A DNA stretch of 64,000 nucleotides from Actinocorallia sp. API 0066 (GTDB taxonomy: Bacteria; Actinomycetota; Actinomycetes; Streptosporangiales; Streptosporangiaceae): contig NZ_JAJLQY010000005.1 in assembly GCF_020991275.1 (NCBI RefSeq), positions 1 through 64,000 of the forward strand. Reading direction: 5' to 3'. The notes under the pieces are model-generated. The model was not told the DNA's origin and searched no databases. It saw nothing but the letters and a program-made list of their open reading frames with translations. The number at the start of each line of letters is the position of its first letter. Positions within the stretch are counted from its first letter, which is position 1. Shown here piece by piece: positions 1 to 64,000 of the stretch. Position numbers and translations under genes: made by a program.

Positions 1-211
1 AAGCCAAACCTATCGGTGTTGAAACTGGCAAATGAACAAGGTCTGGCGAGACCTTTGTCCGTATTGCCTCAAAGAAATCCTCTGACGAGGATGAGCCAGA
101 ACCGAAGTCCTGGCCTTAATTGGCACTGACTTTTAGCACGCTGTTGAGTTCTCAAGAAACGGACTCGCACCGTTTTTCACCCTTGCGGGCTTCTTTCGGA
201 GCAACCCTGCT
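1..211 (-). promoter_or_regulatory. Leader (5' precursor region) of an rRNA operon
   Basis: Read on the minus strand, positions 156-141 give CTTGAGAACTCAACAG. This is the antitermination/processing leader sequence that sits upstream of 16S rRNA in many actinomycetes. Two rRNA-type promoters lie just upstream. The mature 16S gene is not in the window and should begin just left of position 1. No protein gene is credible here. Confidence 0.8.
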
Positions 212-239
212 AACTTACCAGGTTCGGGAAGCTTGTCAA
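212..239 (-). promoter_or_regulatory. rRNA promoter, proximal copy
   Basis: On the minus strand a -35 TTGACA (239-234) and a -10 TAAGTT (217-212) are separated by 16 bases. The box and the following GGTTGCTCC-like start region are repeated almost identically at 328-301. This indicates tandem strong promoters driving the rRNA operon to the left. Confidence 0.8.
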
Positions 240-300
240 CCTCCGTGACCCGCTGCCCTTGATCGGCTACTTTCGCACCCGTTCTTGGAGCAACCCTTCG

Positions 301-328
301 AACTTACCAGATCTGCCCGAAGTGTCAA
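301..328 (-). promoter_or_regulatory. rRNA promoter, distal copy
   Basis: TTGACA (328-323), a 16-base spacer and TAAGTT (306-301) on the minus strand have the same architecture as the copy 89 bases downstream. The stretch from 330 to 562 between this promoter and the next gene holds no convincing gene or further promoter that I can see. Confidence 0.78.
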
Positions 329-562
329 ACTTCGTCCCGATCTGTCGCTTTTGGGCACCGCAAGGCGGACCTTCGAGCTGGTTCTCCGGGGTTCCCCGCG
401 CGGTGGCCGCCCCTCGGTCTCCCTCGTTGCGGCCCGCCTCTCAGCGGGGCGAAGCAAACGTTATTCCCCTCCGGCGTGATCGTCAAACCAGCGCGCGAGG
501 CGGAGCCGTCCCCACGGCCCCACCTCGCTTCCGTCCGATCGGACTCCCCCGCAGGCACCCGT

Positions 563-1498
563 TCAGGGGACGAGCACGATCTTGCCCGTCGTGCTGCCAC
601 TCGCGATCGCCTCATATGCCTTGACCGCGTCGGCGAGCGCGAAGGCGGCGTCCACGTGGACGCGCACCGTGCCGTCCGCGACGAGCGCCGTCAGCCGCTC
701 CAGGTCGTGCGCGGACGGGCGGACGTTGACGGCCTCCAGTCGGATCCCGCGCTCGGCCGCCTCCTCAGGCGTGAGCCCGAGGAAGGCGGAGATCGCGCCG
801 ACCAGGATGCCGCCGGGCCGGAGCACGCTCGCCGACCTGGGCCCGTTGTCGTAGCTCAGCAGATCGAAGACGACGTCGAGGCCGGACAGGACCTCGGTGT
901 AGTCGGTCGTCCGGTAGTCGATGACCTCGTCGGCGCCGAGCGACCTGACGAACTCGTGCTTGGCGGCCGATGCGGTGCCGATGACGTGGGCGCCGCGCCA
1001 CTTGGCGAGCTGCACGGCGAGGTGTCCGACGCCCCCGGCGGCCCGGTGGACGAGCACCCGCTGGCCGGGCCGCACGTCGGCGATCGCCACGAGCGCCTGG
1101 TAGGCGGTGAGCCCGGCCAGCGGCAGCGCCCCCGCCGCCCTGACGTCGAGCGCCTCGGGCCGCCGCACGATCTCGTTCGGCGAGACGAGCACGTACTCGG
1201 CGTGCGTTCCGGCCTCGGCGGGGAACCCGACGAAGCCGAGCACCTCGTCGCCCGCGCGGAACGCCGAGACGCCGGAGCCGACCGACACGACGGTCCCCGC
1301 GACGTCCCAGCCGAGTGTGAAGGGCGGCTCGCCGAGCAGCGGGTACAGGCCGGAGCTGACGGACGCGTCCACGGGGTTGACGCCCGCCGCGGCGACCCCG
1401 ACGAGCACCTGTCCCGGACCCGGCTCGGGCCGCTCGGCGTCGACGAGCCGGAGCACGTCGGCGGGGGCGCCGACGGTGGTCTGGGTGAGCTTGCGCAT
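563..1498 (-). CDS. NADPH-dependent quinone oxidoreductase-like protein (zinc-independent MDR family)
   Basis: This 311-residue medium-chain dehydrogenase/reductase probably reduces quinones or other activated carbonyl/alkene substrates with NADPH in the cytosol. The N-terminal GroES-like half contains GWDVAGTV. The Rossmann half carries AAGGVGHLAVQLAK (about residues 145-160), the NADPH-binding loop of quinone oxidoreductases. Cysteine ligands for catalytic or structural zinc are absent. I chose ATG 1498 because GGAGGA lies seven bases upstream; an in-frame TTG at 1510 has no such site. The gene is divergent from the HxlR-family regulator at 1612, which is the likely controller, as is usual for such pairs. 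The true substrate cannot be read from sequence. Confidence 0.88.
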   Translation of the reverse strand: MRKLTQTTVGAPADVLRLVDAERPEPGPGQVLVGVAAAGVNPVDASVSSGLYPLLGEPPFTLGWDVAGTVVSVGSGVSAFRAGDEVLGFVGFPAEAGTHAEYVLVSPNEIVRRPEALDVRAAGALPLAGLTAYQALVAIADVRPGQRVLVHRAAGGVGHLAVQLAKWRGAHVIGTASAAKHEFVRSLGADEVIDYRTTDYTEVLSGLDVVFDLLSYDNGPRSASVLRPGGILVGAISAFLGLTPEEAAERGIRLEAVNVRPSAHDLERLTALVADGTVRVHVDAAFALADAVKAYEAIASGSTTGKIVLVP

Positions 1499-1574
1499 GT
1501 CTTCCTCCAAGGATCTGCCTGGTTCGATCCCCGTTCCGGCGATCTGCGATCATCCTGGCCAGAACCGGTATCCC

Positions 1575-1603
1575 TTGGAAAGAAGGCACCTTTCGGATAT
1601 ATA
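1575..1603 (+). promoter_or_regulatory. Promoter of the HxlR gene, embedded in a direct repeat
   Basis: TTGGAA (1575-1580) and TATATA (1598-1603) are 17 bases apart. The predicted transcript start is at about 1610-1612, on or next to the ATG, so the mRNA would be leaderless. A 15-base direct repeat (1567-1581 GGTATCCCTTGGAAA; 1604-1618 GGTACCCCATGGAAA, 13/15 identical) flanks and overlaps the promoter and could be the HxlR operator. Confidence 0.55.
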
Positions 1604-1611
1604 GGTACCCC

Positions 1612-2073
1612 ATGGAAACCATCCAGGTCGAAGCCTGCGGGACCGGCGAACCGCACAGCGAGCTCCTCCGGCTCGACGCCGACGCCTACCTCGCCGAGTG
1701 CGCCTCCCGCACCGTCCTCGTCGCGCTCTCCGACAAGTGGACGTGCCTCCTGGTGGACGCGCTCAGCGGCGGCCCGCTCCGGTTCGGGGAGCTGCGCCGC
1801 CGGATCGGCGGGATCACCCAGAAAAGCCTCACCTCGACGCTGCGGACGATGGAACGGGACGGCCTCGTCGTACGGACCGTCTACCCGTCGATCCCGCCGA
1901 AGGTCGAGTACGAGCTGAGCGAACTCGGCCGCGGCGTCATCCGGCTGATGAGCGGCATCAAGGAGTGGGCGGAGGTCCACGTCGACGAGATCCTCGCATC
2001 GCGTGCGCGGTACGACGAGCGGGCGGCGCAGGACGTCGAGCCGGTCAGGGCTGTGCCAGGTACCCGCCGGTGA
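1612..2073 (+). CDS. HxlR-family transcriptional regulator
   Basis: This 153-residue winged-helix regulator is of the HxlR/YodB type. The family core runs from about residue 30 to 120, with LSDKWTCLLVDALSGGPLRF, then the recognition region ITQKSLTSTLRTMERDGLV and the wing YPSIPPKVEYELSELG. A single cysteine at residue 30 (ECASRT) sits where redox-sensing HxlR proteins often carry their reactive cysteine, so sensing of quinones or electrophiles is plausible but inferred. The divergent partner at 563-1498 is a quinone-reductase-like enzyme, which fits that role. There is no ribosome site before ATG 1612 and a -10 box lies eight bases upstream, so translation is probably leaderless. The 3' end overlaps the convergent gene ending at 2045. 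Confidence 0.88.
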   Translation: METIQVEACGTGEPHSELLRLDADAYLAECASRTVLVALSDKWTCLLVDALSGGPLRFGELRRRIGGITQKSLTSTLRTMERDGLVVRTVYPSIPPKVEYELSELGRGVIRLMSGIKEWAEVHVDEILASRARYDERAAQDVEPVRAVPGTRR

Positions 2074-2389
2074 ACACGACGGCCTCCGCGAGGATCCAGA
2101 GGCCCGCGGTGGCCGTCAGGAGGATGTCGAGCGCGTCGGGGTCGTCGCGCAGGAGGACGCCGCCCAGCAGGCCGAGGACGAGCGCGGGGACGGCGAGGAT
2201 CAGCGAGTACTCGACAGCGGCGGCGAACCCTATGAGGCACTGTGGGTCGGCGGGGAGGCCGTCGGCGATGGCGCAGAAGGCCGTCTCGCCCCAGCCGCCG
2301 TAGGCCGACAGCAGCCAGAGCAGCACGAGTGCCGCGTTGGCGGCCGCCGGGAGCGCCGGGGACACCCGCCATCTGCTGGGGCGCTGCAT
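2045..2389 (-). CDS. Small integral membrane protein of unknown function
   Basis: A hypothetical protein of 114 residues with about three hydrophobic segments: ALPAAANAALVLLWLLSAY, then AAVEYSLILAVPALVLGLLG, then LLTATAGLWILAEAVVF. Two cysteines (FCAI, PQCLIG) lie in the loop after the first segment. No family is recognised. ATG 2389 is preferred because the longer in-frame start at 2425 would lie inside the groL terminator hairpin (2408-2438). No good ribosome site is visible for either. The gene is convergent with, and overlaps, the HxlR gene by 29 bases. It lies downstream of groL on the same strand but beyond its terminator, so it is probably transcribed separately or by readthrough. Confidence 0.55.
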   Translation of the reverse strand: MQRPSRWRVSPALPAAANAALVLLWLLSAYGGWGETAFCAIADGLPADPQCLIGFAAAVEYSLILAVPALVLGLLGGVLLRDDPDALDILLTATAGLWILAEAVVFTGGYLAQP

Positions 2390-2407
2390 GTCCGTTGCAT
2401 ACACCAA

Positions 2408-2438
2408 AAGGGCGGCCCCCGTCACGGGGACCGCCCTT
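2408..2438 (-). terminator. Terminator of groL
   Basis: An inverted repeat of 8 outer pairs (AAGGGCGG/CCGCCCTT) and 5 inner pairs around a TCA loop is followed by TTTTGG on the minus strand. It lies 20 bases after the groL stop. Confidence 0.8.
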
Positions 2439-2457
2439 CGGTGCGTTCAGGCGCGGA

Positions 2458-4152
<1,695 letters not shown>

Positions 4153-4225
4153 TCACTCCCCGAGCAGCCCCATGCATGCCACCCGAGGGCCAGACCTCAT
4201 CGTCCCGACCCTGAAAGCTTTGCGG

Positions 4226-4252
4226 TTGTCACTCTCACCCAGAGAGTGCCAG
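4226..4252. promoter_or_regulatory. CIRCE-like HrcA operator (second copy)
   Basis: TTGTCACTC, nine bases, GAGTGCCAG. The CACTC-N9-GAGTG core of CIRCE is intact and the outer arms are degenerate. It lies downstream of the groL promoter, in the 5' leader. Confidence 0.7.
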
Positions 4253-4257
4253 AACAC

Positions 4258-4286
4258 TGTTTAGCACTCTACCCCAACGAGTGCAA
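4258..4286 (-). promoter_or_regulatory. groL promoter
   Basis: On the minus strand TTGCAC (4286-4281), a 17-base spacer and TAAACA (4263-4258). The main CIRCE element covers the spacer and both boxes, so bound HrcA would block polymerase. Confidence 0.65.
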
Positions 4287-4287
4287 G
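4261..4287. promoter_or_regulatory. CIRCE element (HrcA operator)
   Basis: TTAGCACTC, nine bases (TACCCCAAC), GAGTGCAAG. The left arm is a perfect CIRCE arm and the right arm matches at seven of nine positions. HrcA binding to this element is established for groE operons of Gram-positive bacteria. Confidence 0.92.
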
Positions 4288-4326
4288 CCGTATCCCCCTT
4301 GACCAGCAAGTGCCCACAAGAGTGAA

Positions 4327-4351
4327 GACCCCCAGCCCGGGGCTGGGGGTC
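4327..4351 (-). terminator. Terminator of the cold-shock gene
   Basis: ACCCCCAGCC paired with GGCTGGGGGT around a tight CCG loop, about 30 bases after the stop of the cold-shock gene. On the minus strand it is followed by TCTTCACTCTT. Confidence 0.7.
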
Positions 4352-4383
4352 CGTGGAGCGGTCCGGCTCGATCGGGCGCAGAA

Positions 4384-4584
4384 TCACACAGTGCGGACCA
4401 GGTCGGCCTGGGGGCCACGGTCGGACTGGGTGATCTCGAACTCGACCCGCTGGCCCTGCTCGAGGGTGCGGTAGCCGTCCATCTGGATGGAGGAGTGGTG
4501 GACGAACACGTCACGGCCGCCGTCGACGGCGATGAATCCGTAGCCCTTGTCCGCGTTGAACCACTTCACGGTGCCCTGCGCCAT
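4384..4584 (-). CDS. Cold-shock protein, CspA family
   Basis: A 66-residue single cold-shock domain that binds single-stranded RNA/DNA and melts mRNA structure. RNP1 (KGYGFI, residues 13-18) and RNP2 (VFVHHS, residues 26-31) are both present, with the aromatic residues used for base stacking. The length matches the family. I start at MAQGTVKWF (ATG 4584); the 20 residues available upstream in frame are unlike any cold-shock protein. The gene stands alone between the thrC-unit terminator and its own terminator. The 187 bases upstream of the start (to 4771) may hold a structured leader as in other csp genes, but I cannot delimit one. Confidence 0.95.
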
Positions 4585-4773
4585 GCTGTGAACCCTGACT
4601 GGAGCCGCGGCCCCCCTGGACCGCGGAACGCGCGGGGAGTCCACCTCGGAGTCCCCGATCCCCTATCGAGACCGTCCGGAGATCGGGCCGTGATGGAGAT
4701 GGCACCGGAAGATATCCCCCGTATCGGACGTAGGGAATGGCTCCGGCCGGGTGTGGCCACGGTGAAAACGCAA

Positions 4774-4805
4774 AAGGGCTTTCCCTTTCTGACAGGAAAG
4801 CCCTT
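4774..4805 (-). terminator. Terminator of the thrC-sulfur carrier operon
   Basis: A perfect 11-pair stem AAGGGCTTTCC/GGAAAGCCCTT with a ten-base loop, followed on the minus strand by TTGCGTTTTC. It lies 42 bases after the stop of the small sulfur-carrier gene. Confidence 0.8.
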
Positions 4806-4846
4806 GGTGTCAAGCCGCTGTGTCGGGTGACACGATCCAGCGCGCG

Positions 4847-5122
4847 TCAGCCGCCGGCTACCGCCGGGATGATCGAGACCTGGACGCCGTCGGGCGTCGC
4901 GGTGTCCAGACCGTCGACGAAGCGCACGTCCTCGTCGCCGACGTAGACGTTGACGAACCGGCGCAGCTTGCCGGTGTCGTCCAGGACGCGGGCCGCGATG
5001 CCGGTGTGGTTGGCCTCCAGGTCCGCGATGACCTCGCGCAGGGTGGCTCCTGTTGCCTTCACCTCGGCCTCGCCACCGGTGTAGGTGCGAAGAATCGTGG
5101 GAATGCGGACGGAAACACTCAT
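4847..5122 (-). CDS. MoaD/ThiS-family sulfur carrier protein (CysO-like)
   Basis: A 91-residue beta-grasp, ubiquitin-like protein ending in a free diglycine (AVAGG). This is the C-terminus that is adenylated and thiocarboxylated in ThiS, MoaD and CysO. The start MSVSVRIPTILRTYTGG is typical. The gene begins two bases after the thrC stop, so it is translationally coupled to threonine synthase. In mycobacteria the relative CysO delivers sulfide to O-phosphoserine via CysM. The thrC partnership here suggests sulfur transfer into an amino acid made from O-phosphohomoserine or a similar substrate, but that is inference. No cysM, mec or moeZ gene is next to it. Confidence 0.88.
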   Translation of the reverse strand: MSVSVRIPTILRTYTGGEAEVKATGATLREVIADLEANHTGIAARVLDDTGKLRRFVNVYVGDEDVRFVDGLDTATPDGVQVSIIPAVAGG

Positions 5123-5124
5123 TT

Positions 5125-6354
5125 TCACACCAATCCTGTAGCGCGGAACGCCTCGATCGTGGGCGCTATGTTGGCGGACGGCTTGGCGACGGGCGCCACG
5201 GCGTCCAGGGTCTTGAGTCCTTCGCCGGAGTTGATGATCACCGTCTCCAGGGCCGGGTCGAGCTGGCCGGACTCCACCAGCTTCTTCAGCACGCCGACCG
5301 TCACACCGCCCGCGGTCTCCGCGAAGATGCCCTCCGTCCTGGCCAGCACCCGGATGCCCTCGACCACCTCGGCGTCGGTGACGTCCTCGATGGCGCCGCC
5401 GGTGCGGCGCACGGCGTCCAACACGTAGGGGCCGTCGGCGGGGTTCCCGATCGCCAGGGACTTGGCGATGGTCTTCGGCTTGACCGGGCGGATCACGTCG
5501 TGACCGGCCTTGAACGCGGCGGAGACGGGGCTGCACCCCTCGGCCTGCGCGCCGAACACCTTGTAGGGCTTGTCCTCGACCAGGCCGAACTTGATCAGCT
5601 CCTGGAACGCCTTGTCGATCTTCGTCAGCTGGGAGCCGGACGCGATCGGGACCACGATCTGGTCGGGCAGCCGCCAGCCGAGCTGCTCGGCGATCTCGTA
5701 GCCGAGCGTCTTGGAGCCCTCGGCATAGTACGGCCGGACGTTGACGTTGACGAACGCCCAGTCCTCCTGCTCGCCCGCGAGCTCGGAGGCGAGCCGGTTC
5801 ACGTCGTCGTAGTTGCCGTCGACGGTGACGAACGTGCCGTCGTACACCGCGGTGGTGATGATCTTCTGCTGCTCCAGGTCGGACGGCACAAAGACGGCGC
5901 TGCGGATGCCCGCGCGGGCCGCGGCGGCCGCGACGGCGTTGGCCAGGTTCCCGGTGGACGGGCAGGCCAGCACCTTGAAGCCGAGTTCGCGGGCGGCGGC
6001 CAGGGCGACGCCCACCACGCGGTCCTTGAAGGAGTGCGTGGGGTTGCCGCTGTCGTCCTTGACCCAGAGGTTCTGGAGGCCGAGCGCCGACGCGAGCTGG
6101 TCGGCGCGCACGAGCCGGGTGAAGCCGGGCTCGGTGTTGGGGATCTCCGCGACGTTCGGGGGCACCGGGAGCAGGTCCTTGTACCGCCAGATGTTGCGGG
6201 GACCCGCCTCGATGTCCGCCCGGGTCAGCCCCTTGATGTCGTAGGCGACCTCAAGGGGGCCGAAACACTCGGCACAGGCGTAGTAAGGACCGAGTTCGAC
6301 GGAGTTTCCGCATTCGCGGCAGGTGAGCGCTGTGGCGTTACCCAGGTTGGGCAT
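5125..6354 (-). CDS. thrC: Threonine synthase
   Basis: This 409-residue pyridoxal-phosphate enzyme converts O-phosphohomoserine to threonine. The PLP lysine lies in HSFKDRV (near residue 105), preceded by the substrate-loop SGNPT, and ASGSQLTK is present further on. The N-terminus carries two CxxC-like knuckles (CRECG, CAECFG), as in many bacterial ThrC proteins. MPNLGNATALTCRECG at ATG 6354 is the preferred start; a longer in-frame start at 6417 adds 21 unlikely residues. The gene is first in an operon with the sulfur carrier. A leader of about 190 bases containing a perfect hairpin precedes it. Confidence 0.94.
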   Translation of the reverse strand: MPNLGNATALTCRECGNSVELGPYYACAECFGPLEVAYDIKGLTRADIEAGPRNIWRYKDLLPVPPNVAEIPNTEPGFTRLVRADQLASALGLQNLWVKDDSGNPTHSFKDRVVGVALAAARELGFKVLACPSTGNLANAVAAAAARAGIRSAVFVPSDLEQQKIITTAVYDGTFVTVDGNYDDVNRLASELAGEQEDWAFVNVNVRPYYAEGSKTLGYEIAEQLGWRLPDQIVVPIASGSQLTKIDKAFQELIKFGLVEDKPYKVFGAQAEGCSPVSAAFKAGHDVIRPVKPKTIAKSLAIGNPADGPYVLDAVRRTGGAIEDVTDAEVVEGIRVLARTEGIFAETAGGVTVGVLKKLVESGQLDPALETVIINSGEGLKTLDAVAPVAKPSANIAPTIEAFRATGLV

Positions 6355-6508
6355 GATGCGCGGGGACCTCTCCCTCATCTTCCCTGCGCCGATCTGGTCG
6401 CAGGCCGGAGTTGGCACCTGTTCCGGCGTTGCGCGCGCGGGCTGCGCGGTGTGCCGGAAGGGTTGCCGGGGCTTCGCAGGGCCGGTCCCTCCACCCCTCT
6501 GGATGAGC

Positions 6509-6529
6509 GCCCGTCATCGAGTGACGGGC
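6509..6529. promoter_or_regulatory. Hairpin in the thrC leader
   Basis: GCCCGTCA, TCGAG, TGACGGGC: a perfect 8-pair stem with a 5-base loop, downstream of the putative thrC promoter and 155 bases before the start codon. It could be an attenuator or an mRNA-stabilising element. It does not match a known riboswitch that I recognise. Confidence 0.4.
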
Positions 6530-6549
6530 GTGTATGAAGTTGTGTTCCG

Positions 6550-6578
6550 ACTTTACCTCAGCGGTCCGATCGTGCGAA
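6550..6578 (-). promoter_or_regulatory. Candidate thrC promoter
   Basis: On the minus strand TTCGCA (6578-6573), 17 bases, TAAAGT (6555-6550). It would give a leader of about 190 bases. The rest of the 339-base gap between thrC and otsA holds the leader hairpin (6509-6529) and the otsA operator candidate (6640-6659). Confidence 0.4.
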
Positions 6579-6639
6579 CAGCCGGGGTCGCCACCTTGGT
6601 GGACCGTGCCGGTTTGTGACTTCCGACACGGGACGGCAA

Positions 6640-6659
6640 GGTCAAGACCGACCTTGACC
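6640..6659. promoter_or_regulatory. Inverted repeat upstream of otsA (candidate operator)
   Basis: GGTCAAG, six bases, CTTGACC: perfect 7-base arms ending 34 bases before the otsA ATG. The right arm contains TTGACC, which could also be a -35 box. A -10-like TAAGAC (6681-6686) lies eight bases before the ATG and suggests a nearly leaderless mRNA. Confidence 0.45.
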
Positions 6660-6693
6660 GAGCGCCGGAGAACCCCCGTGTAAGACTCGGGTC

Positions 6694-8127
6694 ATGCAGG
6701 TACTCGTCGCCAGCAACCGGGGTCCGGTCTCGTTCGGCAGGTCCGAGGACGGCGCGCTGACCGTGCGCAGGGGCGGGGGCGGGCTCGTCTCCGGGCTCGC
6801 GTCGGTCGCCGCGGGCACCGACCTCCTGTGGATCTGCGCCGCCCTGTCAGACGACGACAGAACGGCCGCCCGGGAGGATCCGGAAGGCAGGCTCGACAGG
6901 GCTGGGCACGACACCGGGGCCGTCCGGATGCTGGACATCCCGGAGAAGACGTTCCAGCGGGCCTACAACTCGGTGGCGAACTCGACGCTCTGGTTCGTCC
7001 ACCACCTGCTGTACGACACGCCGAACGCCCCGCACTTCGACGCGGCGTTCCGGCGCGACTGGCAGGCGTACGCGGCCTACAACGCGGCGTTCGCGGGCGC
7101 GCTCGGGCAGGACGCGGCGCCGGGCGCGAAGGTCGTCGTGCAGGACTACCACCTCGCGCTGGTGCCGGGGATGCTGCGGCAGGCCCGTCCCGACCTGCGG
7201 ATCGCGCACTTCTCACACACGCCCTGGGCGCCGCCCGCCTACTTCCGGCTGCTGCCCGACGACATCGCCACCGACATCCTGGAAGGCATGCTGGGCGCCG
7301 ACCACCTCGGGTTCCTCTCCGAGCGCTGGGCCGGGGCGTTCCTCGACTGCTGCGCGGAGATCCTCGACGCCAAGGTGGACCGGATCTCCGGCACCGTCAC
7401 CCACCGGGGCCGCACCACCCGGGTGGGCGTGCACGCGCTCGGCGTGGACGGCGCCGAGCTGCGCGAACGGGCGGGCCGCGCCGACGTCGCCGAGCGGATG
7501 GCGCAGCTACGGGAGCAGGTCGGCGGTAGGCAGCTCATCCTGCGGATCGACAGGACGGAGCTGTCCAAGAACATCGTGAGGGGCCTCGCCGCCTATTGGG
7601 AGCTGCTTCTCAACCACCCGGAGTGGCGCGGGCAGGTCGTCCATGTGGCGTTCGCCTACCCGTCGCGCACGGACCTGCCGGAGTACCGCGCCTACACGGC
7701 CGCCGTCGAGCGGCTGGCGGGCGAGATCAACGACGAGTTCGGCACCGACACCTGGACGCCGCTCATCCTCCAGGTCAAGGACGACTACGCGCGCTCGCTG
7801 GCGGCGCTGCGGATCGCCGACGTGCTCGTGGTGAACCCGATCCGGGACGGCATGAACCTCGTCGCCAAGGAGGGGCCCGTGCTGTCCGACGGCGGGTGCG
7901 CGCTCGTGCTCTCGCGGGAGGCGGGCGCGGCCGCCGAACTCGGTGAGGACGCGCTGCCGGTCAACCCGTTCGACGTCTCGCAGACCGCCGAGACGCTGAA
8001 CCAGGCGCTGCTGCTGGGCGCCGAGGAGCGCCGCGAGCGCACCGCCCGGCTGGCCGCGGCCGCGACGGCGCTGCCGCCCGGCCACTGGTTCGCCGAGCAG
8101 CTCACCGCCCTCGACGGTGTTCATTAG
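6694..8127 (+). CDS. otsA: Alpha,alpha-trehalose-phosphate synthase (GT20)
   Basis: This 477-residue glycosyltransferase makes trehalose 6-phosphate from UDP/GDP-glucose and glucose 6-phosphate. The N-terminal LVASNRGPVSF is the actinobacterial form of the substrate loop. RIDRTELSKNIVRG carries the Arg and Lys that bind the donor phosphate. NPIRDGMNLVAKE carries the conserved Asp and Glu of the donor sugar site. The length fits the family. otsB lies 7.6 kb away on the other strand, with kinase and sigma-factor genes between. No strong ribosome site precedes ATG 6694 and a TAAGAC box is eight bases upstream, so a leaderless transcript is possible. The 3' end overlaps a 23-base direct repeat that contains the stop codon. 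Confidence 0.95.
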   Translation: MQVLVASNRGPVSFGRSEDGALTVRRGGGGLVSGLASVAAGTDLLWICAALSDDDRTAAREDPEGRLDRAGHDTGAVRMLDIPEKTFQRAYNSVANSTLWFVHHLLYDTPNAPHFDAAFRRDWQAYAAYNAAFAGALGQDAAPGAKVVVQDYHLALVPGMLRQARPDLRIAHFSHTPWAPPAYFRLLPDDIATDILEGMLGADHLGFLSERWAGAFLDCCAEILDAKVDRISGTVTHRGRTTRVGVHALGVDGAELRERAGRADVAERMAQLREQVGGRQLILRIDRTELSKNIVRGLAAYWELLLNHPEWRGQVVHVAFAYPSRTDLPEYRAYTAAVERLAGEINDEFGTDTWTPLILQVKDDYARSLAALRIADVLVVNPIRDGMNLVAKEGPVLSDGGCALVLSREAGAAAELGEDALPVNPFDVSQTAETLNQALLLGAEERRERTARLAAAATALPPGHWFAEQLTALDGVH

Positions 8128-8139
8128 GGCCGGCCGCTT
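8117..8139. repeat. Direct repeat copy 1 (contains the otsA stop)
   Basis: Positions 8117-8139 and 8175-8197 share 22 of 23 bases (core GTGTTCATTAGGGCCGG). This copy includes the last codons and TAG of otsA. A CCCGAC/GTCGGG hairpin that may terminate otsA lies between the copies (8146-8161). Confidence 0.8.
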
Positions 8140-8174
8140 TCGCGACCCCGACTTCGTCGGGAGCGCCCGACCCT

Positions 8175-8197
8175 GTGTTCATTAGGGCCGGGCGCTT
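8175..8197. repeat. Direct repeat copy 2
   Basis: The second copy of the 23-base repeat, 58 bases after the first. It is followed by a GCCGGGC/GCCCGGC inverted repeat that precedes the stop of the convergent sigma factor gene and may act as its terminator. Confidence 0.8.
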
Positions 8198-8214
8198 CTC
8201 ACGTGCCCGGCCGG

Positions 8215-8766
8215 TCAGCTGTAGGACTCGCCCAGGGTGGCGCGTACCTGCTTGCGTGCCTCGTGGATGCGCGACTTCACCGTGCCCAGCGGAAGGCCGA
8301 GCTGCGCGGCGATCTCGCTGTACTCCAGCTGCGACACGTCCCGCAGGACGAGCGCCTGGATGAGGTCGGGTTTTTTGGCCTCCAACTCCTCCATCGCGTC
8401 GAGGATGTCCACCCGGGACCCCGCGATGACGGAGGTGCGGCGCGGGTCGGGCCGCTGCGAGGGCAGCTCGCCCGCCTGCTCGACCGACCGGCGCTTGAGC
8501 GACCGGTAGGTGGAGCGCGCCGAGTTGGCGACGACGACGTGCAGCCAGGTCGAGAACCGCGAGCGGCCCTCGAACCTGTGGATGTTCCGCGCGACCTGGA
8601 GGAGCGCGTCCTGGCACGCTTCCTCGGCATCCTGCCGGCAGGGGAGGAACCTGCCGGTGTGTCGTAGTACATCACTCTGGATGAGGCCGAGCAGTTCGTT
8701 GAGAGCGCCCTGGTCGCCCTTGGCGGCTCGCAGCGCCAGTTCCTCGGTCCGTTCGTTGAACGCCAT
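8215..8766 (-). CDS. ECF-type RNA polymerase sigma factor
   Basis: A 183-residue two-domain sigma factor. Region 2 spans DAEEACQDALLQVARN to EGRSRFSTWLHVVVANSAR (about residues 46-85), with the conserved polymerase- and -10-binding surfaces. Region 4 spans LEYSEIAAQLGLPLGTVKSR (about 148-168), the -35-binding helix-turn-helix. No anti-sigma gene with a ZAS motif is adjacent. Instead a Ser/Thr kinase gene diverges 47 bases away, matching ECF groups thought to be controlled by Ser/Thr kinases. Phosphorylation-based control is therefore plausible but inferred. It is convergent with otsA. The target promoter is unknown. Confidence 0.9.
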   Translation of the reverse strand: MAFNERTEELALRAAKGDQGALNELLGLIQSDVLRHTGRFLPCRQDAEEACQDALLQVARNIHRFEGRSRFSTWLHVVVANSARSTYRSLKRRSVEQAGELPSQRPDPRRTSVIAGSRVDILDAMEELEAKKPDLIQALVLRDVSQLEYSEIAAQLGLPLGTVKSRIHEARKQVRATLGESYS

Positions 8767-8813
8767 ACCGCTTCCGCTCCCCTTCGTGACCGCTCAAAGG
8801 GCATGATATCGGG

Positions 8814-10631
8814 GTGTCCATGCCTTCAGCCGTCGGCCGTTACCGAATCGATCGAGTCCTCGGTCAGGGGGCGTTCGCCCATGTCTGGCTCGGTCTGGAC
8901 GACGACCTGAACGACCAGGTCGCGATCAAGGTGCTCTCCGGGGCGCTTCTGGACGATCTGGACGTGCGCAACCGCTTCCTGGAAGAGGCCCGCATCCTGC
9001 GGCGGGCCGACTCCGAGCGGCTTGTGCGGGTGCACGAGTTCGGCGAGCTACCGGACGGCCGCCCCTACTTCGTTATGTCCTACGCCGACCGTGGTTCGCT
9101 GTCGGATCGGATGCGTGAGGGCGGTCCACTTCCGGTCAGCACGGCGCTCGCCTACATCGACGACATCGCGCAGGGTGTCGAGGTCATCAACGAGCTCGGC
9201 GTGATCCACCGGGACCTGAAGCCGTCGAACATCCTTTTCCAGACGACGAAGGACGGAAAGGGCGAACGCCTCCTCATCGCCGACCTGGGTCTGGCCAAGG
9301 CGCTCGCGCACGCGTCCGGCGCGTTCACGCTCCCGGTGGGGACGCCCGGGTACATGTCGCCCGAGCAGGCGCGGTTCGGCGGCGGCCTCGACGTGCGGGC
9401 CGACGTGTACGGCGTCGGCGCGCTCAGCTACCACCTGCTGGCCGGGCGCGCCCCCGGGCCCGCGCCGGTGCGGGTGCCGCCGAGCGCGCACAACCCCGAG
9501 GTCGGCCCGGACATCGACGCCGTCGTCCTCAAGGCGCTGGAGGCCGACCGGGAGCTGCGCTGGCCGACGGCGGGCGCCTACGCCCACGCGATAGCGGCGC
9601 TGCGGCGCGGTGAGGCCCCGCTGGGCCTGGGTCAGCGCCGCCCGCCCCCGCCCGTCGCGATGACGACGCCCGACCTGCCCAGCTTCGAGCCGTATGGGCG
9701 GCCCGTGCAGCAGCCTCCGCAGCCTCCGCCTCCGCAGCACGTCCAGGCGGCGCACGGGCAGCCGCCTCCGCCGGGGCCGCACGGGCCGCAGGGCCCGCAG
9801 GGGCGGCCGTCGGGGCCGATCCCCCCGCGCGGTGACGAGGACAAGACGCAGGCGCTCAGGTTCCCCGGTGGGGACGTGGACGCGACCATCCTGGACCAGC
9901 AGCCTTCCCTCCCCCGGGACACCCCCTTCGGTAGCCAGCCCTCCGCCCCCGTGCCTTCACCGTCTCCGTCGCCGTCCTCCCCTGGCCGTCACAGCAGGCC
10001 GTCGGGGCCTTCCGGGGCGCGTGGCGGTCGGCAGAAGCTGCTCATCCCGGCGGTGGTGACGGCCGGTGTCCTCGTGCTCGGCGCGGTCGCGGCCGTCCTG
10101 GTCCGGCTGGGCGGCGACGAGCCCGGCCCGGCCCCGACGCCGAAGGTGCCGCTTGTCGCGCTCGCCGACCCGAGCCAGAAGATCCAGGTGAGCGTCCCGG
10201 CCGCGTGGGCGCAGGACACCGCCGAGGGCACCTGGAACCCGAAGACGAACGCCGCGCTTGAGGACGACACCGACCGGCCCGTGCTGCGCGCCACCAGCGA
10301 CAAGGACGACTTCCGGCCCGCCGACGCGACCTCGCCCGGCATCTTCGTCGGCCTCACCGGCGCGCTGACGGTGCCGCCGCCCACGCAGTCCGACCACGAG
10401 GCCGACGCGAACGGCGGGTGCGTCAAGGGCGACACCCGCAGCCTCAAGATCGGCACGCTGAACGCCACGATCACGCCGTGGACGGAGTGCAAGACCGGCG
10501 TCCCGAGCATCACCGAGGTGGGCGTCGTCAACGAGGAGCAGACGTTCGCCGCGTGGGTCCGGATCAAGCAGACCGACGAGACCGACCTCACCGACGCGAT
10601 CCTGCGCACCCTCAAGCTGCAGGAGCCCTAG
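8814..10631 (+). CDS. Transmembrane serine/threonine protein kinase
   Basis: A 605-residue membrane kinase. The N-terminal kinase domain (about residues 9-270) shows the glycine loop GQGAFAHV, the lysine of VAIKVL (K39), the catalytic loop HRDLKPSN, and DLG in place of DFG (IADLGLAK), then GTPGYMSPEQA. A long Pro/Gln/Gly-rich linker (about 280-400) leads to one membrane helix (LLIPAVVTAGVLVLGAVAAV) and an extracytoplasmic domain of about 170 residues with two cysteines. That domain is not PASTA and I do not recognise it. The start is GTG 8814, with ATG 8820 as an alternative. It diverges from the ECF sigma gene and probably shares its control region. Confidence 0.93.
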   Translation: MSMPSAVGRYRIDRVLGQGAFAHVWLGLDDDLNDQVAIKVLSGALLDDLDVRNRFLEEARILRRADSERLVRVHEFGELPDGRPYFVMSYADRGSLSDRMREGGPLPVSTALAYIDDIAQGVEVINELGVIHRDLKPSNILFQTTKDGKGERLLIADLGLAKALAHASGAFTLPVGTPGYMSPEQARFGGGLDVRADVYGVGALSYHLLAGRAPGPAPVRVPPSAHNPEVGPDIDAVVLKALEADRELRWPTAGAYAHAIAALRRGEAPLGLGQRRPPPPVAMTTPDLPSFEPYGRPVQQPPQPPPPQHVQAAHGQPPPPGPHGPQGPQGRPSGPIPPRGDEDKTQALRFPGGDVDATILDQQPSLPRDTPFGSQPSAPVPSPSPSPSSPGRHSRPSGPSGARGGRQKLLIPAVVTAGVLVLGAVAAVLVRLGGDEPGPAPTPKVPLVALADPSQKIQVSVPAAWAQDTAEGTWNPKTNAALEDDTDRPVLRATSDKDDFRPADATSPGIFVGLTGALTVPPPTQSDHEADANGGCVKGDTRSLKIGTLNATITPWTECKTGVPSITEVGVVNEEQTFAAWVRIKQTDETDLTDAILRTLKLQEP

Positions 10632-10634
10632 CCG

Positions 10635-11783
10635 TCACACCCTGACGTGCTCGGGGCGGATGCCGTAGGCCAGGGCGCGGGCTACCAGGCCGTTCACCCG
10701 CTCCATGACGGCCGGGGGCGGCAGGCGCGGTGGCCGTCCGGCGAGCGCGGGGGCGACCAGCCGTCCCTGCGCGACCCGCTGCACGCCCTGGACGAGGACG
10801 GTCGCGGGCATCCGGCGGCGTTGGACGGCGGCCAGGTCGGCGGTGCTCAGGGTGCCTTCGCGCAGCGGCCGGGCGAGGCGGTTCGCGGCCGCCACCGCGT
10901 CCTGGACGGCGAGGTTGATCCCTACGCCGCCGATGGGCGACATCGCGTGCGCCGCGTCGCCTATGCACAGCACCTTGAGCCGGTGCCAGCGGCGCAGCCT
11001 GTCGATCCGGACGCGCAGTGTGCTGGTGCCGGTCAGGGCCAGTGCCCGGTCCGCGCTCCACGGGACCAGCTCGGCGACGTTCTCTCCGACGACCCGGGGG
11101 TCGTCCACCTCCATGCCCTTGGGGACGACGTAACCGCACTGCCAGTGGGTGCCCCGGTCGAGCATCACCACGAGCCTGCCGCGTGAGACGCGGACGAAGA
11201 GCTCGTCGGGGTCGCCCGCCTCCTTGTCGAGACGGAACCAGGCGACGTCCATCGGCGCGCCGATCTCGCGGCGCGGCAGCCCGGCCCGCAGCGCCGAGTC
11301 CCGGCCGTTGGCGACGACGACGAGGTCGGCGCGCAGCATCCGGTCGGAGCCTTCGGCGCACCGGTACCTGACCCTTCCGGATTCGGCGTCGAGCACCTCG
11401 CAGCCCATCTTCAGCGTGAAGCCGGGGAACCGGGCCGCCTCGCCTGCGAGGAAGTCGAGGAAGTCCCACTGCGGGACGAGCGCGATGTAGGGGTGGCGGC
11501 CCCGGAGCTTGGTGAGGTCGGCGACGGTGAACCGCGTCTCGTCCGTCACGACGGACAGGCGGTCGGCCCTGCGCTGCGGCAGCTTCGCGAACCGGGCGCC
11601 GAGCCCGAGCTCGTCCAGGACGTCGAGCGTCGAGGGGTGCACGGTGTCGCCCCTGAAGTCGCGCAGGAAGTCGGTGTGCTTCTCCAGCACGACGACGTCC
11701 ACGCCGGCGCGCGCGAGGATCAGCCCGAGCATCATCCCGGCCGGGCCGCCCCCGGCGATCGCGCACGTGGTCGTCTCGTCCAT
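10635..11783 (-). CDS. FAD-dependent monooxygenase (PHBH-type)
   Basis: A 382-residue flavoprotein of the aromatic hydroxylase/UbiH-like class that uses NAD(P)H and oxygen. The dinucleotide motif is IAGGGPAGMMLGLILARAG (residues 8-26). The second motif is VVVANGRDSALR, with ANGR where DGR is usual. The third is CIGDAAHAMSPIGGVGINLA, the flavin ribityl-binding GD motif. GAGGAG six bases before ATG 11783 supports the start. It is convergent with the kinase gene (gap 3 bases) and divergent from padR, 160 bases apart with two palindromes between. PadR control is likely, and detoxification of a phenolic or drug-like compound is a fair guess. Confidence 0.9.
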   Translation of the reverse strand: MDETTTCAIAGGGPAGMMLGLILARAGVDVVVLEKHTDFLRDFRGDTVHPSTLDVLDELGLGARFAKLPQRRADRLSVVTDETRFTVADLTKLRGRHPYIALVPQWDFLDFLAGEAARFPGFTLKMGCEVLDAESGRVRYRCAEGSDRMLRADLVVVANGRDSALRAGLPRREIGAPMDVAWFRLDKEAGDPDELFVRVSRGRLVVMLDRGTHWQCGYVVPKGMEVDDPRVVGENVAELVPWSADRALALTGTSTLRVRIDRLRRWHRLKVLCIGDAAHAMSPIGGVGINLAVQDAVAAANRLARPLREGTLSTADLAAVQRRRMPATVLVQGVQRVAQGRLVAPALAGRPPRLPPPAVMERVNGLVARALAYGIRPEHVRV

Positions 11784-11868
11784 ACCGTCTCCTCTACCCC
11801 ACGGCGCGCGCGGTCAGCCGGGCGGGCGTTCTCGTCCGGGCGGCCGGGACTTGCCAGCGACAGTGTTC

Positions 11869-11901
11869 CGATATATCGTTGAGGCATCGACAAACAGTCG
11901 A
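11869..11901. promoter_or_regulatory. Two palindromes, probable PadR operators
   Basis: CGATATATCG (11869-11878, perfect 10-base palindrome) and TCGAC-AAACA-GTCGA (11887-11901, perfect 5-base arms) lie side by side, 43-75 bases upstream of the padR start. They are in the shared region between padR and the monooxygenase gene. Confidence 0.6.
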
Positions 11902-11943
11902 GACTCTTACCGGGAGCGGAGACTCCCAGAAGGAAGGAAGATC

Positions 11944-12522
11944 ATGCACAGGCAACAGGAACACTTCGGGCCGGGTCCGCGCGGACGTCATGGCCACGGG
12001 CCGCGGCGCGGCCGCGGCCGCAGGGGCGACTTCGGGCCGTGGGGTCCGGTCGGCGGGCCGCTCGGCGGCAGGCCGGGCGGCAGGCGCGGCAGGGCCCGGC
12101 GCGGCAACGTGAAGGCGGCGCTGCTCGCCCTGCTCACCGACAGGCCGATGCACGGCTACGAGATGATCAGCGAGCTGGAGAACCGCACGAACGGCGTCTG
12201 GCGGCCCAGCCCCGGCTCGGTCTACCCCACCCTCCAGCTGCTGGAGGACGAAGGGCTGGTCACCAGCGCCGAGCAGTCGGGCAAGCGGCTGTTCACCATC
12301 ACCGAGCAGGGCACGGCCGAGGCCGCGAACGACCCCGAGCCGTGGCAGGCGGTCGCCGACGCGGCGGGCGACACCGCGCTCAAGGCCCGCGAGTCCGTCG
12401 GCCAGCTGGCCGTCGCGCTCAAGCAGGTCATGGCGGCGGGCACCGAGGAGCAGCGCGCCCGCGCGCTGGACGTCGTCGGCGACGCGCGCCGCAAGCTCTA
12501 CGGCATCCTCGCCGAGGATTGA
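11944..12522 (+). CDS. PadR-family transcriptional regulator
   Basis: A 192-residue regulator. The first ~55 residues are an Arg/Gly/His/Pro-rich, probably disordered tail (GPRGRHGHGPRRGRGRRGDF, then GGRPGGRRGRARRG). The PadR winged-helix follows from NVKAALLALLTDRPMHGYEM through the wing EQSGKRLFTITEQG. A C-terminal dimerisation helix (about 135-190) completes it. The Gly/Arg/His-rich tail is common in actinobacterial PadR proteins and may bind nucleic acid or metal, but that is not shown. AGGAAGGAAG precedes ATG 11944. It probably represses itself and the divergent monooxygenase gene. Its stop abuts the convergent kinase gene with no intervening base. Confidence 0.9.
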   Translation: MHRQQEHFGPGPRGRHGHGPRRGRGRRGDFGPWGPVGGPLGGRPGGRRGRARRGNVKAALLALLTDRPMHGYEMISELENRTNGVWRPSPGSVYPTLQLLEDEGLVTSAEQSGKRLFTITEQGTAEAANDPEPWQAVADAAGDTALKARESVGQLAVALKQVMAAGTEEQRARALDVVGDARRKLYGILAED

Positions 12523-13974
12523 CTACCGAGCGAAGGGCAGTGCCATGGCCCGCTGGGTGAAGCGCGGATCGAGCACGTACAGGCCGAGGTCGGCCTGGGC
12601 GAGTTCGGCCCGCACCGGATCCGTCGTGGAGATCCGCAGCACGTACGTGGCGCGGGGCGGCATCGTGAGCGAGCCGTCCCGCAGCCGCGGCGCCGCCGAT
12701 CCCGCGAGGGTCGAGCGCACCACCGTGCCGGTCTTCAGCGCGCACAGCGCCAGCACCGGGCGGCACTGGACCCGGACGCCCTCCGGCAGCGCCTCGGGCC
12801 GGATGAGCAGCTCTCCGGGCATCTCCAGCGCCTGCTGCGCCCCCGTCGTGTTGACGATCTCGTAGTCGGCGTACGCGCGGCCGTCCGCGACGCCGCCGCG
12901 CAGCCCCTTGAGCCGGTAGGCGTCGCCGAGCGTCAGCTGGTCGTCCGCGGTCGCGGCGGCCACCTGGGTGACGACGGGCTCGTGCCTGCTGTCGTTCCAC
13001 TTGACCACGGCCCCGCCGACCACCAGCGGCACCACCATGGAGGCCGCCACCAGCAGCGGGCGCAGCGGGGTGCCGGGCACCCCGGTCAGCCCCAGGTAGG
13101 GCTGCACGGGCTCGATCGCGGGCCGCTGCGGGCGCTCGGGCGGCCGCACCACCGAGAGCGACGGCCACGAGCGCGCCGAGGGCGCCGTCGTGCCCGTCAG
13201 CTCCAGCAGGAGCTGCTGCGCGGAGGGCCTGCGCCTCGGCTCCTTGGCGAGGCTGTCCTCGACGAGCTGGCCGAGCCGTCCGTCGAGGCCGTAGAGGTCC
13301 GGCGGGTCGGTGAGCACCCGGGTGACGACGTCCTGGATGGAGCCGTCGCCGAAGGGCGGCCTGCCCGTCGCGGCGTAGGCCATGAGGCAGCCCCACGCCC
13401 ACACGTCGGCAGCCGAGTCCACCTCGCGGCCGGAGACCTGCTCGGGCGCGCGGAACGACGGGCCGCCGAGCACCCCGCGCACCCCGCCCGCGTCGAGCGC
13501 GACGCCGTAGCCGAAGTCGATGACGCGCGGGCCGCCCGAGTCCAGCAGCACGTTGCCGGGCCGCAGGTCCCGGTGGATCACGCCGGCGCGGTGCAGCGCC
13601 CACAGCGCTCCGGCGACGCCGATCGCGAGCCGGTCGAGCGGCGGCCCGGTGCGCGGGCCGGCCCCCTCCACGACGTCGCGCAGCGAGAGGCCGTGCACGA
13701 ACTCCGAGGCGACCCAGGGCGCGCCGCGCTCCATTCCGGCGCCGAGCAGCCGGGCGACACAGGGGTCGTCGACGCGTTGTGCGGTCGCGAGCTCCTGCGC
13801 GAACCGGGCGCGGAGCCGCTGGTTGCCGCCGAAGCGGGCGTGCAGCAGTTTGACGGCGGCGAGGTCGCCGTCGCGTTCGCCCAGATAGACCACGCCCTGG
13901 GCGCCCCGGCCGAGCCGGGCGACGATCCGGTACGGACCCACACGATCCGGATCAGAGGGCAGGAGGTCTTCCAT
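12523..13974 (-). CDS. Membrane Ser/Thr protein kinase with altered catalytic loop
   Basis: A 483-residue kinase paralogous to the next upstream gene. Seen: glycine loop RLGRGAQGVVYLG (residues 20-32), lysine K42 (AAVKLLH), catalytic loop HRDLRPGN (D136, with Arg at 138 where most kinases have Lys), and VIDFGYG. One membrane helix follows (PLLVAASMVVPLVVGGAVV), then a ~150-residue extracytoplasmic domain ending GLYVLDPRFTQRAMALPF. The same domain, with the same GLYV.(D/N).RF ending, closes the neighbour. The start at ATG 13974 avoids overlap with that neighbour. It sits 88 bases downstream and is probably co-transcribed. Lys-to-Arg in the loop may lower activity but does not prove it inactive. 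Confidence 0.88.
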   Translation of the reverse strand: MEDLLPSDPDRVGPYRIVARLGRGAQGVVYLGERDGDLAAVKLLHARFGGNQRLRARFAQELATAQRVDDPCVARLLGAGMERGAPWVASEFVHGLSLRDVVEGAGPRTGPPLDRLAIGVAGALWALHRAGVIHRDLRPGNVLLDSGGPRVIDFGYGVALDAGGVRGVLGGPSFRAPEQVSGREVDSAADVWAWGCLMAYAATGRPPFGDGSIQDVVTRVLTDPPDLYGLDGRLGQLVEDSLAKEPRRRPSAQQLLLELTGTTAPSARSWPSLSVVRPPERPQRPAIEPVQPYLGLTGVPGTPLRPLLVAASMVVPLVVGGAVVKWNDSRHEPVVTQVAAATADDQLTLGDAYRLKGLRGGVADGRAYADYEIVNTTGAQQALEMPGELLIRPEALPEGVRVQCRPVLALCALKTGTVVRSTLAGSAAPRLRDGSLTMPPRATYVLRISTTDPVRAELAQADLGLYVLDPRFTQRAMALPFAR

Positions 13975-14062
13975 GCCGGGAATACTGGCCTGAGTCGGGC
14001 GGCTGTAACCGAGGTCTCCTGGCCGGTTGTGGCCAATCCCCGGCGGACGGGGTGCGGGGGCG

Positions 14063-15640
14063 CTAGTCGGGGAACTCAACGTGCCGTGCCTTTCGATCCG
14101 CAAAGAACCGAACATTCCACACATAAAGCCCCAGTTCGGACGGCTTCACCTGGGCTGACACGGGCGCCTCCGTCCGCACATGGAGCAGGTACGACGCCCC
14201 GGCCGCCATGTACTGGTCGCCGTCCACCGTGAGCGGCGGCGCCGAGCCGTCCAGCAGCGCCTTCACCGTCGTCACGTTCTTCACCGTGCAGCGGCTCGCG
14301 GGCGCGCCCGGCTGCTCCGCGCACGGCACGCCCCTGGGCGCCCTGGCCCGGTCGAGGAACAGGTCGCCGGGGAACTCCATCGGCACCGGCTGCGACTGCA
14401 CGTTGGCGATCGTGTATTCGGCGTAGGCGTACTTCTTGCCGTCGATCTCCTCGGTGCCGCCGCCCACGGCGCCCACGGTGTAGGTGAAGTCGTCGGTGTT
14501 GCGCAGCTCCAGCACCGGGCCCGTCGGCGGCTTGGCCCGCGACGTCGGGCCGCCCTCCGCCATCAGCGAGGACTCCGGCGCCGTCGGCTCCGCCTCGCCG
14601 CCGCCCGTCATCACGACGGTCGCCGCCACGCCCACCACCGCGACGGCCATCACCCCGGCGACCACGCCGTACCGCACGGTGTTCCTGCGCCGCGACGCCG
14701 CCCGCTCCAGCGCGCGCATCTCGCTGCGCGACACCGTGGGGTCGGCGCGGCCGCCCGTCAGCGTCACCGTGTCGCGCCGCGGCGCGGGCGGCCTGGCCTG
14801 GACGGCGGGGAACGGGTCGTCGGACCTCCCGGTGCCGATCAGGCTCAGCAGCAGCTGTTCCGCGGTCGGCCGGTCCGCCGGGTTCTTGGCCAGGCACGCC
14901 GCCGCCAGCTCACGCAGCCCGCCCGTCAGCGTGCCGAGGTCCGGTTCGGTGTGCAGGATCCGGTTGATCACCACCGAGATCGAGTCGTTGCCGAACGGCG
15001 GCTCCCCGCACGAGGCGTAGACCAGCGTGGACGCCCACGCGAACACGTCGACGGGCATGTCCACCGGCGTCTTGGCGAACTGCTCCGGAGCCATGTAGGC
15101 GGGCGTCCCCAAAGGGCCCCCGGTGGAGACGGACGCCGTCGTCAGGTCGAGCGCGCGCGCCACCCCGAAGTCGATGACGCGCGGGCCGTCCGGGCCGAGG
15201 ATCACGTTGGACGGCTTGAAGTCGCGGTGCACCACACCCGCCTTGTGGATCGCCACGAGCGCGGTGGCCGTGCCGATCGCCAGCCGGTTCAGCCGCGACC
15301 CGGCGCGCGGACCCCACTCCTCGACCGTCCGCTTGAGGGACAGGCCGTGGATGTACTCGCTGGCGATGTACGGGACGTCGCCCTCCACGTCGGCGGTGAG
15401 GATGCGCGCGGTGCAGAACGGGTCGACCTTCTGCGCGGCGGCGAGTTCGTGCGCGAACGCGCTGCGCGCCCGGTGGTCGCCGGACAGCCGCGTGTGCAGC
15501 CGTTTCACCGCCACCTGCTCGCCGGACGCCGCGGTCGCCAGATAGACGACGCCCTGGGCGCCCTCGCCCAGCCGACCGAGCAGCCGGTACGGGCCGAGCT
15601 GGACGGGGTCGCCTGGCCTCAGCGGGTGCGCGTCGGGCAT
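14063..15640 (-). CDS. Membrane Ser/Thr protein kinase
   Basis: A 525-residue kinase with a complete catalytic set: RLGEGAQGVVYLA (residues 23-35), K46 in VAVKRLH, HRDFKPSN with D140, VIDFGVAR, and the activation-segment GTPAYMAPEQF. A juxtamembrane stretch rich in Arg precedes a single helix (TVRYGVVAGVMAVAVVGVAATVV). The extracytoplasmic domain follows (TYTVGAVGGGTEEIDGKKYA to GLYVWNVRF), with two cysteines near CAEQPG and SRCTV that could form a disulfide. The paralogue downstream shares both domains, so the pair is a tandem duplication. The ligand of the outer domain is unknown. GEGAQGVVYLA kinases are typical of actinomycetes with many orphan kinases. Confidence 0.92.
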   Translation of the reverse strand: MPDAHPLRPGDPVQLGPYRLLGRLGEGAQGVVYLATAASGEQVAVKRLHTRLSGDHRARSAFAHELAAAQKVDPFCTARILTADVEGDVPYIASEYIHGLSLKRTVEEWGPRAGSRLNRLAIGTATALVAIHKAGVVHRDFKPSNVILGPDGPRVIDFGVARALDLTTASVSTGGPLGTPAYMAPEQFAKTPVDMPVDVFAWASTLVYASCGEPPFGNDSISVVINRILHTEPDLGTLTGGLRELAAACLAKNPADRPTAEQLLLSLIGTGRSDDPFPAVQARPPAPRRDTVTLTGGRADPTVSRSEMRALERAASRRRNTVRYGVVAGVMAVAVVGVAATVVMTGGGEAEPTAPESSLMAEGGPTSRAKPPTGPVLELRNTDDFTYTVGAVGGGTEEIDGKKYAYAEYTIANVQSQPVPMEFPGDLFLDRARAPRGVPCAEQPGAPASRCTVKNVTTVKALLDGSAPPLTVDGDQYMAAGASYLLHVRTEAPVSAQVKPSELGLYVWNVRFFADRKARHVEFPD

Positions 15641-15709
15641 GACCGTCCCCTCGTCGAGATCCGGAATGGGTGGCGAAACCCTAAGACCACGACGTGTCCG
15701 CTGGCTAGT

Positions 15710-16477
15710 TCATGAAATTTCTTCAGATAGTTGGCGCAGCAGGGCGACCACACCGACGGGTCCGTCAACAACGACGTCGGCCTCCGCGGCCAGCGCGGCG
15801 ACCTCGTCGGAGCCGCTGCACACCTTCACCGCCGGGATGCCCAGCGCGTCGGCGGCGGCGAAGGCCGCGAGGTCACCGAGGTCGTCGCCCGCGACGAGCA
15901 CCGAACCCGCCTTCACCTCGTGGGCGAACTCCGTCAGGGCACGGCCCTTGTCCATGCCCGGAGGACGCAGCTCCAGCACGAACCGTCCGGGCTCAAGAAC
16001 CAGACCTGTCTTCTCGGCGAGCGCCTCCAGGATCGAGCGCAGCCGCTCCAGCGCGACGTCGGGCTCGGCCGCCCTGCGGGTGTGGACGGCCAGGGCATGG
16101 CCCTTGTCCTCCACGGCCACCCCCTCGGGGGCCTTCGCCAGCAGCAGCGGCAGCTTCGCCCTGACCTCGGCGACGCCCGGATGCTCCGGCGGCGTCAGCA
16201 GCGAGCCGTCCGACCACCGCTCCAGCCCGTACTGGCCCAGAACGGTCAGATTGGGGACGTCCCGGAGGCCGCCGTACTCCACGGCGGTGAGCGCGGGACG
16301 TCCGGTGATGACGGCCAGCGCGCGCACCCGCGGCGCGAGCGCGCGCAGCACACCGGCCGTCTCGGGCAGCGCCCTGGCCTGGGTCGGATCAGGGACGATG
16401 GGGGCGAGCGTGCCGTCGAAGTCGAGCGCGACGAGCGCCTCGCCGGGCGCGGAGAGCAGGGGCGCGAGTACGGTCAC
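15710..16477 (-). CDS. otsB: Trehalose-6-phosphate phosphatase (HAD family)
   Basis: This 255-residue HAD phosphatase releases trehalose from trehalose 6-phosphate, the second step after OtsA. Motif I is ALDFDGTLAPIV (nucleophile D19, acid/base D21), motif II lies in VITGRPA, and motif IV is GDDLGDLAAF. The start is GTG 16477 (VTVLAPLLSAPGEA); upstream in-frame residues are low-complexity Ser/Thr/Arg and not credible. It lies 43 bases after the DUF3263 gene and is probably co-transcribed with it. otsA is at 6694-8127 on the other strand, so the pathway genes are split. Confidence 0.93.
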   Translation of the reverse strand: MTVLAPLLSAPGEALVALDFDGTLAPIVPDPTQARALPETAGVLRALAPRVRALAVITGRPALTAVEYGGLRDVPNLTVLGQYGLERWSDGSLLTPPEHPGVAEVRAKLPLLLAKAPEGVAVEDKGHALAVHTRRAAEPDVALERLRSILEALAEKTGLVLEPGRFVLELRPPGMDKGRALTEFAHEVKAGSVLVAGDDLGDLAAFAAADALGIPAVKVCSGSDEVAALAAEADVVVDGPVGVVALLRQLSEEIS

Positions 16478-16520
16478 CCGGCCAGTCTCGCAGAGCCCGC
16501 GGGCGCCCGTCACCGCGCCG

Positions 16521-16844
16521 TCACGGATTGAATCCGTACCGGCGCGCGGCGCGTTGGCGCTGGCGCTGCGCCCGGATCCGGCGCAGCCGCTTGACCAGCA
16601 TCGGGTCGTGCTCCAGTGCCTCGGCCCTGTCGATGACGATGTTGAGGAGCTGGTAGTAGCGGGTCGCGGACATGTCGAACGTCTCACGGATCGCCTGTTC
16701 CTTGGCTCCCGCGTGCTTCCACCACTGCCGCTCGAACGCCAGGATCGCGCGGTCGCGCTCGGACAGCAGACCGTCGGGGAAGGCGCGCAGGTCGTCCGGG
16801 TCGGGCACGCCGGACTCCTCGTCGGGGACGTCGGCGGCGGTCAT
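16521..16844 (-). CDS. DUF3263 protein (small helix-turn-helix-like)
   Basis: A 107-residue protein of the actinobacteria-specific DUF3263 family. The diagnostic block is FERQWWKHAGAKEQAIRETF followed by DMSATRYYQLLNIVIDR, and the C-terminus is a basic run (KRLRRIRAQRQRQRAARR). The family is thought to be a small DNA-binding protein resembling a sigma region-4/HTH fold, but its function is not established. AAAGGGA lies seven bases before ATG 16844. The gene directly precedes otsB, an arrangement common in actinomycetes, which suggests a link to trehalose control. Confidence 0.88.
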   Translation of the reverse strand: MTAADVPDEESGVPDPDDLRAFPDGLLSERDRAILAFERQWWKHAGAKEQAIRETFDMSATRYYQLLNIVIDRAEALEHDPMLVKRLRRIRAQRQRQRAARRYGFNP

Positions 16845-17161
16845 GAGGTCCCTTTCGATGGATTCTGATCCCGGCTGTCCGGGTTCGGCGGGACCTCACT
16901 CTAGCGGGGTCCGCCGACCCGTGGCTGCCATTCTGGCCGTCCCTCTACACGGTTATCGGCACGGGGATATCTCGTTTTCCTGCATTCCCGCACGCACCTT
17001 TCACCACTCCCGCCCCACGCCGACCACCCCCGCGCTGACCTGCGGTATCGCGGCCTTCCATGATCCCGGAAATCCCACGGCGGAACGTCATGAGAGCATA
17101 TGCACCATACATTTATCCCTGCGGCGGGCGGCCCGCGCGGCAGTGAGGCGTGAGGGAGACC
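16845..17161. promoter_or_regulatory. Divergent control region of the DUF3263-otsB unit and marR
   Basis: This 317-base non-coding stretch is the promoter region for both flanking units. It includes an A/T-richer patch near 16945-16985 and the 8-base palindrome GCATATGC (17096-17103), followed by CATACATTTAT about 55 bases before marR. The palindrome could be a MarR operator. I see no convincing gene here. Confidence 0.45.
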
Positions 17162-17698
17162 GTGACCGACGACCCGCTCCTGTCCCAGATCGGCACGTCG
17201 CTGTTCCGGCTGCGCCGGGTCTGGGCGCGGCCCGACCTCATGCGGAAGGTCGGCGCGCAGAACCCGGGACCCAAACCCCTCCAACTGTCCAACCTCATGG
17301 TCGTCACGGCCGTCGGCAGGCTCGGCGAGGCGGGCGCCGAAGTGACGATCGGGGCCGTCGCCGAACGGCTCGAAGTCGACCCGTCCACCGCGTCCCGGCT
17401 CGTCGGACACGCGATCGACGCCGGATACGTCTCGCGCAGGGCGTCCGCGTCCGACGCGCGCCGCGCCGACCTACGGCTCACCGAGCCGGGACGGCGCGTG
17501 ATGGAATCAGCCGAACGCCACCGCAGCGCCTATCTCGCCGAGATCATGCGAAGCTGGCCGGAATCAGACAGGGTGGAGTTCGCCAGGCTCCTCACCGCGT
17601 TCGCCGACGCCATCTCCGGCGACCCGATGGACCCGTCCCGGATCTCCGAGATCTTCTCCGAGGCCGAGGGCGCCGAGCACACCCAGCGCGTCGAGTGA
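17162..17698 (+). CDS. MarR-family transcriptional regulator
   Basis: A 178-residue winged-helix regulator. The recognition-helix region is VTIGAVAERLEVDPSTASRL (about residues 61-80), followed by IDAGYVSRRASASDARRADL, the MarR wing with its DxR(R/A) signature, and a long C-terminal helix for dimerisation. GTG 17162 is chosen because GGGAG lies seven bases upstream; GTG 17150 overlaps that site. The next gene, a secreted S8 protease, begins 72 bases downstream on the same strand and may be controlled with it. The ligand is unknown. Confidence 0.88.
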   Translation: MTDDPLLSQIGTSLFRLRRVWARPDLMRKVGAQNPGPKPLQLSNLMVVTAVGRLGEAGAEVTIGAVAERLEVDPSTASRLVGHAIDAGYVSRRASASDARRADLRLTEPGRRVMESAERHRSAYLAEIMRSWPESDRVEFARLLTAFADAISGDPMDPSRISEIFSEAEGAEHTQRVE

Positions 17699-17712
17699 CC
17701 GGAGGAACGCGG

Positions 17713-17747
17713 TGGGACACCAAAAACCGCGTGGCACAATGTCCCAG
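17713..17747. promoter_or_regulatory. Inverted repeat upstream of the S8 protease gene
   Basis: TGGGACA (17713-17719) and TGTCCCA (17741-17747) are perfect inverted arms 21 bases apart, in the 72-base gap between marR and the protease gene. They could be a MarR-type or other operator, or a weak hairpin. Confidence 0.35.
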
Positions 17748-17770
17748 TCCGCAACGTAAAGGAGAACGGC

Positions 17771-18982
17771 ATGCGGGTCCGCGCGGCGTCGGTGGGCCTC
17801 GCCCTGCTCCTCGCCGCCCCCGGTGCGCTCACCCCGCTGCCCGCGCACGCCGACGAGATCCGCGCCCGGCAGTGGGTCCTCAAGAAGCTCGGACTGCCCA
17901 AGACCTGGCAGCTCACCAAGGGCAAACGCGTCACCGTCGCGGTGCTCGACACCGGCGTCGACCCCGACCACCCCGACCTCAAGGGCAAGGTCACCACCGG
18001 GCCCGACTACACCGGGCACAGCACCCCCGCCGACAGCCCCTACTGGGCGCTGCACGGCACCGCGATGGCCGGGATCATCGCGGGCCGTGGCCACGGGCCC
18101 GGCCGCGCCTCCGGCGTCAAGGGGATCGCGCCCGCCGCGCGGATCCTGTCGATCCGGGTGACGTGGGAGAACAAGGACCCCGCCCGCGAACGCGAGAAGA
18201 ACCTCAGCAGCAACAAGGACGCCATGGCCAAGGCGATCCGCTACGCGGTCGACAGCGGGGCCGGGGTCATCAACATGTCGCTCGGCGGCGGCAAGACCGA
18301 CTACACGGGCAGCGAGACCGAGCAGGAGGCCGTGGACTACGCGCTGTCCAAGGGCGTGGTGCTCATCGCGTCCATGGGCAACGACGGATCAGGGCAGAAC
18401 CGGCGGAACTTCCCGGCGGCGTACGAGGGCGTCATCGCGGTCGGCGCCGTTGACAGGTCGTTCCAGCCGTGGGCGGACAGCAACCACAATCCGTGGATCA
18501 GCCTCGCCGCGCCCGGCGTCGGGATCGTCACGACCCAGCCGTCCAACGCGTACGCGACGGACGACGGCACGAGCGCGTCCGCGGCGATCGTCACCGGGAT
18601 CGTGGCGCTGCTCCGCGCCCGCTACCCGGACCTGACGCCCGCGCAGATCCGCTCGGCCCTGGAGTCCGGCACGACGCACCGGCCGCCGACGGGCCGCGAC
18701 GACAGGGTGGGCGCGGGCGTCGTCCACGCCTGGCGGGCCGCCCGCGCCGCGAACCGCATAGCCAAGGCGACCGGCTCCCGCATCGTCCCCCCCGACGGCA
18801 AGAAGCCCGCCAAGCCCACCGCCCCGTCCGTCATGGCCGCCCCCGACACCCTCTCCCCCACCGCCGCCGCCGAGGCCCACACCCCCACCCCACCCACCCT
18901 CGTCTACGCCATCCTCGCCGGCGGCGCCCTCTTCATCACCGCCGGCCTCACCCTAGCCTGGCGCTCCCGCCACCCCACCTGA
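17771..18982 (+). CDS. Secreted, membrane-anchored subtilisin-like protease (S8, mycosin-like)
   Basis: A 403-residue serine protease with a signal peptide (residues 1-27, ending PAHA). The catalytic triad is D60 (VAVLDTGVD), H95 (ALHGTAMAG) and S268 (DDGTSASAA). The oxyanion Asn is N204 (MGNDG). A Pro/Thr-rich linker and a C-terminal membrane helix (LVYAILAGGALFITAGLTLAW) anchor it with the catalytic domain outside, the layout of type VII secretion mycosins. The nucleophile motif GTSASAA differs from the common GTSMAAP. AAAGGAG precedes ATG 17771. No esx, ecc or PE/PPE gene is nearby, so it is an orphan. The last 50 codons are strikingly C-rich. Confidence 0.92.
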   Translation: MRVRAASVGLALLLAAPGALTPLPAHADEIRARQWVLKKLGLPKTWQLTKGKRVTVAVLDTGVDPDHPDLKGKVTTGPDYTGHSTPADSPYWALHGTAMAGIIAGRGHGPGRASGVKGIAPAARILSIRVTWENKDPAREREKNLSSNKDAMAKAIRYAVDSGAGVINMSLGGGKTDYTGSETEQEAVDYALSKGVVLIASMGNDGSGQNRRNFPAAYEGVIAVGAVDRSFQPWADSNHNPWISLAAPGVGIVTTQPSNAYATDDGTSASAAIVTGIVALLRARYPDLTPAQIRSALESGTTHRPPTGRDDRVGAGVVHAWRAARAANRIAKATGSRIVPPDGKKPAKPTAPSVMAAPDTLSPTAAAEAHTPTPPTLVYAILAGGALFITAGLTLAWRSRHPT

Positions 18983-19018
18983 CACTTCGGGGCGATCCAA
19001 GAGGAGTGAGGAGAGCGG

Positions 19019-19741
19019 ATGCCCTTTCTCTTTGACGAGTGTCATTTCTCTTATCGCGGGGTTCCGGTGTTCTCGGGGTTGAGCCTGCGATTCGCGGAGG
19101 GGACGACGGTGCTGCTCGGGCCGAACGGGGCAGGGAAATCCACGTTGCTCGGGCTCGCGGCGTCCTTCCATGCTCCGGCGGCGGGGAAGGTCTCCTTCAT
19201 GGGGGTCTCCGCCGGGGAGCGGCGGGCGCGGTCGGAGTACCGCAGGCGGGTCGGATGGATGCCGCAGCACGTCGCGCCGGTCGCCGGACTCACCGTCCGG
19301 GAGCAGGTGAGCTACGCGGGATGGCTGAAGGGGATGTCGCGGCGTGCCGCGTGGGACGGGGCGCTGGAGGCGTTGGCGGCGGTCGGGCTCGGCGGGCTCG
19401 CCGAACGGAGCGCGGGAAGGCTGTCCGGCGGGCAGCTCAGGCGGGTGGGGCTGGCGCAGGCGCTCGTCCACCGGGCGGAGGCACTGCTGCTCGACGAGCC
19501 GACCGCCGGGCTCGACCCACGGCAGCGCGAGACGTTCCGGGACGTCCTCGGGCAGGTCGCCGAACGCGCGCACCTCGTGGTGTCCACCCACCAGACCGAG
19601 GACCTGACCGCGCTGTACGCGTCGGTCGTCGTGCTGGACCGGGGGCGTCCCGTGTTCACCGGCCCGACCGACGCGTTCCTGCGCGCCGGCGGCGGATCCG
19701 TCGAACGCGCCTACGACCGTTATGTGGAAGCGGAGGCGTGA
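19019..19741 (+). CDS. ABC transporter ATP-binding protein
   Basis: A 240-residue ATPase subunit with Walker A GPNGAGKST (residues 34-42), the Q-loop MPQHV, signature LSGGQLRR (near 137), Walker B LLLDEPTAG and the switch histidine in VVSTHQTEDL. Spacing and length fit the exporter-type ABC-2 ATPases. GAGGAG sites precede ATG 19019. The stop lies three bases before the start of a predicted membrane gene, and a third gene overlaps that one by ATGA, so the three form one operon and presumably one transporter. The substrate is unknown; drug/peptide export or membrane signalling are possibilities. Confidence 0.93.
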   Translation: MPFLFDECHFSYRGVPVFSGLSLRFAEGTTVLLGPNGAGKSTLLGLAASFHAPAAGKVSFMGVSAGERRARSEYRRRVGWMPQHVAPVAGLTVREQVSYAGWLKGMSRRAAWDGALEALAAVGLGGLAERSAGRLSGGQLRRVGLAQALVHRAEALLLDEPTAGLDPRQRETFRDVLGQVAERAHLVVSTHQTEDLTALYASVVVLDRGRPVFTGPTDAFLRAGGGSVERAYDRYVEAEA

Positions 19742-19744
19742 AGC

Positions 19745-20983
19745 GTGCCCGTCAGACGGTGGTTGGCGCGGCACTCCGTCGTCCTCGTGAGCCCCGTGCT
19801 CCTGGGGCTCGTTCTGTACCTCACGTGGATGGGGTTCGCGGAGCTCGGGGAGAACTGGGCCTCGGGTACCTCCGTGGCTGCGCGGTCGCTCGTCATCGTC
19901 GGCCCGGTGGGCGCCGCCCTGGCCGCTTGGGAGGCCGACCGGTTGCGCAGGGTCTCAGCCGCGACTCTGCCTTCGGTGCGCTCGTGGGCGGCGGTCGTGC
20001 TGTGGTCGCTCTGGCCCGTCGTCCTGCTGTGCGCGGCGGCACTCGCCCTCGCGCTCGGCACCGTCGCCCCGCGCATGACGGACGTACCGGGCACCCCGCA
20101 CCTCGGGATGCTCACCGTCGCCGGGGCCATGACGCTTGGCTTCGTCCTCGCAGGGTTCGGGCTCGGCTATCGGCTCCGGGCCTCCTTCTCGATCCCCGTC
20201 CTGCTCATCGGGGGCTGGGTCGTGCTGGTGTACCCGGTCGCGATCGAACCGCTCTGGGTCAGGCACGTGTTCGCGGAACTGAACTGCTGCGCCACCGACC
20301 AGGTGGTGAACCCCAGGGTCGTGCTGGCGCCGCTCGTCGCCGCCGCCGGACTCGTCGCCGCCGCGCTCGTCTCGGGGATGGGCCGGGGCGGTCGGGCGCG
20401 GGGGCTGGCAGCGGTGGCATCGGTCGCCGTCGCGGTCGCCGGAGCGGCCGCGCTCGTCCACCGGCTCGACTACCAGGCCGGGCTCCCCCGGACGGCCGGG
20501 CTCGGCTGCGCCGCTACCCGGGGCGTCACGGTCTGCCTGTGGACCGAGCACGAGCGCTTCCGGTCCCGCTGGGCGCCGTCGTTGACGGCGGCCGTGGAAC
20601 GGCTGGCCGGGGCCGGGCTGCCCGCGCCGGAACGGTTGACGGAAGGCCCGCCGCGCTCCCCGCAGGACTGGACGTTCAGGGTCACCGGAGACGCGACGGC
20701 CGACGACACCGTGATGGCCCTCGTCGCCGGAATGATCCCGCCGATGCCGACATGCGCGACCCACGGGCCCTGGCCGGGCGACGCCGCGATCGACCCGACC
20801 GGCGCGTGGCTCGCCCTGACCGCCGGGCTGCCCGCGGACCTCGTCGCCCAACGGATCAGCCCCGAGGGCGTCGCCACCGCACAGCGTGTCCGCGCGCTGG
20901 ACCACACCCGCCAACGCGCCTGGTTCGACCGGAATCTGGCGGCGATGCGTGACTGCCGCACCGAGCCGGGCGGCCCCGCATGA
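19745..20983 (+). CDS. ABC transporter-associated membrane protein with soluble C-terminal domain
   Basis: A 412-residue protein starting at GTG 19745, three bases after the ATPase gene. About six hydrophobic helices occupy residues 10-245 (VVLVSPVLLGLVLYLTWMGF through AVASVAVAVAGAAALV). A hydrophilic C-terminal part of about 165 residues follows, with cysteines in LGCAATRGVTVCLW and later PTCATHG and RDCRTEP. The membrane half is presumably the permease. The C-terminal domain is not a [18 protein letters not shown] part; it resembles a small ligand-binding or peptidase-like module only in size. A conserved WTEHERF-like segment begins it. The family was not identified. Confidence 0.75.
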   Translation: MPVRRWLARHSVVLVSPVLLGLVLYLTWMGFAELGENWASGTSVAARSLVIVGPVGAALAAWEADRLRRVSAATLPSVRSWAAVVLWSLWPVVLLCAAALALALGTVAPRMTDVPGTPHLGMLTVAGAMTLGFVLAGFGLGYRLRASFSIPVLLIGGWVVLVYPVAIEPLWVRHVFAELNCCATDQVVNPRVVLAPLVAAAGLVAAALVSGMGRGGRARGLAAVASVAVAVAGAAALVHRLDYQAGLPRTAGLGCAATRGVTVCLWTEHERFRSRWAPSLTAAVERLAGAGLPAPERLTEGPPRSPQDWTFRVTGDATADDTVMALVAGMIPPMPTCATHGPWPGDAAIDPTGAWLALTAGLPADLVAQRISPEGVATAQRVRALDHTRQRAWFDRNLAAMRDCRTEPGGPA

Positions 20984-21546
20984 TCCACTGGATCAAGATC
21001 CGCCGAGTGGTCCGGCTCTGCGCCGTCCTGGCGCTCACGCTCGGCGGCACCGCCCTCGCGGGGACGGCGTCGGTACCGCTGCCGAGCCTCACGAGCGGCG
21101 CGCTGCTCGGTGCGCCGCTCGCGCTGATCCTGCCCGTCGTGCCCGTCACCTTCATCGTGGCGGCGCTCGGCGACGCGCCGGTGCCGCAGGAGCGCACGGC
21201 GACCCGGGCCGTCCGGCTGCTCGACCTGCTCCTTGTCGCCGGGGCCGTCGCCGTCACCCTCGTCTGTTCGGCCGCGCACCCCCTCGGGCTCGCCGTCGCG
21301 CGCGACCTCATCGGCTATCTGGGCGCGGGGCTGGCCGGGGTGGTGCTGCTCGGCGGGCACGCGGCGCAGGCGCTGCCGTCGGGCATGGTGTTCGGCTACT
21401 GCCTGGTCGGGCTCGGCGCGCAGGCGCACGCCTGGTGGGCCTGGCCGTTCGCGCCGGCGGACGCGCCGGTGTCCTGGCTTTGCGCCAGCAGCCTTCTGGT
21501 TGCCGGTTGGGCCGCCTACGCGCGGTGGGGGCCGCGCGGCGGATGA
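20980..21546 (+). CDS. Integral membrane protein, third gene of the ABC operon
   Basis: A 188-residue, very hydrophobic protein with about five predicted helices (VVRLCAVLALTLGGTALAG, GALLGAPLALILPVVPVTFI, LLDLLLVAGAVAVTLVC, LIGYLGAGLAGVVLLGG, then the C-terminal SWLCASSLLVAGWAAY). Its ATG overlaps the stop of the preceding gene by four bases, so it is translationally coupled and probably the second membrane subunit of the same transporter. No family is recognised. The unit ends nine bases before the convergent reductase gene. Confidence 0.72.
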   Translation: MIHWIKIRRVVRLCAVLALTLGGTALAGTASVPLPSLTSGALLGAPLALILPVVPVTFIVAALGDAPVPQERTATRAVRLLDLLLVAGAVAVTLVCSAAHPLGLAVARDLIGYLGAGLAGVVLLGGHAAQALPSGMVFGYCLVGLGAQAHAWWAWPFAPADAPVSWLCASSLLVAGWAAYARWGPRGG

Positions 21547-21555
21547 CGCGTGGGG

Positions 21556-22407
21556 TCACAGGGTGGCGCGGATGGCCTCCTTGAGGGGGGTGGGGGCGCG
21601 GCCGAGGAGGTCGGCGAGGTCGGTGGACTGGGTGTAGAGCTCGCCGCGGGCCTGGGCGGCGTCGAAGGAGGCGACGAGACCGGCCACGGCCTCCGGGAGG
21701 CCGGCTTCGGCCAGGACGGACGCGTACTCCTCGACGGTGACGTCACGGTAGGCGACCCGGGTTCCGGTGAGCTCGGTCAGCGCGTCGGCGAACTCCGTCA
21801 TGGTGAACGGGGCGCCGCCCAGCTCGTGGACGGTGTTCGCGGCGGCGCCGGTGAGCGCGGCCGCGGCGGCCTCGGCGTAGTCGGCGCGCGGGGCGGCGCT
21901 GACCGGGCGGTTCGCCGTGGCGCCGACGACAACACCGTGCTTGAGCGCGGTGTCGATCTTGTCGGTGTAGTTCTCGGTGTACCAGCCGTTGCGCAGGAAG
22001 ACGTACGGCAGGCCCGAGTCACGGATGTGGTCCTCGGTCGCCAGGTGGTCCACGGCGAGGGAGAGCTCGCTGGAGTCGGCGCGCAGCACACTCGTGTAGG
22101 CGAGCCTTCCGACGCCCGCCCGCTTCGCCGCGTCCACAACGTTCTTGTGGCCCTGGAGGCGCTTGCCCGGGACGTCACCGGAGACGAGGAGCAGCCTGTC
22201 CACGCCGGCGAGTGCCGCTGCCAGCGTCTCGGGCTTGTCGTAGTCGCCTTCGCGGACCGTGACGCCGAGTGCCCTGAGGTCTTCGGCCTTGGCGGGCGTC
22301 CTTGCGATCGCGACGACGTCGGCCGCCTGCACGCCCTTCCCCAGGAGCGCCCGCACGGCGAGCCTTCCCAGCTGTCCGCTCGCCGCGGTGACGCCGTACG
22401 TGGTCAT
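21556..22407 (-). CDS. NmrA-like NAD(P)-binding protein (NAD(P)H:quinone oxidoreductase type)
   Basis: A 283-residue atypical short-chain dehydrogenase. The Rossmann motif is GVTAASGQLGRLAVRALLGKG (residues 4-24). NLV-type continuation VVDAAKRAGVGRLAYTS follows near 95-112, and the NmrA/QorB-like LRNGWYTENY is near 135. The family uses NADPH to reduce quinones (YtfG) or acts as a redox-sensing regulator partner (NmrA). AAAGGA precedes ATG 22407; the in-frame ATG at 22428 is less well placed. It is divergent from the Rrf2-type regulator gene, 76 bases away, which probably controls it. Confidence 0.88.
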   Translation of the reverse strand: MTTYGVTAASGQLGRLAVRALLGKGVQAADVVAIARTPAKAEDLRALGVTVREGDYDKPETLAAALAGVDRLLLVSGDVPGKRLQGHKNVVDAAKRAGVGRLAYTSVLRADSSELSLAVDHLATEDHIRDSGLPYVFLRNGWYTENYTDKIDTALKHGVVVGATANRPVSAAPRADYAEAAAAALTGAAANTVHELGGAPFTMTEFADALTELTGTRVAYRDVTVEEYASVLAEAGLPEAVAGLVASFDAAQARGELYTQSTDLADLLGRAPTPLKEAIRATL

Positions 22408-22434
22408 GTGATCCGATCCTTTCCGCAACCGGTG

Positions 22435-22451
22435 CAGTTACGGTTTAACTG
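22435..22451. promoter_or_regulatory. Inverted repeat between the NmrA-like gene and the Rrf2 gene
   Basis: CAGTTA-CGGTT-TAACTG, with perfect 6-base arms, lies midway between the two divergent start codons. It is the best operator candidate for the Rrf2-family regulator. TACAAT (22471-22476) could be the -10 of the regulator gene, giving a leaderless start at ATG 22484. Confidence 0.6.
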
Positions 22452-22483
22452 TAGCAGCAGTGGTTACGGATACAATGTCCGAT

Positions 22484-22894
22484 ATGGCGCATGCGACGAA
22501 CACCCAGTTCTCCGTCGCGGTCCACCTGGCGACGCTCCTCGCGGGCCGCCCCGGCGAACTCGTCGACTCCGTCGAACTGGCGCTCAGCCCCGCCACCAAC
22601 CCCGTGCACGCCCGCCGCATCCTGGGCCGGCTCCGCGAGGCGGGCCTCGTCCACTCACACGCGGGCCCCAAGGGCGGCTGGTCCCTCTCCGTCCCGCCCG
22701 AAGCCCTCACCCTCGCCGACATCTGGACCGCCATCAACGCCGACTCCCCCGTCCTCGGCGTCCACCTCCCCAACCCCGCCTGCCCCATCGGCCAAACCGT
22801 CACCACCAACCTCCACCGCCAAGACACCCTCGCCCGCCAAGCCCTCCTCACCACCCTCTCCCAAACCACCATCGCCCACCTCCTCACCCCCTAA
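22484..22894 (+). CDS. Rrf2-family transcriptional regulator (YwnA-like)
   Basis: A 136-residue winged-helix protein. NTQFSVAVHLATLLAGRPGE is the Rrf2 N-terminal helix. NPVHARRILGRLREAGLVHS is the recognition region, and HAGPKGGWSLS is the family wing. Only one cysteine (NPACPIG) is present, so it cannot bind an Fe-S cluster with three cysteines as IscR does. It belongs instead with YwnA-like thiol or electrophile sensors; the single Cys may sense. ATG 22484 gives the usual short N-terminus and lies eight bases after a TACAAT box; ATG 22475 and GTG 22460 are alternatives. The 3' third is extremely C-rich. Confidence 0.85.
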   Translation: MAHATNTQFSVAVHLATLLAGRPGELVDSVELALSPATNPVHARRILGRLREAGLVHSHAGPKGGWSLSVPPEALTLADIWTAINADSPVLGVHLPNPACPIGQTVTTNLHRQDTLARQALLTTLSQTTIAHLLTP

Positions 22895-22924
22895 CACCTC
22901 AACCCCACCCACACCCCCAACACA

Positions 22925-22952
22925 AAGGCCCCCCGCAATCACGGAGGGCCTT
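22925..22952 (-). terminator. Terminator of tRNA-Thr
   Basis: AAGGCCC-C-CCG and CGG-A-GGGCCTT pair into a 10-pair stem with one mismatch and a short loop, followed by TTTGTG on the minus strand. It lies eight bases after the tRNA 3' end. Confidence 0.75.
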
Positions 22953-22959
22953 GCCAGTG

Positions 22960-23033
22960 AGCCCCGTATCGGATTCGAACCGATGACCTGCTGTTTACAA
23001 GACAGCTGCTCTGGCCGGCTGAGCTAACGAGGC
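22960..23033 (-). tRNA. tRNA-Thr (anticodon TGT)
   Basis: The minus strand gives a full cloverleaf. The acceptor arm GCCTCGT pairs with ACGGGGC, including one T-G wobble. The D arm contains TAGCTCAGCCGG. The anticodon arm GCTGT-CTTGTAA-ACAGC has anticodon TGT, which reads ACA threonine codons. The T arm is ATCGG-TTCGAAT-CCGAT. The discriminator base is T at 22960 and CCA is not encoded. It lies 19 bases from rlmB on the same strand and has its own terminator. Confidence 0.96.
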
Positions 23034-23052
23034 GTTGTGCGGTGGGGGAAGT

Positions 23053-23997
23053 TTAGCTGATGGGGGTGTGGCGTTGGCGGGCGATCTCGTAGAGGGCGAT
23101 GCCGGCGGCTACGCCCGCGTTGAGGGACTCGGCGTGGCCGAACATCGGGATGTGGACGGTGAGGTCGCAGCTGTCGGTGACGAGGCGGCCCAGGCCCTTG
23201 CCCTCGGAACCCACGACCAGGACGAAGGGGCCGTCGGCGGCCGGGAGGTTCGCCACCGAGGTGCCGCCGTGGGCGTCCAGGCCCGCGACGAAGCAGCCCG
23301 CCTCCTGGTAGGTCTTCAGCTGGCGGGTGAGGTTCGTGCAGCGCGCCACCGGGGTGGAGGCCAGGGTGCCCGCGCTCGTCTTCCAGGCGCCCGCGTTGAC
23401 GCCGGCGCTGCGGCGCTCGGGCAGCAGGATGCCGCTCGCGCCGAAGGCGGCGGCGGAACGGACGATCGCGCCGAGGTTGCGCGCGTCGGTGATGCCGTCC
23501 AGCGCGACGATCAGGGGCGCGGTGCCGCGCAGCAGATCGTCCGGGTGGGCGTAGCGGTAGGGCTTCACCTGGAGGGCGAGGCCCTGGTGGACCGCCCTGT
23601 CGGTGAGGCGGTCGAGCTCGGGCTTGCCGCACTCGATGAGCGGGATGTTCTTGTCGGCCGCGAGCTGCAGCGCCTCGCGGACACGCTCGTCGCTGTCGGC
23701 GATGTAGTACAGGGTGGTGCCGGGCACGCCCTCGCGCAGCGCCTCCAGCACCGGGTTGCGGCCGTGGACGAGCTCGGGCGCGTCGAGGCGCCGGGCGCCC
23801 GGCGCCGGACGTCCAGCGGCCGCTGGAGCGCCCTGACGGGCCCCCTGCGGCCCCGCGCCCGACTTGCGCGGCCCGAAGGTCTTGGTGCCGGTGCGGGACG
23901 CGTTCTTGGCGTTGCGAGCCTTGACGCGCTTGCCGTGCCAGTGCCTGTCCTCGGCCTTGGCGGTGACGCTCGGGCCCTTCTTGCCCTTCTTGGTCAT
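23053..23997 (-). CDS. rlmB: 23S rRNA (guanosine-2'-O-)-methyltransferase RlmB (SpoU family)
   Basis: A 314-residue SPOUT enzyme that methylates the 2'-O of G2251 (E. coli numbering) in the 23S rRNA peptidyl-transferase loop. The basic N-terminal tail ([24 protein letters not shown]) is typical of actinobacterial RlmB/TrmH. An L30e-like RNA-binding domain follows ([13 protein letters not shown]). The SpoU motifs are [21 protein letters not shown] and [20 protein letters not shown], which form the knot and SAM pocket. The start is ATG 23997 (MTKKGKKGP). It is downstream of cysS by 87 bases, the standard actinobacterial order. Confidence 0.93.
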
Positions 23998-24084
23998 CCT
24001 CGGCTGCCCTTCCCGAACAGAAAAAACGTGAACCACAAGCGTAAGCGACCCGGAGCAGCACTCCGGGCCGCCTGTGGAAAACCC

Positions 24085-25473
24085 CTAGCCGCGCCTGATG
24101 TCGTAGCGCGGGCCCTGCGGTGTGTCCTCGACGACGATCCCGGCCGCGGCGAGACCGTCGCGGACGGCGTCGGCGGCGGCCCAGTCCTTGCGGGCCCGCG
24201 CCGCCTGCCGCTGCTCCAGCGCGACGTGCACGAGCGCGTCGACGACGGGGCGGAGGTCGTCGGCGGCCGACGTCCACTCGAACGGGTCGAGCCCGAGGAC
24301 CCCGGCCATCGCCCTGGCTTCGGCGGCGGCCTCGCGGGCCGCCTCGTTGTCCCCGGACGCCAGCGCCGTGTTGCCCGTCCTGACCGTCTCGTGTAGGACG
24401 GCGAGCGCCTGCGGGACGCCCAGGTCGTCGTCCATCGCGGCGACGAACGCGGGCGGCAGGTCGGCGGAGACCTTGACCTCGCCCAGCACCTCGGCCGCCC
24501 GGACGAGGAACCCCTCGATGCGCCGGTAGGCCGTCGCCGCGTCCTCGATCGCGCCGGGCGTGTAGTCGATCGTCGAGCGGTAGTGCGCGGCGACGAGGAA
24601 GTACCGGGCTTCGACGGGCCTCACCTGCTGGAGCAGGTCGTCCAGGTACACCACGTTCCCGATGGACTTGCTCATCTTCTCCCGGTCGATCGTGAGCAGA
24701 CCGTTGTGCATCCAGTACCGCGCGAACCCGTCGCCGGCCGCCTGGGCCTGGGCGATCTCGTTCTCGTGGTGCGGGAAGATGAGGTCGACGCCGCCGCCGT
24801 GGATGTCGAAGGTGTCGCCCAGGTACTTGGTGGCCATGGCCGAGCACTCCAGGTGCCAGCCCGGACGGCCGGGGCCCCAGGGCGTCTCCCAGGTGGGCTC
24901 GCCGGGCTTGGCGCCCTTCCACAGGGCGAAGTCGCGCGGGTCGTGCTTGAGGTCCTCGTTGGGAGTGTCCCCAGCGGAGCGCATGTTCTCGAGCTTCTGG
25001 TTGGACAGCGACCCGTAGCGGTCGGCCCAGGACTTGACGTCGAAGTAGACGTCGTCGCCGACGTTGTAGGCGTGCCCGCGCTCCACGAGCCGCCGCATCA
25101 GCACGATCATCTCCGGGACGTGCCCCGTGGCGCGCGGCTCGATCGTGGGCGGCAGGCAGCCCAGGGCGTCGTAGCCCCGGTTGAAGATCCGCTGGTTGCC
25201 CTCGGCGACCGCGAACCACTGGCGGCCGGTGTCGGCGGCGACGGCGAGGATCTTGTCGTCGATGTCGGTGACGTTCCGGACGAAGGTGACCTCGTAGCCG
25301 GACCGGATCAGCCACCGCACGAGCTGGTCGTAGATGACGCCCGAGCGCAGGTGGCCGATGTGCGGGGCGGCCTGCGGGGTGGCGCCACAGACGTACAGTC
25401 CGACCCGGCCCGGCTTCAGGGGCTCGAACTCGCGGACGGTACGCGTGCTGGTGTCATAAAGGCGCAGGCTCAC
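24085..25473 (-). CDS. cysS: Cysteinyl-tRNA synthetase
   Basis: This 462-residue class I synthetase charges tRNA-Cys. [19 protein letters not shown] holds the zinc Cys (C29) and the HIGH-type motif (PHIGH, 37-41). WHLECSAM and [15 protein letters not shown] supply further zinc ligands. EKMSKSIGN is the KMSKS loop. A full C-terminal anticodon-binding region is present. It is CysS and not the mycothiol ligase MshC, which is shorter and has a different first motif. GTG 25473 gives the usual N-terminus; a longer in-frame start at 25563 would add 30 residues. ispF, normally just upstream, is separated by a DUF2637 gene on the opposite strand. Confidence 0.96.
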
Positions 25474-25598
25474 GGAAGTCAAGGCTACTAGGGAAAGGCG
25501 TCGTGGAGAGGCGCCTGTCGCAGTTACGGCGCGGGGGTCGCGCCGGAGGGCGCGGAGGGTCAAGATTGTTCTTCCACGCCGTCTTCCCCCGAGGCATC

Positions 25599-26456
25599 AT
25601 GACGACCCCTCACGCGCGGTCCCACCGCGTCTTCACGATCCTGAGCTTCCTCACCGTCGCCGGGCTCACGGCCGGGGCGTTCGTCCTGTCCTACGACGAT
25701 CTGAGGCTGCTCGCCGAGGCGGGCCTCCCAGGGCCGTACGCCGAGCGCTTCGGCAGGTACTACCCGGCCGTGTACGACGGCCTCATCGTCTCCACGATGC
25801 TCGCCCTGTTCGCCGCCCGCCGCGCCCCGTGGTGGACGCGCTGGCCCCGCTGGATCCTGCTGTACGCCCTGGTGGGGGGCGCGATCGCCGCGTCCGTCCA
25901 GCGGGTGACGAAGGGGTTCGCGGCGATCGACGGCACCGCGCTCGACGCCGGGGTGGCCTCCGCTCCCTGGGTGGCCGCCCTCCTGGCGACGTGGCTGTGG
26001 CTCTCGATGTTCCGTCAGGCGCGGGCCACCCACCGGCTGCGCAGGGCGAGCTGCGGAGCACCGCCCGCGCCCGCCAAGGAGCCGGAGGACTTCAGCCTCG
26101 ACGGGATCACCCCGGCCGAGCCGATGCGGCTCCCCACAGCGGAAGACTTCCCTAACCCCTACCTGGACGCCTATCCCTCCGTTCCGGAGCCTTCGCCCGA
26201 TCCGGAGCCCGTCGAGGAGCCGCGTGAGGACGACGACGTGCGGGACACCAAACCCAGGCCGCTCCCCTTGCCCGTCGAGCCTGAGCCGGTGCGTCCGCCG
26301 GCCAGCCTTCCGACCGACGTCAAGCTCGTCGGACGGCAGCGTGAGGAGGCGCCCGCAAGGGTGGACCTGGAGGAGTGGGCCGCGTACGGCGGGGACGAGT
26401 GGGATCCGCCGTCCGGGACGCTGCGCAGCGGCCCGACTCCACCCGAGCGCGGCTAG
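25599..26456 (+). CDS. DUF2637-type membrane protein with Pro/Glu-rich tail
   Basis: A 285-residue protein with about four membrane helices in its first 150 residues ([69 protein letters not shown]). This arrangement is typical of DUF2637 proteins, which elsewhere accompany plasmid-transfer or spore-related genes. The C-terminal 135 residues are cytosolic, acidic and rich in Pro/Glu ([19 protein letters not shown]), ending with [21 protein letters not shown] 25599 has GAGG five bases upstream. It is inserted between cysS and ispF against the direction of both and overlaps the ispF stop by four bases. The function is unknown. Confidence 0.78.
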
Positions 26457-26938
26457 CGCGGGACGATCAGCGCGGTGGCGATCGCGGCGATGCCCTCGCC
26501 GCGGCCGGTGAGGCCGAGCCCGTCGGTGGTGGTGGCCGAGACGCTGACGGGCGCGCCGTCCAGCACGGCGCTGAGCGTCTTCTCGGCCTCCGCCCTGCGC
26601 TTGCCGATCTTGGGCCGGTTGCCGATCACCTGGATCGCGACGTTGCCGATCTCGTATCCGGCCGCGCGGACGAGCCGGTGCACCTCGGTGAGCAGGACGG
26701 CCCCGGACGCCCCGTGCCAGCGCGGGTCGGCGGTGCCGAAGACGGCGCCGAGGTCGCCGAGCCCGGCGGCCCCCAGGAGGGCGTCACAGGCCGCGTGGGA
26801 GGCGACGTCGCCGTCGGAGTGCCCCTCGATGCCGTCGCCCTCTCCGGGCCACTCAAGCCCCGCGACCCACAGCGGGCGGCCGGACGCGAAAGGGTGGACG
26901 TCGGTACCGACGCCCACCCTTGGATATTGCGATGTCAT
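26453..26938 (-). CDS. ispF: 2-C-methyl-D-erythritol 2,4-cyclodiphosphate synthase
   Basis: A 161-residue enzyme of the non-mevalonate isoprenoid pathway that cyclises CDP-methylerythritol 2-phosphate to the cyclodiphosphate and releases CMP. The metal ligands are D13 and H15 (GTDVHPF) and H47 ([10 protein letters not shown]). The C-terminal signature [17 protein letters not shown] is intact. The length is normal. It begins 15 bases after the carD stop, directly where ispD normally lies. ispD is not in this window. Confidence 0.96.
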
Positions 26939-26953
26939 ACGAACAAGCGTGCC

Positions 26954-27436
26954 CTACCCGGCGAGGACCTCGTCCAGGAGAGCCTCAGCCTTGTCCTCGT
27001 TCGTCTTCTCGGCCAGAGCCAGCTCGCTGACGAGGATCTGCCGTGCCTTGGCGAGCATCCGCTTCTCGCCCGCCGACAGGCCGCGCTCCTTGTCGCGCCG
27101 CCACAGGTCCCGGACGACCTCGGCCACCTTGTTGACGTCTCCGGACGCCAGCTTCTCCAGGTTCGCCTTGTACCGCCGCGACCAGTTGGTGGGTTCCTCG
27201 GTGTACGGGGCGCGCAGCACCTCGAACACCTTCTCCAGCCCTTCCTGGCCGACCACATCCCGGACCCCGACCAGCTCGGCGTTGTCCGCGGGGACGCGTA
27301 CTGTAAGGTCACCCTTGTCGACCTTCAGCACCAGGTAGGTCTTGTCCTCACCCTTGATGGTGCGAGTCTCGATGGCTTCGATCCGAGCAGCCCCATGGTG
27401 GGGGTAGACGACGGTGTCGCCGACCGTGAAAGTCAT
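26954..27436 (-). CDS. carD: CarD-family transcription regulator
   Basis: This 160-residue RNA polymerase-binding factor stabilises open complexes at rRNA and housekeeping promoters. The N-terminal Tudor-like RID binds the RpoB beta1 lobe ([20 protein letters not shown]). The C-terminal helical part binds DNA upstream of the -10 element and includes a conserved tryptophan ([13 protein letters not shown]). I start at ATG 27436 (MTFTVGD); the upstream GTG/ATG candidates add nine unlike residues. GGAAGGGG lies 10-17 bases upstream. It heads the carD-ispF unit and diverges from the gene at 27710. Confidence 0.95.
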
Positions 27437-27709
27437 GTGACAAGTACCCCTTCCGCTAGGCACAAGGGTACCACGCGCTTCCCACTGAACGCACGGGCCA
27501 ACCGTACATTTCCGCAGGTCACGCCATTAATTGGGGTCTTGACAAACCTCCGCACCGGTGCAAGCAAGCCCCCCGGACTCATTGTTCTACCCATGGGAAA
27601 CGTCTTCGCAACCTCCGCGCAACACGGCAAAACCGATATTCCGATCTTGGCGGAAAAGGCGATACTGGAAAGAGACCCGTGGGACGGCGCCGCGGAGGCG
27701 AGGTGCGGC

Positions 27710-28417
27710 ATGAGGCATGACGACGACGACTACGGCCTGCCGCACATCGACGTGGTCGTGCCGGACGACGCGCGAGAGCTCGACGAGGACGTCGCGCAGT
27801 GGCGTCGCGAGGAGAAGGTCCGCCTACGCAAGGCCCGTTGGGCGAAGCTCACCAAGCCGTTCAAAGGGTGGGGCCTCGCCCTGCCGATCACCGTGCTTGT
27901 CCTGCTCGTCGCGATACTGAGCGGCACCCTCATGACCCTCTTCGGGCCGCGCGTGCCCCAGCCGACCACCCCGGCCCAGCCCCTCGTGCGGCCTTCCGCG
28001 GGCGTGGGGTCGGTCGACGGCCTCCTGCCGTCCGCTGAGGTGACGGTGAACGGCGCGCCCCTGCACACCACCCGCCTGCGGCCCGCTCTCATCGCGATCA
28101 TTCCGCCTGACTGCGGCTGTGACAGCGCGCTGCGCGCCTTCGACGAGATCACGGAAACGTCGGCCGTCCGCTTCTATTTGCTCGCCGACCGCCGCACCGG
28201 CGGTGAATCGGTCAAGAAGGCGCACGAGGAACTCTGGAAGATCTCCGGCCGGGTCGCCGACTCACAGGCGGCCATTGTGGACGATTCGACCAACCTCCTG
28301 GCGCGCACCTATCAGGCGCGCGGACTCACCGTTCTCGTGGTGAAGGCGAACGGCACCGTCGGGCGGATCATGCTCGACGTGCGCACCCCGCCCGACCCGG
28401 CGCAGATCCGCTTCTGA
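27710..28417 (+). CDS. Single-pass membrane protein with a possible thioredoxin-like domain
   Basis: A 235-residue protein of no recognised family. The N-terminal ~60 residues are acidic then basic (HDDDDYGLPHIDVVVPDD; WRREEKVRLRKARWAK). One helix follows (LALPITVLVLLVAILSGTLM), then an extracytoplasmic part of about 145 residues. That part contains PALIAIIPPDCGCDSALRAF, and later IVDDSTNLLARTYQARGLTV followed by a VLVVKANGTV strand, resembling a TlpA/thioredoxin fold with a CxC pair (DCGCD) where CxxC is usual. Redox or disulfide function is therefore only a suggestion. ATG 27710 has GAGG-like sites upstream. It is divergent from carD. Confidence 0.72.
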   Translation: MRHDDDDYGLPHIDVVVPDDARELDEDVAQWRREEKVRLRKARWAKLTKPFKGWGLALPITVLVLLVAILSGTLMTLFGPRVPQPTTPAQPLVRPSAGVGSVDGLLPSAEVTVNGAPLHTTRLRPALIAIIPPDCGCDSALRAFDEITETSAVRFYLLADRRTGGESVKKAHEELWKISGRVADSQAAIVDDSTNLLARTYQARGLTVLVVKANGTVGRIMLDVRTPPDPAQIRF

Positions 28418-28605
28418 GACGCCCTTCACACCCGCCGCCACCGGCCGCCACCTGCGCGGGGCGCGCGCCGCCCGCTGGAGCACCCCCGGTCCTGACCACC
28501 TGCGGGTGCTCGCTACGATGCGTGCGGTACCACGTGTGCCACCAAGACAAACATGTATCTCGCGCAGCACCCGAGGGTGTGCACCAACCGAGGAGACTCG
28601 TCGCC

Positions 28606-29229
28606 GTGATCCGCAAAGTCGCCCCGCTGGCTCTCGCCGGTTCTCTCGCCTTGGCCGGGTGCGGTGCCGGAACCGAAGCCGAGAGCGTGAGGCCGACCCG
28701 CCTCACCGAAGGCGTCAACTTCTCGCAGGGCGGCCTGGACGTGCGCAACCTGTTCGTGCTCGGCCCGGTGCCCGGCGCGCCCGCCGAGGTCGGCTCCGAC
28801 CTGCCGCTGTACGGCACGCTGATCAACAACACGGCGAAGGACACCGACAAGCTCGTCGCGGTGACAGCGGGCGGCTTCGCCCAGAACGTCGTGATCCAGA
28901 GCGAGGAGATCGTGCTCCCCGCGCACACCGCCGTCGCGCTCGGCGGCCCCCAGACGTCCGTGCTCCTCAAGGGCATCGGCGACAAGCTGCACGGCGGCGA
29001 GAGCGTCAAGCTGACCCTGTCGTTCACCAGCGCCCCGCAGATCTCCGTGACGGTCCCCGTTGTGCCCGCCACGGGCCCCTACGCGACGCTGAGCCCCGCC
29101 CCGGCGGCCACCCCGACCGGCGCCCCGGCGACGGGCGGCGACGTCTCCGTCGAGGCGACGCCCGCGGGCAACGCCAAGCCGACCAGGACCCCCAGGCCGA
29201 CCAAGACCGCCGAGACCTCCGAGCACTGA
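28606..29229 (+). CDS. LpqE-like lipoprotein (PCuAC/DUF461-type fold)
   Basis: A 207-residue lipoprotein starting at GTG 28606 (AGGAG about ten bases upstream). The signal peptide ends in the lipobox LALAGC, with Cys near residue 18. The mature part has the beta-sandwich pattern of the DUF461/PCuAC family: INNTAKDTDKLVAVTA, VLPAHTAVALGGP, LLKGIGDKLHGGESVKLTLSF. The usual His/Met copper ligands are not evident, so copper binding is doubtful. The tail is Thr/Ala/Pro-rich. The position next to carD matches mycobacterial lpqE. A 14-pair palindrome terminator shared with regX3 follows. Confidence 0.82.
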   Translation: MIRKVAPLALAGSLALAGCGAGTEAESVRPTRLTEGVNFSQGGLDVRNLFVLGPVPGAPAEVGSDLPLYGTLINNTAKDTDKLVAVTAGGFAQNVVIQSEEIVLPAHTAVALGGPQTSVLLKGIGDKLHGGESVKLTLSFTSAPQISVTVPVVPATGPYATLSPAPAATPTGAPATGGDVSVEATPAGNAKPTRTPRPTKTAETSEH

Positions 29230-29245
29230 GGTCCGCACGACGTGA

Positions 29246-29275
29246 AGAGGCCCCCCGGACATCCGGGGGGCCTCT
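29246..29275. terminator. Bidirectional terminator
   Basis: A perfect 14-pair inverted repeat (arms AGAGGCCCCCCGGA and its complement, two-base centre) lies between the convergent lipoprotein and regX3 genes. Confidence 0.85.
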
Positions 29276-29291
29276 CGGCTTACCGGGCCGG

Positions 29292-29968
<677 letters not shown>

Positions 29969-29972
<4 letters not shown>

Positions 29973-31147
29973 GGGTTGTCCTCCAGGACTTGCTGATCTG
30001 TGGAACGGGGGTGGTCGCGGAGTGGAAGCCTCAGGGTGAAGGTGGAGCCTGAGCCTTCCTTGCTCCAGACGATCACCTCTCCCCCGTGTTTGGTGGCGAC
30101 GTGCTTGACGATCGCCAGGCCGAGACCGGTGCCTCCGGTCTGGCGGGAGCGCGCGGGGTCGACCCGGTAGAACCGTTCGAAGATCCGCTCGAGCTCCCTC
30201 TCCGGGATGCCTATGCCCTGGTCGGTGACGCTTATCTCCGCGTACCGGGCGTCGTCCTCCTTGGCGACCCGGGTGCTGATCGCCACGCGGGTGCGTTCCG
30301 GACTGTAGGCGACGGCGTTGTCCACGAGGTTCTTGAGTGCCATCACCAGGAGTTCCTCGTCTCCGGTGACGTGCAGGCCGGGCGCTCCGGCGGTGCTCAG
30401 TTGGATCTCGCGTGCCCCGGCGGCGAGGGTGGCCCGGTCGACGGCCTCGGCGACGACGTCGTCCACCGCGACCGGCCCTTCCTGCGCGAGGGGTTCGTCG
30501 CCCTGGACGTGCGAGAGCGTGATGAGGTCCTGCACGAGGCTGGACAGCCGCGCCGCCTCCAGCTGCATCCTTCCGGCGAAGCGGCGGACGGCGTCCTGGT
30601 CCTCGGCGGCGTCCTGGACGGTCTCGGCCAGCAGGAGGAGGGCGCCCACGGGGGTTTTGAGCTCGTGGCTGACGTTCGCGGAGAAATCACGCCGTATCGA
30701 CTCCACGCGGCGCATCTCGGTGAGATCCTCGGCGAGGACGAGCACGAGTCCTCCGGAGCCGAGGGGGGCGACCCGGACGGCGAACCACCGGGAGTCCTTG
30801 CGGGAGAGTCCCACCTGGATCTCGGCCTCGCGGATCTCGCCGTCGCGGCGGACGCGGCGGGCGAGGGCGAGGAGTTCCTCGGCGACGAGCCTGTCGCCGC
30901 TGACCATGCCGAACGCGCGGGCCGCGGACGAGGCGCGCAGCACCCTGTCGTCGGTGTCCAGGACGACGGCGGAGGAGGGCAGGACGTTGAGTACGGACGC
31001 CACCCCGGGCGGCAGCGCCGCCGCGGGCTGTTGGGGCGGCTCGGCGCGCCCCAGCGCGATCTCGCTCCAGCGGATCGCGAGGCCGGTCACCAGTCCGCCG
31101 GTCAGGCCCACCAAACCGGCGAGTCCGACGGCCAGTTCGACATTCAC
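29969..31147 (-). CDS. senX3: Phosphate-sensing histidine kinase SenX3
   Basis: A 392-residue membrane histidine kinase. An N-terminal hydrophobic region (VGLAGLVGLTGGLVTGLAI) is followed by a PAS-like domain (about 48-145). The HisKA box FSANVSHELKTPVGALLLL carries phospho-acceptor H161. The ATPase motifs are LKNLVDNAVAYSPE (N box), VTDQGIGIPERELERIFERF (G1/F) and TGGTGLGLAIVKHVATKHGG (G2). It activates RegX3 when phosphate is scarce, probably restrained by PhoU, whose gene diverges 184 bases away. Start ATG 31147. Confidence 0.93.
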
Positions 31148-31208
31148 ACCTGGATGTTAGGTCCCGCTGGGGATGCCCTTGCACTACCCAAGGTGTCCGG
31201 ACGGTCGC

Positions 31209-31252
31209 GTTCGCCCAATGTTCACCTGTGCCACCGGCTCAGTTCATGACCG
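31209..31252. promoter_or_regulatory. PHO-box-like direct repeats between senX3 and phoU
   Basis: GTTCGCC (31209), GTTCACC (31220) and GTTCATG (31242) lie on one 11-base register; the unit at 31231 is degenerate. Eleven-base direct repeats of GTTCACC are the established PhoP binding units in streptomycetes, and this intergenic position is where they occur there. RegX3/PhoP autoregulation is inferred. Confidence 0.6.
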
Positions 31253-31331
31253 ACATGTTCGATGTGCCGTGGGAAAGACCCTTGATAGGGCATTTCACCC
31301 ACAGCAATCGCACGAACACTGAGGATGAGAC

Positions 31332-31997
31332 TTGCGCGACGCTTACCATGAGGAACTCGACGGCATCTCCCACGAACTGGTGGAGATGACCCGCCTCGTC
31401 CGTTCCGCCATGGCGCGGGCGACGACGGCGCTGCTCGACGCTGACGCCCGGCTCGCCGAGGAGGTCATCAGCGGCGACAAGGCGGTCAACAAGATCGAGG
31501 CCGGAATCGAGCAGACCGTGCTCGACCTGATGGCCCGCCAGCAGCCGGTGGCCGGCGACCTGCGGACCCTCGTCACCTCCCTGCGGATGGCCGCCGACCT
31601 GGAGCGGATGGGCGACCTCGCCTCGCACATCGCCAAGACGGCGCGCCGCCGCCTGCCCGAGTCCTGCATCCCGCCGGAGCTGCACGCCACCGTCCTGGAG
31701 ATGGGGCAGATCGCCGAGCGGATGGTCGCCAAGGCCGGGAGCGTCATCGCGTCGCAGGACGTCGCGATGGGCCTGGAGTTGGAGGCCGACGACGACGCGA
31801 TGGACCGGCTGCACAGCAAGCTGTTCAAGGTCCTGCTCTCCCCACAGTGGAAGCACGGTGTGGAGAAGGCGGTGGACATCACGCTGGCCGGCCGCTACTT
31901 CGAGCGGTTCGCCGACCACGCCGTCCACGTCGGCGGGGACGTGGTCTACCTCGTGACGGGCCAGCGCCCGGAGGAGATCATCGACGAGTTCAGCTGA
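31332..31997 (+). CDS. phoU: Phosphate signalling protein PhoU
   Basis: A 221-residue all-helical protein made of two three-helix PhoU repeats (about 10-100 and 115-210). The metal-binding patterns are LRMAADLERMGDLASHIAKT (first repeat) and AGRYFERFADHAVHVGGDVV (second). It links the Pst phosphate transporter to the SenX3-type kinase and represses the Pho response in high phosphate. The start is TTG 31332, preceded by GAGGATGAGA. It diverges from senX3, with PHO-box-like repeats between. Confidence 0.95.
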   Translation: MRDAYHEELDGISHELVEMTRLVRSAMARATTALLDADARLAEEVISGDKAVNKIEAGIEQTVLDLMARQQPVAGDLRTLVTSLRMAADLERMGDLASHIAKTARRRLPESCIPPELHATVLEMGQIAERMVAKAGSVIASQDVAMGLELEADDDAMDRLHSKLFKVLLSPQWKHGVEKAVDITLAGRYFERFADHAVHVGGDVVYLVTGQRPEEIIDEFS

Positions 31998-32060
31998 TCC
32001 GCGCGCGGCGCTGAGCGGGCCGCTGAGACCCGCCCGGCCCGCCGCCGGTACGCGACACCA

Positions 32061-32092
32061 AGAGGGCCGCACGGACGTCCGTGCGGCCCTCT
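32061..32092. terminator. Bidirectional terminator between phoU and gpmA
   Basis: A perfect 32-base palindrome (arm AGAGGGCCGCACGGAC) between two convergent genes, 64 bases after phoU and 15 bases after gpmA. Confidence 0.85.
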
Positions 32093-32106
32093 GACGTGCG
32101 CGAAAG

Positions 32107-32853
32107 CTATTTCTTGCCCTGGTTCTTGACGGCCTCGATGGCCGCCTTGGCCGCGGTGGGGTCGAGGTACTCGCCGCCGCGCTTGCGCGGGACGAAGTCG
32201 GCGTCGAGCTCGTACTTGAGCGGGATGCCGGTCGGGATGTTCAGCTCGGAGATCTCGTCGTCGGGGATCGCGTCGAGGTGCTTGACCAGCGCGCGCAGCG
32301 AGTTGCCGTGCGCGGTCACCAGGACGGTGCGGCCCGCCGCGAGGTCCGGCACGATCGCGTCGTACCAGTAGGGCAGCAGCCTGTCCACCACGTCGGCGAG
32401 GCACTCGGTGCGCGGGACCAGCTCCGAGGGCAGGCCCGCGTAGCGCAGGTCGCCGACCTGGGAGAGCGGGTCGGCGTCGGCGATCGGCGGCGGCGGCGTG
32501 TCGTAGGAGCGGCGCCAGGTCTTGAACTGCTCGGCGCCGAACTCCTCCAGGGTCTGCGCCTTGTTCTTGCCCTGGAGCGCGCCGTAGTGCCGCTCGTTCA
32601 GCCGCCAGGAGCGCCGGACGGGCAGCCACAGCAGGTCGGCGGCGTCCAGCGCGATGTTCGCGGTCCTGATGGCCCGCTTGAGCAGCGAGGTGTGCAGGAC
32701 GTCGGGGGTCAGGTCGGCGTCCAGCAGCAGCTCACCGGCGGCGGCGGCCTCGCTCTCGCCCTTGGCGGACAGGTCCACGTCCACCCATCCGGTGAACAGG
32801 TTCTCCGCGTTCCACACGCTCTCGCCATGCCGGAGCAAAACCAGGGTAGCCAT
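32107..32853 (-). CDS. gpmA: 2,3-bisphosphoglycerate-dependent phosphoglycerate mutase
   Basis: This 248-residue glycolytic enzyme interconverts 3- and 2-phosphoglycerate through a phospho-histidine. LVLLRHGES carries the nucleophile H9 with R8. [14 protein letters not shown] carries the catalytic Glu and substrate-binding residues. [15 protein letters not shown] carries the second catalytic His. The start is ATG 32853 ([12 protein letters not shown]); the upstream in-frame extension is Pro/Ser/Arg-rich and spurious. Gene order mshA-ybjN-gpmA is conserved with mycobacteria (Rv0486-Rv0489). Confidence 0.96.
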
Positions 32854-32881
32854 GCGGGCGATCCTACCGAGCGGCCCCCGG

Positions 32882-33376
32882 TCAGCGGTTCTCGGGAGCC
32901 GCGAAGCGGGCGAAGGCGGCGAGGTTGGCCAGGGACTCGCCACGGGAGACCCGCCAGTCCCATTCCTTCTGGATCGAGGACTTGAAGCCCAGTTCGAGCG
33001 CCCTGTCGAAGTTCTCGTCGCTGTAGGCGAGGGCGCAGCCGAGGACCCGGTCGACCTCCTCCTCGTCGACGGCCTTCAGCGGCAGCTTCCCGACGAGATA
33101 CACGTCACCCGCCTCATCCAGGGTGAAGGACAGGCAGTAGAGCTTGCTGTTCTTCTCCAGGAGCCACCGGTAGAAGACCGCGTGGTTCTCGTCCGGCTGA
33201 CGGCAGAAGAACGCCTCCACGTGGAGGGTGTAGGTGCCGACGATCAGCCACACCATGGTGGCGAGCTTGTGCTCGCCCGGAAGCCGGATGAGGAAGGCGC
33301 CTTCACGGGGCTCCTCGTAGGTCAGCTCGGACTCTTCGAGGAAGGCCCGGATCGTCTCGACGGCGTTCACGCGCAT
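32882..33376 (-). CDS. YbjN-domain protein
   Basis: A 164-residue protein of the YbjN/type III secretion chaperone-like fold, with the family pattern [37 protein letters not shown] and [20 protein letters not shown]. The biochemical role is unknown. In actinobacteria this gene is consistently placed between mshA and gpmA, as here. Its 5' end overlaps mshA by ten bases (or by a GTGA if GTG 33370 is the start), so it is translationally coupled to mycothiol synthesis. There are 28 bases to gpmA. Confidence 0.88.
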
Positions 33377-34614
33377 ACCCGATCGTTCACCACGCTGTTG
33401 TACACCCGCAGGAGGCGGTCCGCGGTGGCGTCCCAGCCGAAGACGCGGGCGTGCCTTACGGCTCCTTGGCCGAGGCGCTCCCTGAAGTAGGGCTCGTCAT
33501 AGAGGGTTTCCAGCACCCTTGCGTAGTCCCGGGGGTCGTGGCCCTCGACGAGGATGCCCGAGACCTTGTCCCCGACGGCCGTGCGCAGTCCGCCTACGGC
33601 CGCCGCCACGACGGGCGTCCCGCACGCCTGCGACTCGACGGCGACCAGCCCGAACGACTCGTTGTGCGACGGCACCACGGTGACGTCGGCGGCCCGGTAC
33701 CAGTCGGCGAGGCCGTCCTGGCGGGTCGGCGGCTCGAACCGGGCGACGTCGCCGAGACCGAGGGACGCGGCGAGCTTCTGCAGGCCCTCGGGCCGCTCCC
33801 GGCCCGTCCCGGACGGTCCGCCCACGACCACGACGACAAGCCGGGAGCGCAGTTCGGGGCGGCGTTCCAGCAGCTCGGCGGCGGCCCGCACCAGGACGTC
33901 GGGTGCCTTGAGCGGTTGGATGCGCCCGACGAACAGCAGCAGGTAGGCGTCCGCAGGCACGCCGAGCCGCTGACGTGCCGCGTGACGCGGTCCCGGTTTG
34001 AACACGTCGAGGTTGACGCCGGGCGCGACGGTCGTGACGCGTCCGGGAGAGGCGCCGTAGAGGTCGATGAGTTCGTCCGCCTCGTCGGCGGTGTTGGCGA
34101 TCAGCTCGCAGGCGTCCGCGACGATCTGTTCCTCGCCGGAGACCCTCAGGCCGGGCTCGGGTGTGTCGCCCTCCGCCAGCCGTAGGTTCTTCACCTTGGC
34201 GAGTGTGTGCATCGAGTGCACCAGCGGCACCCCCCAGCGGTGGGAGGCGACCCATCCAGGCTGCCCGGACAGCCAGTAGTGCGAGTGGACGAGGTCGTAG
34301 TGCCCGGGGTCGTGTGAAGCCTCCACACGCAGGAGTCCCGACGTGAAGGAACACAGCTGCCTGGGCAGCTCTGCCTTGTCGAGTTCCTCGAACGGCCCCG
34401 CCTGGACGTTGCGGACCAGCACACCGGGCGCGAGTTCCACGACCGGGGGCAGCGCCCGGGACGTCGCGCGCGTGAAGATGTCCACCTGCACGCCCCGCTG
34501 GGCCAGCCGTTTCGCGGTCTCCACGATGTAGACGTTCATGCCTCCGGCGTCGCCCGTGCCGGGCTGGTCCAGGGGTGACGTGTGCACGGAGAGCGTCGCG
34601 ACCCGGTTGATCAC
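33367..34614 (-). CDS. mshA: D-inositol-3-phosphate glycosyltransferase MshA (GT4)
   Basis: A 415-residue GT-B enzyme that joins N-acetylglucosamine from UDP-GlcNAc to 1-L-myo-inositol 1-phosphate, the first step of mycothiol synthesis. The N-terminal acceptor loop is [31 protein letters not shown] and HTLAKVKN follow. The donor domain shows [18 protein letters not shown] and [20 protein letters not shown], the E-x7-E motif. GTG 34614 has GCGAGG six bases upstream and yields the standard N-terminus; ATG 34647 is an alternative. Confidence 0.95.
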
Positions 34615-34726
34615 GAGACCTCGCTTTTTGTCGGGAAAAGGAACCAAAGGGTGAACCTACCGATCCGCCCGCCTCATTCCCCACCCCGGGCCCGGTGACC
34701 GGCCGTCAGCCGGGACAATGGAGCCC

Positions 34727-35491
34727 ATGCGCAAGACAGCAGTGATCACCGGGGCCAGCAGCGGGATCGGGGCGGCGACCGCCCGCAGGCTCGCCGCCGA
34801 AGGCTTCAACATCGTCGTCGCCGCCCGCAGGCGCGACCGCCTGGACGAGCTGGTCAAGGAGATCGAGGCGGCCGACCCCGCAGGCCGGACGGGCTTCGCC
34901 GAGGCCGTCACGCTCGACGTGACGTCCGAGGAGTCCGTCGCCGAACTCGCCGCAAGGCTCCCCGAGTGCCACGTCCTCATCAACAACGCGGGGGGCGCGC
35001 ACGGCAAGGAGAGCGTCGCGGAGGCGCTCACGGAGGACTGGCAGGTGATGTACGACACCAACGTCCTCGGCCTCATGCGGGTCACGCGGGCGCTGCTGCC
35101 GAAGCTCGTCGCGTCCGGAGCGGGCCATGTGGTGAACGTCACCTCGTTGGCCGCGCACGTGCCTTACGAGGGCGGCGGCGGCTACGTGGCGGCCAAGCAC
35201 GCGGCGGCGGCCGTCAACGACATCCTTCGCCTCGAACTCGTCGCCAAGCCCGTCAGGATCACCGAGGTGGCCCCGGGCATGGTCAAGACCGACGAGTTCT
35301 CCCTCGTCCGCTTCCGGGGCGACGAGGCGGCCGCTGAGGCCGTCTACGCGGGCGTGGCCGAGCCGCTGGTCGCCGACGACATCGCGGACTGCATCGCCTG
35401 GGCCGTCACCAGGCCCGCGCACGTCAACATCGACAGGATCGACGTGCAGCCGCGCGCGCAGGCAGCGCCGTACAAGATCCACCGGGGCTAG
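34727..35491 (+). CDS. Short-chain dehydrogenase/reductase (YdfG-like)
   Basis: A 254-residue classical SDR that probably oxidises 3-hydroxy acids or related alcohols with NADP. The cofactor motif is TGASSGIGAAT (residues 8-18). The arginines of AARRRDRL favour NADP. NNAG is present (INNAGGAHG). The catalytic set is N-S-Y-K: TSLAAHVPY with Ser, then Tyr-Val-Ala-Ala-Lys (YVAAK). PGMVKTDEFSLVRF matches YdfG-type enzymes. ATG 34727 lies seven bases after a GACAAT -10-like box, suggesting a leaderless start; ATG 34718 is nine bases earlier. It is divergent from mshA. Confidence 0.92.
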   Translation: MRKTAVITGASSGIGAATARRLAAEGFNIVVAARRRDRLDELVKEIEAADPAGRTGFAEAVTLDVTSEESVAELAARLPECHVLINNAGGAHGKESVAEALTEDWQVMYDTNVLGLMRVTRALLPKLVASGAGHVVNVTSLAAHVPYEGGGGYVAAKHAAAAVNDILRLELVAKPVRITEVAPGMVKTDEFSLVRFRGDEAAAEAVYAGVAEPLVADDIADCIAWAVTRPAHVNIDRIDVQPRAQAAPYKIHRG

Positions 35492-35580
35492 CCGGATTCG
35501 GGCCCCCGGGGTCTCTTACGCCCCATGGGTCGCTCCCCTAGGGTGAGGCGCACTCCCATCCCCCCTCGAGGAGATCCGGC

Positions 35581-36639
35581 ATGCGCCTCACCGTCGTCGT
35601 CTCGGCCGCGCTCGCGGGCGTGCTGCTCGTCCCGCAGGGCGCGGCGGCCAAACCGTCATGGAAGAACGTCACGGCCAAGGCGTTCAAGACGTCGGGCACG
35701 CTGCTCGCTGTCGCGGCCGTGAACAAGCGGACGGTCTTCGCGGTCAACGAGAACGGGCGGCCGTTCCACTGGAACGGCAAGAAGTGGACGGTCAAGAAGG
35801 GCGCGGGCACGTTCCGGCCCACCGCGATCGCCGCTTCCAGCCCCACCAGGGCGTGGGCCGTTGGGCTGGCGGGCGTGACGCCGGTCGCCATCTACTGGAA
35901 TGGCAAGTCGTGGAAGCGGGTGGCCTACCCGGGGGCCAACCTGGGGCCCATCACCCTGCCGCTCGTGCCGCTGTCCCTCTCGGCCTCCCCTGATGGCACC
36001 GTCTACTCCGTCGCGGGGCTGAACGCCAAGAACGACGGGGCCAGCGCCGTCCGTAGGTGGAACGGCAAGAGGTTCGTGAACGTGGACGTCCCCGCCGGGG
36101 GCGCCTCCCTGACGGCGGTGGCCGTGCGCACCAAGGGCGACGTGTGGCTCGCCGGGACGACCACCGCCAACGGCACCCAGGCCGTCGCGACGGTCCTGCG
36201 GCTCCAGGGCGGGCAGTGGAAGCAGGTCCCGGCGCCCGGTGGCGACTGGGGCACCATCGGACAGCCGCACAACATCATCCAGGACCTCGCGGTGGCCGGG
36301 CCGAACCGGGTGTGGGCCATCCGCGCGCAGAACGGCGGCGGCCTGCTCCGCTGGACGGGCTCCGGCTGGACCGAGGCGAGGACCCCTCTGATCTCGCACT
36401 ACGCCCTCACCCCCGACGGCGGCTCCGGCGCCTGGACGATCCCGTCCCCCGGCACCGGAGGCAAGCGCTCCCAGTACCTGCACTGGGCGGGCAAGTGGAC
36501 GACGCTCAAGGGCCCGCAGCGCAAGGGCGACACCCAGATCCACGACCTCGTGCGCGTCCCGGGCACCAGGCAGGTCATCGCCGTCGGAGGTGTCGCGTCC
36601 GGGAACAAGCGGCTCCCGGTCGTCGAGATCTACCGCTGA
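35581..36639 (+). CDS. Secreted beta-propeller-like protein with W-N-G-K repeats (copy 1)
   Basis: A 352-residue exported protein with signal peptide (residues 1-23, ending GAAA). Repeated short blades carry a WNGK..W pattern: FHWNGKKWTVKK, IYWNGKSWKRVA, RRWNGKRFVNVD, LRLQGGQWKQVP, LRWTGSGWTEAR, LHWAGKWTTLKG. Between them are phrases such as AVAGPNRVWAI, DVWLAGTT and AWTIPSPG, as in Kelch-like or exo-alpha-sialidase-type propellers. No catalytic residues or sorting signal are seen. The C-terminus LPVVEIYR is almost the same as in the paralogue at 38085-39122. GGAG precedes ATG 35581. The role is unknown; a surface or scaffold protein is likely. Confidence 0.82.
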   Translation: MRLTVVVSAALAGVLLVPQGAAAKPSWKNVTAKAFKTSGTLLAVAAVNKRTVFAVNENGRPFHWNGKKWTVKKGAGTFRPTAIAASSPTRAWAVGLAGVTPVAIYWNGKSWKRVAYPGANLGPITLPLVPLSLSASPDGTVYSVAGLNAKNDGASAVRRWNGKRFVNVDVPAGGASLTAVAVRTKGDVWLAGTTTANGTQAVATVLRLQGGQWKQVPAPGGDWGTIGQPHNIIQDLAVAGPNRVWAIRAQNGGGLLRWTGSGWTEARTPLISHYALTPDGGSGAWTIPSPGTGGKRSQYLHWAGKWTTLKGPQRKGDTQIHDLVRVPGTRQVIAVGGVASGNKRLPVVEIYR

Positions 36640-37448
36640 GGCCCGAGCGCGTCCCACGGCAGGGTGATCTCGCCCAGCCTCCAGCGGCGCGCTCCCCCGT
36701 AAGGCGGACGTGTGTGGACGGGCCACCCGCGCCGCACCTGCTCGACCGTCGCCAGCCAGCGCTGCCGGGGCCCGAACACCGACCGAGGGGCGGCGGACGC
36801 CCACGCCAGGTCCAGGTCGGCGAGGAACGCGTGGACGGCCTCGCCCGGCACGTTCCGGTGGATGAGCGTCTTGGGCAGCCGCTCGGCCAGCGCCGACGGC
36901 CTGGGCAGGTGCGCCAGCGCCGCCGCGAACGTGACGGTCGCGGGGCCGTCCCGGTGCACGGTGACCCAGACGTGCCGTCGGCCTAGCTCGTCGCAGGTGC
37001 CCTCCACGAGAGCGCCTCCGGGCGCGAGGCCGTCCCTGAGCCTGTCCCACACGCGCCACGCCGTGTCCTCGTTGTACTGGCGCAGCACGTTGGCGGCGCG
37101 CACGAGGTCGGGCGGCCGGTCCACCGGCAGCTCGAAGCCGCCCCTGGCGAACGACAGCCCCGGATACGCGGCCTGGCGCGGCGCGAGGAACGCGCGGGCG
37201 GCGTCCACCCGCTCCTGCGCGATCTCCAGCCCGACGACCCTGACGTCGGGGCGCACCGCGCGCAGCCGCGAGTAGAGCTCCACGGCCGTCACGGGCGACG
37301 CCCCGTATCCCAGGTCCACCACGAGCGGCGCGGGCGGCAGCGGCCGTGTGGCGGCCATCCAGAGGTCCTGGCGGCGGAGGCGGTTGGGGTTGGTCGTCCC
37401 CCTGGTCACCTCGCCCTCCGGCCTCCGCACCCGCGCCACGCCGTCCAC
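36630..37448 (-). CDS. Class I SAM-dependent methyltransferase-like protein
   Basis: A 272-residue protein with a Rossmann methyltransferase core. VVDLGYGASPVTAVELYSRL is motif I (residues 42-61; GYGASP in place of GxGxG), VRVVGLEIAQERVDAA supplies the acidic residue for the SAM ribose, and LVRAANVLRQYNEDTAWRVW is the later strand. The substrate is unknown. The C-terminus is Arg/Trp-rich (RRWRLGEITLPWDALGPQR). The GTG start at 37448 is the longest; GTGs at 37439 and 37430 are alternatives. It overlaps the convergent secreted-protein gene by ten bases. Confidence 0.8.
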   Translation of the reverse strand: MDGVARVRRPEGEVTRGTTNPNRLRRQDLWMAATRPLPPAPLVVDLGYGASPVTAVELYSRLRAVRPDVRVVGLEIAQERVDAARAFLAPRQAAYPGLSFARGGFELPVDRPPDLVRAANVLRQYNEDTAWRVWDRLRDGLAPGGALVEGTCDELGRRHVWVTVHRDGPATVTFAAALAHLPRPSALAERLPKTLIHRNVPGEAVHAFLADLDLAWASAAPRSVFGPRQRWLATVEQVRRGWPVHTRPPYGGARRWRLGEITLPWDALGPQR

Positions 37449-37470
37449 GGTAGGGCCTCGGGCCGACCGC

Positions 37471-37965
37471 TCAGTCCCGAGGCGGCGGCAGAGTGGGCAG
37501 GTCGAAGGCGACGGGCTCGAAGGGGACTTCGAGGTCGTCCAGCGCCTTCGTGATCTTGCGTTCCTCGTAGGTGAAATGCGACTCCATGATCGCCGCGAGG
37601 CCGTCGAGCTCGCGGCGGACCCGCTCGGCGTCGGCCGGGTCGGCTTCCGCGACGAGCGCGTCGAGCCTGGTGAGGATGTCGGCGATGAGCCCGTGGTCCT
37701 CGCGCAGGCTCGCCAACGTGGGCGCGAGCGCGGGGTACTGGGCGGCGAGAGCGGGGAACACGTGGTCGTCCTCGCCGGTGTGGTGCCTGGTCAGCGCCGT
37801 GCAGAACGCCGCGCAGTGGGCGAGGAGCTCGCGGGGGCGCCCCTGCCCTCCGTCAAGGTAGGCGTCCATGTCGGAGCGCAGGAGGGCGAGTTCGGCGCGG
37901 AGCCTGTCGTGGATATGCAGAAGCTGGATGCCGAAGGCCGTGAGGCGTTCGTCGGTGGTGGCCAT
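37471..37965 (-). CDS. Hemerythrin HHE-domain protein
   Basis: A 164-residue four-helix bundle that probably binds a di-iron centre. The ligand patterns are all present: HIHDRLRAEL (first His), HHTGEDDHVFPAL (His-x3-Glu-like), DHGLIADI (His), and ESHFTYEERKI (His-x4-Glu). Related proteins sense oxygen, nitric oxide or redox state, or store iron. The start is ATG 37965. It lies between two genes for secreted W-N-G-K proteins and just upstream of the methyltransferase gene on the same strand (22-base gap), with which it may form a unit. Confidence 0.88.
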   Translation of the reverse strand: MATTDERLTAFGIQLLHIHDRLRAELALLRSDMDAYLDGGQGRPRELLAHCAAFCTALTRHHTGEDDHVFPALAAQYPALAPTLASLREDHGLIADILTRLDALVAEADPADAERVRRELDGLAAIMESHFTYEERKITKALDDLEVPFEPVAFDLPTLPPPRD

Positions 37966-38084
37966 GGGAGATCCCGTGGTTCGGCGCCTCCATGCCCGCG
38001 GGTGTCTGCGACCGGGCGCACGCGACGCTGCCGGTGATCCTAACCGCGACCCGCCCTCGCCGGTCAAGGCCGGTGCGGCCGGGG

Positions 38085-39122
38085 TCAACGGTAGATCTCG
38101 GCCACCGGGTAGCGCTCCCCGCCACGGTCGAGGCCGCCGACGGAGACGACGCGGGTGGTGCCCGGCACGAGGTCGAGGTCGCCGAATCCGGGCACGCCGT
38201 CGCGGCGCGGCCCGTACAGGAAGTGCCACGTGTTCTTGTGCCAGCGCAGGTACGGGACCTCGGTCACGTCGTTCTTGCTGTAAGGCAGCATCCACACCCC
38301 GCCCTGCCCGTCCTGGGTGAGGGTGAGGGCGCCCAGGTCGCGCGGGAGCCTGCGGTCGGTGACGCGCTTGCCGTCCACCCGGACGAGCGACGTCCTGGTG
38401 GAGCCGCGCAGGGCCCAGGCCGCGCCCGGCTTGTCCGCGACGATCTGGGTGATCGCCTGGGTGGAGTTCCCGCCGACCTTCAGGCGCTTCCACCTCTTGC
38501 CGTTCCAGTGCATGAGGAGAGCGCGGACCTTCTTGTTCGCACTGTAGGAGCCGCCGAGCCAGATGTCGTCCTTGGCCCGAACCTCGACGGTGTCCAGGGC
38601 CGCCCCCTTGGGCAGGCTCACCTTCCACGGCTTCCACCCGCCGTCCTTCCAGCGCAGGACGGACGAGTCGCCTTTGAACGGCTCCACGGCGACCGTCACG
38701 GCGGTCCCGTCAGATCCGGCGGCCAGGTCCACGGGCACGCCGGGTCCGGGGAAGGCGACCTTCCGCCACTTCTTGCCGTTGTAGTAGAGGGCGTGGCCTA
38801 CGGCCAGGTCCATGCCGGTCACCCACGCACGGCGCGGGCCCGCCACGGCGAGCCCGGAAGGCGCGAAGGTGCCTTCGACCGACGCGCGCCGCCACTCCTT
38901 GCCGTTCCACTTCCAGACCGCGAGCCTGTCGCCCTCCCGGCCAGCCGCCCAGCCGAGCTTCGCGGAGACGAACTCGACGTTGTTGAGCGAGCCCGCCTTC
39001 ACCGGCTTGGGGCTCGGCATCTTGCGCCACTTCGGCGGCGCCGCCTGCGCCGCCGGGCTGACGACGGCGCAGGCACCGAGCACGAGGGCGGCGAGGGCGG
39101 CGAGGGCCGCGGCCCGCCTCAC
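38085..39122 (-). CDS. Secreted beta-propeller-like protein with W-N-G-K repeats (copy 2)
   Basis: A 345-residue paralogue of 35581-36639. The start GTG 39122 overlaps the stop of the DUF2207 gene (GTGA). It has a hydrophobic signal segment (ALAALAALVLGACAVVSPAA). The cysteine in LGAC followed by AVVS could be a lipobox, so it may be a lipoprotein. Blades: WKWNGKEWRRAS, LYYNGKKWRKVA, LRWKDGGWKPWK, MHWNGKRWKRLK, LRWHKNTWHFLY. It ends YPVAEIYR, as in copy 1. Coupling to the DUF2207 gene suggests function at the outer face of the same membrane complex; no enzyme signature is visible. Confidence 0.82.
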   Translation of the reverse strand: MRRAAALAALAALVLGACAVVSPAAQAAPPKWRKMPSPKPVKAGSLNNVEFVSAKLGWAAGREGDRLAVWKWNGKEWRRASVEGTFAPSGLAVAGPRRAWVTGMDLAVGHALYYNGKKWRKVAFPGPGVPVDLAAGSDGTAVTVAVEPFKGDSSVLRWKDGGWKPWKVSLPKGAALDTVEVRAKDDIWLGGSYSANKKVRALLMHWNGKRWKRLKVGGNSTQAITQIVADKPGAAWALRGSTRTSLVRVDGKRVTDRRLPRDLGALTLTQDGQGGVWMLPYSKNDVTEVPYLRWHKNTWHFLYGPRRDGVPGFGDLDLVPGTTRVVSVGGLDRGGERYPVAEIYR

Positions 39123-40831
39123 CCCTGGCCCGCCAGCGCCGCGACATCCACCTTCGGCGCCTTGCGCCCGTAGGGGCGGGACTGCGCCAGCGCGCCCGAA
39201 AGCGCGAAGGTGAACGCCCGCATCGACTCGGCGAACTTCGACAGGTCCCATTCGGCAGGCCCCTCGTACCAGTAGAGGTTGTCGCCTCCCTCAACCCCGG
39301 CCGTCTCGACGGTCTTGGACCACGGGCCCACCGCGTCGAGCACGACGGCGTAGGGGAGGAAGCGGGAGAACAGCGCGATCTTCTGCCGGTCGGGCACCTG
39401 GTCGGCCCTGCCCTTGCGCAGGTGCTCCTGGAAGCCCAAGGTCTGCGCCAGGACGGTCGAACCCTTGGCCGTCTTGGCTGGCATGTGCTTACCGAAGAGC
39501 GTAAGCGCGAGCCCGAAGGCGAGCACACCGAGGCCGACGAGCGCGTAACTGGTGAAGATGGCCAGCGCGACCGTGCCGACGGCGCCGACCACCGTGGCGA
39601 GGTAGCCGAGGATCGTCCAGCGGGAGCGGACGGCGTCCGGCCTCCGGTGGAACCAGCCCTGCTTGACCACGTCCACGTACAGGGCGGCGCGCACCTGGGC
39701 GAGCTTTGTGGCGAACCTGCCGCCGAGGTCCGCCAGCTTGACGGTGTCGCCGTCGATGAACAGGCCGTCGTAGAGGATCTCCTCGTAGTGCAGGAGGTCG
39801 TTGACGGGCCGGTTGAGGCGGCGCAGCGTCCAGTCGCCCTTGCCTGCGGCCTCCTCGATGAGGATGTAGCCGCGCACCGCAAGGTCGATGACGGTAGCGG
39901 CCACGTCGATGACGTCGGCCTGCTCGTCGATGAGGGTGCCGACCTGGCCGGGACGGATGCCGTCCGGCGGCTCCTCGGTGTGGGACGTCTCCGTCACCTC
40001 CGCGCGGGCGTCACGGCCGCGCAGACGGTACAGCAGGAAGAAGCCGCCGAGGAGGACCACCAGGAGGGCCGCGAGGGCGCCGCCCGTCACCGGGTTCATG
40101 GCGAAGGACGAGGCGAGTGTCTTGCGCTCCTCGTAGGACGGCGCGCCCGTGGTGTGCCCGGAAGGCAGCGCGGCCGCCACCGTCAGGTACTCCTCGGGGA
40201 GCATGTTCTCCTGGCCGTAGACGGCCTTGCGGCGCTGCTCCGCCGTGCTGAACTCGCTGCACCCGACGACGCTGCTGGGCGATCCGGCGAAGCAGTTGAT
40301 GTTGCGGACCCCCACCCCCGCGTCGAGCGTCACCCGCGCGGCGGCGACCGGGACGTCCCACCCGACGGCCGTCCAGCGCACCTCCTGCGCGGCGTTGAGC
40401 GGCAGGATGGAGCCGGTGATGTCGTACTGGAGGGTGAAGGTCTGGGGGCCGGTCCGCCCACCGCTGAGGCGCACGATGGTCCGGTCGGACCCGACGACGG
40501 TCTCGGCGGTGACGTCGCCCGACACCCTGACGTTGTCGACCGAGAACGTCCGGTCCCGCGTCGCGTCGTCGGGGATGCGGGTGATGAAGATCCGCTCGAC
40601 CGGGCGGGAGGCGGCCTCCGTGCCGTGGTCGAACGTAACCGTCTCGGTGGCGTGCAGGACGCCGTCCGCGCCGACCGTGAGCACGATCTCGTCGTTCAGC
40701 ACCTTGTCGTCGGCGTCGGCGAGCACCGCCCTGCGTTCGGCGGCCGTCGGCGGGCCGGAGGCGTGCGCGGGGGCGAGCGGCACGAGGAGGAGCAGGAGGG
40801 GGGCGGCTATCAGCCATGGACGTCCCAGCAT
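39119..40831 (-). CDS. DUF2207-family membrane protein
   Basis: A 570-residue protein with a signal peptide (MLGRPWLIAAPLLLLLVPLA), then an extracytoplasmic DUF2207 beta domain (about 30-255; GVLHATETVTFDHG, TFTLQYDITGSILPL, with a cysteine pair NCFAG/VGCSEF). A membrane helix near 265-290 (TGGALAALLVVLLGGFFLLY) follows, then a cytosolic winged-helix-like part (VAATVIDLAVRGYILIEEAA), two more helices (AIFTSYALVGLGVLAFGLAL) and a cytosolic C-terminus. The family is widespread in Gram-positives with unknown function. The start is ATG 40831. It is co-transcribed with the secreted W-N-G-K gene it overlaps. Confidence 0.88.
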   Translation of the reverse strand: MLGRPWLIAAPLLLLLVPLAPAHASGPPTAAERRAVLADADDKVLNDEIVLTVGADGVLHATETVTFDHGTEAASRPVERIFITRIPDDATRDRTFSVDNVRVSGDVTAETVVGSDRTIVRLSGGRTGPQTFTLQYDITGSILPLNAAQEVRWTAVGWDVPVAAARVTLDAGVGVRNINCFAGSPSSVVGCSEFSTAEQRRKAVYGQENMLPEEYLTVAAALPSGHTTGAPSYEERKTLASSFAMNPVTGGALAALLVVLLGGFFLLYRLRGRDARAEVTETSHTEEPPDGIRPGQVGTLIDEQADVIDVAATVIDLAVRGYILIEEAAGKGDWTLRRLNRPVNDLLHYEEILYDGLFIDGDTVKLADLGGRFATKLAQVRAALYVDVVKQGWFHRRPDAVRSRWTILGYLATVVGAVGTVALAIFTSYALVGLGVLAFGLALTLFGKHMPAKTAKGSTVLAQTLGFQEHLRKGRADQVPDRQKIALFSRFLPYAVVLDAVGPWSKTVETAGVEGGDNLYWYEGPAEWDLSKFAESMRAFTFALSGALAQSRPYGRKAPKVDVAALAGQG

Positions 40832-40889
40832 GCGCCCAAAGCGTAGTGGGTCCCGATCACGCCCACTATGCACCTGGACGATCCTCTCT

Positions 40890-40905
40890 GCTTGCAAGAG
40901 CACGC
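40890..40905. promoter_or_regulatory. GCTTGC-type repeat 1
   Basis: GCTTGC-AAGA-GCACGC, an imperfect inverted repeat 59 bases upstream of the DUF2207 gene, similar at 13 of 16 positions to the perfect repeat at 41020-41035. It is a possible second site for the neighbouring XRE regulator. Nothing else of note is seen between 40832 and 41019 except CATT-GCAA-AATG (40975-40986). Confidence 0.4.
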
Positions 40906-41019
40906 ACCCGACGGTCACGTCCAGGGCGAGAAGTCCCCGAAAATCCAGCCAAAGCGCGGAAAGCGTAGCGAGATCATTGCAAAATGTGAGCGGAGTCACC
41001 CGCGATATCCCAGCTTCCC

Positions 41020-41035
41020 GCTTGCAATAGCAAGC
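41020..41035. promoter_or_regulatory. GCTTGC-AATA-GCAAGC inverted repeat upstream of the XRE gene
   Basis: Perfect 6-base arms with a 4-base centre, ending 22 bases before the XRE regulator ATG. It is the best candidate for its autoregulatory operator. Confidence 0.55.
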
Positions 41036-41057
41036 ACATTGACAGAGGGTGGTTCCT

Positions 41058-41453
41058 ATGCAAGGACCGAAGGTCGGCTCCATCGGTGAGTACATCCGGG
41101 AGCAGCGGCAACGGGCGAAGATCTCGCTGCGCCAACTGGCGGAGCAGGCGGGGGTCTCCAACCCCTACCTCAGCCAGGTGGAACGCGGCCTGCGCAAGCC
41201 GAGCGCGGAGATCCTCCAGCAGATCGCCAAGGGTCTGCGGATCTCCGCCGAGGTGCTCTACGTGCAGGCCGGGATCCTCGAAGACCGCGAAGCGGACACC
41301 GATGTGCAGACAGCCATCCGGGCCGACCTCACTCTCTCCGAAAGGCAGAAGCAGGTGTTGCTCGACATCTACGACTCCTTCCGGAAGGAGAACGCAGCGA
41401 ACATCGGGCCCGACCACGAGGCCCTGTCCGAAAGAGAGGACCTGGAACCATGA
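41058..41453 (+). CDS. XRE-family helix-turn-helix regulator (Rv0474-like)
   Basis: A 131-residue regulator with an N-terminal lambda-repressor-like HTH (ISLRQLAEQAGVSNPYLSQV then ERGLRKPSAEILQQIAKGL, residues 22-60). The helical C-terminal part (LTLSERQKQVLLDIYDSFRKE) probably dimerises. ATG 41058 follows AGAGGG. It overlaps the next gene by ATGA. Order XRE regulator, hbhA-like, DUF2516 matches mycobacterial Rv0474-Rv0476. It probably controls the operon through GCTTGC inverted repeats just upstream. The signal is unknown. Confidence 0.9.
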   Translation: MQGPKVGSIGEYIREQRQRAKISLRQLAEQAGVSNPYLSQVERGLRKPSAEILQQIAKGLRISAEVLYVQAGILEDREADTDVQTAIRADLTLSERQKQVLLDIYDSFRKENAANIGPDHEALSEREDLEP

Positions 41454-41962
41454 CCCTTGCCGAGAAGATCAAGGAAAGCCGCGCGGTCTACGCCGGCGCC
41501 GGGGCCGTCGACCTGGCGGTGGAGAAGCTCCGCGAGGTGCCCGAGGCCGCCGCCAAGGTGCGCGCCGAGCTCACCGAGAACTACGGCAAGTACCGCGAGA
41601 CGGTCACCGAGAACGTCGACGAGCTGCGCGGCGAGGTGAACGAGCGCGTCGCCAAGGCCCGCACCACCGTCACCGTGCGCGTGGACGAGCTCAAGGCCAA
41701 CGTCACCAAGTACCAGGAGCGCACCGAGGCGTCGGCCCTGCAGGGCTACGTCGCCACCCTGTCGACCAAGCTCAACGAGGTGATCGACGACCTCGCCGAG
41801 CGCGGCAAGACCGTCATCAACAAGGAGGCCGACGAGGAGCCCGCCCCGGCCGTCGTCGTCCCGCCCAAGCAGGCGACCCCGGTCGAGGCCGCCGAGGCCA
41901 AGCCCGCCGCCAAGCCCAAGCCCGCCCCCGCCAAGAAGACCCAGCCCGCCAAGAAGGGCTGA
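41450..41962 (+). CDS. HbhA-like (heparin-binding hemagglutinin-type) coiled-coil protein
   Basis: A 170-residue protein with no signal peptide. Residues 1-125 are predicted to be one long coiled-coil (AVEKLREVPEAAAKVRAELT and following heptads). The C-terminal ~40 residues are a Lys/Pro/Ala repeat tail (EAKPAAKPKPAPAKKTQPAK), which in mycobacterial HbhA binds heparan sulfate and nucleic acid. In non-pathogenic actinomycetes the homologue is thought to act in cell-envelope or lipid-body organisation, so adhesion should not be assumed. The ATG overlaps the XRE stop, so it is coupled to the regulator. Confidence 0.88.
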   Translation: MTLAEKIKESRAVYAGAGAVDLAVEKLREVPEAAAKVRAELTENYGKYRETVTENVDELRGEVNERVAKARTTVTVRVDELKANVTKYQERTEASALQGYVATLSTKLNEVIDDLAERGKTVINKEADEEPAPAVVVPPKQATPVEAAEAKPAAKPKPAPAKKTQPAKKG

Positions 41963-42111
41963 CGTCGGCAAGCGCGCTCGCCGGAAGGCGCCCGGTCCTG
42001 TGTGGACGGGCGCCTTTCGCCGTCCGGGGAGCCCGCGGTCCTCCACAGGGTGGAGGGCAGGACCGCGAATCTTTTGTAGTGTGGCGGCAGCACTTGAGGA
42101 AGGGTGATGTC

Positions 42112-42447
42112 GTGCTCGGAAGCATTCACACGGGGCTGGCGCTCGTGTTCTGGGGGCTCGCGATCGTCGCCTTCATCATGGAGGCGTTCTCGCTCGTCGA
42201 CGTCCTGCGCAGGCCCGCCGAGGCGTTCCCCGCCGCGGGCAAGCAGACGAAGAAGCTGTGGCTGATCATCCTCGGTTTCGCCACGCTCTTCGGTTTCGCC
42301 GCCGCCACCCTGTACCTCAACCAGCTCGGGATCTTCGCGATCGCCGCGTTCATCGCCTCGGTGATCTACCTCGCCGACGTGCGCCCCGCGCTGAAGGAGT
42401 ACGGCTCGGGCGGCGGCCGCCGCATGGGCCCCTACGGCCCCTGGTAA
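42112..42447 (+). CDS. DUF2516 membrane protein
   Basis: A 111-residue protein with three hydrophobic segments (TGLALVFWGLAIVAFIMEAF, LWLIILGFATLFGFAAATL, LGIFAIAAFIASVIYL) and the family phrase DVLRRPAEAFPAAGKQTKKL. It ends in a Gly-rich cytosolic tail. The start is GTG 42112, with GAGGAAGGG about eight bases upstream; other in-frame starts are poor. It is the third gene of the XRE-hbhA unit, 149 bases after hbhA, equivalent to mycobacterial Rv0476. The function is unknown. Confidence 0.85.
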   Translation: MLGSIHTGLALVFWGLAIVAFIMEAFSLVDVLRRPAEAFPAAGKQTKKLWLIILGFATLFGFAAATLYLNQLGIFAIAAFIASVIYLADVRPALKEYGSGGGRRMGPYGPW

Positions 42448-42460
42448 CACGCTGATCCAC

Positions 42461-42487
42461 GGCGCCGGACGTTCGCCGTCCGGCGCC
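42461..42487 (+). terminator. Terminator of the XRE-hbhA-DUF2516 unit
   Basis: A perfect 11-pair stem (GGCGCCGGACG/CGTCCGGCGCC) with a 5-base loop, 13 bases after the DUF2516 stop. The T-run is weak. The remaining gap to 42772 shows no convincing gene. Confidence 0.7.
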
Positions 42488-42772
42488 GCCGCGTCGTGCC
42501 ACAAACCGCGCCCTTCCCCCCGGCGAAAAAAGTTATCCACAGGCCGCTAAGCGATCTTGAAGCGAATGACGCACAGTGTTCCCGAGCGCACGCACAAGCG
42601 GCGATCGAAGGGAGCACACCGCGATGAGACTGTCACCGACCACGCAGCGAGACTTCGGAACCGGGCGCCCGAGCCCGCAGAACCGCGGCACGGGCGCCGT
42701 GGCGCGGGCAGGGGCCGAGCCGGGCTGCGCGAACCGGGAGCAGGGCGGGCCGGGAGGGCGGCCCGCCGGGGG

Positions 42773-43654
42773 TCAGTGGAAGGACCAGAGGGCGAGGGGT
42801 GTGAGAACCAGCAGGACGGAGGTGAGCAGTGCCGCCGAGCGTGCCAGGAGGGGGCGCGGAGCGGGGTTGAGCAGGCGCTGCACGCGGGCCATCACGGCGC
42901 TGCCCTCGTGGGCGACGGCGAGGGCGCAGGAGGGCGCCGAGGCCGAGGGGGCGGTGGCGAAGCGCAGCAGCGCCTTGGCCAGCTCCTTGGGGGAGCGGTG
43001 CCGCAGCGCGCGGTCGTCGGCGCGCATCTCGATGAGCAGCGCGACGGAGTCGAGGATCCGGGCGACGAGCCCGATCCGTGGAAGGGAGGTGAACGGCAAC
43101 AGCACCAGGTCGTGACGCTCGCGCGCGTGCGCCAGCTCGTGGGCGAGCACCGCTTCGAGCTCGCCGTCGTCGAGCAGTTCCAGCGTGCCCTTGCTGATGA
43201 CGATCTTCGACCGGACTCCCGGCACGCAGTAGGCGGCGGCCTGGGGATGGTCCAGCACGAGGGCGTCCGCGCGCATGCCGCGGTCGGCGATCAGCCGCAG
43301 CAGGGCGCGGTGCCGGGCGCGGGCGCGCAGCACCCGGAAGCCCGACAGCAGGAGCGAGCCGATCAGCGACCCGGCGAACGCCATGCCCGCGAGCAGCACG
43401 AGCTGCCGCGGCAACGACAGCAGCGACCCGTCATCGGGGAGGAGGAACAGCCCGTGCAGCACACCACGGCCGAGCGGCTCCAGCGCGAAGCCCACGAGGG
43501 CGCCGATGGTGGCCAGGCCCCAGGCGAGGCCGAGCGCCTGCCACAGCACGATCCCCGCGCGCGGGGTGCGCCAGGTCCACCGGGCCTTGGCGAGCAGTCC
43601 GGCCGCGGGCACCGTCGCCAGGGCGATGAGCGCGAGCGCGGCCCAGGCGGTCAT
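42773..43654 (-). CDS. M56-family membrane metallopeptidase (BlaR1/HtpX-like)
   Basis: A 293-residue membrane zinc peptidase. About four hydrophobic segments surround the active site HELAH (residues 172-176; EAVLAHELAHARERHDL), with a downstream Glu in LIEMRADDRALRH as third ligand. There is no C-terminal penicillin-binding sensor domain, so it is not a full BlaR1. It probably cleaves or regulates the BlaI-family repressor encoded 31 bases upstream. Its stop lies beside the C-terminal helix (ALLTSVLLVLTPLALW). The signal is unknown, possibly cell-wall stress. Confidence 0.88.
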   Translation of the reverse strand: MTAWAALALIALATVPAAGLLAKARWTWRTPRAGIVLWQALGLAWGLATIGALVGFALEPLGRGVLHGLFLLPDDGSLLSLPRQLVLLAGMAFAGSLIGSLLLSGFRVLRARARHRALLRLIADRGMRADALVLDHPQAAAYCVPGVRSKIVISKGTLELLDDGELEAVLAHELAHARERHDLVLLPFTSLPRIGLVARILDSVALLIEMRADDRALRHRSPKELAKALLRFATAPSASAPSCALAVAHEGSAVMARVQRLLNPAPRPLLARSAALLTSVLLVLTPLALWSFH

Positions 43655-43685
43655 GGGACGGCTCGCGGGACGGGGCGGGGCACGG

Positions 43686-44036
43686 TCATTCGAGGTTCTC
43701 CAGAACCCGCCGGAGCGCGGCGGCCTCGTCGCCGCTCACCGAGCGGGCGAAGTGGGCGAGTGCGGCGTCGCGGTCACCGCTCAGGGCGAGCGCGCCGAGC
43801 ATGAGCTCGGCGACATAGCCCTCGCGGGACTCGGCGGGGCGGTACGCCCAGGCACGGCCCGAGCGCTCCCGAACAAGGAAGTCCTTCTTGGCGAGGCGGT
43901 CCAGCACCGTCATCACGGTGGTGTGGGCGAGGTCGCGGTCGGCGAGGGCGCGGCTGACGTCCCGTGCCGTCGCCGGTTCCTCCCTGGCCCAGAGGATCTC
44001 CATCACTGCGCGTTCAAGCTCTCCCAAACCCTTCAC
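43686..44036 (-). CDS. BlaI/MecI-family transcriptional repressor
   Basis: A 116-residue winged-helix repressor. GLGELERAVMEILWAREEPA is the family N-terminus; VMTVLDRLAKKDFLVRERSG is the recognition helix and wing, and YVAELMLGALALSGDRDAAL begins the dimerisation helices. It precedes the M56 peptidase gene by 31 bases in the same operon, the usual signal-transducer arrangement. A clear ACTACG/CGTAGT inverted repeat lies 24 bases before its ATG (44036) and should be its operator. No beta-lactamase gene is nearby. Confidence 0.92.
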   Translation of the reverse strand: MKGLGELERAVMEILWAREEPATARDVSRALADRDLAHTTVMTVLDRLAKKDFLVRERSGRAWAYRPAESREGYVAELMLGALALSGDRDAALAHFARSVSGDEAAALRRVLENLE

Positions 44037-44059
44037 AGCCCGAATTCTACCTCCCGGTC

Positions 44060-44074
44060 ACTACGCCCCGTAGT
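44060..44074. promoter_or_regulatory. BlaI-type operator
   Basis: ACTACG-CCC-CGTAGT, a perfect 6-base inverted repeat. TAC-rich dyads of the form TACTAC/GTAGTA are established BlaI binding sites in actinobacteria. It is placed just upstream of the BlaI gene and 119 bases from the divergent hydrolase gene, so it could control both. Confidence 0.75.
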
Positions 44075-44146
44075 ACCCCTCGTTTCCGCACACAGTAGAT
44101 CGGATGTTCTATCAGATTCCGCCATATCGCCGACAAGTAAGCAGTT

Positions 44147-44180
44147 CTTTACTTCTGGGAGACGTTACCGATGAGTAAAG
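44147..44180. promoter_or_regulatory. Inverted repeat before the S15-like hydrolase gene
   Basis: CTTTACT (44147-44153) and AGTAAAG (44174-44180) are perfect arms 20 bases apart, ending at the ribosome site of the hydrolase gene. They may form a leader hairpin that hides AGGAGG or an operator. Confidence 0.35.
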
Positions 44181-44192
44181 AGGAGGTGCCGC

Positions 44193-45701
44193 ATGCGCCG
44201 AACCGGTGCGACCATCGTCGCGGCGACACTGCTCGGCTCCCTGCTGGCAGCCGCGCCCCCGGCCGCCGCCGACGCGGGGTTCACTTCGGCCTACCGGACC
44301 ATCCCCGGCCACGGAGGCACGCCCCTGAAGGCCCTGGTCTACCAGCCGAAGGGCAAGGACCGCTTCCCGCTGGTCGTCATGCCCGCGAGCTGGTCGCTGT
44401 TCCACGCCGAGTACGCGGGCGCGGCGGCGCGGTTCGCCAAGGCCGGATACGGGGTCGTCGCCTACACCTCGCGCGGCTTCTGGGACTCCGAGGGCAGGAT
44501 CGAGATCGCCGGGCGCCCCGACGTCGGCGACATCAGCCGGGTCGTCGACTGGGCGCTCGCGCACACCAGGGCCGACCGCACCCGGATCGGCGCCGCCGGG
44601 ATCTCCTACGGCGCGGGCATCTCGCTGCTCGGCGCGGCACACGACAGCCGGATCAGGGCCGTCTCGGCGATGAGCGGCTGGGCCAGCCTCGCCGACTCGC
44701 TCTACCAGAACCAGACGGTCAACGAGCAGGCGGCGCTGGCGCTGCTGACGCTCGGGCACATCACCGGCGATCCGGGCGAGGACTTCCTCACCGTCCAGGA
44801 CGGCTGGGTCAAGGACCAGTTCGGCACCGCGCTCAAGCTGGCGGAGATCCGGGGCGCCGCGCACTACGTGGACCGCCTCAACCGGAACCGTCCGGCGATC
44901 ATGCTCGCCAACGGCTGGCAGGACGGGATCTTCCCGCCCGCCCAGTACGTGGACTTCTACCACCGGCTGAAGGTGCCCAAGCGGATCACCCTCCAGGCGG
45001 GCGACCACGGCACCGCCGAGGCGCTCGGCGCGCTCGGCCTGCCGAACACCACCTGGACCGAGACCCTGCACTGGTTCGACCGGCACCTGCGCGGCCGCGC
45101 GAACGGGATCGACGCCAAGGGGCCCGTCGCGCTGAAGCCGAACAACGGCGGCCCCTGGGCCTACTTCCCCACCTGGAAGGGCCAGGCCGACCGGGTGAAG
45201 CGCCACCCGCTGCCCGCCCGCCGGATCCGGATCACCGGCGGCGTGAACACCGTCGCCGACAGCGGCCTCCTGGAGGCGACCGGTATCGCCGCCCAGGCGG
45301 GTATCCACTGGACGATCAGACCCGGCCAGGTGAACCGCAAGCACGCTTTTGTCCACCGCACCCCAGCGCTGAAGCGCCCCACCGTCGTCAGCGGCTCCCC
45401 CGTCCTCCGCGCCAAGGTCACCCCCTCCACCCGCAGCACCACACTGTTCGCCTACCTCTACGACGAAGCCCCCGACGGCAAGGCCCGCCTCATCACCCAC
45501 GCCCCCTACACCTTCCGCGACGCCACCCCCGGCAAGCCCCAATCCCTCACGCTCACCCTCCAACCCATCCGCTGGCGCCTCCCCGCCACCCACCGCCTCA
45601 CCCTCGTCATCGACACCGTGGACCTCCGCTACCGCACCACCACCCCCAAGAACACACACCTCACCCTCCACCCCACCTCCCTGACCCTCCCCCTCACCTG
45701 A
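44193..45701 (+). CDS. Secreted S15/CocE-like serine hydrolase
   Basis: A 502-residue exported hydrolase with signal peptide (1-27, ending PAAADA). The alpha/beta-hydrolase domain has nucleophile S138 ([13 protein letters not shown]), an acid Asp in GWQDGIFPP (about 270) and His in [10 protein letters not shown] (about 285). A C-terminal jelly-roll ([20 protein letters not shown]) is the mark of the X-Pro dipeptidyl-peptidase/cocaine-esterase family. It probably cleaves peptides or esters outside the cell. AGGAGG precedes ATG 44193. The last 60 codons change to an extreme C-rich composition. Confidence 0.9.
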
Positions 45702-45736
45702 CCCCACCCCTCCGGCGAGCCCCTCCACCCAAGACC

Positions 45737-45780
45737 CCCACTCCACCCCAGGCCCTCCCCCGGCCCCGAGGTGGAGTGGG
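45737..45780 (+). terminator. Stem-loop after the S15-like gene
   Basis: CCCACTCCACC (45737-45747) and GGTGGAGTGGG (45770-45780) form a perfect 11-pair stem with a 22-base C-rich loop, in the gap between the hydrolase and dtd genes. Confidence 0.6.
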
Positions 45781-45841
45781 CCCCGCCGTCGCCCGAGGTC
45801 AGGGCGCGCCCGGCGGTGGGCGGGCGTGGGAGACTGCGGGG

Positions 45842-46267
45842 ATGCGTGCGGTGGTGCAGCGGGTGAGTGAGGCGGCGGTCCGGGTGGACGGCGAGGTCGT
45901 CGGAAGGATCGACGGGCCGGGGCTGCTCGTGCTCGTCGGGGTCACCCATGACGACGAGGCGGGTCAGGCGGCGAAGCTGGCCGCGAAGCTGTGGGGGCTG
46001 CGGATCCTCGACGGGGAGAGGTCCTGCTCCGACGTGGGCGCCCCGCTCCTGGTGATCAGCCAGTTCACCCTCTACGGCGACACCCGCAAGGGGCGCCGCC
46101 CGTCCTGGATCCACGCGGCCAGGGGCGATGTCGCCGAGCCGCTCGTGGACGCCGTCGTCACCGGGCTCCGCTCCCTCGGCGCGCACGTCGAGACGGGCAG
46201 GTTCGGCGCCGACATGAAAGTCTCCCTGGTCAACGACGGCCCGATCACCCTGGTCCTCGACGTCTGA
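45842..46267 (+). CDS. dtd: D-aminoacyl-tRNA deacylase
   Basis: This 141-residue enzyme hydrolyses D-aminoacyl-tRNAs (for example D-Tyr-tRNA), protecting translation. The family signatures are [17 protein letters not shown] at the start, the active-site loop [17 protein letters not shown] (SQxTL motif) and the cross-subunit motif NDGPITL (usually NDGPVT). The length is normal. ATG 45842 follows GGGG. It is alone on the plus strand, convergent with the gene at 46348. Confidence 0.95.
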
Positions 46268-46296
46268 CCCACCCCGGACACGACCCGGACACGACT

Positions 46297-46319
46297 CGCC
46301 GGTTCCGCCGGAACCGGCG
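46297..46319. terminator. Terminator between dtd and the convergent membrane gene
   Basis: CGCCGGTTCC and GGAACCGGCG pair perfectly (10 pairs) around GCC, 29 bases after dtd and 28 bases before the end of the opposing gene. Confidence 0.7.
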
Positions 46320-46347
46320 TGGAGACGCGGCGCTCCCCCGCCGACGA

Positions 46348-46812
46348 TCAGAACAGCCCCCACAGCATGCCGACCAACGACACGACAAGGCCGACGAAGG
46401 CCGCGTACAGGATGTACCGGTCTTCCTGGCTGAGGCGGTGGCGCACCTTGGGGGCGACCAGCACAACACCCGTCGCCCGGTTCGGGTCGGAGACCGGCGG
46501 CCGGTAGCTCGGGTTGGTCCGCCCGATGAGCTGCCACAGCCCGTCGTTCTTGATCCCCTGGTGCCGTTTGTCGTGCGCGAAGACCCGGCCGCGGACCTGC
46601 TCGATGCACTCGTTGCCCTGGCGTGTCTTCACCCGGCAGCGGGTGCGCACGAGGCAGATCTCGTAGAAGCTCCACAGCAGCAGGGTGAGCAGCAGCAGCC
46701 GCCAGTTCCAGGTGTAGACGCCGATCACGACGAGCGCGGCGAAGCCGAGCCACCACACGATCTGCTCCAGGTCCCGGCCGAACCCGCGCCGTGCCGCCTT
46801 TCGGGAAACCAT
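46348..46812 (-). CDS. Membrane protein of unknown function
   Basis: A 154-residue protein. Two adjacent hydrophobic segments lie near the N-terminus (IVWWLGFAALVVIGVYTW, LLLLTLLLWSFYEICL). A central basic cytosolic loop of about 65 residues holds three cysteines (ICLVRTRCRVKTRQGNECIE) and the phrase NDGLWQLIGRTNPSYRPP. A last helix (YILYAAFVGLVVSLVGMLWG) closes it. No family is recognised. It lies 69 bases downstream of ygfZ on the same strand, so it may be the last gene of the fur-ygfZ unit. The start is ATG 46812. Confidence 0.72.
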   Translation of the reverse strand: MVSRKAARRGFGRDLEQIVWWLGFAALVVIGVYTWNWRLLLLTLLLWSFYEICLVRTRCRVKTRQGNECIEQVRGRVFAHDKRHQGIKNDGLWQLIGRTNPSYRPPVSDPNRATGVVLVAPKVRHRLSQEDRYILYAAFVGLVVSLVGMLWGLF

Positions 46813-46881
46813 GACCGCGTACCGCCTCCGTCCGGAACGGCTACCTCGATCTTCTCTTTATCCCATATCTCCCGTCGGCAA

Positions 46882-47826
46882 TCACCGACGGCGGCCCCGG
46901 AGCGCCGGGTCGATCGTCACGTTCGCCCCGGTGTCGGGCGACACGACGACCTCCTGGGCGGCGGCGACACCGTCGGCGACCAGCGGCGCGTCCACCGGAA
47001 CGGTCCGTTTCACCAGCGCCAGCCCGATCGGCCCGAGTTCGTGGTGCCGGGCCGCCGATCCGGCGAATCCGACCTGTCGCCCGTCGGCGGTGACGGCGGC
47101 GCCCTTACTCGGAAGCCTGTCCACACTGCCGTCGAGGTGAAGGAACACCAGCCTCCGCGGCGGACGGCCAAGGTTGTGCACCCGCGCGACGGTCTCCTGC
47201 CCCCGGTAGCACCCCTTGTTCAGATGCACCGCAGGCCCGATAAGACCGAGTTCGTGCGGAATGGTCCGGTGGTCGGTGTCCACCCCGAGCCGGGGCGCGT
47301 GCGCCGCGATCCGCAGCGCCTCGTACGCCCAGATCCCGGCGGGGTCGCGGCCCGTCGCCGTCCCGGCCGGGACGATCAGGCTGGTCATGCCCGCGACGTC
47401 GGGCAGGCTCAGCTCGCCCGAGAGCCCGAGCCCCGTGACGACGTCGTAGGACGAGGACACGTCCTCCACCTCGACCCGCAGCATGAACCTCATCCGGTCC
47501 AGGAACGCCGCGAGATCGGCGGCGGTGCCGGGCTCCACGTGCGCCCACACGGCCGACCCGTCGTCCACCAGATGAAGATGGTGTTCGATGTGCCCGTTCG
47601 GCGACAGCAGCAGCGCCTGGGTGGCCTCCCCCGGCGCGAGCGCGCTCAGATGCTGGCTCAGCAGGCTGTGCAGCCACGAGAGCCGATCCGGGCCGCTGAC
47701 CCGCACGACCCCCCGGTTCGACCTGACGACGGCCGCCTCACCGCCCTCCAGGGCCTTCTGCTCCGCATAGGGGTCACCAAAATGCGCCGGAAGCTCAGTA
47801 TCGGGGGCTTCTGCGTAGAACGTCAT
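46882..47826 (-). CDS. ygfZ: Folate-binding protein YgfZ
   Basis: A 314-residue homologue of GcvT/YgfZ that supports Fe-S enzyme assembly or repair with tetrahydrofolate. The YgfZ signature KGCYRGQETVARVHN is complete (about residues 225-239), including the essential Cys. RVSGPDRLSWLHSLLSQHLS is the conserved N-terminal folate-domain block. ATG 47826 overlaps the stop of the upstream Fur-family gene (ATGA). This fur-ygfZ pairing is common in actinomycetes and links metal control to Fe-S metabolism. Confidence 0.93.
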   Translation of the reverse strand: MTFYAEAPDTELPAHFGDPYAEQKALEGGEAAVVRSNRGVVRVSGPDRLSWLHSLLSQHLSALAPGEATQALLLSPNGHIEHHLHLVDDGSAVWAHVEPGTAADLAAFLDRMRFMLRVEVEDVSSSYDVVTGLGLSGELSLPDVAGMTSLIVPAGTATGRDPAGIWAYEALRIAAHAPRLGVDTDHRTIPHELGLIGPAVHLNKGCYRGQETVARVHNLGRPPRRLVFLHLDGSVDRLPSKGAAVTADGRQVGFAGSAARHHELGPIGLALVKRTVPVDAPLVADGVAAAQEVVVSPDTGANVTIDPALRGRRR

Positions 47827-48239
47827 GAGCGGCACTCCCTGCACCTGCCGAAGACCGTCAGATGATGGACGTCGGTCTCGAACCCCTGCTCCGCCTCCAG
47901 CGCGGCCACCAGGCCGTCGGCGACGGACGGGGACACGTCCTGCACCTTGCCGCACCCACGGCAGCACAGATGGACGTGGTCGGCCTCGGTGGCCAGATGG
48001 TAGTTCGGCGGCCCGTGCCCGACGTGGGCGTGTTTGACCAGGCCGAGCTCTTCCAGCAGCTCCAGCGTCCGGTAGACGGTCGAGATGTTCACGCCCGTCG
48101 CCGTCCGCTGCACCTGCGCGCAGATCTCCTCGGGGGTCCCGTGCTCCAACGCCGCGACGGCCTCCAGGACGAGCTGGCGCTGCGGGGTGACCCGGTACCC
48201 ACGGGCCCGCAGCTCCGCCTGCCACGTCGTCTCACCCAT
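47823..48239 (-). CDS. Fur-family metalloregulator, Nur-like
   Basis: A 138-residue metal-dependent repressor. The winged helix includes RVTPQRQLVLEAV and NISTVYRTLELLEELGLVKH. HVGHGPPNYHLA and DHVHLCCRGCGKV give regulatory His and the first CxxC (CRGC). GRCRECRS at the end gives the second CxxC of the structural zinc site. From memory the N-terminal half and HVGHGPPNYHL region resemble the nickel regulator Nur of streptomycetes more than FurA or Zur, but the metal cannot be proved from sequence. The downstream gene ygfZ overlaps it. It diverges from the mini-ORF/structured RNA at 48331. Confidence 0.88.
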   Translation of the reverse strand: MGETTWQAELRARGYRVTPQRQLVLEAVAALEHGTPEEICAQVQRTATGVNISTVYRTLELLEELGLVKHAHVGHGPPNYHLATEADHVHLCCRGCGKVQDVSPSVADGLVAALEAEQGFETDVHHLTVFGRCRECRS

Positions 48240-48267
48240 GTCCCGATCCTATGTCCGGAAAAAGCGT

Positions 48268-48295
48268 TTGCCTGCACGCCGGAACCTCGCATAGT
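48268..48295 (+). promoter_or_regulatory. Candidate promoter of the mini-ORF RNA
   Basis: TTGCCT (48268-48273), 16 bases, CATAGT (48290-48295), about 35 bases before the mini-ORF. It is divergent from the Fur-family gene, whose start is 29 bases away. Confidence 0.5.
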
Positions 48296-48330
48296 TTCGG
48301 TGCCACGCAGGAAAGGAGGTGGTCCACGAG

Positions 48331-48369
48331 ATGATTTCTTCGAGGACTTGCGAGGTGGCTGCTCGCTAG
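48331..48369 (+). CDS. 12-residue mini-ORF with a strong ribosome site (leader-peptide candidate)
   Basis: ATG-ATT-TCT-TCG-AGG-ACT-TGC-GAG-GTG-GCT-GCT-CGC-TAG encodes MISSRTCEVAAR. AAAGGAGGT at 48312-48320, almost the full anti-Shine-Dalgarno complement, lies 10 bases upstream, and a promoter candidate precedes it. Such a strong initiation site in front of 12 codons is not expected by chance. The transcript would continue into a predicted three-way junction at 48422-48480. There is no downstream gene on the same strand for 780 bases, so this is not an ordinary leader peptide. A small protein or a translated regulatory RNA is possible. Confidence 0.55.
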   Translation: MISSRTCEVAAR

Positions 48370-48421
48370 GAGCGCCCGCACGGGACTTGCAGTCTCCTGG
48401 CGAATCTCCAGCAGACACCGG

Positions 48422-48480
48422 GTCCCCGGACCGCCGTCCAGTCCTGACGGCACGCCGCCCCACGCGGCAGGTCCGGGGGC
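48422..48480 (+). ncRNA. Predicted three-way-junction RNA (possibly with terminator function)
   Basis: P1 (48422-48432 with 48470-48480, 11 pairs including one G-T) encloses P2 (GCCGTC 48433-48438 with GACGGC 48446-48451, 7-base loop) and P3 (GCCGC 48454-48458 with GCGGC 48464-48468, 5-base loop). Junction linkers are 0, 2 and 1 bases. CTTTCGC follows. The compact closure suggests a folded RNA; a complex terminator is the simpler alternative. Confidence 0.5.
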
Positions 48481-48508
48481 TTTCGCATGTCGGGGGCCGC
48501 AGCCGGGC

Positions 48509-49036
48509 CTACTCCGGCAGCACCTTCTTGAGCTGCGCCGACATGTGCACCTGCAGCGGGTGCCCCAGCGCCGCCATCTCGTACACCCAGCCGAGGTCCC
48601 GCTCCTCGGTGCCCTCCTGCGCGGGGAACAGCCCGTACAGGCGCTTGCCGCCGGTGACCTCCTTGGCCGTCCGGGTCCGCGCGACGACGTCCGTCACCAG
48701 CTCCACCTTGTGGAAGGCGACCTCGCCGGTGTAGATCTCCTGGACGCCCGTCGGGTGTGACAGCAGCACCTCGATCTCGCGCCCGCCGCCGGGCACCCGC
48801 CAGAACCCGGTCTCGTACGCCAGGGCCTCGCGCTGCTTGAACTCCTCGTCCAGCCGCCAGGTGCGGCTGGTGTAGATCAGGTAGGGCTTGCCGATGTGCG
48901 TGAACGAGACCTGCTGCGTGAACCGGAACCGCTCGATGGTCGGGTAGTCGCCGACACCATCGCCCTCCCACGTCCCCACAAGCCACTCCAGGGCCTTGAG
49001 GTCGGGGTGCAACTCATGCTCGAACACGATCTCCAT
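48509..49036 (-). CDS. Nitrobindin-like / FABP-family heme-binding protein
   Basis: A 175-residue ten-stranded beta-barrel of the nitrobindin (THAP4 heme-binding, DUF1794) family. The signature LVGTWEGDGVGDYPTIERF is near residues 19-37, and the proximal heme His lies in VHMSAQLKKVLPE at the C-terminus. Nitrobindins bind ferric heme and react with nitric oxide or peroxynitrite. ATG 49036 (MEIVFEHELHPDLKALEW) is the start; longer in-frame residues belong to an overlapping small ORF region. It is preceded by a 31-residue membrane peptide gene 16 bases upstream, with which it is probably co-transcribed. Confidence 0.9.
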   Translation of the reverse strand: MEIVFEHELHPDLKALEWLVGTWEGDGVGDYPTIERFRFTQQVSFTHIGKPYLIYTSRTWRLDEEFKQREALAYETGFWRVPGGGREIEVLLSHPTGVQEIYTGEVAFHKVELVTDVVARTRTAKEVTGGKRLYGLFPAQEGTEERDLGWVYEMAALGHPLQVHMSAQLKKVLPE

Positions 49037-49052
49037 GTGACCAAGCGTAGCC

Positions 49053-49148
49053 TCACCCCAACCGCCCCAGGACCCGCACGAGCAGCACACAGCCCAGGGC
49101 CACGAGGGCGAGGACGGCCACGAGCACACCGACGTTCACGAGCGCCAT
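49053..49148 (-). CDS. 31-residue single-pass membrane peptide
   Basis: A small ORF: ATG at 49148, TGA at 49055-49053. The product begins MALVNVGVLVAVLALVALGC and continues VLLVRVLGRLG: one 25-residue hydrophobic helix and a short basic end. TATGCT, a good -10 box, lies six bases before the ATG, so the transcript would be leaderless and begin with this peptide. The nitrobindin-like gene starts 16 bases after its stop. It may be a true membrane peptide or a translated leader; coding capacity in frame with a good hydrophobic profile favours the former. Confidence 0.5.
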   Translation of the reverse strand: MALVNVGVLVAVLALVALGCVLLVRVLGRLG

Positions 49149-49221
49149 GCGCGGAGCATAGGCCATCGTGCCGGGCCGTGGCGGCCCCGGACGCACCCCG
49201 GGACTAGTCGGCGTGATCTTC

Positions 49222-49228
49222 TTGTTAT
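49222..49228 (+). promoter_or_regulatory. TTGTTAT box before TetR copy 1
   Basis: TTGTTAT lies 45 bases before the first tetR start. The same heptamer lies 41 bases before the second (49898-49904). A shared promoter or operator element is likely. Confidence 0.4.
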
Positions 49229-49266
49229 GTGAAGCGGGACGACCGGGGGCGGGAGTCCAGGAGGGG

Positions 49267-49863
49267 ATGACGGTGCCACAGCCGACGTCGGAGGAAGGCC
49301 AGCGGCTTCTGGAGGCCGCGTACGGGCTGTTCGCCGAGCTGGGTTACGACCAGACGGAGAGCCAGATGATCGCGGACGTCGCCGGGGTGTCGGTGGCGGC
49401 GATCAAGGCGGAGTTCGGCAGTAAGCGGGGCCTGTACCTGGAGGTGATGAAGCGGGTCCATCTGGAGGAACAGGAGATCTTCGAACAGATGGCCGCGCAC
49501 TACACGTACGACGCGGAGGGCCTGCACCGGATCGTCGACCGGTACCTCGACTACTTCGTGGACCATCCGCGCAGCGCCGCGCTGTGGGCGCAGCGGCGCA
49601 TGTACGACGCCACCGACCTCCGCGAGGTGGAGGTCGCCTACAACTATCCCCCGGCCCGGAACATCGTGGAGATGACCGCCGGCGCCGTCCGCCCCGAGGT
49701 GGACATGGAGCTGCTCGTCTGGACGATCGTGTGGGCGGTCCAGACCTTCGTCTACAGCGGGTTCCCGAACGCCGAGGGCGGCCGGGTGGACGCCACCGAC
49801 CCCCGGGCCCTGGAGCGCTTCCGCCGCCACATCCACACCGTCGTCGGCGCGCTCACCCGCTGA
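49267..49863 (+). CDS. TetR-family transcriptional regulator (tandem copy 1)
   Basis: A 198-residue TetR-like protein. The HTH is MIADVAGVSVAAIKAEFGSK (about residues 30-49), preceded by QRLLEAAYGLFAELGYDQT. The ligand domain includes HYTYDAEGLHRIVDRYLDYF, then DHPRSAALWAQRRMYDATDL and VDMELLVWTIVWAVQTFVYS. ATG 49267 directly follows AGGAGGGG (short spacing); GTG or upstream ATG starts are less likely. Its neighbour 75 bases downstream is a close paralogue of the same length, so this is a tandem duplication. No obvious target gene adjoins; the ligand is unknown. Confidence 0.88.
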   Translation: MTVPQPTSEEGQRLLEAAYGLFAELGYDQTESQMIADVAGVSVAAIKAEFGSKRGLYLEVMKRVHLEEQEIFEQMAAHYTYDAEGLHRIVDRYLDYFVDHPRSAALWAQRRMYDATDLREVEVAYNYPPARNIVEMTAGAVRPEVDMELLVWTIVWAVQTFVYSGFPNAEGGRVDATDPRALERFRRHIHTVVGALTR

Positions 49864-49897
49864 CCACGACCCGTCGTCGCTACGGTCAGTGACCATT

Positions 49898-49904
49898 TTG
49901 TTAT
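49898..49904 (+). promoter_or_regulatory. TTGTTAT box before TetR copy 2
   Basis: The second instance of the heptamer found before TetR copy 1, at nearly the same distance (41 bases) from the start codon. Confidence 0.4.
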
Positions 49905-49938
49905 TCTGCGAGGGGGCGGCGTTCGGGGAGGGGCTACG

Positions 49939-50529
49939 GTGACGGAGCCGGCTTCGGAGACGGGCCAGCGGCTGCTGGCCTCGGCGCTCGGGCTGTTCGC
50001 GGAACTCGGCTACGACCAGACGACGAGCCAGATGATCGCGGACGGCGCGGGGCTGCCCGTCGGCGCGGTCAGGGCGGAGTTCGGCGGCAAGCGCGAGCTG
50101 TACCTCTCGGTGATCAAGCACGTGCACGAGGAGGAGCAGCGGCTCCTGGAGCACATGATGGCCGAGTACACGCATGACGCGGCGGGGATCCACCGGCTCG
50201 TCGACCAGTACCTCGACCACTTCGTGGACCACCCGCGCAGCGCCGCCCTGTGGATGCAGCGCCGTATGTACGACGCCGCCGACCTCCGCGAGATCGAGAT
50301 CAACTACTCCTATCCCCAGATCGCCGCCGTCTCCGAGCTCACCGGCGATCTCGTCCGTCCGGGCGTGGACATGGAACTGGTCATCTGGACCCTCGTCTGG
50401 ACCGTCCAGACCTTCGTCTACGGCGGCATCCCGGACGAGCGCGGCGGCCGCTCCACCGCCAGCGACCCCCGCGCCGTCAACCGCTTCCGCCGCCACCTCC
50501 ACTCCTCCATCGACCCCCTCCTGCGCTGA
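49939..50529 (+). CDS. TetR-family transcriptional regulator (tandem copy 2)
   Basis: A 196-residue paralogue of the preceding gene. QRLLASALGLFAELGYDQTT and MIADGAGLPVGAVRAEFGGK form the HTH. The ligand domain repeats HDAAGIHRLVDQYLDHFVDH, then PRSAALWMQRRMYDAADLRE and VDMELVIWTLVWTVQTFVYG. Differences between the copies lie mainly in the recognition helix (SVAAIKAEFGS versus PVGAVRAEFGG), so they may have diverged in DNA specificity. The start is GTG 49939. A bidirectional terminator shared with rpoC follows. Confidence 0.88.
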   Translation: MTEPASETGQRLLASALGLFAELGYDQTTSQMIADGAGLPVGAVRAEFGGKRELYLSVIKHVHEEEQRLLEHMMAEYTHDAAGIHRLVDQYLDHFVDHPRSAALWMQRRMYDAADLREIEINYSYPQIAAVSELTGDLVRPGVDMELVIWTLVWTVQTFVYGGIPDERGGRSTASDPRAVNRFRRHLHSSIDPLLR

Positions 50530-50550
50530 CGCACAGCTCCAACAACGGGA

Positions 50551-50584
50551 AAGGCCCCGTCCCCCAGAAGGGGGACAGGGCCTT
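50551..50584. terminator. Bidirectional terminator between tetR copy 2 and rpoC
   Basis: AAGGCCC-C-GTCCCCC and GGGGGAC-A-GGGCCTT form a stem of 14 pairs with one mismatch and an AGAA loop, 13 bases from the rpoC stop. Confidence 0.85.
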
Positions 50585-50597
50585 CACACGGCTGATA

Positions 50598-54488
<3,891 letters not shown>

Positions 54489-54500
54489 TGGCTACTCCTC

Positions 54501-57971
<3,471 letters not shown>

Positions 57972-58178
57972 GAGTGGTCCTTCCGAGGGCTCGCGGCGGT
58001 ACGGGCGTGCACGCCAATGCATCCCCGAAAAACCCGTGTCGCCGGTCGGAGTCCACCGCTCGTAGCGGGTCGCTCGGTCTCACTGTGGATCCCCGAGAAG
58101 CCCTGTACGGACGGCGAGCCCCGACCAAGATCACGGCATGGTTGCACGGAGGATAGCTAAAGGGCAGCGCAAAGGGGC

Positions 58179-58207
58179 AGTGTAGCCGACTGCCACACTG
58201 CTTGCAA
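58179..58207 (-). promoter_or_regulatory. rpoBC promoter, proximal
   Basis: On the minus strand TTGCAA (58207-58202), 17 bases, TACACT (58184-58179), giving a leader of about 200 bases before rpoB. Confidence 0.6.
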
Positions 58208-58242
58208 GCCTACAGACGCTATGCACATCACAGTTGCCTCGC

Positions 58243-58271
58243 AGCATCGCCCTTACGGGCGGCCAAGTCAA
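58243..58271 (-). promoter_or_regulatory. rpoBC promoter, distal candidate
   Basis: On the minus strand TTGACT (58271-58266), 17 bases, GATGCT (58248-58243). Beyond this the 487-base gap to 58458 holds the mce terminator and no gene that I can support. Confidence 0.45.
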
Positions 58272-58377
58272 GGCCGCACAGGGACTTTTCGGGCTCTGAG
58301 CAGCAGTGACAAGCCTCATAGTTTAGAGACGTGAGTCACATGGAATAACCACAAATCCGCAGGTTCCGAAACGGCGA

Positions 58378-58402
58378 AGGACCCCTCCCGTTGAGGGGTC
58401 CT
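58378..58402 (-). terminator. Terminator of the mce operon
   Basis: A perfect 10-pair stem (AGGACCCCTC/GAGGGGTCCT) with CCGTT loop, 57 bases after the last Mce-associated gene, followed by TCGCCGTTTCGG on the minus strand. Confidence 0.75.
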
Positions 58403-58458
58403 CCAGGGGCCGGTAAAAAGATCTTGACCGGGCTGTTCCGGGCGTTCGGGCTCGGCCG

Positions 58459-59253
58459 TCAGCCGAGCACCTCCAGCTTGGACACCAGCCACAGGCCGTC
58501 CTTCTCCACCATGGTCAGCCGGAGCCGGTGCTGCTCGATGTGCGGGTCGGCGTCCTTGCTGGTCGTCTGCTGGTTGAGGAAGACCAGGACCGTCACCGAG
58601 CCGTCGTCCCGGACCGCCTCGACGCCCGCCTTGCTCGTCAGGCCGACCGTGACGGCCTGCTGCTCGGGCGCGGTCTGCAGCAGCTTCTCCGCGCTCGCCT
58701 CGTACGCCTTGTGGAAGTCGCCGGTCGTCTCGTCCAGGACCACCGCGACGTCCTGCTTGATCGTCCGGTAGTCCCACGAGGAGATGTGCTGGGCCGTGGA
58801 CGCGGCGGTGCGCACCGCCTTGTCGATCTGGTCCTGGCTCAGCGTGCCCCGGGTGTTCGACCACAGCAGCCCGGTGGACACGCCCAGCGCGACCACGAGG
58901 GCGCCCAGGACGACCAGAACCCACCCCGGCACCCCGCCATCGGACCCCGCCTTCACGGGCCTCTTGGCGGACCTGACGGCCTTCTTCGCCTTCGGGCTCT
59001 CGATGACCTCGGCCTCGGACTCCGCGGCGTCGGCCTTGTCGGCGTCGGCGGCTGCCTTCTTGGTCGAGACGGCCTTGGCCTCGGGCTCGTCGTCCTCGTC
59101 GTCGGGCTCGGCGGGCTTCGCCTTGGCCTTGCCGGTATCCGTGGCGTCCGTGGTGTCCGAGTCGTCGGCGGCGCCGATGAGGGAGAGCTGGCCGTCGATC
59201 TCCGGTTCCGCGTCGGCGGGCGTGGCCGCCGCGGTGTCGGTCGCTTCGCTCAC
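58459..59253 (-). CDS. Mce-associated membrane protein (second copy)
   Basis: A 264-residue protein. A ~110-residue acidic/Lys/Ala-rich cytosolic tail (DDEDDEPEAKAVSTKKAAAD) precedes one helix (VPGWVLVVLGALVVALGVST). An extracytoplasmic Mce-associated domain follows (SSWDYRTIKQDVAVVLDETT, LVFLNQQTT, DGLWLVSKLEVLG). This family, encoded after mce genes, stabilises Mce transport complexes in mycobacteria. GTG 59253 overlaps the preceding gene's stop by GTGA. It is last in the operon. Confidence 0.85.
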   Translation of the reverse strand: MSEATDTAAATPADAEPEIDGQLSLIGAADDSDTTDATDTGKAKAKPAEPDDEDDEPEAKAVSTKKAAADADKADAAESEAEVIESPKAKKAVRSAKRPVKAGSDGGVPGWVLVVLGALVVALGVSTGLLWSNTRGTLSQDQIDKAVRTAASTAQHISSWDYRTIKQDVAVVLDETTGDFHKAYEASAEKLLQTAPEQQAVTVGLTSKAGVEAVRDDGSVTVLVFLNQQTTSKDADPHIEQHRLRLTMVEKDGLWLVSKLEVLG

Positions 59254-59771
59254 TGGGCAACTCCGAACTTCGAGACGAGCCACTTGCCGTCGACGTTGGT
59301 CACGTCGAACACGAACCGCATGTAGCGGGGCGTGCCCTGCGGCACCTGCGGGTTGGTGACGACCGCGGACACCGCGACGATCACCTCCGCCGAGTCGCCG
59401 TCGCCGCCGGTCAGCCCGGCGCTGAGCACCTGCGCCTGCGACGTCGCCTGCGTCTTGGTGATCTCCGCGACGAACGTGTCGGCGTTGGACGCGTACTGGT
59501 CCTTGGCGGCCCCGGTGGTGCTGGAAAGCACCCGCTTCATGTCGTCGTTGACCGTCCGGTAGTCCAAGGTCATCATGTTCAGCGCCGTCTGGCGGCCCGC
59601 GGCGAGCGCCTCGTCCCGCCACGTGGCCTCCCGCGACGCGGACGCCGCCTTCATCCCGAGCACGATGGTGCCGGCGAGCAGCGCGGCGGCGAGCACCGCG
59701 AGCACCCCCGCCAGCGCCATCCGCGTCCGGACCCCGCTCAGGACAGCGGCCCGAGAAGAAGCCACTTCCAT
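59250..59771 (-). CDS. Mce-associated membrane protein (first copy)
   Basis: A 173-residue single-pass protein. The N-terminal helix is MALAGVLAVLAAALLAGTIV, and the extracytoplasmic domain shows MTLDYRTVNDDMKRVLSSTT and ends VDGKWLVSKFGVAQ, matching the next gene (WDYRTIKQD; DGLWLVSKLEV). ATG 59771 overlaps mceF by 34 bases; ATG 59720 (MALAGVLAVL) is a non-overlapping alternative with a weaker ribosome site. It probably supports assembly of the Mce lipid transporter. Confidence 0.84.
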   Translation of the reverse strand: MEVASSRAAVLSGVRTRMALAGVLAVLAAALLAGTIVLGMKAASASREATWRDEALAAGRQTALNMMTLDYRTVNDDMKRVLSSTTGAAKDQYASNADTFVAEITKTQATSQAQVLSAGLTGGDGDSAEVIVAVSAVVTNPQVPQGTPRYMRFVFDVTNVDGKWLVSKFGVAQ

Positions 59772-61114
59772 GACTCGTCCCCCAATAGGTTCTGGGCTCC
59801 GCCGGAGGAACCGATCGTGTAGGTCACGCCGTCCGGCCCGACGTACTTGCCGGAGGTCGGATCGTAGCCGGTGACGAAGACCGATTTGGACGAATGCGCC
59901 TGGTAGACGATGTCCTCGTCGATGTCGTCCGTGTTCAGCCGGGTGCTCGCCGCGGGCGGCTCGCCCGCGCCGTCCAGCGCGCCGGGGGGCAGCGCGAGGT
60001 CCGGAAGCGGCTTCGGCGCGTTCTTGTGGCCGCGGACCGCCTGCTTCCTGTCCTTGGACGTGCAGCCGACGTCCGTGCGGGCGGGCAGGTTCTTGGTCTG
60101 CTGCGGCCAGCGCGGCTTGGTGCCCTCGTAGCCGTCGGTGCAGGGCTCGGGCTCGTCGATGTTCAGCGCGAGGCCGAGGTGCTGGTAGCCGTCGCCCGGC
60201 AGGACGGTCTGGGAACCCGCGATGGTGAACGGGAACGAGATCAGCAGCGACCGGACGCCGTCCTGCCGCGCGGTCATGACCTGGCCGAGCGAGGTGAAGT
60301 TGGCGAGCAGGACGGGCAGGTCGCCCGACAGCCCGTCGATGAGCGCGTCGGCCTCGTCCACGGCGGGTTCGATCGCGTCGATGTCCGCCCGGATGGCCGG
60401 GTCGTCGTTCTTGATCGACTCGGTGAGCAGCGCCAGGTTGCGGGCGAAGGTCCGCAGCGAGCCGCCGTTGTCGCGCTGGGCGTCCAGCACGGTGCCGCCG
60501 CTGTCGAGCAGCTTCGAGGTGGTGTCGAAGTTCTCGTCCGCCGAGTCGATGATCTTCCCGCTGTTGTCGAGGATCGACTGGAGGTCGTCGCCGACGCCGT
60601 TGAACGCCAGGTACGCCTCGTCCACGATCGTCCGCAGGTGCTCGACGTTCACCGAGGTGACCGCCTTGTCGAGGTTGCGCAGCAGGTCGGCGGTGCGGAC
60701 CGGGGTCCGGGTGTCGGCCGGCGGGAACGTGTGGGTGCCGCCCTCGTCGAGGAAGGGGCCCTTGTCGCTGCGCGGCTGGAGGTCGACGTACTGCTCGCCG
60801 ACCGCCGAGCGGTTGGCGACGACGGCGATCGAGTCGCGCGGGATCTTCAGGCCCTTGTCGAGCACCAGTTCCATCTTGACGCCGTCGCCGGTCAGGTCGA
60901 TCGGTCCGACCCGGCCGACGGGGACGCCCAGGTAGGTCACCTCGGAGTTGCTGAACGCGCCTCCGGCGTCCGGAAGCGTCACGTACGCCTTGTAGGTCTG
61001 GTTGAACACGCCGCCGCCGACGCCCACGTACCTGACCAGGGTGTAGGACACCCCGAGGATCGTGACGATCAGGAAGACCAGGAGCTGGATCTTGACGCCC
61101 GGTTTGAGGATCAC
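59738..61114 (-). CDS. MCE-family protein MceF
   Basis: A 458-residue subunit of the Mce lipid/sterol import system. A short N-terminus and one helix (IQLLVFLIVTILGVSYTLV) precede the MCE/MlaD beta domain (about 40-115; TYLGVPVGRVGPIDL, SAVGEQYVDLQPRSD). A long helical needle region follows (LRNLDKAVTSVNVEHLRTIV). The C-terminal part has four cysteines (EPCTDGYEG, TDVGCTSKD) and a final YDPTSGKYVGPDG sequence. It is last of the mce genes, which fits MceF. GTG 61114 overlaps the mceE stop (GTGA). Confidence 0.88.
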   Translation of the reverse strand: MILKPGVKIQLLVFLIVTILGVSYTLVRYVGVGGGVFNQTYKAYVTLPDAGGAFSNSEVTYLGVPVGRVGPIDLTGDGVKMELVLDKGLKIPRDSIAVVANRSAVGEQYVDLQPRSDKGPFLDEGGTHTFPPADTRTPVRTADLLRNLDKAVTSVNVEHLRTIVDEAYLAFNGVGDDLQSILDNSGKIIDSADENFDTTSKLLDSGGTVLDAQRDNGGSLRTFARNLALLTESIKNDDPAIRADIDAIEPAVDEADALIDGLSGDLPVLLANFTSLGQVMTARQDGVRSLLISFPFTIAGSQTVLPGDGYQHLGLALNIDEPEPCTDGYEGTKPRWPQQTKNLPARTDVGCTSKDRKQAVRGHKNAPKPLPDLALPPGALDGAGEPPAASTRLNTDDIDEDIVYQAHSSKSVFVTGYDPTSGKYVGPDGVTYTIGSSGGAQNLLGDESWKWLLLGPLS

Positions 61115-62310
61115 GAGAGTCCTCCCATCAGCAGGGACTGGAGGGCCGCGTCGCCGGTGCCGAGGCCGATGGACGGGAGGATCGAGCCGGGGCCCGCCTC
61201 GTCGCCGACGCCGAGCACGCCGGGCGGCGTCTGGGTGACGCTGATGCCGGGCGGCGCGAGCAGGTCGCGGAGCGCCTGGCCCTGCTTCGCCAGCGACTCG
61301 CCGAGCGCGGGGTCGAGGTCGGTGCCGGTGAGGAGGTTGTGCGCGAGTTCCTCGAAGTCCAGCGAGACCGTCATGTTCATGTTGGCGAAGTCGCCCCTGA
61401 CGGTGTTGGAGAAGGCGTCGGTGAACGGGAACGTCACCACCGACACGGCGTGCTCAGGCACCAGGTCGCCGGCCTTGTTCAGGTTCTTCAGGACCGGCTG
61501 GAGGTTCTTCAGGTTGGTCAGGAGGTCCTTCTTGGAGCTCCTGATCACGTGCGTGCTGACGTCGCCGAACTTCTCCAGGCTGACCAGCATCTTGGTCAGG
61601 TCCTTCTGGTTCTGCCGGAGCACCGAGATCGCGGGCTCGGTCGCCTCGATCGTGTCGGCGATCGTCTCCTTCTCGGCCTCCAGCTTCACCAGCAGCCTGT
61701 CGATCTTGTCGAGCGCGTCGGTGATCGTGTGCCGCTGCTTGTCGAGCGTGCCGACGAACGTGTCGATCCGCTTCAGCACGGACTTGATCGACTGCTCGCG
61801 GCCCGACATCGCCGCGTTGAGCTCCTTGGTGATGGTGGAGATCTGCTGGATGCCGCCGCCGTTCAGCAGCAGCGACAGCGCGGAGAGCACCTCCTCCACC
61901 TCGGTGCTGCTGGAGCTGGCCGCCATCAGGATCTGGTCGCCGTCGGACAGCTCGCCGACGGCGCCCTGTTCGGGCGCGCTCAGCTCGACGTACTTCTCGC
62001 CCAGCAGCGTCGTCTGGCTGATCCTGGCGACCGCGTTGTCGGGCAGCTTGACCGAACCGTTGATCTTGACGGTGACGCGGGCGCGCCAGCCGTCCAGTTC
62101 GACGTCCTCGACCCGGCCGACCGACACGTCGTTGACCTTGACGGTGGACTGCGGCACGAGGTCGAGCACGTTCTCGAACTCGATCGCGACCTTGTAGGGG
62201 TCGTCGCCGAGGTCGGGGCCGCCGGGCAGCGGGATCGACTGCACGCCCTGGAAGCCGCAGCCCGCGAGGGCGAGTGACGTTCCGGCGAGCGCGAGAGCGA
62301 ACCGTCTCAT
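61111..62310 (-). CDS. MCE-family lipoprotein MceE (LprK-like)
   Basis: A 399-residue lipoprotein: signal MRRFALALAGTSLALAGC with a lipobox and Cys 18. The MCE domain (about 40-115) contains NDVSVGRVEDVELDGWRARV and TLLGEKYVELSAPEQG. A helical region of about 180 residues (LDKQRHTITDALDKIDRLLV) forms the needle, then a Pro/Gly-rich tail. In mce operons the fifth gene is typically the lipoprotein. ATG 62310 overlaps the mceD stop by ATGA. It carries lipid through the cell envelope with its partners. Confidence 0.9.
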   Translation of the reverse strand: MRRFALALAGTSLALAGCGFQGVQSIPLPGGPDLGDDPYKVAIEFENVLDLVPQSTVKVNDVSVGRVEDVELDGWRARVTVKINGSVKLPDNAVARISQTTLLGEKYVELSAPEQGAVGELSDGDQILMAASSSSTEVEEVLSALSLLLNGGGIQQISTITKELNAAMSGREQSIKSVLKRIDTFVGTLDKQRHTITDALDKIDRLLVKLEAEKETIADTIEATEPAISVLRQNQKDLTKMLVSLEKFGDVSTHVIRSSKKDLLTNLKNLQPVLKNLNKAGDLVPEHAVSVVTFPFTDAFSNTVRGDFANMNMTVSLDFEELAHNLLTGTDLDPALGESLAKQGQALRDLLAPPGISVTQTPPGVLGVGDEAGPGSILPSIGLGTGDAALQSLLMGGLS

Positions 62311-63554
62311 GGGGTGCCTCCCGTGCTGAACAGGCCGCCGAGCGTCTGGTCGGTCTGGTCGGACGTGGTGGGCGTGCCGTCCTTCTTGCCCTTGGACTTG
62401 GACTTGCCGGGCTTCCCGTTCGGCCCGTAGGCGTCCGGCGGCAGCGGCTCGGGGTTGTAGGTCGTGGTCATCGCCGTGATCCAGGAGATGTCCAGGTGCA
62501 GGGCGAACGGCAGGCCGCCGCTGATGGGCGCGAGCGTGTCCAGGCACTCCTCGGCGGGGGTGCCGAGTGAGTAGGCGAGGGAGCAGATCCAGTCCGCCGG
62601 GTTCTTCAGCATCCGGAAGTTCGCGCGGGTGTGCAGCGAGCCGGAGATCGGGTCGTAGGCCCGCGTCATGTTGCTGATGGCCTGCGGCGCGTAGACGAGG
62701 AACTCGCCGAACTCCTTCTGCCGCTTGACCAGGATCGCGGTCGCCTCGGCGAGGTCGTGCACGTTGCCGGAGAGCTGCTTGCGGTTGGCCTTGACGAACC
62801 GGGTGACGTTGTCCAGCGTCGGCGCGAGGATCTTCAGCGCGGCGCTGAGCTCCTCCTTCTCCCCGTTGAGCTGGACCGACACGTCCGACAGGTGCTGGAT
62901 GAACTGCCTGACCTGCGTGTCGTTGCTGGCGAGCGCCGTCGTGACGCCCTCCAGGTTCTGGATCGTCGCGACGATGTCGTCCTGGTTCTCACCGAGCGTC
63001 GACAGGATCCGGGCGGAGTCCTTGACAGTCTCGTTGAAGTCCTCGCCGGTGCCGTCCAGGTTGGCGGCCGCGACCTCCAGGAGGCGCGACAGCGAGCCCT
63101 CGGCGTTGGCGCCGTCCGGGCCGAGCGCGAGCGACAGCTCGTTGAGGCTCGCCGCGATCTGGTCGACCTCGACCGGGGTGTCGGTCTGGCTGACGGCGAG
63201 GATCGCGCCGTCGCCCATCGTCGGGCCCGTCCCGGGGTAGGCCGGGGTGAGCTGGACGAACCGGTCGGACACCAGGGACTGGGCGACGACCACGGCCTTC
63301 GCGTCCTTGGGGACCTTGCGCTTGGCCTCGTAGACCAGCTCGACCCTGACCGTCTTGCCCACGGGCGTGACGGACTCGACCGAGCCGACCGGGATGCCCA
63401 GGATGCGCACGTCGGCGCCCGGGTAGAGGCCCACGGCGCTCTTGAAGTAGGCGGTGACGCGGTGCATGCGCTCGCCGGGCCAGAACAGCACCACTGCCGT
63501 GACGGCCAGGGCGGCGACCACGAGCGGCACCAAGGCTTTGAAGAAGGTTCGCAC
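62307..63554 (-). CDS. MCE-family protein MceD
   Basis: A 415-residue subunit. The start GTG 63554 (VRTFFKALVPLVVAALAVTA) gives the usual short N-terminus and helix. The MCE domain has RILGIPVGSVESVTPVGKTV and SLVSDRFVQLTPAY. Helical heptads follow (LSRLLEVAAANLDGTGEDFN). A cysteine pair (WICSLAYS, EECLDTL) and a Lys/Ser-rich tail (GKPGKSKSKGKKDGT) close it. It begins eight bases after the preceding mce gene and overlaps mceE. Position before the lipoprotein gene marks it as MceD. Confidence 0.87.
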   Translation of the reverse strand: MRTFFKALVPLVVAALAVTAVVLFWPGERMHRVTAYFKSAVGLYPGADVRILGIPVGSVESVTPVGKTVRVELVYEAKRKVPKDAKAVVVAQSLVSDRFVQLTPAYPGTGPTMGDGAILAVSQTDTPVEVDQIAASLNELSLALGPDGANAEGSLSRLLEVAAANLDGTGEDFNETVKDSARILSTLGENQDDIVATIQNLEGVTTALASNDTQVRQFIQHLSDVSVQLNGEKEELSAALKILAPTLDNVTRFVKANRKQLSGNVHDLAEATAILVKRQKEFGEFLVYAPQAISNMTRAYDPISGSLHTRANFRMLKNPADWICSLAYSLGTPAEECLDTLAPISGGLPFALHLDISWITAMTTTYNPEPLPPDAYGPNGKPGKSKSKGKKDGTPTTSDQTDQTLGGLFSTGGTP

Positions 63555-63562
63555 TGGTGACC

Positions 63563-64000
63563 TCACGGGAGCAGCGGAAGCGGGCCGTCGGCGGGCTTGT
63601 TGTTCTTCTCGCCGCCCGAGCCCTTCTTCTTGGTCGGTCTGTCGGTGGACGGCTCCCCGATCGACACCGGGACGGGCAGGAGGTTCTGGATGTAGCTGTC
63701 GAACCACCGGCCGGTACCTGTGGCGTCCGCGAACTGCTTGCTGTAGACCGACATGAGCTGGACCATCCGGTCCAGGTTCTTCCTGTTGTCCAGGAGGATG
63801 TCGGTCACCTTCTGCAGGTTGGCGAGCAGCGGCTTGATCTCGTCCTCGTTCTCGTCGATCACCGCGTTGAGCTGTTGGGCCAGCGCGTAGGTGTTGACGA
63901 GCAGGTCGTGGATCGTCTGCCGCCGCGCCTTCACGGCCTGGAGCACCCGGTCGCCCTCACGGACAATCGACACGAGGTCGCCCTTGCGCTGGTCGAGCGC
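63563..64000 (-). CDS. MCE-family protein MceC, C-terminal part (partial)
   Basis: Only the C-terminal ~145 residues are in the window; the frame stays open to position 64000 (codons read from the edge give ALDQRKGDLVSIVREGDRVL). Seen: helical needle end (QQLNAVIDENEDEIKPLLAN) and the conserved RWFDSYIQNLLPVPVS, then a Lys/Gly tail. By order before mceD it is MceC. The internal GTG at 63973 is not a real start. Upstream mceA, mceB and the YrbE permeases should lie to the right. Confidence 0.85.
   Translation of the reverse strand, partial: ALDQRKGDLVSIVREGDRVLQAVKARRQTIHDLLVNTYALAQQLNAVIDENEDEIKPLLANLQKVTDILLDNRKNLDRMVQLMSVYSKQFADATGTGRWFDSYIQNLLPVPVSIGEPSTDRPTKKKGSGGEKNNKPADGPLPLLP

Follow-up and report, generated by a model that had tools for sequence, protein, structure and literature searches.

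The initial annotation of the 64,000-nucleotide stretch of Actinocorallia sp. API 0066 analysed here (the window) listed promoter boxes, the motif AAAGGAGGT, a 12-codon ORF, and a compact three-stem junction in one intergenic region, and all of these elements are present. The question raised by this locus is why a small RNA with a predicted promoter and terminator also carries a ribosome-binding site (RBS) and a mini-ORF, and whether the peptide, its translation, or the RNA itself is the working part.

A stand-alone member of the Ms_IGR-5 family

The interval 48305–48486 (+) is a member of RF02471 (Ms_IGR-5), a family of stand-alone actinobacterial sRNAs. The Rfam covariance-model scan gives a match at 48305–48488 (+) with 106.6 bits against the gathering cut-off of 45 (E 5.3e-23), the only copy in the whole 7.0-Mb genome, and the locus agrees with the family in sequence, length, start position, and terminator position. 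The 5' end at 48305 is placed by the promoter spacing and the start of the Rfam model. The predicted fold of the 182-nt RNA is better than that of shuffled sequences (z −2.33; 3 of 200 shuffles equally good). The Rfam scan of the window reports no tmRNA family above its cut-off, and phage carriage was rejected, a single strict pattern giving 0 matches in viral_contigs. The window also contains a SAM riboswitch (RF00162, 72.1 bits, 6372–6509, − strand) and a tRNA (RF00005, 67.6 bits, 22960–23033, − strand).

The family is already known, and the literature passages at hand give it no function; the Rfam output classes it as an sRNA and marks no ORF. According to excerpts of the respective papers, Ms_IGR-5 has RNA-seq support in S. 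lividans (PMC8079986), forms an sRNA transcription unit in S. avermitilis (PMC8780764), and is overlapped by a transcript in M. smegmatis (PMC10454040). Ribosome reads are reported on the M. abscessus and M. smegmatis homologues (PMC4974804), whose authors describe such RNAs as lacking clear evidence of translation. The titles and abstract beginnings of the open-licence PMC matches listed contain no report of the ORF, the 16S match, or the revised structure of Ms_IGR-5; relative to these passages, an ORF conserved independently of its peptide, a match covering the whole 16S tail, and the altered fold appear to be new.

The promoter region has a −35-like box TTGCCT (48268–48273, +), one base upstream of the consensus position, and a −10-like box TAGTTT (48292–48297, +) at the conserved position. 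In the promoter consensus, derived from 272 distinct upstream 60-mers, the boxes are partly conserved, their bases being kept in about 46–67% of the sequences. An A-tract resembling an UP element is seen at 48259–48263 (+), with A in 56–72% at four positions of the upstream region; such a conserved A-tract upstream of the −35 box, observed here and in relatives, is reminiscent of stable-RNA promoters.

The unit ends with a branched terminator (48422–48480, +), predicted to fold into an outer stem and two hairpins followed by TTT. The outer stem 48424–48432/48470–48478, lengthened by two more pairs, encloses the hairpins 48433–48438/48446–48451 and 48454–48458/48464–48468; the linkers are 0, 2, and 1 bases long, CTTTCGC adjoins, and every pair of the junction has a predicted probability of at least 0.92. 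The compact junction described earlier is exact, and is the branched terminator of the RF02471 RNA; the Rfam consensus shows one inner hairpin in the terminator, whereas here there are two.

The statement that no gene follows on the same strand also holds, the next gene being convergent. It encodes a nitrobindin-like protein (Pfam THAP4_heme-bd) on the opposite strand; two similar tandem regulator-like proteins (TetR-like, by eye) are encoded beyond it at 49168–49863 and 49939–50529 (+). Upstream, facing away from the RNA, are genes for a Fur-family regulator and a YgfZ-like protein. The regulator had been described as Nur-like; the assignment to the Fur family stands, the Nur subtype is not confirmed, and no Fur subtype scores over the cut-off in NCBIfam. 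Among 249 loci with a downstream gene, the closest one runs towards the RNA in 182 and lies on the same strand in 67, as judged by crude ORF calling (256 loci examined, 7 without such a gene). A survey of neighbours in 267 of 275 loci detects Fur, YgfZ, or nitrobindin genes in 147 and none of them in 120, many loci having a flank of only 1.5 kb. By eye, among the loci listed, different neighbours are found in Streptomyces purpureus and two Amycolatopsis loci, among others.

The extended ribosome-binding site and the mini-ORF

Loci for comparison were collected with the Rfam model (155 loci; 57 of 296 phylum genomes and 99 of 100 family genomes positive) and with a DNA pattern (at least 120 contigs). 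Because some bases of the RBS and ORF are already set by the pattern, base-conservation figures are given for loci found by covariance models (CM-found) only, and these models also favour the consensus. Alignment A1 comprises 98 of 233 candidates, taken from 275 loci and thinned for identity; model R1, with the revised structure given below, was built from 98 of the 275 loci. R1 matches 131 of 197 class genomes and 113 of 296 phylum genomes (all 57 Rfam-positive ones and 56 more), i.e., about twice as many of the latter as the Rfam model, the training loci coming partly from that sample. Ms_IGR-5 thus spans mycobacteria, streptomycetes, and distant actinobacterial lineages.

The 57 R1 matches in the 56 extra genomes, unused in building R1, form the out-of-sample set and bring the total to 332 loci (275 + 57); being chosen by R1, which contains both the RBS and helix Pa (see below), this set leans towards both. 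A second, weaker match in G312 was left out. Fifty-four out-of-sample loci were scored, giving 329 scored loci (275 + 54), and the remaining three were read separately: L279 and L324 have the RBS and an ORF starting with ATT, and the sequence of L332 ends before the RBS. All shuffle tests are inflated by kinship among the sequences. Two R1 matches per genome are seen in G224 and G465, with listed contamination of 7 and 5%, respectively; these are perhaps mixed assemblies.

The 16-nt RBS GGAAAGGAGGTGGTCC (48310–48325, +), with the core AAAGGAGGT at 48312–48320 (+), is predicted to pair over all 16 bases with 5'-GGAUCACCUCCUUUCU-3', which we take to be the 3' tail of actinobacterial 16S rRNA. 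The tail was found in 0 of 21 genomes examined. Pairing of 15–16 consecutive bases with it, G–U allowed, is seen in 273 of the 275 loci, and the 54 scored out-of-sample loci show it too. Among 209 CM-found loci, no change is seen at the eight RBS positions that face C or A, whereas those facing U or G show 348 departures that keep the pairing versus 26 others, 24 of them at the outermost base. The 7.0-Mb genome has a single copy of the 14-mer AAAGGAGGTGRTCC, at this RBS, and the RBS:tail duplex (−29.8 kcal/mol) is the best found in the 64-kb window, the next site having −21.9. The tail sequence itself is the one given for other phyla in an excerpt of PMC6288834.

The mini-ORF MISSRTCEVAAR (48331–48369, +), with ATG at 48331, 12 codons, and TAG at 48367–48369, is conserved across loci. 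An ORF of 9–17 codons starting with ATG, GTG, or TTG is present at the expected place in 307 of the 329 scored loci (200 shuffles: mean 25.0, maximum 39), and with seven start codons allowed, in 327 (200 shuffles: mean 45.3, maximum 62). L022 and L164, the only exceptions, have ACG at the start place; L030 owes its count to an out-of-frame GTG present by chance and probably starts with CTG. Start codons are mostly ATG, TTG, or GTG, while CTG, ATT, ATC, or ATA occupies the same place in 16 loci. Within the 275 loci the ORF is 11–14 codons long, and exactly five codons separate the GAG of GAGGTG from the stop in 272. The initial annotation had named an absence of conservation in relatives as grounds for discarding the idea; the opposite is found, both the ORF and covarying helices being conserved across actinobacterial loci. 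The ORF conservation, together with the ribosome reads reported in the excerpt of PMC4974804, also supports the earlier suggestion of a translated small RNA.

The encoded peptide behaves differently. The residue preceding Glu-Val, Cys in the window, is Arg in 148 of 315 loci, Cys in 63, Ser in 41, Leu in 32, Val in 14, and, more rarely, Pro (9), His (4), Gly (2), Glu (1), or Tyr (1). Residues other than Glu-Val vary among loci, and the codons of Glu-Val are nearly fixed (GAG GTG in 195 and GAG GTA in 1 of 196 CM-found loci), therefore the constraint acts on bases. The endings TREVAVR and TCEVAAR recur in many genera among the loci listed. Twelve loci from five families (f22, f47, f53, f60, and f69) keep the start and the stop but read this stretch of the RNA in a different frame; these frame-switched loci (L269, L272, L279, L288, L291, L305, L313, L316, L320, L330, L331, and L333) have unrelated endings, e.g., …GGGSS*. 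Across the loci we find neither a conserved peptide sequence, as expected of a dual-function sRNA, nor a conserved regulatory codon, as expected of an attenuator leader. Judging from these comparisons, selection seems to act on translation up to this stop codon, and apparently not on the peptide.

The last explanation but one in order of merit, that of a dual-function RNA whose short peptide is the active product, was also raised initially and is very improbable. It is consistent with the conserved ORF and with the recurrent endings, but Glu-Val alone is steady, being fixed at the base level, and the 12 frame-switched loci keep start and stop with unrelated endings; the peptide as product was rejected, and the earlier term is not supported in its usual sense.

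Pairing of the ORF with the pre-terminator segment

The initial annotation missed two features: how far the match to the 16S tail extends, and that ORF bases pair with 48410–48419 and 48394–48402. Helix Pa, seen both in covariation and in the predicted fold, joins ORF codons at 48354–48363 (+), i.e., GGTG and six variable bases, to the pre-terminator segment at 48410–48419 (+), which ends in CACC. Helix Pb, with support of the same kinds, joins the last codon, the stop codon, and three more bases (48364–48372, +) to 48394–48402 (+). The minimum-energy fold of the RNA from the window holds both helices unaided, with probabilities of 0.87–0.99 and 0.38 for one end pair; one of the ten Pa pairs in the window is G–A. 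Between the 3' strands of Pb and Pa, the unpaired AATCTCC (48403–48409, +) corresponds, by alignment column counts, to a conserved, one-sided internal loop of the AAUnCC type. The loop is kept as GCGAAUnCC(A) in distant lineages as well, and could be a site of protein or tertiary contact.

In A1, 90.7% of the cells of Pa (10 bp) are paired and 6 of 10 pairs are changed on both sides; for Pb, the respective values are 75.6% and 8 of 9. Four helices taken jointly are 83.5% paired, versus 32–42% when slid, and none of 500 shuffles reaches any of five measures. Positions 5–9 of Pa, tested in 252 of the 275 loci (23 left out, the anchor score being too low or the locus incomplete), give 415 pairings out of 515, compared to 345 ± 6 (maximum 365) in 2000 shuffles; position 6 taken by itself is weak, being equalled by 26 of 500 shuffles. 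For the 54 out-of-sample loci, chosen by R1, the Pa score in an anchored test is 496 versus 355 ± 12 (maximum 399; 2000 shuffles), this test covering helix positions 6–11, not 5–10. When the ORF segment of each of these loci was instead ranked among the ORFs of other loci along the entire downstream region, it came out best in 6 of 54, with a median rank of 6 out of 29; such a ranking is uninformative, GC-rich DNA giving many partial matches.

Examples of Pa strands are those of L108 (GGTGGTCGC/GCGACCACC) and L293 (GGTACCCGGC/ACCGGGTACC), and the contrast of L296 (GGTGACGAGG/CCTCGTCGCC) with L290 (GGTGATGAGG/CCTCATCGCC). GGTA replaces GGTG in three loci, with U opposite in L293 and L316, but not in the third, as aligned. 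Pb has weak spots: the stop codon's middle base is unpaired in 54 of 96 sequences, and several positions are no better than shuffles.

The Rfam consensus, in contrast, pairs the RBS with ORF bases and leaves unpaired the pre-terminator segment where our data place Pa. The Rfam stem is 91.2% paired, yet shows no covariation (132 of 500 shuffles as good), and was rejected as a supported structure; membership in RF02471 is unaffected. On comparative grounds, the published structure of RF02471 lacks Pa and needs revision.

A pseudoknot between GGAC of the ORF (48344–48347, +) and the loop bases GTCC of the first terminator hairpin (48441–48444, +) is possible, with thin covariation: 2 of 4 pairs are changed on both sides in A1, few loci varying. 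GGTC is found downstream in the five scored loci whose ORF has GACC or GATC (L019, L021, L249, L252, and L271). Against the pseudoknot, 84 of 256 loci have the downstream GTCC at a place that the single-sequence fold does not show as a loop; three GGAC loci have no GTCC, and two (L173 and L264) have GGTC instead. The alternative partner of GGAC, GGUCC of the RBS, matches it equally well and is 95.4% paired, with no double changes.

Ribosome gating, its alternatives, and related systems

Comparison of the loci thus establishes, at the level of sequence, three properties of this RNA: pairing of 15–16 nt of the RBS with the 16S tail, an open frame of 9–17 codons whose peptide is not conserved, and covarying helices between the ORF and the pre-terminator region. 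To read the ORF, a ribosome would have to sit on Pa and Pb or melt them, therefore translation and the fold would be mutually exclusive; since both are conserved nonetheless, switching between them is suggested as the function. Our preferred reading, with a probability of roughly 0.55, is that Ms_IGR-5 is a stand-alone, strongly structured sRNA which ribosomes gate: translation opens it, and without translation it closes. The 30S subunit would bind the long RBS, and the ribosome would read the mini-ORF to the stop codon; while reading or terminating, it would hold Pa, Pb, and the pseudoknot apart, and, given the size of a ribosome, one at the stop codon would probably keep both Pa and Pb open. 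When translation falters, the RNA would close into the compact form, so that ribosome availability may set two states. Least certain, one state alone may be active, with an effect in trans that depends on whether the pre-terminator segment is exposed or hidden, or on altered RNA stability. A very long Shine–Dalgarno match may hinder initiation, which counts against ribosome gating.

In the absence of any conserved codon or peptide, initiation or ribosome supply is the best place to look for the signal, as the exceptional RBS also indicates. A more specific version, in which the RNA is a sensor of ribosome supply or 30S maturity, the 16-nt match gauging free 30S subunits with a complete tail and mini-ORF translation switching a trans-acting pseudoknotted core between open and closed forms, is put forward tentatively.

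The main rival of ribosome gating is a 30S-binding role. Here, the 16-nt match would itself be the working part, which holds, stores, or titrates 30S subunits, or else probes or assists the maturing 3' end of 16S, and the mini-ORF would let bound ribosomes start and leave. The extended complementarity with its pairing-preserving changes, the 14-mer unique in the genome, the strongest tail duplex found in 64 kb, and the promoter with its UP-like A-tract all agree with such a role; however, taken alone it leaves unexplained the conserved open frame running to a stop inside covarying helices, and we consider it rather unlikely. It is still less probable that Ms_IGR-5 is a base-pairing sRNA of the conventional kind, whose short ORF would be translated only to tune stability (e.g., by protection of the 5' end) and whose helices would only shape the RNA. 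The stand-alone unit with promoter and terminator fits this explanation, but placing the second half of the ORF in covarying helices would be costly for mere protection. The transcripts reported in the excerpts on S. lividans and S. avermitilis (PMC8079986, PMC8780764) fit it as well.

A cis-acting leader or attenuator, including one for metal, thiol, or redox signalling, is the least probable of all and was rejected: the ORF and terminator look attenuator-like, the Fur, YgfZ, and nitrobindin genes adjoin the RNA in Streptosporangiaceae, and of the proposed leader without a downstream gene the stand-alone character holds while the rest of the idea does not, but the downstream gene is mostly convergent, these neighbours were detected in 147 of 267 loci and none of them in 120, other neighbours being seen by eye in several genera, and the supposed regulatory Cys codon is variable (63 of 315, versus 148 for Arg).

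For ribosome gating, apparent selection for translation rather than for the peptide, combined with a full-length 16S match in a stand-alone RNA, suggests the ribosome itself as the signal. The start codon, Pa, the loop, and the length of the RBS are exact parts open to testing, and further "non-coding" RNAs that show ribosome footprints may likewise be translated for the sake of being opened.

Among known systems, dual-function sRNAs such as SgrS and RNAIII likewise combine a small RNA with a short ORF, whereas in Ms_IGR-5 the ORF is conserved and the peptide is not. Amino-acid attenuator leaders share with it a short ORF, pairing that a ribosome can prevent, and a terminator; unlike them, Ms_IGR-5 has no conserved regulatory codons and no regular downstream gene. 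The extended Shine–Dalgarno motifs of Staphylococcus aureus, as described in an excerpt of PMC13009471, likewise involve a start region that pairs with the 16S tail over an extended length; there this is a general feature of initiation, while in Ms_IGR-5 the 16-nt site belongs to a stand-alone structured RNA.
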